DNA of 38,086 nt from Bacteroidales bacterium (GTDB lineage Bacteria > Bacteroidota > Bacteroidia > Bacteroidales > UBA932). The position numbers and the translations under genes are program-made. Where the stretch lies: positions 1 to 38,086 of the forward strand of contig JAFRPW010000017.1 in assembly GCA_017428945.1 (NCBI GenBank). Direction: 5' to 3'. Position 1 is the first letter of the stretch; each line of letters begins with the position of its first letter. The notes under the pieces were generated by a model that did not search any database, was not told the origin of the DNA, and saw only the letters and a program-made list of their open reading frames with translations. Below are positions 1 to 38,086 of the stretch, piece after piece.

Positions 1-142
1 ACAGGGTTTCCGCATCAATCTTTCATAGTTTTGAAACTTCCTCGACTGAGAGTCAGTTCTTTGCGGAATCTCACTATTGAGTGTAAAGAAGTATTCTGGT
101 TGAAGAAAAAAGATCAGTTGCTTGTCCGGTCTGGTTCATGTT

Positions 143-182
143 TGTCACAGTTTTTGTCACAGAAATCCCTATTTGGTCACAG
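143..182 (-). repeat. Three short CTGTGAC repeats
   Basis: On the plus strand TGTCACAG occurs at 143-150 and 155-162, and GGTCACAG at 175-182, with spacings of 12 and 20 bp. Read on the minus strand these are three CTGTGAC units. A GCGACAAAA follows directly. They look like protein-binding iterons or an operator upstream of a leftward gene outside the window. No function is shown by the sequence. Confidence 0.35.
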
Positions 183-290
183 TTGCGACAAAACGCCCTC
201 GTAATTCATTGATAATCAACGATGGTTGTCGTGTGCAGAAATAACTTTGGAAAGTTCATGTCTTGCTGCATCGGCAAATGATATTGCAAC

Positions 291-381
291 TTGCACCTAG
301 TGGTCCAAAACCTGTACCCCTAAGTGCATTTAAGGGCTTATTTGCACCTGGTGGTCCAAACTTTGGACCGCTAAGCGCATT
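291..381. repeat. Two imperfect 40-bp direct repeats with internal palindromes
   Basis: Positions 291-330 and 342-381 match at 33 of 40 bases, offset by 51 bp. Each copy begins TTGCAC and ends with an inverted GTGCA or GCGCA, so each is itself a weak palindrome. The second contains a perfect 17-bp palindrome, GGTCCAAACTTTGGACC (353-369). Multiple repeated termini of this kind occur in some insertion sequences, but no transposase is present here, so mobile-element remnant is only one possibility. Confidence 0.4.
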
Positions 382-406
382 GAGAGACCAGCCTAGCCTA
401 CTTTAA

Positions 407-721
407 TTACATCTGGCGGCGTTTATTCTCGTAATATTCGTGGCGGGATGGGTTTTCCGGGAACCATCCGCGCAGAACGCGCTTTTCCTGAAGGAACATT
501 TCGTGGATGCCCCAGAGACAGCAGAAGGCGAAACCGCCGATGATGATGGATATTATATCGTTCCTGACAAACAGGGACAGAGCGCAGAACAGCAGCCCGG
601 CAACCAGCCAGACCCACCAGCTTTGTCTCCCCCACTTGTACTCCATCTTGATAACAAGGGGATGACAAATACCTATGCTCAGAAATACGGCAGCGCCGAC
701 AATGATGCCATTGAAATTCAT
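407..721 (-). CDS. DUF4491 family small membrane protein
   Basis: A 104-aa protein beginning MNFNGIIVGAAVFLSIGICH. It matches my memory of the DUF4491 family, common in Bacteroidetes and of unknown function. Three hydrophobic segments are visible (about residues 4-20, 32-50 and 54-75), followed by a charged C-terminal tail with the family-like stretch EERVLRGWFP-type residues, here QEKRVLRGWFPENP. The start at 721 is chosen because its ATG overlaps the TGA of the upstream gene in an ATGA arrangement and because conserved sequence begins there; a longer in-frame extension to 874 runs through the neighbouring gene and looks non-coding. The two genes are translationally coupled. Confidence 0.8.
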   Translation of the reverse strand: MNFNGIIVGAAVFLSIGICHPLVIKMEYKWGRQSWWVWLVAGLLFCALSLFVRNDIISIIIGGFAFCCLWGIHEMFLQEKRVLRGWFPENPSRHEYYENKRRQM

Positions 722-1122
722 ACAGTTCGTTTTTCGTTGGAGATAAAGCGGCAGGCAGCCATGACAAGCATAGGACCCAGACCGGAATAAAATGAGGCAG
801 TGAACTCTTTGGGAATGCCTGGAATAAACTTGAGAGCAATGCCAAGGCAGGACATGCATACAATCAGTATCCATCCCCTCAGAGGGAATGTCTGCCAGAA
901 AGATGTCTTTTCAGGAAGAGATGAGATTCTGGCAGAATACCTGTCCACGATGCCCGTAAACATGAAATAAAAACCTGCAAGTACTCCTAGGGTAATGAGC
1001 AGCAGCCACCAGAGACTGCCGGAAGGCATGTTAAGATATGCCCTTATGCCTTTTATGCTTATTATCACTCCCGGAATACCCCAGAGTGCAGCAGCAATGA
1101 AATAGAGGATTTTTCTGTTCAT
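718..1122 (-). CDS. Small polytopic membrane protein, unknown function
   Basis: A 134-aa protein starting MNRKILYFIAAALW. Hydrophobic stretches near residues 5-24, 36-56, 84-104 and 108-125 suggest four membrane helices. I do not recognise a family. The ATG at 1122 is preferred over a TTG twelve bases upstream, because a near-consensus -7 box (GAACTTTG, 1132-1139) lies just before it. The gene ends in an ATGA overlap with the DUF4491 gene, so the two form a coupled pair and may make one membrane complex; that is inference. Confidence 0.7.
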   Translation of the reverse strand: MNRKILYFIAAALWGIPGVIISIKGIRAYLNMPSGSLWWLLLITLGVLAGFYFMFTGIVDRYSARISSLPEKTSFWQTFPLRGWILIVCMSCLGIALKFIPGIPKEFTASFYSGLGPMLVMAACRFISNEKRTV

Positions 1123-1204
1123 AACCGGACACAAAGTTCGGCAAAACAGGCGAGATTATTTAGACTGATCCGGGGTTCATCCTTTTTCAAATAGCCGAAA
1201 GGCA

Positions 1205-1933
1205 TCAGTCAAGTTGTTTTACCGGGTGATTGAAGTAGGTATCGGGATATGGCTCGTCCTTGAGTGTAAAGTGCCACCATTCGGAATCAAGGGGCTTGAA
1301 ACCATGGTCCAGCATTGCTTTGCGAAGTATCATGCGGTTTGCAAATTGCTGTGCCGTTATGGACCGGCCGGCAGCTGAAATACCACCTGTGTACTCCCCT
1401 GTATCCGGATTACCGCAGAAATCCGGGTGGCTTTCCTCTCCAAACCAGTCGAAGGTCCCGCCCATGTCAACTTCCTTCTCCGAAGTCATGTCAAAAAGGG
1501 TAAGATCTACGGTAGAGCCGCGTGTATGGCCGCTTTTGGCCATGATATAATCCTGTTCAAAGAGGACGCTCTTGTCAAGGTCCGGGTAGAAGAACTCCTT
1601 CATCCTTACGTCCTTGACATCGGCAGCCCAGCGGACAAAATGGTCGACGCCTTTCTGAGGTCTGTAGGCATCGTAAATCTTGAGACGGTAACCCTGGGAC
1701 ATCACGTCGTCACTGACCTCCTTCAGTGCCTTTGCCGCTTCCCTTGTAAGAAGAGCGGTGGGCTGGAGATATCCGTCGATACGGTCTCCTACAAAATTGT
1801 ATGTGCCATAGTAGCGGATTTCCAGAATGGCATCCGGAACGGCATCCGTAAGGGTTACGAACTGCTTTTCAAAACTGATGCAGCAGCTCCAGGCAAGGAG
1901 TGTGCAGACTAAAATGTGCGCAATCTTTTTCAT
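1205..1933 (-). CDS. Exported D-Ala-D-Ala dipeptidase (VanX/DdpX family)
   Basis: A 242-aa zinc dipeptidase of the VanX/DdpX (M15D) family, which hydrolyses D-alanyl-D-alanine. The key residues are visible with VanX spacing: Arg91 in AYRP, the zinc ligands His136 and Asp143 in SGHTRGSTVD, and Glu218 with His221 in EWWHF. An N-terminal signal sequence (about residues 1-17, ending in a Cys-Cys pair) points to export, possibly as a lipoprotein, although the lipobox LAWSC is not canonical. Export suggests a role in peptidoglycan turnover or D-Ala-D-Ala scavenging in the periplasm and not vancomycin resistance; no vanHA genes are nearby. The gene has its own promoter, divergent from the DUF1846 gene. 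Confidence 0.9.
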   Translation of the reverse strand: MKKIAHILVCTLLAWSCCISFEKQFVTLTDAVPDAILEIRYYGTYNFVGDRIDGYLQPTALLTREAAKALKEVSDDVMSQGYRLKIYDAYRPQKGVDHFVRWAADVKDVRMKEFFYPDLDKSVLFEQDYIMAKSGHTRGSTVDLTLFDMTSEKEVDMGGTFDWFGEESHPDFCGNPDTGEYTGGISAAGRSITAQQFANRMILRKAMLDHGFKPLDSEWWHFTLKDEPYPDTYFNHPVKQLD

Positions 1934-1944
1934 ATTCTGATTTA

Positions 1945-1952
1945 CAAATATA
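1945..1952 (-). promoter_or_regulatory. -7 element (TATATTTG) for the dipeptidase gene
   Basis: A match to the Bacteroidetes TAnnTTTG element, ending 11 bases before the ATG at 1933, so the predicted leader is only about six bases. It is divergent from the 1965-1972 promoter. Confidence 0.6.
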
Positions 1953-1964
1953 AGAAATAATGAC

Positions 1965-1972
1965 TATCTTTG
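1965..1972 (+). promoter_or_regulatory. -7 element (TATCTTTG) for the DUF1846 gene
   Basis: A match to TAnnTTTG located 28 bases before the ATG at 2001, giving a leader of about 20 bases. Confidence 0.6.
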
Positions 1973-2000
1973 TATCCCGTATTCAAGAAACTTTGTCCTT

Positions 2001-3479
2001 ATGAAATACGGGTTCGACAACGAGAAATATCTCAAAATCCAGTCAGAGCACATCAAGCAGCGTATCGCCGCCTTCGGCGACAAGCTTTACATGGAATTCG
2101 GCGGCAAGCTGTTCGACGACCACCATGCCAGCCGCGTCCTTCCGGGATTCGAGCCGGACAGTAAGCTCAAGATGCTCATGCAGATGAGCGGAGACGCCGA
2201 GATAATTATCGTCATAAGTGCCGTGGACATAGAGAAAAACAAGGTACGCAGCGACCTTGGCATCACCTACGACATGGATGTCCTCCGCCTCAGGGACGAG
2301 TTCATCGCCCGCGGGCTTTCCGTAAACAGCGTTGTCATAACCCATTTCAACGGCCAGTCAAGCGCTGAGGCATACCGCAAGCGCCTGGAGCATATGGACA
2401 TCAAGGTCTATTACCACCACACCATACCCGGGTATCCCCACAACGTTGCCCTGATAGACTCTGAAGAGGGTTTCGGCAAGAACGACTATGTAGAGACCAC
2501 AAAGCCCCTGGTGGTTGTGACTGCTCCCGGCCCGGGAAGCGGCAAGATGGCCGTATGCCTTAGCCAGCTGTACCAGGAGAACAAGCGCGGCATCAAGGCC
2601 GGTTATGCAAAATTCGAGACCTTCCCAATCTGGAACGTTCCCCTCACTCACCCCGTAAACCTTGCCTACGAGGCCGCTACGGCAGACCTCGAGGACGTCA
2701 ACATGATAGATCCCTTCCACCTGGAAGCCTACGGAAAAACCGCCGTCAACTACAACCGCGACGTGGAGATTTTCCCGGTCATGAACGCCATCTTCATGGA
2801 CATCTACGGTGAATCGCCATACAAATCCCCCACGGACATGGGCGTAAACATGGTAGGCAACTGCATCTGTGACGATGATGTGGTCCGCCAGGCCTCCCTC
2901 CAGGAGATTATCCGCCGGTACTACACCGCCCTCTGCAATTTCGCCGACGGCAAGGCGACGGAGAACGAGGTCAACAAGATTTCCCTTCTGATGAAGCGCG
3001 CCGGAATCTCAACGGCAGACCGCCTCTGCACGGTTGCAGCCAAGGAAAGGACAGACAAGTCCGGCCTGGCCGCCGCTGCAATAGAGCTGCCCGACGGTAC
3101 GCTCCTCACAGGTGAGACCTCCCCCCTTCTTGGCCCCAGTTCCGCTCTCCTTCTGAATGCCCTGAAGCACCTCGCAGGCATCGCCCATAACGTGAAACTG
3201 ATTCCTCAGACCATGATCGAGCCCATCCAGAAGACCAAGGTCACCTATCTGCACGGACACAATCCCCGCCTTCATACGGACGAGGTCCTGGTGGCAATTT
3301 CCATGATGAGCCTCATTGACGAAAACTGCAAGCTTGCAATTGAGCAGCTTCCCAATCTGGAAGGTGCCCAGGTTCATTCAACGGTAATGCTCAGCGAGGT
3401 AGACCGCAAGACATTCAAGAAGTTAGGCATAGGCCTCACCTGCGACCCCGTAAGGAAAATCAAAAAGAACCGGGTGTAG
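2001..3479 (+). CDS. DUF1846 family protein
   Basis: A 492-aa cytoplasmic protein, full length for the DUF1846 family (about 490-500 aa). The family is widespread in anaerobes, has solved structures and no assigned reaction that I can state with confidence. A glycine-rich loop APGPGSGK (about residues 175-182) resembles a nucleotide-binding loop and is followed by conserved stretches such as FETFPIWN. No signal peptide or membrane segment is seen. It is transcribed alone from a TAnnTTTG promoter. Its 3' end overlaps the convergent LAB_N gene by 20 bp, so the two transcripts share complementary ends. Confidence 0.85.
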   Translation: MKYGFDNEKYLKIQSEHIKQRIAAFGDKLYMEFGGKLFDDHHASRVLPGFEPDSKLKMLMQMSGDAEIIIVISAVDIEKNKVRSDLGITYDMDVLRLRDEFIARGLSVNSVVITHFNGQSSAEAYRKRLEHMDIKVYYHHTIPGYPHNVALIDSEEGFGKNDYVETTKPLVVVTAPGPGSGKMAVCLSQLYQENKRGIKAGYAKFETFPIWNVPLTHPVNLAYEAATADLEDVNMIDPFHLEAYGKTAVNYNRDVEIFPVMNAIFMDIYGESPYKSPTDMGVNMVGNCICDDDVVRQASLQEIIRRYYTALCNFADGKATENEVNKISLLMKRAGISTADRLCTVAAKERTDKSGLAAAAIELPDGTLLTGETSPLLGPSSALLLNALKHLAGIAHNVKLIPQTMIEPIQKTKVTYLHGHNPRLHTDEVLVAISMMSLIDENCKLAIEQLPNLEGAQVHSTVMLSEVDRKTFKKLGIGLTCDPVRKIKKNRV

Positions 3480-4128
3480 CGGCATTCTCCTCTTCCTGTT
3501 TTTTCCTCTTTTCATATCCGACGCAGATCATGAGGTTGCGTATGGAGAAGAGAATGGAGAACTGGCCGATGACCAGCACCCAGTCGTGACGGATGAGGCC
3601 ATAGATAATAATCATGGTAGAGCCCACCACTGCAAGAATCCAGTGCCCAAGAGGCAGTATGGATTCTTTTCTTTTGTAGCAGTACATGAGCTGATAGACA
3701 GAGCGGATCTCGTAGATAAACTGCGCCATTACGCCAAACAGGAGCAACTCCGGCGGAACGTCCTTGTTCCTGAGAAAATGATTGACGAATCCGGAAATGT
3801 CCATCATCATCAGCCCTACAATCACCGCCGGGAACAGCGCCTGCACCCATACTACCCATTTAGGCACCTTCTTGTAAAGGCCCAGGACGCTTATATTCCA
3901 CATGTAGATATAGTAGCTTACGCTCTCTCCGAAGATAATTGAGAAGTCCTTTCTGAGCCAGCCGTATATGTACAGTACCACGGCGCCGATGCTAGCCAGC
4001 ACCCAGTACACGGCGGGAGACTCCACCTTATGGGACTTCTCCGACTTGTACCACTGGATAATGATGCGGGTTCCGTAAATGCCCATTCCCGCAAGGCCCA
4101 GCGCATATACCCACAGAGGACTGTCCAT
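3460..4128 (-). CDS. LAB_N domain membrane protein (two copies)
   Basis: A 222-aa membrane protein with two repeats of the lipid A biosynthesis N-terminal (LAB_N) domain, otherwise found at the start of some LpxB proteins. Repeat 1 covers about residues 8-75 (RIIIQWYKSEKSHKVESP, then YGWLRKDF). Repeat 2 covers about 130-200 (the matching YGLIRHDW). About six hydrophobic helices are visible and the C-terminus is charged. It lies five bases downstream of the acyltransferase fusion gene and is surely co-transcribed with it, which supports a role in membrane lipid assembly or transport. The exact activity is unknown. Confidence 0.8.
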   Translation of the reverse strand: MDSPLWVYALGLAGMGIYGTRIIIQWYKSEKSHKVESPAVYWVLASIGAVVLYIYGWLRKDFSIIFGESVSYYIYMWNISVLGLYKKVPKWVVWVQALFPAVIVGLMMMDISGFVNHFLRNKDVPPELLLFGVMAQFIYEIRSVYQLMYCYKRKESILPLGHWILAVVGSTMIIIYGLIRHDWVLVIGQFSILFSIRNLMICVGYEKRKKQEEENAATPGSF

Positions 4129-4133
4129 GCGTC

Positions 4134-5960
4134 TTACTCTTTATGCCGGCCGTAGAAATGCATGTAGATACCGTCCTGAATGTCTTCAGGCAGGCCGCGC
4201 ACTATTGAGCGAAGCGTATTTTCCGGGAAGTCGCAGTGCCTGAGGAATATTGTGCAGTCCAGAGAATTCTCGAAATCCGGATCCACGTTGAAGCATACGG
4301 CCTTTGCACCACAGCTGAAATACTTTCTCACAAGCACGGGAAGACGATATTTCCCGTCCGATAAAGAAGAAATCAGGCGGTCGAAACAGTCGATTCCTTC
4401 TTTGGGGAACTGAAGCAGCTGGTCCGGATTCACCCTCAGGAGATTGTCCTTGAAAGGATGGGAAGGTGCAGCGATGCTCTCTGCATCCTTCATCCTGTAG
4501 TCACGCATGAGGTGATGCACCACCAGGCTCTGGTAGAACGATGGCATGTCGCTGCTGATGCTCACAGGGCCGGTATAGTACTGAATCTCCGGATTCTGAT
4601 AAGCAGCAACGGCAAGGCCTGTGAGAAGAAGCTTCAGGGGGATGACTTCCCTCTGATACTTTTCTGCAACGAAGGAGCGGCCCAGTTCCATGGAAATGGG
4701 AAGATACTCCTTTGCCTTGGGGCCATACTTGATAAGGGAATCGGAGTAGAAACCGCCGATGCCTCCGTGGGCGGCCATGATTTCAGGGCCGAAACCCAGC
4801 CTGTATGCACCTACGATGTCCCCGTTGGGGATATTCCAGACTATCATCTGGTGGTAGTAGTCGTCGTATTTGTCTGTGTCTTCGGACTTTCCGGTGCCCT
4901 CCCCTACGCGGCGGAAAGACTCTTCCCTGAGGCGGAAAAGTTCTTTCATGAGGCACGGAGCCTGATCCTTTTTAAGAAGGTATGCCCTGTAATCTCCAAT
5001 CTCATAGAGGATGTAATCCTTCAGGCCCTCTATCTCCCGTTGTATATATTCCGCGGGGGCCGGATCTGCTACGGGGCTGGCATAGTTATGGACGGCGCCT
5101 CCATGGGCTTCCGTCCTGCACTGCTCCTCAAGGGCATAGCACCTGTTCCTGAGGTACTTCCCAAGGGGTTCAACATCAAATTCGGCAATCGCGGACGCCG
5201 GGATGGGGGCACCGATACGGACTTTTACAAGTGTGCCTTTCTTGTTGAACAGCTCTTTCACCAGCATGGCAGTCCTGAGCCTTGGATGAATCAGGCCAAG
5301 GATATGGAACTTACGTGAATTGGCACCGTCAAAGTAGACAGGAATCACGGGAAAGCCGGATTTCTTCACCAGTTTGACGATGTTGTGAGCCCATGGGATG
5401 TCTTCCACCACTCTCTTCTTTCCAAGGGCTGTCCTGTTCTTCCCCCTCTGCCAGGTTGCAACCTCCCCGGCAGGGAAAAGGCCAAGCGGATGACCTTCCG
5501 CAATATGGCCAAGGGCGGCACGTATGCCGTTTACACTCCGTGCCTGACCGCTTGTAAAGTTGTCTACGCCGATGAAACTGTCTTTCAGGCAAGGTATCAT
5601 TGACAGAAGGAAAGTGGTAAGTATTTTGTAATCAGGCCTTGATTTACCTATGACAGAGCTCAGGATCATTCCGTCGATGGCGCCGAAATGATGGTTGGAT
5701 ACAGTGATGAAGCCACCTTCAGCGGGGATATTGGAAAGCTGGTCCTGAGGCAGCTGGTAACTTACGCCGACCTCTTCCAGCACGTGGGCGGAAAATGCCG
5801 GCCCCGTGCTGTCCACGTACTTTGTATGTATGCGGTTAACTTCCTCAAGCTCAAAGAGCTTATATGCCATGGACGTAACCCATTTTCCCAGGAAGCCGCG
5901 GACTCCTATGGCCTCCTGCAGTTCGGGTTTCTCCAGCACAGTTTTCTTTCGCACGTTCAT
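4134..5960 (-). CDS. Fused PlsC-like acyltransferase and OlsB/GlsB-like N-acyltransferase
   Basis: A 608-aa two-domain lipid enzyme. The N-terminal half is a lysophospholipid-type acyltransferase with the HX4D motif NHHFGAID (His91, Asp96) and FPAGE (about 162-166). The C-terminal half, from about residue 335, resembles the hemolysin/OlsB GNAT family that N-acylates amino acids; the stretch ELGRSFVAEKYQ (about 425-436) is typical. OlsF-type enzymes carry both activities in the opposite order, and Bacteroides make glycine lipids with separate GlsB and GlsA, so an aminolipid product is plausible but inferred. A TTG at 5987 would lengthen the protein by nine residues, but the promoter at 5992-5999 would place transcription start about there, so the ATG at 5960 is preferred. 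Confidence 0.85.
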   Translation of the reverse strand: MNVRKKTVLEKPELQEAIGVRGFLGKWVTSMAYKLFELEEVNRIHTKYVDSTGPAFSAHVLEEVGVSYQLPQDQLSNIPAEGGFITVSNHHFGAIDGMILSSVIGKSRPDYKILTTFLLSMIPCLKDSFIGVDNFTSGQARSVNGIRAALGHIAEGHPLGLFPAGEVATWQRGKNRTALGKKRVVEDIPWAHNIVKLVKKSGFPVIPVYFDGANSRKFHILGLIHPRLRTAMLVKELFNKKGTLVKVRIGAPIPASAIAEFDVEPLGKYLRNRCYALEEQCRTEAHGGAVHNYASPVADPAPAEYIQREIEGLKDYILYEIGDYRAYLLKKDQAPCLMKELFRLREESFRRVGEGTGKSEDTDKYDDYYHQMIVWNIPNGDIVGAYRLGFGPEIMAAHGGIGGFYSDSLIKYGPKAKEYLPISMELGRSFVAEKYQREVIPLKLLLTGLAVAAYQNPEIQYYTGPVSISSDMPSFYQSLVVHHLMRDYRMKDAESIAAPSHPFKDNLLRVNPDQLLQFPKEGIDCFDRLISSLSDGKYRLPVLVRKYFSCGAKAVCFNVDPDFENSLDCTIFLRHCDFPENTLRSIVRGLPEDIQDGIYMHFYGRHKE

Positions 5961-5991
5961 TGATTCAGGTTTGTACAATTCGGTCAAAAAT

Positions 5992-5999
5992 CAAAGTTA
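5992..5999 (-). promoter_or_regulatory. -7 element (TAACTTTG) for the lipid operon
   Basis: A match to TAnnTTTG 31 bases before the ATG at 5960. Its position argues against the upstream TTG as the start of the acyltransferase fusion. Confidence 0.6.
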
Positions 6000-6040
6000 G
6001 TATTATTTGCATAAATAATCAATTATTTATAGTTTTTTCT

Positions 6041-6048
6041 TAACTTCG
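6041..6048 (+). promoter_or_regulatory. Probable -7 element (TAACTTCG) for the transglutaminase gene
   Basis: One mismatch to TAnnTTTG, seven bases before the ATG at 6056. If it is real the transcript would be leaderless or nearly so. Confidence 0.35.
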
Positions 6049-6055
6049 CTGTGTT

Positions 6056-8170
6056 ATGAAACGTTTCATTTTCACACTCGCTTCAGTTCTGCTCCTTGTT
6101 TCCTGCAAGGGGCCCGTTCAAAGATACGTTGACTGGCTGTACAGGTATATGCCTCTTCCGGATAGTCTCCAGTACCCAAAAGAGTATTGGGAAGCCAATG
6201 TCAGAAAGACCCTTGAAGTTCGGGAAAACATGGCCTGGAACATCCCTGAGCGCGAGTTCCGCCACTTTGTCCTCCCCCTTCGTGTGAACAACGAGACGCT
6301 GGACAATTTCCGCACCCTCTATGCCGATACCCTTTGCTCCCGCATCGGCGGAATGTCCCTTGCCCAGGCAGCTCTGGAGATAAACCACTGGTGCCACGAG
6401 CAGGCCACCTACCAGCCTTCCGACGCCCGTACGGGGTCCCCGGAGGACATAATGCTTAGAGGTGTTGGCCGGTGCGGGGAGGAATCGGTCCTAACCGTTG
6501 CGGCGCTGAGGGCCGCCGGAATTCCGGCCCGTCAGGTTTACACTCCCCGCTGGGCCCATACGGACGACAATCACGCCTGGGTGGAAGTCTGGACCGGCGA
6601 CGGCTGGCACTTCATGGGGGCCTGCGAACCGGAAGCCGCCCTGGACAGGGCCTGGTTCAACGGTTCAGTGTCACGTGCAATGATACTCCACACAAAAGTA
6701 TACGGGGACTACAAAGGCCCGGAAGATGTAATCCAGCGCACTCCCTGCTATACGGAGATCAATGTCATAAGGGGTTACGTTCCCGCCAGGCGCGTCACTG
6801 TAACCGTAATGGAAGACGGTCATCCTGCGGAAAATGCATCGGTGAGTTTCCGCATTTACAACTATGCAGAATTCTATAATGTAGTAACTTACAAGGCAGA
6901 TTCCCATGGCCGCGCATCCCTTGACACCGGTCTCGGGGACATGTTTGTCCTGGCCTGGAAAGGAGGCAGGTTCGGCTACGTAGTAGCCCGCGGGGAAGAG
7001 CTCACCGTAGACCTATGCCATAGCTTCGGCGAAGAGTTTTCCGACGAGCTTGATATCGTCCCCCCTCCGGAGAATCCGCTTGAGAGCACAGTAACACCAG
7101 AAATGGCAGCGGAAAACACCAGGCGCCTTTCGGAGGAAGATGCCATAAGGGCCACCCACGACCACGTGAACCATAGTATAGAGCAGTTCAAGGAGGATTA
7201 TCCGGACAGGGCCGATGGTGTATTAGCACTATTATCGGCAAAAGACCTTGCCGATGTCAAGTATCCCGTACTGGAAGATGCCCTCCTGGGCACCGGCTCC
7301 GCCAGGGTGGAGATAGAGCATTTGAGGCCTTACAGGGCAGAAATACTTGAGTCCGACGATATTAAAGGCCTTTATTCACAAGATGATGTAATGGCATGGT
7401 GTAAGGAAAACATAGAGGTTGTTGAAGGCCGTAACCCACAGAATCTCCGTACATCCCCCATCGCTGTCTGGCGTTCCCGCAAGGCCGATTCCATAGGTTT
7501 CAAGATCTTCTACGTAGCTCTTTGCCGTACACTTGGAATAGAGGCGAAAATGGACCTTGTTACCGGGTCGATAGAAAAGACCGCCCCGCAGGCCTTCCTG
7601 AAACCTGTGTCTGACAAATACTTCAGGGACTATACTTTATCCAAGTTTACACCTGAAGGTACTTCCCTTCTGGACTATGAGGAAACCGGTCTTCCGGAGA
7701 TAATGAGCGTAGATGAAGGGTACTATGTTCTAACTACCGGAAAGCGCCTTGCTGACGGCAGCGTCCTTGTGCGCCTGGAGTTCATTAACCTTAAGGGGGG
7801 AGAAAGCAGGGACCTGGTTCCTGTAGTAAGGGATTCCGGTGACAAACCTTCTGTAATAGGCAACATGGATGTTGATTCCCTTCTTCCCCAAACCGGCCGT
7901 GGTTATTTCCTCCTTACAATAATGGGAGATAAAGATGAACCTACAAGCCATGCCAGAAGTGAGCTCAAGGCGGCTTCAGAGCTGATTGAATCATGGGGAA
8001 GACCTGTTATTGAACTGCCCTCAGACACGCCTCTCCTGGAGTCTGTTCCCGGACCGCATAATATACCAGTTATAGCCCTCTGCGACAGCTTTGGACGCGT
8101 TTATTACGTTTCCAGCGGATACAATACTTCTCTTGCTGCAGACCTTGAGAGAATCATACCCAAACTATGA
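6056..8170 (+). CDS. Transglutaminase-like lipoprotein
   Basis: A 704-aa exported protein with a lipoprotein signal (LLLVSC, Cys17). The transglutaminase-like core covers about residues 95-200, with a catalytic Cys140 in GRCGEES and His173 in NHAWVEVW; the third residue is probably in GACEPE (about 188-193). The family includes proteases and peptide-modifying enzymes, so cross-linking should not be assumed. Residues 240-310 look like a carboxypeptidase-regulatory or Ig-type insert; the last third is unassigned and typical of large Bacteroidetes transglutaminase lipoproteins. The gene ends in an ATGA overlap with cutC, so both are translated from one message. Confidence 0.85.
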   Translation: MKRFIFTLASVLLLVSCKGPVQRYVDWLYRYMPLPDSLQYPKEYWEANVRKTLEVRENMAWNIPEREFRHFVLPLRVNNETLDNFRTLYADTLCSRIGGMSLAQAALEINHWCHEQATYQPSDARTGSPEDIMLRGVGRCGEESVLTVAALRAAGIPARQVYTPRWAHTDDNHAWVEVWTGDGWHFMGACEPEAALDRAWFNGSVSRAMILHTKVYGDYKGPEDVIQRTPCYTEINVIRGYVPARRVTVTVMEDGHPAENASVSFRIYNYAEFYNVVTYKADSHGRASLDTGLGDMFVLAWKGGRFGYVVARGEELTVDLCHSFGEEFSDELDIVPPPENPLESTVTPEMAAENTRRLSEEDAIRATHDHVNHSIEQFKEDYPDRADGVLALLSAKDLADVKYPVLEDALLGTGSARVEIEHLRPYRAEILESDDIKGLYSQDDVMAWCKENIEVVEGRNPQNLRTSPIAVWRSRKADSIGFKIFYVALCRTLGIEAKMDLVTGSIEKTAPQAFLKPVSDKYFRDYTLSKFTPEGTSLLDYEETGLPEIMSVDEGYYVLTTGKRLADGSVLVRLEFINLKGGESRDLVPVVRDSGDKPSVIGNMDVDSLLPQTGRGYFLLTIMGDKDEPTSHARSELKAASELIESWGRPVIELPSDTPLLESVPGPHNIPVIALCDSFGRVYYVSSGYNTSLAADLERIIPKL

Positions 8171-8784
8171 GTTATTTCATTGAAGCCTGCTGCCCGGACC
8201 TTGAAAGCGTGCACCATGCTGTGCAGGCTGGGGCAAACCGTATAGAACTCTGCCAGGAGTTAGAAATAGATGGCGTGACTCCTTCGGTTTCACTGATCCG
8301 TAGTGCACTGACTGCTGCAGGAAGCGTGCCTGTAAACGTGCTCATACGCCCTCGTGGCGGCAATTTTGTCTATTCCGCTATAGAAGTGCAGCAGATGGTT
8401 CAGGCCGTGAGGATGTGCAAGTCTGAAGGCGTAAACGGAGTGGTTGTGGGCGCCCTGAAATCGGACGGTTCTGTTGATACTGACACTGTCTCCAAGCTTA
8501 TTTGTGAAGCCGGTTCCATAGATATTACATTCCATCGTGCTTTTGATGAAAGCCGGGATCTTAAAGCAGCTCTGGAAGACATTATCGGCCTCGGAATAAG
8601 ACGCGTACTCACTTCCGGAGGTTGCCCCACAGCATATCAGGGGCGTTTTGTGCTTAGGGAACTGGTGTCGCAGGCGGCCGGTAGGATAATAATAATGCCC
8701 GGCTGCGGTGTCCGGGCATCAAATATCGACGAGATTGCCTCCGTTACCGGGGCAAAGGAGTTTCACGGCTCCAAGCTGTTGTAA
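8167..8784 (+). CDS. cutC: CutC family protein, short C-terminus
   Basis: A 205-aa TIM-barrel protein of the CutC family, historically linked to copper homeostasis although a direct role is disputed. The family-typical start (IEACCPDLESVHHAVQAGANRIELC), quoted here by position 5-28, the stretch IRPRGGNF, FHRAFDE and LTSGG are all present. Typical members run to about 240-250 aa; this one stops after KEFHGSKLL and so lacks roughly the last 35-45 residues. Its end overlaps the convergent fucosidase gene by 22 bp, so the truncation may have arisen when the two genes came together. It is coupled by ATGA to the transglutaminase gene. Confidence 0.85.
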   Translation: MSYFIEACCPDLESVHHAVQAGANRIELCQELEIDGVTPSVSLIRSALTAAGSVPVNVLIRPRGGNFVYSAIEVQQMVQAVRMCKSEGVNGVVVGALKSDGSVDTDTVSKLICEAGSIDITFHRAFDESRDLKAALEDIIGLGIRRVLTSGGCPTAYQGRFVLRELVSQAAGRIIIMPGCGVRASNIDEIASVTGAKEFHGSKLL

Positions 8785-10061
8785 TACAGGGAAGTCTTGC
8801 CCAGATGAGGCTTTCCATAAGACCTGAGGACTCGTACACGAACCTTGTTTGAATTCACTGTGGGCACCTTTAAAAGCCGTTTATAGCCTATGGTTGTTCC
8901 ATGGGCTATCTCTGTCCACTCCCCTTCTACAAATGCGTCTACGGCAAATTCCGCCACTCTCTGGCCCCTGGAAATTTCTTCCCGGAGGCATACAATGTTG
9001 AAGCGGTCTGCAGCTTCTTTGCTGAAAATATCATCCCTTCTGGCCTTGAATTCCATAAGCCGGAGGGAATCGGCCTCCGGGATTCTGCCGCGGGTGTCCG
9101 GGGGGACGTTCAATAGAAGTACGGCGTTGCGGCCAACGCTGCCAAAGTATATGTCCATGAGCTCGTCAACAGACTTAAGCTTCTGGGTGTCAGACTCTTT
9201 CCAGAACCAGCCGGGACGGATGGAGACATCGGCCTCGGCGGGAATCCAGAAGGTGCCATGGACGTTGCCGGAATTGAGGGTGTCAACCGGAGGAGAGCCG
9301 GCACCTGGGGTGAATCCTTCCGGGGAAAGGGTGCTCCAGTTGGTCTCCCCTGCATATCCGAGTTCGTTCCCTACCCATCGGCAGTCAGGACCTACGTCGC
9401 TGAACATTATTGCCAATGGATGAAGACGCCTTACAGTGCCAGTAAAGAGGGTCCAATCGTACTCCTGGCGTTTACCGTCCGGACCTTCGCCGCAGGCGCC
9501 GTCGAACCACTGCTCGAATATGTCACCGTACCTGCCATCGTGCACGTTTTCGAGGGTACGGGCAAAAGCCATATTGTAATCCGGAGTGCCGTAGCGGGGA
9601 TCGTTCCTATCCCATGGAGAGATGTATACGCCAAACTTGAGGCCGTACTCCAGGCAGGCTTCCGAAAGCTCCTTCAGGACATCTCCCTGGCCGTTTTTCC
9701 AGCTACTCTGTGCAACAGTGTGGGTACTTTCCGGATTGGGCCAGAGGCAGAATCCGTCGTGGTGCTTGGCGGTTATTATGATGCCTTTGAAGCCTGCCGC
9801 TTTTGCTGTTGCGGCCCATTGGCGGCAGTCCATTTCCGTGGGGTTGAAGAGGTCATCGGCCTCCTGTCCGCTTCCCCACTCTACACCGCTGAAGGTATTT
9901 GGGCCGAAGTGGCAGAACATGTTCATCTCCATTTCCTGCCATTCCAGTTGGGCTTTTGTGGGTACAGGTATGCGCCTGCATGAAGGCAGGAGGATGGGTT
10001 TCTGGGTGAAAAGAGTAGCTGCACACAGCAGCACGGCCATGGTCAATATGGCCTTTTTCAT
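8763..10061 (-). CDS. Exported GH29 alpha-L-fucosidase
   Basis: A 432-aa glycoside hydrolase of family 29, which removes alpha-linked L-fucose from host or plant glycans. A signal peptide covers about residues 1-20. The catalytic barrel shows the GH29 signatures MFCHFGPNTF (about 48-57), AKHHDGFCLWP (98-108) and QWFDGACGEG (184-193), with Asp187 the likely nucleophile. The length is short for the family and leaves only a small C-terminal region, with no obvious carbohydrate-binding module. The ATG overlaps the stop of the upstream FNT-like gene (ATGA), which gives an odd functional pair. The acid/base residue was not assigned. Confidence 0.9.
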   Translation of the reverse strand: MKKAILTMAVLLCAATLFTQKPILLPSCRRIPVPTKAQLEWQEMEMNMFCHFGPNTFSGVEWGSGQEADDLFNPTEMDCRQWAATAKAAGFKGIIITAKHHDGFCLWPNPESTHTVAQSSWKNGQGDVLKELSEACLEYGLKFGVYISPWDRNDPRYGTPDYNMAFARTLENVHDGRYGDIFEQWFDGACGEGPDGKRQEYDWTLFTGTVRRLHPLAIMFSDVGPDCRWVGNELGYAGETNWSTLSPEGFTPGAGSPPVDTLNSGNVHGTFWIPAEADVSIRPGWFWKESDTQKLKSVDELMDIYFGSVGRNAVLLLNVPPDTRGRIPEADSLRLMEFKARRDDIFSKEAADRFNIVCLREEISRGQRVAEFAVDAFVEGEWTEIAHGTTIGYKRLLKVPTVNSNKVRVRVLRSYGKPHLGKTSLYYNSLEP

Positions 10062-10639
10062 TTGATGGTAAAGTCTTTTGGAAGGAGAGCCCTTCTTATG
10101 TTACACCCGGCGTAGTTTCCAAGTACAATCATAGGATAATACCATAGTATGGCGTTATCCCATGTGCCTGCTGCAACCAGATAGACGACGTCTGCTATTG
10201 AGTGATAGAAGCCACACACTATGAAAAGGGGCACGCCAAATAGCACGGGAGCAAGGTTTTTGGTGCTTCTGTACATCCAGCAGGCGATGTCGATGATGAG
10301 ACCGCACCCGACGGCCCTGAGAAAGCTTTTCACAGGTCCCTGGGCAAGACGTCCCGCCACCACTGTCTTGGCCCTTTCCATCGGTTCACCGCCAAGGTAC
10401 CACATAATGAGGCCGATGACAGCGCATGCCAGAATATTGAATAGCCAAATCTTCACAAGAGCCGGGAGCTCGTTAACTTTCATGACGCCTGCCCTGCCGG
10501 TATACAGAGGAGTGCCGGAAAGGACAACGCCAACTAGTCCGAAAGCAAAAACAACTGCGCCGGGAATGCCTCCAAGGGCAAGATAGCCGCACGCACCAAG
10601 GCCAATTAAGATGCCTGCAAAAGTAGATTGTCTGTTCAT
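10058..10639 (-). CDS. Formate/nitrite transporter (FNT/FocA-NirC) family protein
   Basis: A 193-aa membrane protein with about six hydrophobic segments. GFYHSIADVVY (about 143-153) resembles the family signature around the central histidine of FNT channels, and PMIVLGNYAGCNIRR (169-183) the conserved last helix. FNT pentamers pass formate, nitrite or related small anions. It is shorter than classic FocA (about 280 aa), matching the compact forms I recall in Bacteroidetes. In a fermenter with pyruvate:ferredoxin oxidoreductase, formate or another small acid is a reasonable substrate, but this is inference. It is the first gene of an operon with the fucosidase, and its promoter lies four bases before the ATG. 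Confidence 0.7.
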   Translation of the reverse strand: MNRQSTFAGILIGLGACGYLALGGIPGAVVFAFGLVGVVLSGTPLYTGRAGVMKVNELPALVKIWLFNILACAVIGLIMWYLGGEPMERAKTVVAGRLAQGPVKSFLRAVGCGLIIDIACWMYRSTKNLAPVLFGVPLFIVCGFYHSIADVVYLVAAGTWDNAILWYYPMIVLGNYAGCNIRRALLPKDFTIK

Positions 10640-10643
10640 ACTT

Positions 10644-10651
10644 CAAATATA
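10644..10651 (-). promoter_or_regulatory. -7 element (TATATTTG) for the FNT-fucosidase operon
   Basis: A match to TAnnTTTG with only four bases between it and the ATG at 10639. Transcription starting 5-7 bases downstream would give a leaderless message. Confidence 0.6.
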
Positions 10652-10664
10652 AGAATAAAAAGTG

Positions 10665-10672
10665 TAAATTTG
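10665..10672 (+). promoter_or_regulatory. -7 element (TAAATTTG) for the deformylase gene
   Basis: A match to TAnnTTTG eight bases before the ATG at 10681. It rules out the in-frame GTG at 10672 as the start. It lies back to back with the FNT promoter, 13 bases apart. Confidence 0.6.
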
Positions 10673-10680
10673 TGGTAATT

Positions 10681-11346
10681 ATGAAAAAAGGAATACTCTA
10701 TGTTATCTCCGCAGTGGTTGCAGTCGCCGCTGTATGTCTTCTTTGCAGAAAGCCGTTTTCCTCATTTGAACGCACTGTGATAGAGAAGTCGGATTCTCTG
10801 ATGTATGTTCTCACTATGCCGGAGGACAGTGTGATACTTCGTAACAAAAGCCGTGATCTTACAAAAAGGGAATTGCGGTCTAATGAACTGAAGACACTCA
10901 TAAGCAAAATGCTGTATTCAGTACAGGATCCTTCCCAAGATGGGGTGGGCATAGCCGCTCCCCAGGTTGGCCTTAACCTACGTCTTATATGCGTCATGCG
11001 TGTAGACAAGATTGGCACACCGTTCGAGTCCTATCTTAACATTAAGATCGATTCCCTTGGAGGCAACGTCGTAACTGGTCCGGAAGGCTGCCTTTCTGTT
11101 CCTCCGTATCGTGGTATGGTCAAGCGTCACGACAGGATCAAGATATCCTATGTCCGTCCCGGGACACTTGAGAAAGTGACGGAAGACGTAGAAGGATATG
11201 CCGCCGTAATCTTCCAGCACGAGTGCGATCATTTGGACGGAATCCTCTACACAGACCGTGCAGACACCGTTTTTGTCTCCGAAGCATGGGCTGCGGAACG
11301 GGAGCAATTCTCATACAATAAACCTTCCTGGTGGCCCGATAAATGA
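10681..11346 (+). CDS. def: Peptide deformylase with an N-terminal signal/anchor
   Basis: A 221-aa peptide deformylase carrying all three metal-site motifs: GVGIAAPQVG (about 88-97), EGCLSVPP (Cys137) and QHECDHLDG (His180, Glu181, His184). Deformylases remove the formyl group from new polypeptides in the cytoplasm. Here about 25 residues of basic-then-hydrophobic sequence precede the enzyme (KKGILYVISAVVAVAAVCLLC), written as positions 2-22, which looks like a signal peptide, lipoprotein signal or membrane anchor. The enzyme may therefore act outside the cytoplasm or at the membrane. A housekeeping def may exist elsewhere in the genome. The next gene begins 85 bases downstream. Confidence 0.9.
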   Translation: MKKGILYVISAVVAVAAVCLLCRKPFSSFERTVIEKSDSLMYVLTMPEDSVILRNKSRDLTKRELRSNELKTLISKMLYSVQDPSQDGVGIAAPQVGLNLRLICVMRVDKIGTPFESYLNIKIDSLGGNVVTGPEGCLSVPPYRGMVKRHDRIKISYVRPGTLEKVTEDVEGYAAVIFQHECDHLDGILYTDRADTVFVSEAWAAEREQFSYNKPSWWPDK

Positions 11347-11428
11347 AATCCGGGAAGACATCAACACAGTAAAGTGGCTTCCCGCCGATGAAGCATTGAT
11401 ACAAAGAATAATAAAAGAACTACAATAA
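11345..11428 (+). pseudogene. Possible 3' remnant of a NUDIX-like gene
   Basis: Between the deformylase stop and the next gene a frame reads EIREDINTVKWLPADEALIQ and seven more residues before TAA at 11426-11428. The pattern VKWLPADEAL resembles the C-terminal part of NUDIX hydrolases. It has no start of its own, and upstream it enters the deformylase gene in another frame. I read it as a deletion scar; a chance open frame is possible. Confidence 0.3.
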
Positions 11429-11431
11429 GAC

Positions 11432-12496
11432 ATGGGCCTCTTCCTAACCAAAAACATCAAGTCATCGCTTAGCCGCCGCAAGCTTCTTCTCAGTTATGCT
11501 GCCGTGGCAGGATGCGCACTCCTGATTATTATTAATCTGGTTTTCTTCCTCTCGGTCGGAAAGATGGCTTTATGGCTTGCAGTCATTCTCTCCAACGCGC
11601 TGACAATTCTTTTCATGCTTCTGGCTAACCGCCCCATCAACTCTCTTCTCCAGAGGGAGGTCACCCGCCAGGCTCAGGTACTCCTTGAGAAAGAGAAGGA
11701 GGAGAATGCCATGAAGGAGCGTATCACCGTGCTGGAAAAGGAGAACAGGGAGCTGGAGAGCCGCCTTGACACCTGGTCACAAACCGCCGGGATGCCGTCC
11801 AACCTAATCCTTACCTCAAAGATTGAGACCATGTCCTTCAACAAGAGCGGATATATCGTCAAGGAAGAGCCATTAGAGCAGTTCAAGGAGGATTCCAAGT
11901 ACGGACTCTCCGGGAAGAAGGGTTTCCTGGAGAAGGTATCGGGATTCATTGACGATATTGCCAACCCTGGTATGAAGAAGGTGTTATACATAGGAAAGTA
12001 CCATGCCAGTGCCACCCTTGGACTTGACTTCGAGAAGATTCACTTCGCAACGCGGAAGGACACCCTCTATCTCCATGGAATAAGCATAGCGAAGCTCCAC
12101 GACCTTCCTACAGCCGTTAGTCCGGATGACGTCAATCACTGCTGGCTCCTTAGCGGCGATACCCCAGAGGAACTCAGCCTTAGCCTCTCGGGCTCCTACA
12201 GAGAGTTCTTGGATCTTTACAAGGCCGAGCGCGAAAAGGAGACCACCGAGGCCGTGGAGGCAGAACTGGACGGACTGTGCAGGATGTACACAGAGACGTT
12301 CCGAAATAGTCTTTCACAGCGTTTCCCGGGTATCGTATTCGTGGATTCAATGGAAGACGAAACCCTTGACTGGCAACCCCTGGGCCTGCATCTGAAGGAA
12401 GAGAGGATTAACCGCATCGCCACCAATATGTTCCTTATGGCAACTGCCGTGAACGGTTATTTCGACCATAAGGAAGGCAGTCTTATTACCGACTAA
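11432..12496 (+). CDS. Membrane-anchored coiled-coil protein, possibly DUF4230-like
   Basis: A 354-aa protein with two hydrophobic helices near the N-terminus (about residues 20-43 and 46-66), then a long charged coiled coil (about 72-120, rich in Glu and Lys heptads). A globular domain of about 230 residues follows. The stretch ATLGLDFEKIHFATRKDTLYL, at about 192-212, resembles the DUF4230 pattern in which a short strand precedes an acidic lipid- or membrane-proximal domain; this is a weak resemblance. No catalytic motif is recognised. It lies 19 bases upstream of the small EF-hand-like gene and is probably co-transcribed with it. Confidence 0.6.
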   Translation: MGLFLTKNIKSSLSRRKLLLSYAAVAGCALLIIINLVFFLSVGKMALWLAVILSNALTILFMLLANRPINSLLQREVTRQAQVLLEKEKEENAMKERITVLEKENRELESRLDTWSQTAGMPSNLILTSKIETMSFNKSGYIVKEEPLEQFKEDSKYGLSGKKGFLEKVSGFIDDIANPGMKKVLYIGKYHASATLGLDFEKIHFATRKDTLYLHGISIAKLHDLPTAVSPDDVNHCWLLSGDTPEELSLSLSGSYREFLDLYKAEREKETTEAVEAELDGLCRMYTETFRNSLSQRFPGIVFVDSMEDETLDWQPLGLHLKEERINRIATNMFLMATAVNGYFDHKEGSLITD

Positions 12497-12515
12497 TTTA
12501 ATCTTACATATCACC

Positions 12516-12830
12516 ATGAACGAGAATCAGGAATTCGACCCCAAAGACACCAACAAAGACGGAAAGGTGTCCGTCAAAGAACAAATCCTTCATGCTGCCG
12601 ACAAAATCAACGAGGCTATGTACGGTGCCGCAGACGCCGTGAAAGAAGGCGCCGGCAAGGTAGTGGGCAAAGTCAAGGACTACGAGGCCCTCTCCCCTGA
12701 GGAGAAACAGGCCAAACAGGACCAGTGGAACCAGAAAGCCACCGAAACTGCCAATAAGGCCAGCGAGACCGCCAGGGAAATCTTCAACGACATCAAATCT
12801 GATGTAAAAAAGTTATTCGGTAAGAAATAG
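12516..12830 (+). CDS. Small acidic helical protein with one EF-hand-like loop
   Basis: A 104-aa, very hydrophilic protein without signal peptide. Residues 10-21 (DTNKDGKVSVKE) fit a calcium-binding EF-hand loop or dockerin-like loop. The rest is Ala/Lys/Glu-rich and predicted helical (AADAVKEGAGKVVGKVKDY), similar to stress-related CsbD- or YtxH-like proteins in composition only. Position 19 bases after the coiled-coil membrane protein suggests one operon. Function unknown. Confidence 0.65.
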   Translation: MNENQEFDPKDTNKDGKVSVKEQILHAADKINEAMYGAADAVKEGAGKVVGKVKDYEALSPEEKQAKQDQWNQKATETANKASETAREIFNDIKSDVKKLFGKK

Positions 12831-12839
12831 TCCGGAACT

Positions 12840-12926
12840 ATGAAACGCGATTATTTTGAAGGGGCCGATGTGGCAGTGACAATATGTGCCAAGGATGGCA
12901 CTATACTAGACATGAACGCCAAATGA
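12840..12926 (+). pseudogene. Truncated PAS-domain protein, coupled to the GNAT gene
   Basis: A 28-codon frame begins MKRDYFEGADVAVTICAKDG and stops after DMNAK. It matches the first strands and turn of a PAS domain (typically D-x-D-G-x-I-x-x-x-N), as in the small single-domain PAS proteins of Bacteroidetes of about 110 aa; the remaining four fifths is missing. Its TGA overlaps the ATG of the next gene in an ATGA arrangement, so it may now act as a short leader that couples translation of the acetyltransferase. The assignment rests on memory of the family and is tentative. Confidence 0.45.
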
Positions 12927-13399
12927 ATAGTTATACCATACGCCCTGCAGAACCTAAAGACCTTGATGCAGTCAACGGCCTGCTCCGGCAGGTGCTGGCA
13001 GTTCATCATCAAGGAAGGCCGGACCTATTCCGGCAAGAAGGAAAGAAGTATACGGACGAGGAGCTTCTTGCCATATTCGCCAATCCGGATACTCCGGTAT
13101 TCGTTTATGACAAGGACGGGGCTGTGCTGGGATATGTCTTCTGCGCCATTCAACGGCCTTCAGGCGGAGCACTGGAGCCAATCAAGACTCTCTATGTAGA
13201 CGATCTATGTGTTGACAAAAGTGCCCGCGGAGAAGGTGTTGGGACAGCACTTTTTAACTTCGTCAAAGAGTTCGCCTGCAAAAACGGTTGCCATAACATA
13301 ACCCTGCACGTGTGGGAATGCAACCCAGGGGCCAAGGTCTTTTATGAATCCTTGGGACTCAAACCACAGTACACGTCAATGGAATTAATTTGCAAATAA
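12923..13399 (+). CDS. GNAT family N-acetyltransferase
   Basis: A 158-aa acetyltransferase. The acetyl-CoA loop ARGEGVGTALF (about residues 101-111) fits the R/Q-x-x-G-x-G/A pattern, preceded by the strand LYVDDLCVD. The C-terminal half has NITLHVWECNPGAKVFYESLG (about 125-145), the usual strand-helix of GNATs ending in F-Y-x-x-x-G. Substrate unknown; RimI-like or small-molecule N-acetylation are both possible. The ATG at 12923 begins the family-typical start YTIRPAEPKDLDAV, and a longer in-frame start at 12884 is not needed. It overlaps the PAS scrap by four bases. Confidence 0.85.
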   Translation: MNSYTIRPAEPKDLDAVNGLLRQVLAVHHQGRPDLFRQEGKKYTDEELLAIFANPDTPVFVYDKDGAVLGYVFCAIQRPSGGALEPIKTLYVDDLCVDKSARGEGVGTALFNFVKEFACKNGCHNITLHVWECNPGAKVFYESLGLKPQYTSMELICK

Positions 13400-13570
13400 A
13401 TGCCAAGTTCATTCAAAGATCTCAGGATAGTAGACAATTTCTTGATTTCCACTCTGGATGAAGAAGGTAACACCACAATGGGAGCATACTCCCTTTGCTT
13501 CCCTTATTATATTGCAGGCAAGGAGATGGCCGTGGACAGCGTTCTGCCCGCCGAGCTCCTGCTGTATTAG
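13400..13570 (+). pseudogene. Internally deleted flavin-reductase-like fragment
   Basis: A 56-codon frame starting one base after the GNAT stop. Its middle, STLDEEGNTTMGAYSLCFPY and then YIAGKE, resembles an N-terminal segment of flavin reductase-like split-barrel proteins of Bacteroidetes, where a stretch with P-x-P-x-V-L-V precedes STLDE. Here that stretch is missing and the sequence ends at LLLY. It therefore looks like a gene with internal and 3' deletions. A functional micro-ORF cannot be excluded. It ends 18 bases before the convergent WG-repeat gene. Confidence 0.4.
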
Positions 13571-13588
13571 ATAGGGATCTTTTTCCTT

Positions 13589-15340
13589 TTAGAGGTATCC
13601 CTTGCCGCCACACCTATGACACAGGCCGGTTCCGTGGCAGCGACCGCAAATGCCGTCACTATAGTTGTTGTTGACACGCCTGTTACAGTACGAGCATGGA
13701 ACGTAGCCGCTTTGGCCGTAGCCTGCAGCGACATGACCAGAGCCTCCACAATTGGCGCATCTCCTGGAACCCTGACAGTATTCTTTGTAATTGTACGGCG
13801 ACCCGGGATTGGTACATATCTTGGCTCCGCGGCAGATGGGGCACACCGTCCGGCCTGTGGTGGCACTTCCGGTGTTTCCTCCTGCCTGAGGGACATATCC
13901 TCCGCCGACGGTCTGCTGGCCCCTCGTGTCTCCCCTCTCGAACATCACGTATGTCACTGAGGTTACGTTGCCAACGAAAGGAACAAACTGCGTGTTATAT
14001 ATCGCATAGTAGACCAGGGCCCCGCCCTCATGTACGAAGAAGGTCTGATTCTTGGAATCTGCATACTTGCGGAAGTTCAGTTCGAACAGCCTCTGGTTTC
14101 CCGCATAGTAGAAGTACTCGTTCTTGTTGTACACCATGACCTTCTCGTAGATCTGCATGTCACAGATGAAGACATTTGCGGTCTGGACTATCTGCAGGTC
14201 CTGAATGGTCTTTCCGTTGCAGGTATATGTTCCTCCGAAGAGAAGGCTGCCGTACTGGGAGCTTTGACTCGATACAGATGAAGATGAAGATGAATACGAT
14301 GAAGAGGAGGATGAAGTAGCTGAGGTATATGATGAGGAAGAGCCCGATGACGACGAGTAAGTGCTCGAGGATGGCTTCCTCTTGGGGTCAACCTTGTTAC
14401 CATCGATGTCTATTCCAAGATCATACCACGTATCGTCCGAACCCTTGTAGCAGAACTGCCCGGAGCTGTACAGGACACTCTCGTACTGGGGCGGGACCAC
14501 TTCCCTTCCGTCCTTTGTGCATGCGCCTTCCTTGCCGCCTTTCTTGACATAATAGAATGATGATCCGTCAGCCTCGTTCAAGTAGATTGATTCATAACGG
14601 CCGACAGGGATTATTTCCTTCTGCTTGACAATGTCAAATCTTCCGACTTCATCGCCCCTTTGCACTTCCACGCTGTTGTTCTTCATGCCCCACAACGCTA
14701 TTCTTGTATAACCGTAGGACGTTGGTATCACTTCCTTTCTCGACATAAGGCTGTACAAGCCCCAACTCCCGTTCTTCTTCACGGAACAGAAATCTGGGTG
14801 GTCCTTATAGATACTTATCTGTTCATAACCCAAAGACGGCGACATGATTTCTTTGCCGGTCTTGTCACACGCACCAGCTTTCCCGTCTTTGGTCACGGAG
14901 ATACTACCCTCCTGCAACGCCAGATAACTGCTAAGGGAATTATATCCTCGGCTTTCGGGGATGATACAACTGCCGTCCTTGGTGTAGCAGGCCGAGATCA
15001 TCGGATTGCCGTATATGCAGACGTCAAAAAAACCGGGATTATAACTGATGTAGTTATAACGACATGGTACCACGGTTTTACCCTCGACTTCAGCTCCAAG
15101 AAGCTCTCCGTTCTTAACTTCAGTCCATGTGAATCCGGTCTTCTCGTCAGTCTTTTTCGTCCTGATCACGCCGGACTGCTGCTGAACCTGTGCCTGAGCT
15201 AGGACCACCGGCTCATCCTTTGCTTGCGATACGGGGGCGTACCCATCTGATACGTGCCCACGTATCTTGACCTGGGCCAAAAAGGGAGGAGTCAGGGATA
15301 GAGCCACCACCAGAGAGGCGATAAAATTGAAACAACGCAT
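13589..15340 (-). CDS. Exported WG-repeat protein with Ser-rich linker and CxxC-rich tail
   Basis: A 583-aa exported protein with a signal peptide at about residues 1-22. Residues 70-310 hold several degenerate WG (KWG/beta-hairpin) repeats with recurring patterns such as KDGREVVPPQYESV and KNGSWGLYS. Residues 324-362 are almost pure serine with tyrosine and threonine, a flexible linker. A beta-rich segment follows. From residue 500 to the end the tail has repeated CxxC pairs (CPIC, CANC, CSYC, CGRCHGTG, CHRCGGKG), like the zinc-binding DnaJ-type cysteine-rich fold. Zinc-finger tails on exported proteins are unusual, because the periplasm usually oxidises cysteines. Function unknown. Confidence 0.8.
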   Translation of the reverse strand: MRCFNFIASLVVALSLTPPFLAQVKIRGHVSDGYAPVSQAKDEPVVLAQAQVQQQSGVIRTKKTDEKTGFTWTEVKNGELLGAEVEGKTVVPCRYNYISYNPGFFDVCIYGNPMISACYTKDGSCIIPESRGYNSLSSYLALQEGSISVTKDGKAGACDKTGKEIMSPSLGYEQISIYKDHPDFCSVKKNGSWGLYSLMSRKEVIPTSYGYTRIALWGMKNNSVEVQRGDEVGRFDIVKQKEIIPVGRYESIYLNEADGSSFYYVKKGGKEGACTKDGREVVPPQYESVLYSSGQFCYKGSDDTWYDLGIDIDGNKVDPKRKPSSSTYSSSSGSSSSYTSATSSSSSSYSSSSSSVSSQSSQYGSLLFGGTYTCNGKTIQDLQIVQTANVFICDMQIYEKVMVYNKNEYFYYAGNQRLFELNFRKYADSKNQTFFVHEGGALVYYAIYNTQFVPFVGNVTSVTYVMFERGDTRGQQTVGGGYVPQAGGNTGSATTGRTVCPICRGAKICTNPGSPYNYKEYCQGSRRCANCGGSGHVAAGYGQSGYVPCSYCNRRVNNNYSDGICGRCHGTGLCHRCGGKGYL

Positions 15341-15366
15341 ATTACAGGACTTTATGTTCTAAAACA

Positions 15367-15374
15367 CAAATATA
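15367..15374 (-). promoter_or_regulatory. -7 element (TATATTTG) for the WG-repeat gene
   Basis: A match to TAnnTTTG, 26 bases before the ATG at 15340. Confidence 0.55.
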
Positions 15375-15490
15375 TGATTTTTCATTGAATTACAAGTATT
15401 TCCAACTCATATTGCACTTCTTCCGCCCTGATTCCTGTCTGGTTGCGTATAAAGAATATCGCATCTGTTGAATAATGACTGTGTTTTTGC

Positions 15491-15498
15491 TATATTTG
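15491..15498 (+). promoter_or_regulatory. -7 element (TATATTTG) for the small rightward operon
   Basis: A match to TAnnTTTG. It would start transcription near 15504 and serve the ORFs at 15543, 15643 and 15904. Confidence 0.55.
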
Positions 15499-15542
15499 TA
15501 ACTAAACATATTGCGCTGATTTCTATCACCTGTTTCAAGTAT

Positions 15543-15629
15543 ATGAAAAGAATCCTAATCCTCAGTTTCTGTGCAGCCACGTTCCTTTCGTGTTGTGGCG
15601 GGGTGAAGCTCATTAAACCAATGATGTAA
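15543..15629 (+). CDS. Tiny putative lipoprotein (28 aa)
   Basis: A 28-codon frame, MKRILILSFCAATFLSCCGG and eight more residues. It is essentially a lipoprotein signal peptide with the lipobox TFLSC. It sits about 40 bases after a good promoter and 13 bases before the next gene. It could be a real small lipoprotein, a leader peptide, or the remnant of a larger lipoprotein gene. Confidence 0.4.
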   Translation: MKRILILSFCAATFLSCCGGVKLIKPMM

Positions 15630-15642
15630 GCGATTCTCACCT

Positions 15643-15894
15643 ATGAAAAAGATTATCACCATACTCCTTATCCTTATGAGTTTCACCGATGTTATTAGCG
15701 CCCAGACCGTGAAGGACTCTGGCTACCGGACAGTGGCATACATAAAGTCTGATGGCACCATGCAGGATTCTTCCTATAGAACCATCGGATACATCAAGAG
15801 TGACGGAAGGGTGCAGGATGCCTCTTACAGGACAATTGGCTACGCAAAAGGGATTCCCCTTAAGTGGGCCGCGTTTTATTTCTTTTTCCTTTAA
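15643..15894 (+). CDS. Small exported protein with 18-residue repeats
   Basis: An 83-aa protein with a signal peptide (about 1-20, ending ISAQ). Three near-identical repeats of about 18 residues follow (patterns SGYRTVAYIKSDGTMQD, SSYRTIGYIKSDGRVQD, ASYRTIGYAKG), then a hydrophobic end WAAFYFFFL. The repeats probably form a short beta structure. Similar proteins with variable repeat number occur in Bacteroides as I recall. Function unknown. It is the middle gene of a small operon, nine bases before the next gene. Confidence 0.7.
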   Translation: MKKIITILLILMSFTDVISAQTVKDSGYRTVAYIKSDGTMQDSSYRTIGYIKSDGRVQDASYRTIGYAKGIPLKWAAFYFFFL

Positions 15895-15903
15895 GACTGA
15901 GCC

Positions 15904-16563
15904 ATGGCTAACCCGCGTCCATTCGGAACCTGTTTCTTTGAGCAGTACGCCCAGATAACCCTCGCCTCAATCCTTGGAAGCGAGTTCGAATGCCTGGTGA
16001 ACCGTGACCGGCCTGACCTTCAGACTCCGGACGATAAGAGCATCGGCATAGAGGTCACACGTGCTATGGAAGAGAGCAAAAAGGCCGAGGAAGAGCTTCT
16101 AAAGGACATTGCCGGAGTCACCCCAACCCCTCAGGACGATGAATGGAGTCAGATACTGGAGTACGGTTATGCCTACGGCCTTGAAGAAGGTAAGTATATA
16201 GGAATGAAGGAGTTCTCCTACTGGTCCATGGCCCTCCCCCTCAGGCGCATCCTGGAGAGCAAGGTCTCCAAAGTGGGAAACGGCTTCTACGGTAGGTTCG
16301 ATAAGATGGGTCTTTTCGTTTTCTCCAGGGAAGACCTAAAAGAGGCGGAGGCCGTAAAAGCAATGAACTACACCCTCCAGCTCCAGAAATACCTTGACAT
16401 CCGTTACAACAGGCTCTACCTTGCCGATGTAGGCGACCTATACGTCTGCAACCTTGACGACGGTCTCAAAGAGAGCTCCCGTCTTGTCCGCTACGCCATA
16501 ACTCAGGAGCAGAGACAATCATTCTACCGTCAAGCCGTCCTCCGGCAGATTGAATCCATATAA
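15904..16563 (+). CDS. Unknown cytoplasmic protein, possible PD-(D/E)XK-like nuclease
   Basis: A 219-aa protein without signal peptide or membrane segments. Near the N-terminus, NRDRPDLQTPDDKSIGIEVT (residues 33-52) places an Asp (38) and a Glu (50) on adjacent strands, as in PD-(D/E)XK nucleases, where E-x-K/Q/T is usual. The E-V-T version is non-standard, so this is only a suggestion. The rest is helical and acidic. It follows the repeat protein by nine bases and ends at the palindromic region before the tRNA. Confidence 0.6.
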   Translation: MANPRPFGTCFFEQYAQITLASILGSEFECLVNRDRPDLQTPDDKSIGIEVTRAMEESKKAEEELLKDIAGVTPTPQDDEWSQILEYGYAYGLEEGKYIGMKEFSYWSMALPLRRILESKVSKVGNGFYGRFDKMGLFVFSREDLKEAEAVKAMNYTLQLQKYLDIRYNRLYLADVGDLYVCNLDDGLKESSRLVRYAITQEQRQSFYRQAVLRQIESI

Positions 16564-16607
16564 GCCACCTGTTACGCGTTTTCGCGGTAAAATGCGCGTC
16601 GAGTGGC
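16564..16607. repeat. Imperfect palindrome, REP-like
   Basis: It starts directly after the stop of the preceding gene. Outer arms GCCAC (16564-16568) and GTGGC (16603-16607) and inner arms ACGCG and CGCGT pair, enclosing a second small palindrome around TTACGCG/CGCGGTAA. The GTTACGC core recurs in the next hairpin, which suggests a repetitive extragenic palindrome family and not a simple terminator. Confidence 0.4.
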
Positions 16608-16613
16608 ACAATG

Positions 16614-16661
16614 AAGCCAGCCGTTACGCATTATGGGCCATTTTTGCGTAACGGCTGGCTT
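16614..16661. terminator. Perfect 17-bp hairpin between convergent gene and tRNA
   Basis: AAGCCAGCCGTTACGCA (16614-16630) is exactly complementary to 16645-16661, with a 14-base loop. It lies between the 3' ends of the plus-strand gene at 15904-16563 and the minus-strand tRNA and so could stop both. The trailing T run is poor on both strands, so a processing signal or REP-type element is an alternative. Confidence 0.5.
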
Positions 16662-16674
16662 TACTAAGGAATCG

Positions 16675-16746
16675 TACCTCCGCTCGGAATCGAACCGGGA
16701 CCAACGGAACCGGAATCCGTTATTCTATCCTTTAAACTACGGAGGC
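16675..16746 (-). tRNA. tRNA-Arg (anticodon CCG)
   Basis: The minus strand folds as a complete 72-nt tRNA without an encoded CCA. The acceptor stem is GCCTCCG/CGGAGGT (one G-T wobble). The D arm contains AAAGGAT. The anticodon stem ACGGA/TCCGT is perfect, and the loop TTCCGGT gives anticodon CCG, reading arginine codon CGG. The T loop is TTCGATT on a CCCGG/CCGAG stem with one C-A mismatch. A TAnnTTTG promoter lies just upstream. Confidence 0.92.
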
Positions 16747-16762
16747 ATCCGTGTTGGGATTG

Positions 16763-16770
16763 CAAAGATA
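16763..16770 (-). promoter_or_regulatory. -7 element (TATCTTTG) for tRNA-Arg
   Basis: A match to TAnnTTTG, 16 bases before the first base of the tRNA; a start near 16757 would give a short 5' leader for RNase P to remove. Confidence 0.6.
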
Positions 16771-16805
16771 GTACAATTTTTGTAATTTAGCACAGGAAAT
16801 AGAGA

Positions 16806-16826
16806 TTCCCGGGTCAAGCCCGGGAA
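16806..16826. repeat. Perfect CCCGGG palindrome (dispersed-repeat type)
   Basis: TTCCCGGG and CCCGGGAA flank the 5-base loop TCAAG, with GA before and TGAC after. Read on the minus strand this is the GTCATTCCCGGGCTTGACC-type element that I recall as a dispersed repeat in many unrelated bacterial genomes. It ends 13 bases before anmK and could fold in its leader. Confidence 0.55.
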
Positions 16827-16839
16827 TGACGGATAGAAT

Positions 16840-17892
16840 ATGAAATACAAAAGCATAGGACTTATGTCCGGGACATCGGCGGACGGACTGGACGTCTGCT
16901 GTGCCACTTTTACCCGAAGAAACGGCAAATGGAGCTATAGGATAGACTGTGCAAAAGGCTACAGCTACACCCCCGAGCTCAAAGATACTCTCATGAACAG
17001 GGTCCAGAAGATGTCCGCCTTGGAATTCATCACTTTCCATAGCCAGTACGGGCATTTCCTTGGGCAGAAAGTGAACGAGTTCATGGCCGAATTCGGCGTG
17101 AAGCCGGACCTTATTGCATCCCACGGAAGCACCGTTTTTCATGAGCCTTCAAAGGGCGTCATGTTCCAGATTGGAGACGGCGCCGCCATAGCTGCAGAAA
17201 CAGGCATCCCCACGGTGTCCGATTTCCGCCGCCTGGACATAATGCTTGGCGGCCAGGGCGCTCCCCTTGTGCCGGTCGGGGACAGGGCGCTGTTCGGTGC
17301 CTACGACTACTGCCTCAATATCGGCGGCTTCTCAAATATTTCCTATGACGATGGCCCCAGGCGCATTGCCTTTGACATTTCACCTGTGAATTACGTAATA
17401 AACCGATATTGCCGAAGCATCGGCCTGGAGATGGACAGGGACGGGGAAATTGCGCGCCGCGGCAGTATCTGCCAGAGTCTTCTTGACAAGTTGAACAGTC
17501 TTGAATACTATAGTTGTGACCCTCCGAAGTCACTTGCCAGGGAATGGGTTGAAAAGAACATCTTTCCGCTTATAGACAGTTTTAATCTGCCTTTGGAGGC
17601 TATTCTCCGCACGTATTACGAGCATTGTGCGACACAACTGGCAAATGCTGTTAATCCCGGCAAGAGCATCCTTGCAACCGGCGGCGGAGCCTGGAACAAG
17701 TTCCTTCTGGAGCGTATGGAAGCCCTCTCCGAGTGCACTCTCACAGTGCCTGAACCTGAGGTCGTAGACTACAAGGAGGCGCTCATCTTTGCCTTCCTTG
17801 GCGTTTTGTACATGACGGATACGCCATCCTGCCTGTCCTCCGTTACCGGAGCATCCAGAGACAACATTGGAGGTATGCTTTTCAAGGCTTGA
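16840..17892 (+). CDS. anmK: Anhydro-N-acetylmuramic acid kinase
   Basis: A 350-aa ASKHA-fold kinase of cell-wall recycling. It phosphorylates and hydrolyses 1,6-anhydro-MurNAc to MurNAc-6-phosphate. The family start IGLMSGTSADGLD (residues 6-18) holds the phosphate-binding loop and the catalytic Asp. NIGGFSNIS (about 166-174) and ATGGGAWNK (about 284-292) are the other ATP-site elements. Length fits the family. It stands alone between the tRNA and fabD, which has its own promoter. The CCCGGG palindrome lies in its leader region. Confidence 0.95.
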   Translation: MKYKSIGLMSGTSADGLDVCCATFTRRNGKWSYRIDCAKGYSYTPELKDTLMNRVQKMSALEFITFHSQYGHFLGQKVNEFMAEFGVKPDLIASHGSTVFHEPSKGVMFQIGDGAAIAAETGIPTVSDFRRLDIMLGGQGAPLVPVGDRALFGAYDYCLNIGGFSNISYDDGPRRIAFDISPVNYVINRYCRSIGLEMDRDGEIARRGSICQSLLDKLNSLEYYSCDPPKSLAREWVEKNIFPLIDSFNLPLEAILRTYYEHCATQLANAVNPGKSILATGGGAWNKFLLERMEALSECTLTVPEPEVVDYKEALIFAFLGVLYMTDTPSCLSSVTGASRDNIGGMLFKA

Positions 17893-17911
17893 TAATCTCG
17901 CGTAAAATGCG

Positions 17912-17919
17912 TATATTTG
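17912..17919 (+). promoter_or_regulatory. -7 element (TATATTTG) for fabD
   Basis: A match to TAnnTTTG six bases before the ATG at 17926. It overlaps an in-frame TTG at 17917, which therefore cannot be the start, and predicts a leaderless message. Confidence 0.65.
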
Positions 17920-17925
17920 TGGACT

Positions 17926-18798
17926 ATGAGTAAAACCGCCTACATTTTTCCCGGACAGGGGTCCCAGTTCCCAGGCATGGCAAAGGACCTTTATCAGTCC
18001 AGGAAAGACCTCTTCGAGAAAGCAAACGACATACTTGGCTTCAGGATCACCGACATCATGTTCGGTGAATCAGCAGATGAGCTCAAGGCAACAAAAGTAA
18101 CGCAGCCGGCAATTTTCCTCCACAGCGTAATCCTTGCTATGGACCAGCCCGCACCGGACATGGTGGCAGGCCACTCGCTTGGAGAGTTTTCCGCACTTGT
18201 GGCAGCCGGAGCCATTTCCTTCGAAGACGGCCTCAGGCTTGTCTCAAAGCGCGCCCAGGCCATGCAGAAGTGCTGTGAGGCCGTTCCCGGTGCCATGGCA
18301 GCCGTCATCGCCCTTCCGGACGATGTCATTGAGACGGTATGTGCCGGCATTCCCGGTGTGGTCCCGGCAAACTTCAATTCCCCCGGCCAGGTTGTAATTT
18401 CCGGAGAAAAGGAAGCCGTGGACAAGGCCTGTGCAGCGCTCAAGGAGGCAGGTGCCAAAAGGGCTCTTCCCCTCCCCGTCAGCGGAGCCTTCCACTCCCC
18501 TCTCATGGAGCCCGCACGAGAAGAGCTTGCAAAGGCCATCGAGGAAACTCCTTTCAAGGTTCCCGTGTGCCCTGTTTATCAGAACGTGACGGCCCTTCCG
18601 TCCACGGATCCTGTCGTCATAAAGGACAATCTCCTGAAGCAGCTCACAAGCCCAGTCCGCTGGACAAAGAGTGTCCAGAACATGATTGCCGACGGAGCCG
18701 CCCGCTTCGTGGAGATTGGCCCCGGCACGGTTCTCCAGAACATTGTAAAGCGCATCGCAGGGCCGGAAGCGGAGTTAACAATAGAAGGAATAGAGTAA
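17926..18798 (+). CDS. fabD: Malonyl-CoA:ACP transacylase
   Basis: A 290-aa transacylase that loads malonyl groups onto acyl carrier protein for fatty acid synthesis. FPGQGSQFPGM is at residues 8-18. The nucleophile elbow GHSLGE has Ser84, and the catalytic histidine is His190 in SGAFHSPLM. The C-terminal EIGPGTVLQ (about 268-276) is also family-typical. The ATG at 17926 is chosen because the promoter ends six bases before it. nifJ follows after 36 bases without an obvious terminator or promoter, so fabD, nifJ and the M16 protease gene are probably one transcription unit. Confidence 0.95.
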   Translation: MSKTAYIFPGQGSQFPGMAKDLYQSRKDLFEKANDILGFRITDIMFGESADELKATKVTQPAIFLHSVILAMDQPAPDMVAGHSLGEFSALVAAGAISFEDGLRLVSKRAQAMQKCCEAVPGAMAAVIALPDDVIETVCAGIPGVVPANFNSPGQVVISGEKEAVDKACAALKEAGAKRALPLPVSGAFHSPLMEPAREELAKAIEETPFKVPVCPVYQNVTALPSTDPVVIKDNLLKQLTSPVRWTKSVQNMIADGAARFVEIGPGTVLQNIVKRIAGPEAELTIEGIE

Positions 18799-18834
18799 CA
18801 ACAACTATAAACTACATAAACCTTAACTAAAATT

Positions 18835-21800
18835 ATGGCAAACGAAAAGAAATTCATCACTTGCGATGGTAACTATGCCGCCTCGAACATTGCTTACCTG
18901 TTCAGCGAGCATGCCGCCATCTACCCCATCACGCCGTCCTCCACAATGGCAGAGAACATTGACGAGTGGGCAGCCCATGGAAAGAAAAACCTCTGGGGTG
19001 AAACAGTGAAAGTGACGGAGATGCAGTCCGAGGCCGGTGCCGCAGGTGCCGTTCACGGTTCCCTCCAGGCAGGTGCCCTCACCTCCACCTTCACCGCTTC
19101 CCAGGGCCTTCTTCTCATGATCCCCAACATGTACAAGATTGCCGGCGAGATGCTTCCCACAGTGTTCCATGTGAGCGCACGTGCCCTCGCAAGCCATGCC
19201 CTTTCAATATTCGGTGACCACCAGGATGTGATGGCATGCCGCCAGACCGGCTTTGCAATGATTGCCTCCGGCTCCGTACAGGAAGCCCAGGATATCGCAG
19301 CCGTGGCACACCTTTCCGCCATCAAGTCCAGCATTCCTTTCCTCCATTTCTTCGACGGTTTCCGTACATCCCACGAGATCCAGAAGATAGAGGCCCTGCC
19401 CGAGGACAAACTCAAGGAAATGGTCTCCGAGAAGGCCCTTGCCCGCTTCCGCGAGCGCGCTCTCAATCCTGACGCCCCCGTAACCCGCGGCACCGCCCAG
19501 AACGGCGACGTCTATTTCCAGGCAGTCGAGACCCGCAACCAGTTCTATGCAGCAGTTCCGGATATCGTCGCCCGCTACATGGGTGAGATCTCCGAGCTCA
19601 CCGGCCGCAGCTACCGTCCCTTCGAGTACTACGGTGACCCCACTGCAGAGAACATCATCGTCGCAATGGGTTCCGTAACCGAGACCATCAAGGAAACCAT
19701 CGACTACCTCGCAAGCCGCGGACGCAAGTACGGTCTTGTAACCGTCCACCTGTATCGTCCTTTCTCAGAGAAATACTTCTTCTCCGTCCTTCCCAAGAGC
19801 GTCCGCCGCATAGCCGTCATGGACCGCACCAAGGAGCCCGGCGCAGTTGGAGAGCCCCTCTACACCGATGTCAAGGCCCTCTTCCAGGGCAAGGACAATG
19901 TCCTTATCATCGGCGGCCGCTACGGTCTTTCCTCCAAGGACACCACCCCCGCCCAGATCATCGCCGTCTACGACAACCTCGAGGCCAAGGAGCCCAAGAC
20001 TGACTTCACCATCGGCATCGTGGACGATGTCACCTTCAAGAGCCTTCCCATCAAGAGCGAAGTCTCCATCGTGAAGCCCGGCACCACCGAGTGCAAGTTC
20101 TACGGTCTTGGTTCTGACGGTACCGTCGGTGCCAACAAGAACACCATCAAGATCATCGGCTCCCACACAGACCTTTACAGCCAGGCCTACTTCGACTACG
20201 ATTCAAAGAAATCCGGCGGTTACACCTGCTCTCACCTCCGCTTCGGCAAGCAGCCCATCAAGGCGCCTTATCTGGTGAACACCCCGGACTTCGTGGCCTG
20301 CCACGTACCTTCCTACCTTAAGAAATACGATGTTCTCAAGGGCATAAAGGAAGGCGGCACCCTCCTCCTGAACAGCCTCTGGGACGAGGAAGAGACCATA
20401 AAGAACATCCCGGACAACGTGAAGGCGGTCATCGGCCGCAAGCACATCAAGGTCTATATCATCAACGCAACCAAGATCGCTGCCGAAATCGGCCTTGGCG
20501 GACGCACCAACACCATTCTCCAGAGCGCCTTCTTCAAGATCACCGGCATCATCCCCTACGAGGATGCAGTGAAATACATGAAGGATGCAATCGTCAAGTC
20601 CTATGGCAAGAAGGGTGAGAACGTGGTGAACATGAACTACGCAGCCGTAGACCGCGGCGGCGAGTACACTCAGATCCACGTTCCTGCAGAGTGGGCAAAC
20701 CTCACCGCCAAGTTCGAGAACCCCAACAAGGACCGCCTTGCTCCCGCATTCGTCAAGGATATCGCCGATATCGTCAACGCCCAGGCAGGTGACACCCTCC
20801 CCGTAAGCGCCTTCATGCCTTACGCCGACGGTACAATGCCCGCAGGCACTGCTGCATTCGAGAAGCGCGGCGTAGCCGTGACCGTTCCCACATGGGATGC
20901 AGAGAAGTGTATCCAGTGCAACAACTGCGCATTCGTCTGCCCTCACGCTGCCATCCGTCCTTTCCTCCTCACAGAGGAAGAAGCCGCAAAGGTTCCCGCC
21001 GGTCTCAAACTGGCACAGGGCAAGGCCAACCTCAAGGAATACAAGTACGCCATCGCCGTCTCCGTCGACGACTGCACCGGCTGCGGCAACTGCGTGGATG
21101 TCTGCCTTGCCAAGCCGGAGAAGGCCCTGAGCATGGTTCCTTACATCAACGACACCGCAGAGCAGGCCAACTTCGACTACCTTAACAAGAAGGTGGGTTA
21201 CAAGGAGTACGTGGACAAGACCGCAAACATGAAGAACAGCCAGTTTGCACAGCCTCTGTTCGAGTTCTCCGGAGCCTGCGCAGGTTGCGGCGAAACCCCC
21301 AACATCAAGACCATTACCCAGCTCTTCGGAGACCGCATGATGGTTGCAAATGCAACGGGCTGCTCCTCCATCTACGGCGCATCCTTCCCTGCCAGCCCTT
21401 ACTGCACCAACGCAGCAGGCCACGGTCCCGCATGGGCCAACTCCCTGTTCGAGGACTTCTGCGAGTTCGGCCTTGGCATGAAGCTCGGCTCTGACCGCGC
21501 ACGCGAGACTGTTGCCAACACCATGAAGCAGGCCCTCGAGTGCGAGTGCTGCAGCCAGGAGATCAAGGCCCTTGCAGCCAAGTGGCTGGAGGCTCCCAAG
21601 GATCCCGCAGTTACCCGCGAGGTAGCTGACAAGATCGTTCCCCTTGCAGAGCAGTGCAGCTGCGACACCTGCAAGAAACTGGTCGAATACAAGCACTTCA
21701 TTCCTTCCCGCAGCCAGTGGATCATCGGCGGTGACGGTGCATCCTACGATATCGGCTACGGCGGCCTGGACCACGTCCTTGCCAGCGGTGAGAACGTGAA

Positions 21801-22359
21801 CGTCCTCGTCCTTGACACCGAGGTATACTCCAATACCGGCGGCCAGAGCTCCAAGGCTACACCTGTGGGTGCAATCGCAAAGTTCGCCGCTTCCGGTAAG
21901 AAGATCCGCAAGAAAGACCTTGGCATGATGGCAATCAGCTACGGCTATGTCTACGTTGCCCAGGTTGCAATGGGTGCAAGCCCCGTGCAGTTCTTCAACG
22001 CAATCAAGGAAGCCGAGGCTTATGACGGACCTTCCCTCATCATTGCCTACAGCCCTTGTATCAACCATGGCCTCAAGGCCGGCATGGGCCTGAGCCAGAA
22101 GGAAGAGAAGCTTGCAGTGGACTGTGGTTACTGGCACCTCTACCGTTACAACCCCGCCCTCGAAGGCACAGACAAGAACCCGTTCAGCCTGGATTCCAAG
22201 GAACCCGACTGGAGCAAGTTCCAGGACTTCCTCAAGGGAGAGGTTCGCTTTGCATCCCTCTACAAGATGTTCCCGGAGAGCGCTGAAGAGCTTCTCCAGA
22301 AGACAGAAGAGTTTGCAAAGGTACGTCTGAACACTTACAAACGCCTTGCAGGCAAATAG
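18835..22359 (+). CDS. nifJ: Pyruvate:ferredoxin (flavodoxin) oxidoreductase
   Basis: A 1174-aa single-chain pyruvate:ferredoxin oxidoreductase, the enzyme that converts pyruvate and CoA to acetyl-CoA, CO2 and reduced ferredoxin in anaerobes. Two [4Fe-4S] sites are clear: Cys692-695-698-702 (CIQCNNCAFVC) and Cys747-750-753-757 (CTGCGNCVDVC). A third is likely to use CAGCGE (815-820) and a later Cys. The thiamine diphosphate motif begins GDGASYDIG (about 967) and ends with YSNTGGQSS near residue 1002. Codon use is strongly biased (AAG, GAG, CTC, GCC), as in highly expressed genes. The small ferredoxin at 30723 is a candidate electron acceptor. The M16 protease gene follows after six bases. Confidence 0.97.
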   Translation: MANEKKFITCDGNYAASNIAYLFSEHAAIYPITPSSTMAENIDEWAAHGKKNLWGETVKVTEMQSEAGAAGAVHGSLQAGALTSTFTASQGLLLMIPNMYKIAGEMLPTVFHVSARALASHALSIFGDHQDVMACRQTGFAMIASGSVQEAQDIAAVAHLSAIKSSIPFLHFFDGFRTSHEIQKIEALPEDKLKEMVSEKALARFRERALNPDAPVTRGTAQNGDVYFQAVETRNQFYAAVPDIVARYMGEISELTGRSYRPFEYYGDPTAENIIVAMGSVTETIKETIDYLASRGRKYGLVTVHLYRPFSEKYFFSVLPKSVRRIAVMDRTKEPGAVGEPLYTDVKALFQGKDNVLIIGGRYGLSSKDTTPAQIIAVYDNLEAKEPKTDFTIGIVDDVTFKSLPIKSEVSIVKPGTTECKFYGLGSDGTVGANKNTIKIIGSHTDLYSQAYFDYDSKKSGGYTCSHLRFGKQPIKAPYLVNTPDFVACHVPSYLKKYDVLKGIKEGGTLLLNSLWDEEETIKNIPDNVKAVIGRKHIKVYIINATKIAAEIGLGGRTNTILQSAFFKITGIIPYEDAVKYMKDAIVKSYGKKGENVVNMNYAAVDRGGEYTQIHVPAEWANLTAKFENPNKDRLAPAFVKDIADIVNAQAGDTLPVSAFMPYADGTMPAGTAAFEKRGVAVTVPTWDAEKCIQCNNCAFVCPHAAIRPFLLTEEEAAKVPAGLKLAQGKANLKEYKYAIAVSVDDCTGCGNCVDVCLAKPEKALSMVPYINDTAEQANFDYLNKKVGYKEYVDKTANMKNSQFAQPLFEFSGACAGCGETPNIKTITQLFGDRMMVANATGCSSIYGASFPASPYCTNAAGHGPAWANSLFEDFCEFGLGMKLGSDRARETVANTMKQALECECCSQEIKALAAKWLEAPKDPAVTREVADKIVPLAEQCSCDTCKKLVEYKHFIPSRSQWIIGGDGASYDIGYGGLDHVLASGENVNVLVLDTEVYSNTGGQSSKATPVGAIAKFAASGKKIRKKDLGMMAISYGYVYVAQVAMGASPVQFFNAIKEAEAYDGPSLIIAYSPCINHGLKAGMGLSQKEEKLAVDCGYWHLYRYNPALEGTDKNPFSLDSKEPDWSKFQDFLKGEVRFASLYKMFPESAEELLQKTEEFAKVRLNTYKRLAGK

Positions 22360-22365
22360 TTAAAG

Positions 22366-25221
22366 ATGAAACGAATCTTAATTACCATTGCACTCGCCGT
22401 CGCAGCGGCGGCGAGTGCTTTCTCCCAGACGAGAGAACAGCTCGAGGCCATGATTGCCCAGATGCCCCAGATCCCCAACTCCCAGGAGGTAAGGATCGGA
22501 AAGCTTGACAACGGTCTCACCTACTACATCCGCAAGAACCAGCTCCCCGCAGAGAGGGCAGAGTTCTACCTGGCTTCCAACGTGGGCGCCATCCAGGAAG
22601 AGTATCCTTCCCAGGACGGTCTGGCCCACTTCCTTGAGCACATGTGCTTCAACGGCACCGCCAACTTCCCCGGAAAGGCCATCCTCAATTACCTGCGTTC
22701 AATAGGCGCCGAGTTCGGCCGCAACATCAACGCATCCACCGGTTTTGAAGAGACCCAGTACATGCTCAACAACATCCCCGTCGCACGTGAATCCGTGGTG
22801 GACAGCTGCCTCATGATCCTGAGGGACTATTCCCACTACGTTCTCAACGAGCCCTCGGAGATTGATGCAGAGCGCGGTGTCATCATCGAGGAGCGCCGCC
22901 AGAGGCGTGACGCAAGCTGGCGTTCCATGGAGGCTTCCCTTCCCATTTACTTCGGCGAAGGCACTCCCATGGCACAGCACACCCTCATCGGCACCCAGGA
23001 GCATCTGGAGACCTTCACCTATCAGAGCATCGTAGATTTCTACCGCACCTGGTACAACCCCTGCAACCAGGCAGTAATTGTTGTCGGTGACGTGGACGTG
23101 GACCGCACAGAGGCCAAGATAAAGGAATTCTTCGGTCCCATCCCTGCAAAGGAAGACCAGAAGCCCAAGGCGCACCTCACAATCGCAGACCATGACACTC
23201 CCCGCGCAGGCATCATAACGGACCCCGAGACCACAAGCCCTTCCGTAGAGCTTTACTGGCACTCCGAGGCCGCTCCCGAAGCCATCAACGCCACCATGTT
23301 CGGCCAGGTCAACGACCTTGTCAAGAGCATCGTGAGCATGGTAATGTCAGAGCGTTTCAGCGACATCACCTCCAACCCCGCCTCCCCTTACATGAGCGGC
23401 TACTTCGGTTTCTCCAGCCTCATCTACGAGGACATCGACGCCCAGGTTGGCGGAGTAGACCTTCGCGAGGACAACATCCTTGGCGGCTTCCGAGACTACT
23501 ACACGGAGCTTGTCCGCCTTAAGAAGTATGGCATTTCCGACGCAGAGTTCGAGCGTGCAAAGACCAACATCATCTCCGCGTACGAAACCCGCGTCAACAA
23601 GGCCGATACCCGCCGCAATCCGGAGTTCGTGCGTCCCATCCTGAACAATTTCTTCGACAAGGAGCCCATCCTGGAACCCGCCGACGAACTGGAGATGTAC
23701 AAGGCGCTCCTTGGCCAGGTTAACGCCCAGGCAATCAATCAGGTAGCTTCCCAGCTCCTTGGCAAGGAAAACCTCGTGGTGGTTTACACCGGTCCCCAGA
23801 AGGACGGTATCGCCACACCTTCGGAGGCAGATCTTCTGAAAGTGATTGACGAGGTCAACGCTTCCGATATCGCCGCTCCCCAGGGAGAGGAGATTCCGGA
23901 TTCCTTCCTTGATCCCGATACCCTCAAGGGCGGCAAGGTCAAGAAGTATTCCACAGGTATCTACGACTCCACTGAATGGACTCTCAAGAACGGCGTAAAG
24001 GTTGTGGTCTATCCTACAGACCTTGCAAAGGACCAGATCCTCTTCAATATATATAAGGATGGCGGCCAGAGCCTCATCCCTACCGAAGAGCTCGCCTCCT
24101 TCGACCGCAGCATCCTCAGCCTGTTCATCAATAACAGCGGTATCTCCAAGTTCTCCGGCACCATGGTGTCCAAGATGCTCACCGGAAAGAACCTCAGTGT
24201 TTCTCCTTACATCGACGGTCTGGAGCATGGTATCAATGGTAATTCCACTGTAAAGGACCTGGAGACTGCTTTCCAGATTCTTTACCTCCTGTTCACCGAT
24301 CCTCGCTTCGACCAGGAAGAATGGGACAACGGCATTGAGCAGCTCAACTCCGTGCTTCCCAACATGGTGAACCAGCCCAACTACAAGTTCTCCAGCAGGA
24401 TGACTAAGACCGTGTTCGGCAACAACCCCCGCCGCGAGTACCTCTCTCCTGAGAAGGTGAGCAAGGCCAGCCTGCAGATTGTAGAGAAGAACTACCGCAA
24501 GCTCTTCAAGGGTGCAAAGGGCGCAAAGATGGTCATCGTAGGTGACATCAATCCCGCAGCCCTGCAGCCTCTGGTAGAGAAGTACATCGGTTCTCTCCCT
24601 ACCGGCGGCAAGACCAAGTGGAAAGACACCAAGGAATATGTTGTGAAGGGTATTGTGGACGATGTCTTCACCGTAGACATGCAGACTCCCAAGAGCACCG
24701 TCCTCCAGGTTTACAACGCTGATATCCCTTACACCTACGCAAAGGACGCCGCAATGGACGCAATCTCCTACATCCTGGACATGCGTTACACTGAAAGCCT
24801 CCGCGAGGAAGAAGGCGGCACCTATGGCGCAAGTGCAATCACCAGCTTTGGCCGCAGGCCCAAGGAGAACGCCCTCATCCAGGTGTACTTCGACTGCAAG
24901 CCCGCAATGTGCGACAAACTCCGTGAACTGGCCGTCAAGGGCATTCAGGAGCTTGCACAGAAGGGCCCCACTGAGGAAGAAGTCTCCATGGCAAAGCTCA
25001 ATCTCCTGAAGAACCTTCCGGAGAGCAGGCAGCAGAACCGCTGGTGGCTCAACAGCATCGAGCTCTACCTCACCTACGGCGAGGACCGCAATGCAGAGTA
25101 CGAAGCCGGTATCAACGCCCTCGATGCCAACATCATCAAAGAAACCGTAAGCGAGATCCTGGGCTCCGGCAACTTCATCGACTTTGTGATGAAACCCGCC
25201 CGGACGGCGGAAGCCGAGTAA
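22366..25221 (+). CDS. Exported M16 family zinc metallopeptidase
   Basis: A 951-aa pitrilysin/insulinase-type (M16B) peptidase with a signal peptide (residues 1-20, ending AFSQ). The inverted zinc motif HFLEH has His88, Glu91 and His92; the third ligand is likely Glu169 in AERGVIIEE. A second, inactive M16 half starts near residue 520, so the four-domain clam-shell is complete. Such proteins degrade small peptides in the periplasm; some Bacteroidetes members act in peptide uptake. It has the same highly biased codon use as nifJ, lies six bases after it and ends at a strong terminator. Confidence 0.93.
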   Translation: MKRILITIALAVAAAASAFSQTREQLEAMIAQMPQIPNSQEVRIGKLDNGLTYYIRKNQLPAERAEFYLASNVGAIQEEYPSQDGLAHFLEHMCFNGTANFPGKAILNYLRSIGAEFGRNINASTGFEETQYMLNNIPVARESVVDSCLMILRDYSHYVLNEPSEIDAERGVIIEERRQRRDASWRSMEASLPIYFGEGTPMAQHTLIGTQEHLETFTYQSIVDFYRTWYNPCNQAVIVVGDVDVDRTEAKIKEFFGPIPAKEDQKPKAHLTIADHDTPRAGIITDPETTSPSVELYWHSEAAPEAINATMFGQVNDLVKSIVSMVMSERFSDITSNPASPYMSGYFGFSSLIYEDIDAQVGGVDLREDNILGGFRDYYTELVRLKKYGISDAEFERAKTNIISAYETRVNKADTRRNPEFVRPILNNFFDKEPILEPADELEMYKALLGQVNAQAINQVASQLLGKENLVVVYTGPQKDGIATPSEADLLKVIDEVNASDIAAPQGEEIPDSFLDPDTLKGGKVKKYSTGIYDSTEWTLKNGVKVVVYPTDLAKDQILFNIYKDGGQSLIPTEELASFDRSILSLFINNSGISKFSGTMVSKMLTGKNLSVSPYIDGLEHGINGNSTVKDLETAFQILYLLFTDPRFDQEEWDNGIEQLNSVLPNMVNQPNYKFSSRMTKTVFGNNPRREYLSPEKVSKASLQIVEKNYRKLFKGAKGAKMVIVGDINPAALQPLVEKYIGSLPTGGKTKWKDTKEYVVKGIVDDVFTVDMQTPKSTVLQVYNADIPYTYAKDAAMDAISYILDMRYTESLREEEGGTYGASAITSFGRRPKENALIQVYFDCKPAMCDKLRELAVKGIQELAQKGPTEEEVSMAKLNLLKNLPESRQQNRWWLNSIELYLTYGEDRNAEYEAGINALDANIIKETVSEILGSGNFIDFVMKPARTAEAE

Positions 25222-25224
25222 ACG

Positions 25225-25260
25225 AAGAACCCAGCCTTCGAGGCTGGGTTCTTTTTTTTA
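25225..25260. terminator. Strong intrinsic terminator shared by convergent genes
   Basis: A 12-bp perfect stem, AAGAACCCAGCC (25225-25236) with 25242-25253, loop TTCGA, followed by eight T. It starts four bases after the M16 stop. The end of the T run includes the stop codon of the convergent acyl-CoA synthetase gene, which may also use the hairpin. Confidence 0.9.
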
Positions 25261-26949
25261 TTTCTTCTCCGGCTCGTCGCCGTGGGAATCCTTATACTTG
25301 AAGCGGCGTATCTTCTGGGTTGCCGTCTTTTCAAATGGCTCTTTCATGGCATCGACCTCACCTATCTTGGAGTTCTTGCCAACTGTCTTGTTCACCCAGT
25401 CCAGAACGGCCTTCTTGCGGTTTTCAAGCTCTTCGAACCACTTGTCCTCAGTAGCCTGGTTCCAGTCTAACGCGTTATCCGTGAACTTGACAAGGGCAAC
25501 CAGTTTGCCGTCACGCTCCATGACAAGGGATTCCTCAACACCTTCAATGTTGTTGATCACCTGTTCTATCTCTTCAGGATAGATATTCTCTCCGGAAGGG
25601 CCCAGGATGGTGTTGTTAAGGCGTCCCTTTATGTAGTAGTAGCCATTCTGGTCCACTGATGCGACGTCGTTGGTGTGGAACCAGCCATCGTCGTCAATGA
25701 CCTTGAGGGTGCGCTCGGGGTCTTTGTAGTAGCCCAGCATAACATTGTTGCCGCGTACCACAATCTCTCCCTCACCGGTCTCCGGATTAACATTGTCCAG
25801 ACGGATTTCCACCTTGTAGGAGGCAACGCCGATGGAGCCTACGCCCTTGCTTGTATGAACCATGAGGTTGCATACCAGAGGTGCGGTTTCCGTAAGGCCG
25901 TAACCAACGGCATAAGGGAAATGGCAGCTGCGGAGGAATTCTTCCACGGAAGGGTCCAGCTTTGCCCCGCCAATTCCGAAGAAAAGGAGCTTTCCGCCGA
26001 AGGTCTTAACCATGCGCTTTCCAATGAACCAGTGCAGAAGGCGGGGCAAATGCTTGTCTGCCCAGGAGAGCACGCGGCTTTTCTGTATGGTGGGAAGAAC
26101 GCTGTTCTTGACCACCTTTTCTATGATAAGGGGCACGGAGCACACAATGGTGGGCTTCACTTTCTTCATGGCCGCCAGGAGGATTGTGGGAGTAGGCGGT
26201 TTCTGAAGGGTGTAGCAGGTGGCGCCGGCATAGAAGGAATACAGCGTGGAGACGTTCATCTCATATGCGTGGGCGGCAGGGAGTATGCTCAGGAAACGGT
26301 CCCTGGTGAACGCAGGCTGGGCCTTGAAGGAGGCGGCCAGGTTGTGGCATATATTCCTGTGGCTCAGCATCACGCCCTTGGCGTTTCCGGTGGTTCCGGA
26401 AGTGTAGATTATGCAGGCGAGGTCGTCCGGCATGGGGTCCTTCACCCAGCCGTTGCACCTGAAGTCATCGTCGTTTCTCTTTATGAACTCGAAAGTCTCT
26501 ATGTCGATGATGAGGGTTATCTTCTGCCTGCACTCGTCGCTGAGTTTTGGCATCATCCTCTGGGAAATGAACAGGACCTTGGATTCAGAATGGTTCAAGA
26601 TGTTCGTCAGTTCAACCTCAGAACTGTCCGGCAGGATGGGCACCGCTACGCGGCCAAAGGCCGTTGCGGAGAAAAAAGCCACCACCCAGTTGGGCATGTT
26701 CTGGGAAAATATGGCAACCCTGTCCCCGTGCTTTATCCCGAAGCGGGTCATCCTGAGGGAGAGCTGCTCCGTCTTGCGGCGGAATTCCTCATAAGTGTAC
26801 TTCTGACCGCCGTCTACATACTGGTAGGCGGTTCTCTCTGCATATTTTGTTGTGGCATACTCGAATACCTTTCGAAGGGTAGTGCATGTCTGTTCCCTTT
26901 CGCGGTACCTTCGCCATGCCTTGTACGGACTCTTTATTCTTTTTGCCAT
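25258..26949 (-). CDS. AMP-forming long-chain acyl-CoA (or acyl-ACP) synthetase
   Basis: A 563-aa ANL-superfamily enzyme that activates fatty acids through an acyl-adenylate. The P-loop-like motif YTSGTTGNAKG is at 182-192. YGLTETAPL (about 354-362) is the adenine-side motif, and GWFHTNDVASVDQNGYYYIKG, near 445-465, holds the hinge Asp. A C-terminal Lys-containing ATQKIRRF fits the last catalytic loop. No signal peptide. It is six bases downstream of an acyltransferase gene, so the pair probably activates exogenous or recycled fatty acids and feeds them into phospholipids. Acyl-CoA versus acyl-ACP product cannot be told from sequence. Confidence 0.9.
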   Translation of the reverse strand: MAKRIKSPYKAWRRYREREQTCTTLRKVFEYATTKYAERTAYQYVDGGQKYTYEEFRRKTEQLSLRMTRFGIKHGDRVAIFSQNMPNWVVAFFSATAFGRVAVPILPDSSEVELTNILNHSESKVLFISQRMMPKLSDECRQKITLIIDIETFEFIKRNDDDFRCNGWVKDPMPDDLACIIYTSGTTGNAKGVMLSHRNICHNLAASFKAQPAFTRDRFLSILPAAHAYEMNVSTLYSFYAGATCYTLQKPPTPTILLAAMKKVKPTIVCSVPLIIEKVVKNSVLPTIQKSRVLSWADKHLPRLLHWFIGKRMVKTFGGKLLFFGIGGAKLDPSVEEFLRSCHFPYAVGYGLTETAPLVCNLMVHTSKGVGSIGVASYKVEIRLDNVNPETGEGEIVVRGNNVMLGYYKDPERTLKVIDDDGWFHTNDVASVDQNGYYYIKGRLNNTILGPSGENIYPEEIEQVINNIEGVEESLVMERDGKLVALVKFTDNALDWNQATEDKWFEELENRKKAVLDWVNKTVGKNSKIGEVDAMKEPFEKTATQKIRRFKYKDSHGDEPEKK

Positions 26950-26955
26950 AATAAT

Positions 26956-27537
26956 TTACGGTACGATGAATTTGTCTTTGTGATAACCCTGGATGCCCAA
27001 GGGACGATAGTGGTCGTACATTCTCTGCATGTCCGCCTTTACATCGTCCGTGAGTTCGAAGGGCTCCCCTACGCTTATGCGTTTGCGGCCCCAGTCGTAG
27101 TATCCCAGGTATACGGTTGCGCCGGTTTCCTTAGCAATGAGATGGTAACCGGATTTCCAGCGTTTTACGGCCTTGCGGGTTCCTTCAGGGGCTATTGCCA
27201 GGTGGAACTCGTCAACCTCTTCCATGTGGTGTATCAGGCTCCTGACGGTGAGGGCCGGAGACTTCCTGTCCACCGGGACTGCGCCAAGGGCGCGCAGAAG
27301 AGCGCCCAGAGGCCAGAAGAAAAACTCCTTCTTTATCATTATATGGGCCACCTTGCCATACTGGGTATAGAAGAGGTAGCTCACCAGAAAATCCAGCATC
27401 GTTGTATGCGGAACGCCAAGGACGATGGCTTTCTTCTCCTTCATGGGGCCTCCCACGCTTTCCCATCCCATCTTCCTGAGGAGCCAGCCGCAGAATTTTG
27501 CCCAGCGGGGGCTGACGGTAGATTTAATTTTTGCCAT
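26956..27537 (-). CDS. 1-acyl-glycerol-3-phosphate-type acyltransferase
   Basis: A 193-aa PlsC-superfamily acyltransferase, short form. The catalytic HX4D is PHTTMLD (His44, Asp49), and the substrate motif is APEGTR (about 116-121). A hydrophobic stretch around FFWPLGALLRALGAVPVDR (72-90) is typical and includes the third family block. It probably acylates lysophosphatidic acid or another lysolipid at the inner membrane. It lies 13 bases after parE and six before the acyl-CoA synthetase gene, in one operon. Confidence 0.88.
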   Translation of the reverse strand: MAKIKSTVSPRWAKFCGWLLRKMGWESVGGPMKEKKAIVLGVPHTTMLDFLVSYLFYTQYGKVAHIMIKKEFFFWPLGALLRALGAVPVDRKSPALTVRSLIHHMEEVDEFHLAIAPEGTRKAVKRWKSGYHLIAKETGATVYLGYYDWGRKRISVGEPFELTDDVKADMQRMYDHYRPLGIQGYHKDKFIVP

Positions 27538-27550
27538 TAGCAGAACGATA

Positions 27551-29470
27551 TCAGATGTTTACGTCTTCAAGTTCCTTCTCGCTGCGAAGGTTGTCCATTA
27601 CGAAGGTCTGGCGCTCGTAGGTATTGATTCCCATGTAGAACTCCATTATCTCCGAGATGGATTCCTCGTCGGCAAGTTTTACGGTGTCAAGGCGCATGTC
27701 GTCGCCTATGAAGGCGCCGAACTCGTCCGAAGAGATTTCTCCAAGGCCCTTGAACCGCGTGATCTCAACGCCGGTTTTAAGCTTTTTGGCGGCCTTGTCC
27801 CTCTCTTCCTTGGTATAGCAGTATATGCGGTCTTTCTTTGTGCTTACGCGGAATAGAGGCGTCTGCAGGATATATACGTGGCCGCGGCGGATTAGCTCCG
27901 GATAATACTTCATTATGAAGGTGAGGACCAGCATGCGGATGTGCATGCCGTCGTCATCGGCATCCGTTGCTACAATAATGTTGTTGTAGCGGAGGTTGTC
28001 CAGGTCTTCTTCCACGCCGAGGGCGGCTATCAGGAGGTTCAGTTCCTCGTTCTCCGCAACCCTCTTTCGGCTTTCCTTGAAGCAGTTGATGGGCTTTCCC
28101 CTCAGGGAGAACACGGCCTGGTTGTTGGCGTTTCGTACCTTCGTGATGGTTCCGCTTGCGGAGTCTCCCTCGGTGATGAAGATGGATGTCTTTTCCCTCT
28201 CGTCCTCCATTCCCTTGGGGAATTTGGTATCCGAGAAATGGTAGCGGCAGTCACGGAGCTTACGGTTGTATACGGCCGTTTTCTTTGCCCTCTCGCGGGA
28301 TTTTTTCTGCACTCCGGCAATCTCTTCCCTCTCCGCCTGGGACGCCTTTATCTTGTCCTCTATCACCGGTACTATCTCCATGTGCATGTGGAGGTAGTTG
28401 TCCAGGTTCTTGGTGACGAAATCGTTCACGAAGGTACGGATGGTTGGGCCGCGGTCCACGGTAGTGGCGCCGTCTTTCTTGACTTCCTTCTCCCACATGT
28501 AGGTAGAGCCCAGCTTGGTCTTGGTCTGGCCCTCGAAGATGGGTTCCTGGATCTGGATTGAGATGGCGCCCACAACGCCCTGGCGGATGTCTTCCGGCTT
28601 GTAGTCCTTCTTGTAGAAGTCCTTGAAGGTCTTGGCAATGGCCTCGCGGTAGGCGGCAAGGTGGGTTCCGCCGTCGCGGGTGTTCTGGCCGTTCACAGAG
28701 GTTGTGATGTTCTCTCCGTAGCTGTTTCCGTGGGTGAGAACTATCTCTATGTCTTCCCCTTCAAGATGTATGAGCGGATACAGAGGAGTCTCGCTCATGT
28801 TCTCCGTCACAAGGTCCAGGAGGCCGTTCTCGCTCTTATAGGGAACGCCGTTGAGCATGAGCGTAAGACCCTTTTTCAAATAAGAATAGTTCTTGACCAT
28901 GCTCTCCACGAATTCCATGTGGAAGGAGTAGTCGTTGAACTTCTCTTCGTCGGGGGTGAAGCGTATCAGGGTACCGTTTTTCTCGTCGGAGGGGACGATT
29001 CCGCTTTCCAGGAGGTTTCCCCGGCAGAAATGGCCGAAGGAGCACTGGCCCTCGCGGTAGGATGCCACGTAGAAATCCGACGACATGGCGTTCACGGCCT
29101 TGGTACCCACGCCGTTCATACCTACGGACTTCTTGAAGTTGGTATCGTCAAACTTGCCGCCGGTATTGAGCTTGGAAGTGGCGTCTATGACCTTATTGAG
29201 CGGAATACCGCGGCCGAAGTCCCTCACGGTGACGGTCTTGTCCTCTATGGTAATGTCTATCCTCTTGCCGAATCCCATGGAGAACTCGTCAATGGAGTTG
29301 TCGATGATTTCCTTCAGGAGGACATAGATTCCGTCTCCCTGGCGGTCTCCGTTTCCAAGGCGGCCGATGTACATACCCGCACGGCGGCGGATGTGCTCGT
29401 TCCATTCCAGGGTCTGGATGGAATCGTCATTGTAGGTATTGTTTCCAACGATAGGTGTGTTATCTGCCAT
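27551..29470 (-). CDS. parE: DNA topoisomerase IV subunit B
   Basis: A 639-aa type IIA topoisomerase ATPase subunit. The GHKL site is visible: Glu54 in LLKEIIDNSIDE, DFGRGIP (84-90) and the glycine-rich lid GMNGVGTKAVNA (117-128). The TOPRIM domain has EGDSASG (434-440) and DADDDG (503-508). The N-terminal wording WNEHIRRRAGMYIGRLGNG matches the Bacteroidetes ParE form better than GyrB, and the protein lacks GyrB-type insertions; GyrB remains the alternative. parC is not adjacent. It heads an operon with an acyltransferase and an acyl-CoA synthetase and has its own promoter. Confidence 0.9.
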   Translation of the reverse strand: MADNTPIVGNNTYNDDSIQTLEWNEHIRRRAGMYIGRLGNGDRQGDGIYVLLKEIIDNSIDEFSMGFGKRIDITIEDKTVTVRDFGRGIPLNKVIDATSKLNTGGKFDDTNFKKSVGMNGVGTKAVNAMSSDFYVASYREGQCSFGHFCRGNLLESGIVPSDEKNGTLIRFTPDEEKFNDYSFHMEFVESMVKNYSYLKKGLTLMLNGVPYKSENGLLDLVTENMSETPLYPLIHLEGEDIEIVLTHGNSYGENITTSVNGQNTRDGGTHLAAYREAIAKTFKDFYKKDYKPEDIRQGVVGAISIQIQEPIFEGQTKTKLGSTYMWEKEVKKDGATTVDRGPTIRTFVNDFVTKNLDNYLHMHMEIVPVIEDKIKASQAEREEIAGVQKKSRERAKKTAVYNRKLRDCRYHFSDTKFPKGMEDEREKTSIFITEGDSASGTITKVRNANNQAVFSLRGKPINCFKESRKRVAENEELNLLIAALGVEEDLDNLRYNNIIVATDADDDGMHIRMLVLTFIMKYYPELIRRGHVYILQTPLFRVSTKKDRIYCYTKEERDKAAKKLKTGVEITRFKGLGEISSDEFGAFIGDDMRLDTVKLADEESISEIMEFYMGINTYERQTFVMDNLRSEKELEDVNI

Positions 29471-29490
29471 AGTACACTTCTTGTAACCTA

Positions 29491-29498
29491 CAAATATA
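29491..29498 (-). promoter_or_regulatory. -7 element (TATATTTG) for parE operon
   Basis: A match to TAnnTTTG in the 34-base gap after the DUF1573 gene, 20 bases before the ATG at 29470. Confidence 0.6.
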
Positions 29499-29504
29499 AT
29501 GAAA

Positions 29505-30632
29505 TTATTTCACAATTCCCGCCACAAACAGATTCACAACGGGCCTCAGAGGCGAATTTGTTACCAGTGAAATCATAATTACGCACTCCCCTTCAGGCAG
29601 AATCTGGGTATCCAGCTGGAAGCCCAGCGTTCCTTTTCCACCCGCCGGAACGTCCTGCATGGGGATGAATGAGACAGCGCCGCTCTCCGCCTCCGCCTTA
29701 TACACGTGGAAGGCCGATTTTCCCTTGTTCTCAAACTCGAAGTAGCCTTTTATCTCTTCCTCCCCTTTCCTCACGGTACCAAAGTCGAAGGTGCTGTTCT
29801 TGAACATGGGAAGTGATGCAGAGTCCCTCTCTGGGGCGGACATCAGCGCAAAATTCTCCTGGGTAAAGGCCTCCAATTTTAAAGAACGAGCAGCCTTGCG
29901 ACCGTTCACGACCGGCGTTGCCGTGTACACGTTCTTTCCCCAGAGCTCCTTGTCTGCACTCACCGTGAAGACAATCTTTCCCACCGTCCCGGCCGGGATG
30001 GGATTGGGGCTGACCGTGGCAGATAGCTGCGGGCTCAAATCCGTAAAACCCAGCTCGAGCGGCGTCTTCCCAAGGTTTGCCGCCGGGAAAGACTCGCTCA
30101 CCACCAGTCCCTGTTTGAGGCCGGGCATCTTGAGATCCAGGCTTTTCAGACCTAAATCCCCGAGCCTCTCGGTGTAGATCTGGCTCAGGGATTTCTTTTT
30201 CTCATGTACGACGCCTCTAAGTCTGAGGATTACCGGCCGCCGGAGCCCGGACACATATACGGTAAGGGTCTTGTCAAACGCTCCCGGACCGTCCTCGTTC
30301 TTGTAGGTTGCCGATATTGTTCCGCTCTCCCCCGGCTTCACCGCTTCCCTTTTGAAGGTTACGCCGGTGCACCCGCACGAGGATGCCACCTCATAGATGT
30401 AAATGGATTCCTCGCCGTCATTCGTGAATGTGAATGTGCAGGAAACCGCGCCGTCCGTGACGGCTATGTCTCCAAAATCGTGCACTGTCTTGTCCCAGGA
30501 AATCTGGGTGGTCTCAGCAAGAGTTTCTTCAACCTGCACTGCCTCGGTGGCATCTGCAACAGCTTTTGTATTTCTTTGTCCGCACTGGATTAAACCGGAG
30601 AGGACGATAAGTGTCATAATCATAAACTTCAT
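29505..30632 (-). CDS. DUF1573 exported protein
   Basis: A 375-aa secreted protein with two Ig-like DUF1573 domains, a family very common in Bacteroidetes and without a known biochemical role. The first domain (about residues 45-145) has the signature VHDFGDI and SSCGCTGVTF. The second, near residues 265-370, has STFDFGTVRKGEEEIKGYF. The N-terminal signal ends in a Cys (GLIQCG), but Gln at -1 makes lipidation doubtful. A longer frame to 30719 exists; the ATG at 30632 is preferred because the promoter at 30638-30645 ends five bases before it. Confidence 0.85.
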   Translation of the reverse strand: MKFMIMTLIVLSGLIQCGQRNTKAVADATEAVQVEETLAETTQISWDKTVHDFGDIAVTDGAVSCTFTFTNDGEESIYIYEVASSCGCTGVTFKREAVKPGESGTISATYKNEDGPGAFDKTLTVYVSGLRRPVILRLRGVVHEKKKSLSQIYTERLGDLGLKSLDLKMPGLKQGLVVSESFPAANLGKTPLELGFTDLSPQLSATVSPNPIPAGTVGKIVFTVSADKELWGKNVYTATPVVNGRKAARSLKLEAFTQENFALMSAPERDSASLPMFKNSTFDFGTVRKGEEEIKGYFEFENKGKSAFHVYKAEAESGAVSFIPMQDVPAGGKGTLGFQLDTQILPEGECVIMISLVTNSPLRPVVNLFVAGIVK

Positions 30633-30637
30633 GTCTA

Positions 30638-30645
30638 CAAAGTTA
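30638..30645 (-). promoter_or_regulatory. -7 element (TAACTTTG) for the DUF1573 gene
   Basis: A match to TAnnTTTG with five bases to the ATG at 30632, predicting a leaderless message and fixing the start. Confidence 0.65.
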
Positions 30646-30677
30646 GAACAGTTCTTTTTAAAATCAAATTTAATGCC

Positions 30678-30685
30678 TACATTTG
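30678..30685 (+). promoter_or_regulatory. -7 element (TACATTTG) for the ferredoxin gene
   Basis: A match to TAnnTTTG 37 bases before the ATG at 30723, divergent from the DUF1573 promoter. Confidence 0.6.
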
Positions 30686-30722
30686 CAGTCACGAAACACG
30701 TAACAACAACAATATTCAAACT

Positions 30723-30896
30723 ATGCCTAGAGTAATTAATCCCGACCTTTGTGTCTCCTGCGGTTCCTGCGCAGATGTATGCCCCGTTGGCGCAATCAGC
30801 GCCGGTGAGGCCGCCTATCAGATCAACGCCGACGAGTGCATCGACTGCGGTGCATGTGAAGGCACCTGCCCCAACGAAGCCATCAGCGAGGCCTAA
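30723..30896 (+). CDS. 2[4Fe-4S] bacterial ferredoxin
   Basis: A 57-aa clostridial-type ferredoxin. Two complete cluster motifs are present: Cys10-13-16-20 (CVSCGSCADVC) and Cys39-42-45-49 (CIDCGACEGTC), each followed by the usual proline. Such proteins accept electrons from pyruvate:ferredoxin oxidoreductase and pass them to hydrogenase, Rnf or biosynthetic enzymes; nifJ at 18835 is a likely donor. It stands alone, with its own promoter and a long terminator hairpin 17 bases after the stop. Confidence 0.96.
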   Translation: MPRVINPDLCVSCGSCADVCPVGAISAGEAAYQINADECIDCGACEGTCPNEAISEA

Positions 30897-30913
30897 GCTC
30901 CTTGATGTAAATG

Positions 30914-30956
30914 AAATCCCCGGACATGCTCGCGAGCGTGTTCGGGGATTTTTGTA
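30914..30956 (+). terminator. Intrinsic terminator of the ferredoxin gene
   Basis: A 19-bp stem without a real loop (30914-30932 with 30933-30951, two G-T pairs), built around GCTCGCGAGC and flanked by AAATCCCC and GGGGATTTTT. The right arm carries the 14-mer CGCGAGCGTGTTCG, which recurs at 31030 and, inverted, at 37905. Confidence 0.85.
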
Positions 30957-31236
30957 CCATTTTTGCTCTCCATCCCCTTTCCAGAATGCCGCTCAAGCGC
31001 ATTTCACGCCGTTTAAAGCCAAAACCGCACGCGAGCGTGTTCGTATTCCGTCCATAATCCCCAGGGATGACCTGCCGGGACCGTTTTGAGTGGTCGAACC
31101 AGACCCCGTGCTGGGACAGGCTCCGCCATAAGAACGGCAGATGCGGGAAGATTGCGAAACAGACCATGCCGCCCATCCATCTGTTTCAAGTATTGTCTTG
31201 TCAAGATTGATAGGCAAATAAACCTCTGTGAAATCA
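30957..31236. other. Gene-free stretch before the Rpn locus
   Basis: No convincing gene is present. Long open frames on the minus strand here look like shadows or relics; their composition is unlike the neighbouring genes. The 14-mer CGCGAGCGTGTTCG occurs at 31030-31043. The right third (about 31140-31236) shows weak similarity, in inverted orientation, to 32791-32955 beyond the other inverted-repeat arm. Confidence 0.4.
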
Positions 31237-31340
31237 AATCTTTCGAAAAATCGCACCTTGCCGGTGTTGTATCAGAATAACATTCAGAAAAATAGTGCAG
31301 ATTTATACGATTCCACCGATTTTCCGAAAATAATTGCCAT
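31237..31340 (+). repeat. Left arm of a 104-bp inverted repeat around the Rpn gene
   Basis: This 104-bp sequence recurs inverted at 32688-32790 with two mismatches and one 1-base gap. It starts AATCTTTCGAAAAATC and ends AATTGCCAT. It includes the leader region of the Rpn gene up to its promoter. Confidence 0.92.
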
Positions 31341-31347
31341 ATTTTTG
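31340..31347 (+). promoter_or_regulatory. -7 element (TATTTTTG) for the Rpn gene
   Basis: A match to TAnnTTTG starting on the last base of the inverted-repeat arm, 21 bases before the ATG at 31369. Confidence 0.5.
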
Positions 31348-31368
31348 TAGTTCCAAAACTATAAAACT

Positions 31369-32244
31369 ATGGAACAAATCATCAAACCCACAAAGTACAT
31401 TGACCCGATGGTCGATGTGGCGTTCAAGCTCATTTTCGGAACCGAAAAGAACAAGCATCTCACAAAGGAGTTATTGGAACAGGTATTCAAGGTGAACATC
31501 ACCTCACTGTCTTTTGTGAACGTAGAACACCACGGAATGTCCATGGAGGACAGAAACGCGGTATTTGACCTTCAATGTGAATCGGAACAACTGGGGCAGT
31601 TCTTGGTGGAGGTACAATTTAAGCCTCAGGAAAACATTCGCGACAGGGCCCTTTTCTACAGTTCCTACCCAATCCTTGAGCAGGCACCCGCCGGAAAATG
31701 GAATTACTCACTCAAGCCGGTATTCTTCCTTGGCATTCTGAATTTCAAGATTCCCGACACCAATCCTGACACATTCGTTCACCGCTACTCTATTCTTGAC
31801 GAGGAAACGCTTGTTCCCATGACCAAGAGCGTCAGATATGTATTCATGGAAGCAGGGCCTTTCAACAAACCTTACAATGAATGTAAAACATTTGAAGACA
31901 AGTTTTTGTTTTTCTTGAAGAATCTGCCTACATTTGTCTCGAAACCAGATACTCACAGCGAACCATACTTCGAGGACCTCCTCAAAGCCGCCGAGTATCT
32001 AAAAATGGACAAGCCCATGAGAACAGAATACGACGAACGCCTCAAGATTCTCCGCGACAATTATAGCGCAGAGCAATACCTCATTAATCATACCTTAAAG
32101 GAAGGTATGGAGAAAGGTATGGAGAAAGGTATGGAGAAAGCAAAACTCGAGGACGCGAAAGGAATGCTTGCCAAAGGATATCCAGTCCAGGACATTGTAG
32201 ATATCACTGGATTACCACTGGAGAAAATTGAAGCATTGAAGTAA
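31369..32244 (+). CDS. Rpn/PD-(D/E)XK nuclease family protein
   Basis: A 291-aa protein of the Rpn/PDDEXK_2 family, often labelled transposase. It begins with the family signature YIDPMVDVAFKLIFG (residues 10-24). Asp67 (VFDLQC) and Glu81-Val-Gln83 (LVEVQF) form the PD-(D/E)XK-like site. The C-terminal fifth has three GMEK repeats followed by AKGYPVQDIVDITGLPLEKI, the usual small helical tail. Rpn proteins in E. coli are recombination-promoting DNases, and some act as toxins in phage defence that are restrained by a C-terminal product of the same gene. The gene lies inside an inverted repeat and ends at a clear terminator. Confidence 0.9.
   Translation: MEQIIKPTKYIDPMVDVAFKLIFGTEKNKHLTKELLEQVFKVNITSLSFVNVEHHGMSMEDRNAVFDLQCESEQLGQFLVEVQFKPQENIRDRALFYSSYPILEQAPAGKWNYSLKPVFFLGILNFKIPDTNPDTFVHRYSILDEETLVPMTKSVRYVFMEAGPFNKPYNECKTFEDKFLFFLKNLPTFVSKPDTHSEPYFEDLLKAAEYLKMDKPMRTEYDERLKILRDNYSAEQYLINHTLKEGMEKGMEKGMEKAKLEDAKGMLAKGYPVQDIVDITGLPLEKIEALK
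32104..32139 (+). repeat. 12-bp tandem repeat, three copies, within the Rpn gene
   Basis: GGTATGGAGAAA is repeated exactly three times, encoding GMEK. Copy number can change without frameshift. Each unit contains ATG preceded by an AAGG-type purine tract, so each is a potential internal start. Confidence 0.95.
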
Positions 32245-32252
32245 TACAGATA

Positions 32253-32290
32253 GAAGGTGACTCACTTTTGAGTCACCTTCGTTGTTTTTA
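32253..32290 (+). terminator. Intrinsic terminator of the Rpn gene
   Basis: A 12-bp perfect stem (GAAGGTGACTCA at 32253-32264 with 32269-32280), 4-base loop, followed by GTTGTTTTTA. It begins eight bases after the stop. Confidence 0.85.
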
Positions 32291-32354
32291 TATATAGGCC
32301 TTCTTGTTCCTTTTGCGTAAGCATACCGACAAACTGCGTCTTGCAGCCTGCAGC

Positions 32355-32389
32355 GCGGAAGGTCTGTTTTTCTTTGACAGACCTTCCGC
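32355..32389. repeat. Perfect 13-bp hairpin
   Basis: GCGGAAGGTCTGT (32355-32367) pairs with 32377-32389. It is 55 bases beyond the 3' end of the ORF6N remnant and may be its old terminator, although the following T tract is absent. Confidence 0.5.
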
Positions 32390-32443
32390 ATAAGTACGTA
32401 TAAGTGACACGGAGTTATATGCACTTCGTCGAAGGCTTACGAA

Positions 32444-32695
32444 TTAGAATCCAATCTTCTGCCTGGGTTTATTCTTATGTTCTTCCAGTTTGACGACAAG
32501 CTCGCCGATAGCGATATACAGATTATCAATGTCGCGACGTACATCCTCTGAAAGGTCGTTCACAGCACCTAGGTTTTCCTCATTCTGCAGCTGTAATAAA
32601 TCGACTCGGGCTCTGAGCTCTTTCACTTCGGAAGTTAGCGTTGATGTAGATAATAGGTATTCACGTATATGAACAAAGGCTCTAAGAATGGCAAT
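32444..32695 (-). pseudogene. C-terminal remnant of an ORF6N-domain protein
   Basis: Read from 32695 leftwards, an open frame gives IAILRAFVHIREYLLS, a coiled-coil stretch and the end EEHKNKPRQKIGF. This matches the C-terminal part of ORF6N (KilA-N-like) proteins common in Bacteroidetes, in which an AIMRAFV-type helix is followed by a linker and a final PR-x-x-IGF. The DNA-binding N-terminus is absent. The homology begins exactly at the inner edge of the right inverted-repeat arm, which has replaced it. An internal GTG at 32626 would give a 60-aa product, but a remnant is more likely. Confidence 0.6.
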
Positions 32696-32790
32696 TTTTT
32701 CGGAAAATCGGTGGAATCGTATAAATCTGCACTATTTTTCTGAATGTTATTCTGATACAACACCGGCAAGGGGTGATTTTTCGAAAGATT
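32688..32790 (-). repeat. Right arm of the 104-bp inverted repeat
   Basis: The inverted copy of 31237-31340 (two mismatches, one missing base). Its inner end abuts the ORF6N remnant. Beyond its outer end weaker similarity to the flank of the left arm continues. Confidence 0.92.
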
Positions 32791-32968
32791 GGGTTCCCCA
32801 GAGGTAAATTGGCCTCTCAATCCAGACTATGCAATACCTGAAACAGAAGTAGGGACTCCTACATATGTTTCAGACAATAGTTTGGGCAATATAGGAGATA
32901 TTCTGGCTCGCGAAACAGATTACATTTCGCTGTGGTCTGTTTCGCGAGGGGAAGGGGTAAAGAAGTAG
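32777..32968 (+). pseudogene. Open frame without start, probable gene fragment
   Basis: A 63-codon frame without Met, bounded by TGA at 32774-32776, reads FFERLGSPEVNWPLNPDYAI and continues to RGEGVKK and TAG. Its first part resembles the minus-strand translation outside the left arm (FFERFDFTEVYLPINLDK, ending at 31256 on that strand). Later residues ETD-x-x-x-x-WSVS occur in both. The two flanks therefore descend from one ancestral sequence. I do not recognise the protein. Confidence 0.35.
32907..32948. repeat. Perfect 13-bp inverted repeat
   Basis: CTCGCGAAACAGA (32907-32919) pairs with TCTGTTTCGCGAG (32936-32948) around a 16-base loop. Part of it (GCGAAACAGACC) also occurs near 31156. 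It could be a hairpin of a mobile element or a recombinase site. Confidence 0.6.
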
Positions 32969-33033
32969 CAGCAACGTACCGGATGCTTACACAGAGCGAA
33001 GGGAAACAGATAGGCATCCTACACAGAATAAAC

Positions 33034-33061
33034 AAAGCCCGGCCGGTTAAGGTCGGGCTTT
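33034..33061 (-). terminator. Intrinsic terminator of the nuclease locus
   Basis: AAAGCCCGGCC (33034-33044) pairs with 33051-33061 (one G-T). Read leftwards the stem is followed by TTTGTTTATT. It lies beyond the nuclease remnant at 33106-33208 and so marks the ancestral end of this minus-strand locus. Confidence 0.7.
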
Positions 33062-33105
33062 GAAACATTAATCAGTTTTGAGGGCTTTGTGCCTTTCAGT
33101 ATTAC

Positions 33106-33208
33106 CTACCAGAGTTGTGACGATTGACCTTCCGCTGTTTCCTCGTAGGCGTCAGGGACATTGGTGAAGAAGTCAAATCCTGGCCGCTGGCGTTGAACGT
33201 GCACAACA
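33106..33208 (-). pseudogene. C-terminal scrap of a second secreted nuclease
   Basis: Directly after the nuclease stop, in another frame, the minus strand encodes PGFDFFTNVPDAYEETAEGQ and then stops with TAG at 33106. It parallels the end of the intact nuclease, TGFDLFTNLPDELEEASE. It is the 3' end of a paralogous DNA/RNA endonuclease gene whose body has been deleted, and suggests past tandem duplication and recombination. Confidence 0.75.
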
Positions 33209-34177
33209 TCAGAAGCTCTGGAACGTTGCCCAGCTGGCGTTAGTTTCCGATGCTTCTTCAAGCTCGTCCGGCAGATTAGTGAAGAGGTCAAAGCCTGTCC
33301 ACTGCTCTATCTGGTTCACGCTGACACAATAGTTTGCGTAGCTGTCACCTTTCTCGTACTCCCTGTGCTCAAACCAGAAGCCGACGGTCTGGGCCGATGT
33401 GATAAGCCCTGCACCATTTTTCTTTACCTTCAGTATTGCCTTCCAGTAGTAGTTTGCAATGGGAAGCTGGGCGGGATTGGCATTCTTTCCGGCAGCACCG
33501 GTAAGATAGTTTATGGTCTCGCTCCCGCCTGCTTTGCGGTAGGCCGGCCCGGTAACCACGTATACTATGTCCGATGCACTTGATACAAGGCCTCTGACTG
33601 CATTCTCAAGGGAGCTCCATATGCTTGCATTGAATTTGTCCTGCAGCTGAGGAGTCTGGTTGGTTGCATAGTAGGTCTGCGAATTCATGGTGTCGTCACT
33701 CTTTCGGCTGGCGTCAGGGCACTGGTGACCGCGGGAGTAAGCGCTGTTCCCGTACATGGTACCATAGCTGTTGCCGGTAATACTCACCTGGCGGGAGTTT
33801 GGAATATTGGGATAGTAATTCCAGCTGTTGGTATTTGCGCTTCCGGTCTTGTGAGCTCCGGTAAGGGGGTATGCGACCCACATGGAGGCGTAGTAGGTAT
33901 AACTATAGTTAAATGTATAGTTCCTGTTCTCCTCCGTTTCCCCGCCGCTTCCATAGAGAGTACCTACATAATCTGCTGCGCCCGTGCTGGCAGGCAGTTC
34001 CAGCCATCCTGCCGCAGGATATCCCTGTGGGGCAGAAGTGGTGAAGGATCGTACCGAGCCGTAGCGGTAGTCGTAGAGGCCGGTACTCTGGTTGTACTCG
34101 GCCACGAAAGCGCGGTAGTAGTAGGTTGTTCCCCCGGCAAGGTTGCTTACGGAAGCGGTAATGCTTCCGGAAGCCAC
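33209..34177 (-). CDS. DNA/RNA non-specific endonuclease, C-terminal part of a split gene
   Basis: The frame contains the tail of an Fn3-like domain (to about residue 48) and a full Bacteroidetes-type DNA/RNA non-specific endonuclease (NUC) domain. The active-site motif is AYSRGHQCPDASR with catalytic His151; QTYYATNQTPQ (167-177) and FNASIWSSLE (182-191) hold the metal-ligand Asn and partner residues. The only start here is a GTG at 34177 that cuts a domain in half, and the same frame stays open to 34375, immediately after the TGA ending the upstream gene. It was therefore once continuous with the lipoprotein at 34376-36676. Whether it is now translated is unclear. Confidence 0.8.
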   Translation of the reverse strand: MASGSITASVSNLAGGTTYYYRAFVAEYNQSTGLYDYRYGSVRSFTTSAPQGYPAAGWLELPASTGAADYVGTLYGSGGETEENRNYTFNYSYTYYASMWVAYPLTGAHKTGSANTNSWNYYPNIPNSRQVSITGNSYGTMYGNSAYSRGHQCPDASRKSDDTMNSQTYYATNQTPQLQDKFNASIWSSLENAVRGLVSSASDIVYVVTGPAYRKAGGSETINYLTGAAGKNANPAQLPIANYYWKAILKVKKNGAGLITSAQTVGFWFEHREYEKGDSYANYCVSVNQIEQWTGFDLFTNLPDELEEASETNASWATFQSF

Positions 34178-34378
34178 GTTGCCGATGCTGGTGTCGTCGT
34201 AGACGCAACTTGCAGTGCCGTCAAGGGCGCCCTGGGTGGTGGCGTACTCGAAGCCGGTCTCGTATATTTCTCCTGTTGCTCCCGAGAAGCTGCCCTGCAG
34301 GGTTGCCCCTGCAGAACTAACTCCGTCGGTCCCTCCGGTAACTACTGTAGATGTAGCCTGCGGAGTGGAGTCCCCTCA
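34178..34378 (-). other. In-frame TGA and open 66-codon bridge joining two ORFs
   Basis: The TGA at 34378-34376 ends the lipoprotein ORF. The next 66 codons in the same frame are all sense (GDSTPQATSTVVTGG, then the first half of an Fn3-like domain) and lead without interruption into the nuclease ORF. One base change would restore a protein of about 1155 aa. Confidence 0.92.
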
Positions 34379-36676
34379 CTTATAGGATAATGTTATGTAC
34401 TCGCAGTAAACAGAATTGGCTGCAGCAGTTATTACCACAGTTACAGTTTCACCTGTGCCGATGGTTGTTGCTGTAACGGTTGCCTCCTGATCACTGTATG
34501 TGCTACCAAGTACAGGGACAGAATAAGAGCCGAACTCTGTTGATCCATGCATCATGGAAACGGATCCTGTACCCTTTGATGCATTTGTCCTTAAATGAAG
34601 AGTTAATCCGGTAATTGTCTTGCCATCAAAACCTGTGATGGTATAAGTCATGGACTTTCCGCTAGTTAACTGATTAGAGTTTGTATACGTTGTTGTCCAT
34701 GAACAAGCAGAACCAGCCGGAGCGGTCCCAGTTGTTGCCACAGTATGTCCTGTGCCAGAGTATGCCTGGGTGTATGTGACGGTATATGTAGGTGTCGCAG
34801 AGCCAAGCTGATTCACGTCAATCTGGATGAGGTTGCCGCCAGGGACGGATAATTTAATCCAACCGGAACGGGCAGCGCCAGTATTCTCAGCAACATCATA
34901 CATTACAGTGCCTCCATCAACAATTGCATCTGTTACAACCGTCCCGTCTACGTCTATAACTACATCGCCGTCAACAGCATTAGTAAGGCTATATACGCCT
35001 ATTTCAACCTCTCCAGATACACCAGCAGCGGGGACATCATCAATTGAATCCTTAAGTTTGTTGATTGAAGGCTGAAGTGCAAAGGTCGCGGTAACTGTAA
35101 CATCCTTTGCAGGCATGGAGAACTGGTTCTCGGAAACTGCAACATTGGCAGATGATGCGTCCACAACCGTAAGGGAAGAAAGTATGTACCCGTCATCAGG
35201 AGTTGCCGTAATGGTAACAAGGGCTCCTTCTTCTGCCTTGGAAGCAGGGCTAGTAGAAACGGTACCATGCGATGCTGGCGCTATGGTAATATTATACTCA
35301 ACTGCAGGAGTAATCAGCATCTTCTTGTAGAATGCGGTCTGGGTAGATGCAATATTACCGGTTGTACTTGTGTAGCAACGCCAGTCCTGATCATTATAAA
35401 CACCTACATATCTGCTTGTGGCAACGTTCTTCAGATAGCCGCCCTCCCATACAAATACTTTATTGGCATTTGTTCCTACACGAACACCATTATTTGAAGT
35501 GGTAGTATACAGATAATTTGTTGTATTAACAGCCTTGAAGGAATAATTATTTGCCTCAGGAATCTCCAGGACAAACTGAAGAGCTTCTGCAGGAGTAGCG
35601 GAGAGCTTGTTGGAAGAAATAGAAACAGATGATGCAGTAGGTGCTGAACTGGATCCATTCGCACTTGTCAGAGCAGTAGAAGATGCCTCATCAACAATAA
35701 CTATCACATCACCAGCAACAAGACTTCCGATAGGAGTCTTAACCCAGGAGTAAGGATCCGGAGCGGCATCATAGTCAAAGTTAACAGTCTTCATCTTTCC
35801 AGCCTGGAAAGCGAAGTCCTTGGTGGTGTGGATGGTCTTCTCATAGCCGTTCACGGCAACCTTGATATCGTCTCCGCTTGTGGTGGAAAACGGCTTTACG
35901 CCAATGTAGAAAGTTGCATAAGCATCCTTGGCGATGGGAGTACCGTCAGTAACCGTAAGATTGGCCACATCGCTTACATAAGTACTGTACTTGGTTATTG
36001 TAAGCGGCGTAGTATCAAAATGTATTTCATACTGCCCCACAATCTCACTGCCTTCAGGAGCGGTGAATGACACGGAGGTTACAGTAAGGGGATCGTCCGT
36101 CTTGTTGGTAACCTTAATCTCGATGAAAGACGCAATGGGAGAAAGGGTAACGGACGGGGTCTCGTCATAAGCTACTCCTGCAGCCTTGCCAAAAAGCGGA
36201 TAATTGGTTCCGCAAAGGTGCGCAGTGCTGCTGTTACCCGTCTGTTCCTGCGCCTGGTCCGAGCGCTTGCCAATATAAAAACGCGCCGGGGATGCCGGAT
36301 TATTATCCACAGTGTGCAGATAACTGTTATATGGATAAACAGCATACCAGTCGTAAGTGCCGGACGCAAGCTCGGAGGCAAGAGTGCCGGTGAACGTAAC
36401 GGAAGTACCGGCAGACTCGGTAGTGAACTTGCCGTCGTCAACATAAGTGGTGCTGCCGGCAACCGCATGTAATAAGTTTATTTCGTCATCGGCCGCCCAC
36501 TGGGTCTGAAGGCCGTCAATTGTGGTCTTTGTTGCAGGGTTAGCTACAATCTCGAAAGGAATTCCTTCCTTGATGATTTCCTCTTTGTAGTTGGGATCGT
36601 TGGCTTCCTTTGCGCAGGAAACGAGGGTCAGTGCGGCTGCCGCAATAACACCAAAATAAGCAGAAATCTTTCTCAT
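34376..36676 (-). CDS. Fimbrillin-like/BACON lipoprotein, N-terminal part of a split secreted nuclease
   Basis: A 766-aa lipoprotein (LTLVSC, Cys21). Domains in order: a fimbrillin-like domain (about 35-320, beginning ATKTTIDGLQTQWAADDEI); a beta domain starting GDVIVIVDEAS (about 335-450); an InlB-type B-repeat (ITIAPASHGTVSTSPASK, about 460-530); a BACON-like Ig domain (about 540-625); and a C-terminal beta-sandwich to ITLSYK. It is anchored at the cell surface or periplasm. The frame continues past the TGA into a nuclease, so the original protein was a surface-tethered nuclease of about 1155 aa. The ATG is two bases after the 55-aa ORF stop, so translation is coupled, and both are read from the promoter in the candidate invertible segment. 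Confidence 0.85.
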   Translation of the reverse strand: MRKISAYFGVIAAAALTLVSCAKEANDPNYKEEIIKEGIPFEIVANPATKTTIDGLQTQWAADDEINLLHAVAGSTTYVDDGKFTTESAGTSVTFTGTLASELASGTYDWYAVYPYNSYLHTVDNNPASPARFYIGKRSDQAQEQTGNSSTAHLCGTNYPLFGKAAGVAYDETPSVTLSPIASFIEIKVTNKTDDPLTVTSVSFTAPEGSEIVGQYEIHFDTTPLTITKYSTYVSDVANLTVTDGTPIAKDAYATFYIGVKPFSTTSGDDIKVAVNGYEKTIHTTKDFAFQAGKMKTVNFDYDAAPDPYSWVKTPIGSLVAGDVIVIVDEASSTALTSANGSSSAPTASSVSISSNKLSATPAEALQFVLEIPEANNYSFKAVNTTNYLYTTTSNNGVRVGTNANKVFVWEGGYLKNVATSRYVGVYNDQDWRCYTSTTGNIASTQTAFYKKMLITPAVEYNITIAPASHGTVSTSPASKAEEGALVTITATPDDGYILSSLTVVDASSANVAVSENQFSMPAKDVTVTATFALQPSINKLKDSIDDVPAAGVSGEVEIGVYSLTNAVDGDVVIDVDGTVVTDAIVDGGTVMYDVAENTGAARSGWIKLSVPGGNLIQIDVNQLGSATPTYTVTYTQAYSGTGHTVATTGTAPAGSACSWTTTYTNSNQLTSGKSMTYTITGFDGKTITGLTLHLRTNASKGTGSVSMMHGSTEFGSYSVPVLGSTYSDQEATVTATTIGTGETVTVVITAAANSVYCEYITLSYK

Positions 36677-36678
36677 GG

Positions 36679-36846
36679 CTAGAAAATGTTAGGAAGGATT
36701 TCACTTGCGCCAAATACGTTCAACGGATCACCGTCGTTGGAGATTGGATCGATGCCCATTCCGGCAGAATCCAGGAAATTCTCCTCGAATCGTATCACGA
36801 GGAGCTCCGCTTCAGGAGCGGTGTAAAAGCGATTTTTGTGTGACAT
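36679..36846 (-). CDS. 55-aa small protein preceding the lipoprotein nuclease
   Basis: A small protein beginning MSHKNRFYTAPEAELLVIRF and ending NVFGASEILPNIF. It shares the pattern FYT-(A/S)-PE-x-x-(L/I)-LV-(I/V)-RFEEN with the ORF starting at 38007. Small acidic ORFs of this sort precede large surface lipoprotein genes in Bacteroides as I recall; their role (leader peptide, chaperone, secreted peptide) is unknown. The stop lies two bases before the lipoprotein ATG. Its own ATG sits inside the left arm of the 15-bp inverted repeat. A complete promoter lies 45 bases upstream. Confidence 0.75.
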   Translation of the reverse strand: MSHKNRFYTAPEAELLVIRFEENFLDSAGMGIDPISNDGDPLNVFGASEILPNIF

Positions 36847-36961
36847 AAATAGTTATGGATTTGTTTGAATATTTTCCGCTACAAAAACTCTCAAAGTTAA
36901 TTAATTTAATCCACATTAGCAAAACTATTATCCTCAATATAACAGCATTTATGTCATACAA
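36836..36961. repeat. Inverted-repeat-bounded promoter segment (candidate inverton)
   Basis: TTGTGTGACATAAAT (36836-36850) and its inverted match at 36947-36961 agree at 14 of 15 bases and enclose 96 bp. Both arms contain an ATGTCA that is the start codon of the flanking gene: the 55-aa ORF to the left, the tyrosine recombinase to the right. The enclosed DNA is AT-rich and carries one complete promoter pointing left. Inversion would keep both start codons and frames while reversing the promoter. Confidence 0.6.
36892..36923 (-). promoter_or_regulatory. Complete promoter (TTTG-N20-TAACTTTG) toward the small ORF and nuclease
   Basis: Read leftwards, TTTG (36920-36923) is followed after 20 bases by TAACTTTG (36892-36899), matching the Bacteroidetes -33/-7 promoter. 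The -7 box ends 45 bases before the ATG at 36846. No equally good promoter points toward the recombinase. Confidence 0.7.
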
Positions 36962-37874
36962 TTTCCAACAAGTTGCTTGCCTCTGGAAAGCATACAAGCA
37001 GCAGTTCGTGAAGGAGTCTTCCTTCGCTACATATCTCATGCTCTGTAACAAGTACATACTCCCCTGCTTCGGAACGGGCTATCTTCCTCAAGAACAGTCG
37101 GTTCAGGATTTCATTACCAAAATGCTTGACCGTGGATTCGCGCTTAAGACTGTAAAGGACGTTGTCCTGGTGCTTAAGATGATTGTCCGTTACGGAGAGA
37201 AACTGGGCGCATGGAGTGCGGTAAGCTATGCATTCCATTATCCGGCGCAGATGGAAAGGCCGCGTCAGGTGCAGACGCTCTCCCCTGCCCATACCAAAAA
37301 GCTTCTGAAGCACCTTGGCGCAAACCTTTCTTCAAAGAACCTGGGTCTTCTTATCTGCATTTTTACCGGTCTCCGGATTGGTGAGATCTGTGGCCTTCAG
37401 TGGAAGGATGTTGACCTTCGTGCGGGTGTAATCCGCGTTAACAAAACCGTCCAGCGCATTTATCTGGCCGATGGCTCGCTGAGGCGGTATTATCTGTCAG
37501 TTGGCACGCCAAAGACACTGTCTTCTGTCCGTGAGATTCCGCTCCCTGCACGGGTCTGTGCTGTTCTTAAGCCAATAAAGCGGGATATGCAGCCGGAGAA
37601 TTACTTATTGTCCGGTTGTCCCCTGCCGCTTGAGCCGCGGACGTACCGTGACTACTATCATCGCCTGCTGAAGGAGCTGGGACTCCCGCGCCTGCGGTTT
37701 CATGCTCTCAGGCACAGTTTTGCCACGCGCTGTATTGACAGCCGATGTGACTACAAGACCGTGTCTTCCATCCTTGGCCATGCGTCTATTGCCACCACGA
37801 TGAATCTTTACGTTCATCCGGACCTTTCTCAGAAGCGTAAGTGTGTCGAGCGGGTTGCTAAGGGATGGGTTTGA
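36951..37874 (+). CDS. Tyrosine recombinase (site-specific integrase)
   Basis: A 307-aa tyrosine recombinase with an N-terminal core-binding domain and a complete catalytic domain: Arg142 in TGLRIGEICGL, a likely Lys188 in TPKTLSSVREIPL, His251 and Arg254 in HALRHSFAT, His277 in LGHAS and nucleophile Tyr287 in MNLYVHP. All needed residues are present, so it should be active. In Bacteroides such solitary recombinases often invert nearby promoters. The ATG at 36951 (MSYNFQQVACLWKAY) is preferred over an in-frame ATG at 36855, because the extra 32 codons cross AT-rich promoter DNA. Its ATG lies in the right arm of the inverted repeat. Confidence 0.92.
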   Translation: MSYNFQQVACLWKAYKQQFVKESSFATYLMLCNKYILPCFGTGYLPQEQSVQDFITKMLDRGFALKTVKDVVLVLKMIVRYGEKLGAWSAVSYAFHYPAQMERPRQVQTLSPAHTKKLLKHLGANLSSKNLGLLICIFTGLRIGEICGLQWKDVDLRAGVIRVNKTVQRIYLADGSLRRYYLSVGTPKTLSSVREIPLPARVCAVLKPIKRDMQPENYLLSGCPLPLEPRTYRDYYHRLLKELGLPRLRFHALRHSFATRCIDSRCDYKTVSSILGHASIATTMNLYVHPDLSQKRKCVERVAKGWV

Positions 37875-38006
37875 GTGCTGGTCGAACACACTGCACAACA
37901 CCGCCGAACACGCTCGCGTGCCTGTTCGCCCCCGGGACGCCACCACCCTTAGGTCCTCCCTTAGGGCGGGAATATTCTGCAATCAAATCCAAAACAATAC
38001 ATGCTT
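37875..38006. other. Intergenic gap with palindromes between recombinase and next small ORF
   Basis: This gap has no TAnnTTTG element that I can find, so the small ORF at 38007 may depend on transcription through the recombinase. CGAACA and TGTTCG pair at 37905-37928 around CGCTCGCGTG; the 14-mer of the ferredoxin terminator occurs here inverted (37905-37918). An octamer CCCTTAGG is repeated at 37946 and 37958. Confidence 0.45.
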
Positions 38007-38086
38007 ATGAACGAAAAACAATTCTACACCTCACCTGAGGTGGACATCCTCGTGGTACGATTCGAGGAAAACATCCTATCCGGTCA
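38007..38086 (+). CDS. Second small ORF of the FYT-PE family, cut by window end
   Basis: A frame starting MNEKQFYTSPEVDILVVRFE and continuing to the window edge. It aligns without gaps to the 55-aa ORF at 36679-36846 over its first 20 residues, and the DNA is also close (for example ACGATTCGAGGA in both). An in-frame ATG at 38001 is also possible, but the alignment favours 38007. By analogy a large surface lipoprotein gene should follow beyond the window. Confidence 0.7.
   Translation, partial: MNEKQFYTSPEVDILVVRFEENILSG

Follow-up and report, generated by a model that had tools for sequence, protein, structure and literature searches.

Salmonella Hin / fljBA is a flagellar switch, and its recombinase Hin is a serine recombinase whose sites lie outside coding sequence. 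The hin gene is described as lying within its own invertible segment (PMC5903667). For Bacteroides fragilis, the Tsr19/BF2766 invertible promoters and the Tsr0667 SusC/SusD shufflon have been described, and TAnnTTTG is given as the Bacteroides -7 consensus (PMC4747536).

We characterized a locus at the right-hand end of a stretch of DNA of 38,086 bp (hereafter, the window), which is the whole of contig C3 from a genome of 2.6 Mb in 47 contigs with 97% completeness. It appears somewhat probable (roughly 0.6) that this locus is a two-state DNA-inversion switch, in which a tyrosine recombinase would act at sites within two small leader ORFs, flipping a promoter and its own gene between two operons.

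Locus anatomy and candidate crossover sites

The genes were found in the order nuclease <- lipoprotein <- ORF A <- promoter / recombinase -> ORF B -> 1052-aa protein -> lipoprotein. On the minus strand, the small leader ORF A (36679..36846; 55 aa, MSHKNRFYTAPEAELLVIRFEENFL...) is the first ORF before a gene for a putative lipoprotein of 766 aa with a divergent InlB B-repeat domain (PF18998; 34376..36676), which is followed downstream by a gene for a protein with a DNA/RNA non-specific endonuclease domain (PF01223; 33209..34177). On the plus strand, the gene for the 307-aa tyrosine recombinase (PF00589; 36951..37874) precedes the small leader ORF B (38007..38086), in which the window ends. This 40-aa ORF (MNEKQFYTSPEVDILVVRFEENILSGQGSSPDDPGSQYGF) runs off the end of C3 and is completed on contig C8, where it is followed by two genes, the first for a putative secreted protein of 1052 aa and the second for a putative lipoprotein of 312 aa. 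The 1052-aa protein possesses CHB_HEX_C and Fn3_assoc domains, along with F5/8-type and BACON matches below the cut-off.

Contig C8 most likely continues C3, because its first 141 bases are exactly the last 141 bases of C3. The break between the two contigs was considered as direct evidence of an inversion between ORFs A and B and was rejected, since the shared 141-mer ends 19 nt past site B (described below) as against the 1-2 nt predicted after such an inversion. It was also noted that a 28-nt element, CCCTTAGGTCCTCCCTTAGGGCGGGAAT, at 37946-37973 of the window recurs at C8:1-28, C29:1-28 (minus strand) and L258:1-28. The element coincides with ends of C8, C29 and the goat MAG contig JAFSRW010000068.1, and one G183 contig ends within a variant of it. 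A search of a plasmid collection returned no match.

ORFs A and B are paralogues that flank the recombinase as a 107-column inverted alignment with 74% identity. The near-identical core CTCGTGRTACGATTCGAGG is found in frame in both ORFs and in opposite orientation, on either side of the promoter and the recombinase. The proposed recombination site A (CTCGTGATACGATTCGAGG; 36783..36801, minus strand) occupies codons 16-22 of ORF A in frame, with one mismatch to the class 1 sequence defined below, and the proposed site B (CTCGTGGTACGATTCGAGG; 38049..38067, plus strand) occupies codons 15-21 of ORF B in frame and is an exact class 1 sequence. The two sites are 18/19 identical on opposite strands, so that inverted copies of one site bound the segment; the one base at which site A differs from site B is a point against their joint use. 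At up to three mismatches, the 19-mer was found in ORFs A and B only across the 2.6-Mb genome (reversed control, 2 matches). The small ORF had no match in Pfam or NCBIfam. We additionally observed a palindrome near a conserved Pro codon upstream of the site in leader ORFs, such as CTGTCTC-CC-GAGACAG (~36807-36821 and 38027-38042).

An earlier note on this DNA had placed the crossover elsewhere, at the arms of an inverted repeat over the two start codons, which would recombine and flip just the 96-bp promoter segment between them. The repeat itself is present as described: TTGTGTGACATAAAT (36836..36850, plus strand) and ATTTATGTCATACAA (36947..36961, minus strand) match at 14/15 positions with 96 bp between the arms, the left arm contains the ATG of the 55-aa ORF A (36846, minus strand), and the right arm contains the ATG at 36951, where homologous recombinases also align their start. 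In favor of this proposal, the arms flank the promoter, directly adjoin the tyrosine recombinase and are rare in local sequence, as 0.3% of 300 shuffled versions of the local 350 bp contain a repeat of at least 14/15. Despite this local rarity, three places in the window hold a repeat of at least 14/15 with a gap of 20-300 nt versus two matches in eight whole-window dinucleotide shuffles, and the repeat is therefore unlikely to have arisen by chance but is not extraordinary given the 38 kb scanned.

However, a comparable arm pair was absent from all other recombinase loci compared. An ATG and enough upstream sequence were available for 61 of the 67 recombinase loci inspected. At these loci, the 15 nt surrounding the recombinase ATG were compared in inverted orientation with the preceding 400 nt, and the highest score was 8-12/15 at the other 60 of the 61. 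Control arms scored much like these 60 loci (8-11/15, once 13), and an arm pair of at least 13/15 was found at this locus only, so the arms were not conserved alongside the recombinase across its homologues. No further copy of the arm sequence was found in the source genome at up to one mismatch. Moreover, the homologous leader ORF in genomes G056 and G252 starts with ATGTTACAAAAAAAT, versus ATGTCACACAAAAAT in ORF A. Because 60 of the 61 loci are without comparable arms and the leader ORF starts of G056 and G252 differ, the arms are most likely the product of two start contexts that converged. Being unique among the 61 loci and unrepeated in the genome, they were rejected as the crossover site, which neither the left nor the right arm probably is, and an inversion confined to the 96-bp segment appears highly improbable. 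The sites in ORFs A and B are the better-supported candidate crossover sites and would bound a segment of ~1.27 kb. A visible inverted repeat can thus distract from a better-supported site nearby.

Distribution and DNA-level fixation of the site

Across one genome per species (84,980 species, in a search that may omit records near the source genome), the exact 19-mer was found in 27 stretches, compared with ~2 expected by chance according to our own rough estimate. All 27 stretches derive from MAGs titled Bacteroidales, Bacteroidia, Bacteroidaceae or Prevotella, and wherever the title names a host, it is a ruminant. A pattern describing two classes of the site returned 43 rows, corresponding to 42 distinct places in 32 of 400 genomes of the genus (the source genome included), versus 5 matches for the reversed control in 400 genomes; the 43rd row is the C8 copy of site B, a duplicate of that on C3, and site A, with its one mismatch, lies outside the 43. 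At all 42 places, the site lies within a leader ORF of a single family and is read in the same frame, and at the inspected loci a large lipoprotein or secreted protein follows the leader ORF wherever the contig extends far enough. One listing of site matches contained 25 matches, a single one of which (G040) fell outside a small ORF, with 8 matches for the controls.

The site is fixed at the DNA level. Class 1 reads CTC GTG GTA CGA TTC GAG (LVVRFE) and class 2 reads CTC GTA GTA CAA NNC GAG (LVVQxE, where x = S, T, V, I or A). Among the LV[VI]RFE leader ORFs with distinct 5' sequence, 25 of 30 write CTCGTGGTACGATTCGAG, identical over 18 nt, and all 13 LVVQxE ORFs write CTCGTAGTACAANNCGAG, varying at non-synonymous positions only; these ORFs were counted by distinct 5' sequence (earlier counts of 30/35 and 14/14 included at least one truncated duplicate), and many of them were recruited by the DNA pattern itself. 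When LV[VI]RFE ORFs were instead taken from the list of a protein profile, itself trained on pattern-recruited ORFs, 17 of 22 were exact (hand count; ORFs with DNA at hand). The class 1 spelling has a probability of 4.8e-4 each by codon-usage chance, with CGA accounting for 4% of Arg codons. In class 2, codon five varies at its first two bases and every third position is fixed, the reverse of what selection on protein would produce. Variation is also seen in the Tyr and Pro codons that lie a few residues before the site. The two classes were never mixed at positions 6, 11 and 13-14 (43 rows). Frozen third-codon positions combined with varying amino acids can serve more generally to reveal DNA sites concealed within coding sequence.

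We then assessed where the homology between leader ORF loci ends, with homology lengths given ungapped and from the site outward. Of 1176 pairs, 15 had 5' 45 nt that were at least 85% identical, and 3' identity was 0.58 or lower in 11 of these 15 (background mean 0.46), although the 11 discordant pairs are not independent, 8 of them involving G037 or G183. The G037 pair shares 120 nt at 93% identity upstream of the site and 2 nt downstream, ORF B of the source genome shares 69 nt at 96% upstream and 5 nt downstream with the goat-reticulum contig JAFSRW010000068.1, and G355 and G221 share 44 nt upstream and 2 nt downstream. The reverse case was encountered in G253 and G267, with 6 nt upstream and 50 nt at 98% downstream. 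Less sharp boundaries were found for the G183 pair (62 nt at 100% upstream and 26 nt at 73% downstream, the second copy being cut by a contig end) and for G183 and G288 (70 nt at 93% upstream and 24 nt at 62% downstream), and three contrast pairs were homologous on both sides of the site. A boundary at the site is partly expected for pairs that are alike in their 5' half, because all of these ORFs carry the site. In addition, a contig end is reached within 300 nt at 6 of the 42 places, versus 0.85 expected (p ~2e-4), and contig G056:C19 begins within a site. This enrichment of contig ends suggests structural heterogeneity at the sites, with other causes being possible.

Recombinase, promoter and the proposed switch

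As the earlier note had read it, the tyrosine recombinase to the right of the promoter is intact. Its PF00589 match reaches 92.5 bits, and the catalytic domain and the R-K-HxxR-H-Y residues were located within the motifs TGLRIGE (R), PKT (K), HALRH, GHASI and NLYVHP (Y), all of which were found. By sequence, the best solved relatives are the Int protein 6emy, presumably that of Tn1549, to which residues 109-303 align, and XerC/XerA/XerD-like enzymes. A search of 200 genomes of the genus returned 71 recombinase places in 52 genomes (72 places entered the statistics versus the 71 listed), and 67 of the 71 rows were inspected (the window and 66 others), with four fragments left out.

Full-length homologues of the recombinase within 4 kb of a site were found in this genome, G056, G037, G183, G146, G263 and G288, the others being 47-54% identical to our own, and the recombinase near a site in G060 is only 26% identical. 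By a rough estimate from the 200 genomes, ~0.05 strong homologues would be expected by chance within 4 kb of the 42 sites, G263 and G288 coming from outside these 200. The G037 recombinase is 78% identical to a G081 recombinase that adjoins an inverted pair of type I specificity (hsdS) genes, which have in common a 30-nt 5' repeat (TAATGTCCCGAATTTGAGATTCCCGGG...) and of which one copy lies directly behind hsdM (L183:2861-6880). DNA inversion beside a gene start would be the most natural activity for this recombinase family, because its members adjoin hsdS-like starts (within ~1.5 kb at 10 of 67 loci) or leader ORFs (5 of 67, this one included). We also noted a second, truncated recombinase C-terminus in the source genome (G000:C15:27804-28049; L006:5805-6050), which is 77% identical over 82 aa. 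Separately, an inverted repeat TTTGTGTTTT...AAAACACAAA, or a near form of it, spans the -7/start region and the first codons of several recombinase genes (spotted by eye at L041, L042, L053 and others) and possibly serves autoregulation.

The complete leftward promoter reported between the start-codon arms was recovered by consensus on the minus strand (36892..36922), with TTG at 36920-36922, a 20-nt spacer and TAACTTTG at 36892-36899. It stands before ORF A, whereas upstream of ORF B no consensus promoter was found, with no TAnnTTTG within 420 nt upstream of site B. The nuclease-lipoprotein operon behind ORF A would accordingly be read as ON in the present orientation, as had been proposed, and operon B as OFF. 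Across the leader ORF family, 31 of 47 site-bearing ORFs versus 4 of 20 siteless members have TTG-N19..21-TAnnTTTG in the preceding 300 nt (three of 50 site-bearing ORFs, with less than 290 nt upstream and no promoter, were set aside), and the same pattern occurs in 0.4% of shuffled upstream sequences. In this genome, G056 and G037, the inverted pair that adjoins a recombinase was found to have exactly one promoter, the promoter-bearing partner being ORF A here, the right ORF in G056 (whose left ORF is cut by the contig start, with just 140 nt inspected for a promoter) and the distal, not the recombinase-proximal, ORF in G037. The inverted pair in G076 has two promoters and no recombinase nearby. 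A recombinase or fragment lies within 4 kb of 8 of 16 promoterless versus 4 of 31 promoter-bearing copies (p 0.01; hand count), a count that includes two fragments (G038 and G146:C34), the distant G060 recombinase (26% identical) and some loci with less than 4 kb of flank.

From these features, we propose that the recombinase acts on a ~20-bp asymmetric site, CCTCGTGGTACGATTCGAGG, in frame in leader ORFs A and B. As the sites are inverted on either side of the segment holding the promoter and the recombinase, ~36792-38058 (~1.27 kb) would invert, carrying the recombinase along and moving the single recognisable strong promoter between the A/lipoprotein/nuclease operon and the B/1052-aa secreted-protein operon. 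After a flip, the ORF A operon would stand behind the 3' end of the recombinase, where it would be without a recognisable promoter. Since the sites share their codon phase, each flip would swap just the first ~15 codons of the leader ORFs, both of which would stay open, and the downstream proteins would be unchanged. When the segment was inverted in silico, no reading frame was interrupted in the hybrid leader ORFs (41 and 54 aa) or in the 307-aa recombinase, so that the survival of both coding frames, claimed by the earlier note for its shorter segment, also applies to an inversion at the leader-ORF sites. The second small ORF at 38007 and the genes that follow it stand as the alternative target that had been suggested, but not by the suggested read-through of the recombinase, as the larger segment would bring the promoter straight to ORF B. 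Elsewhere in the genus, copies without a promoter, which often lie beside a recombinase, may act as silent cassettes for a promoter-bearing expression site. In G056, the A-type operon takes a different position with respect to the recombinase than in the window; this difference was considered as proof of inversion and rejected, because the two recombinases are just 47% identical.

Another role was considered for the site, namely that of a regulatory element controlling the surface-lipoprotein operons, with the recombinase being incidental or acting elsewhere. The likeliest form of such an element would be a pair of RNA hairpins in the 5' leader, and another form would be an operator for a DNA-binding protein. 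An RNA role could also explain the fixed sequence, because the site can fold as a CCUCG/CGAGG hairpin and a palindrome often lies upstream: the hairpin CCUCG-N10-CGAGG was predicted in four of five leaders folded, and the palindrome was more stable than synonymous recodings at p<=0.05 in 10 of 42 cases (combined p 2e-7, the rows not being independent). The site goes with strong promoters (the 31/47 versus 4/20 given above) and is kept at loci without an adjoining recombinase. The main evidence against the switch comes from the 200 genomes searched, where 10 of 18 site-bearing genomes were without a close recombinase homologue, and a strong homologue (E<=1e-40) was found in 8 of 18 site-bearing genomes versus 44 of 182 others (p 0.09; hand count, the MAGs being incomplete). 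At one G252 locus (L224, G252:C3), about the last 39 bases of a recombinase ORF lie directly upstream (of 2496) of an intact site and promoter, and this locus looks locked after recombinase loss; at a G124 locus syntenic with G183 and G288, the site is present with one mismatch and the recombinase is not beside it. The 8/18 count, the G252 remnant and the recombinase-free G124 locus speak against the switch and are the reasons why the site could have another role; the G076 pair, with its two promoters and no recombinase nearby, is a further point against the switch. However, just one of the five leaders clearly surpassed its shuffled versions in folding (z -2.4, versus -0.6 to -1.0 for the other four), 8 of the 42 upstream stretches showed no folding, the register of the palindrome varies, and Rfam returned no match near the cut-off for window positions 36600-38086 (one far below). 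A regulatory role alone also leaves unexplained the inverted pairs around recombinases, the single promoter per pair and the homology that ends at the site, and we regard it as unlikely.

The presence or absence of the recombinase at otherwise alike loci (G056/G252 and G183/G124) and its solved relatives, Int and the Xer-like enzymes, would also fit the integrase of a small mobile element with an attachment site in leader ORFs, whereby integration and decay, and no switch, would account for the locus. This explanation appears improbable, since cargo or transfer genes were not recognised beside the recombinase, the sites are inverted and not direct in five same-class pairs on the same contig (in this genome, G056, G037, G183 and G076), and close relatives of the recombinase adjoin inverted hsdS pairs. 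The two-state inversion switch is the reading that we prefer.

Comparison with known inversion systems

Extending the proposed switch beyond this locus, we tentatively consider a genus-wide surface-variation system in uncultured ruminant-gut Bacteroidales, which is possible although doubtful. The small leader ORF would be a frame-safe recombination adaptor with a fixed 20-bp site in two mutually exclusive alleles (G..G..TT and A..A..NN), and tyrosine recombinases would shift a single promoter between numerous unrelated lipoprotein operons, through inversion of linked pairs and through cassette exchange between strains. If the switch operates as proposed, the tiny variable ORF before many large surface lipoproteins would be explained as the host of a crossover, one promoter could serve exchangeable operons while the surface protein is left intact, and the 19-bp sequence could be used to search uncultured Bacteroidales for surface operons that are candidates for phase variation. 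In the open-access literature searched, a crossover site in a translated leader ORF that is DNA-fixed across species was not found, and the 15-mer core of the site had no match. DNA inversion that switches surface operons is already known, and the new part would be the crossover site that is embedded in a leader ORF and fixed at the DNA level.

Similar to Hin / fljBA, the recombinase and the promoter would lie inside the invertible segment, and a flip would change the expressed surface operon. Unlike Hin, the enzyme is a tyrosine recombinase, the sites are in translated leader ORFs, and the two orientations would each directly serve an operon of their own. The locus resembles Tsr19/BF2766 and Tsr0667, as these are described, in that Bacteroidales invertases would switch surface-protein operons by means of the same TAnnTTTG promoter type; it differs from Tsr19 and Tsr0667 as described in PMC4747536 in having an in-frame leader-ORF site that is DNA-fixed across species and comprises two classes. 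A further likeness is to the type I hsdS inversion systems, through the 78% identical relative of the G037 recombinase that lies beside an inverted hsdS pair. In hsdS systems, the exchange would involve the specificity gene itself, at its 5' end, whereas here a separate small leader ORF would absorb the exchange and the surface proteins would stay whole.
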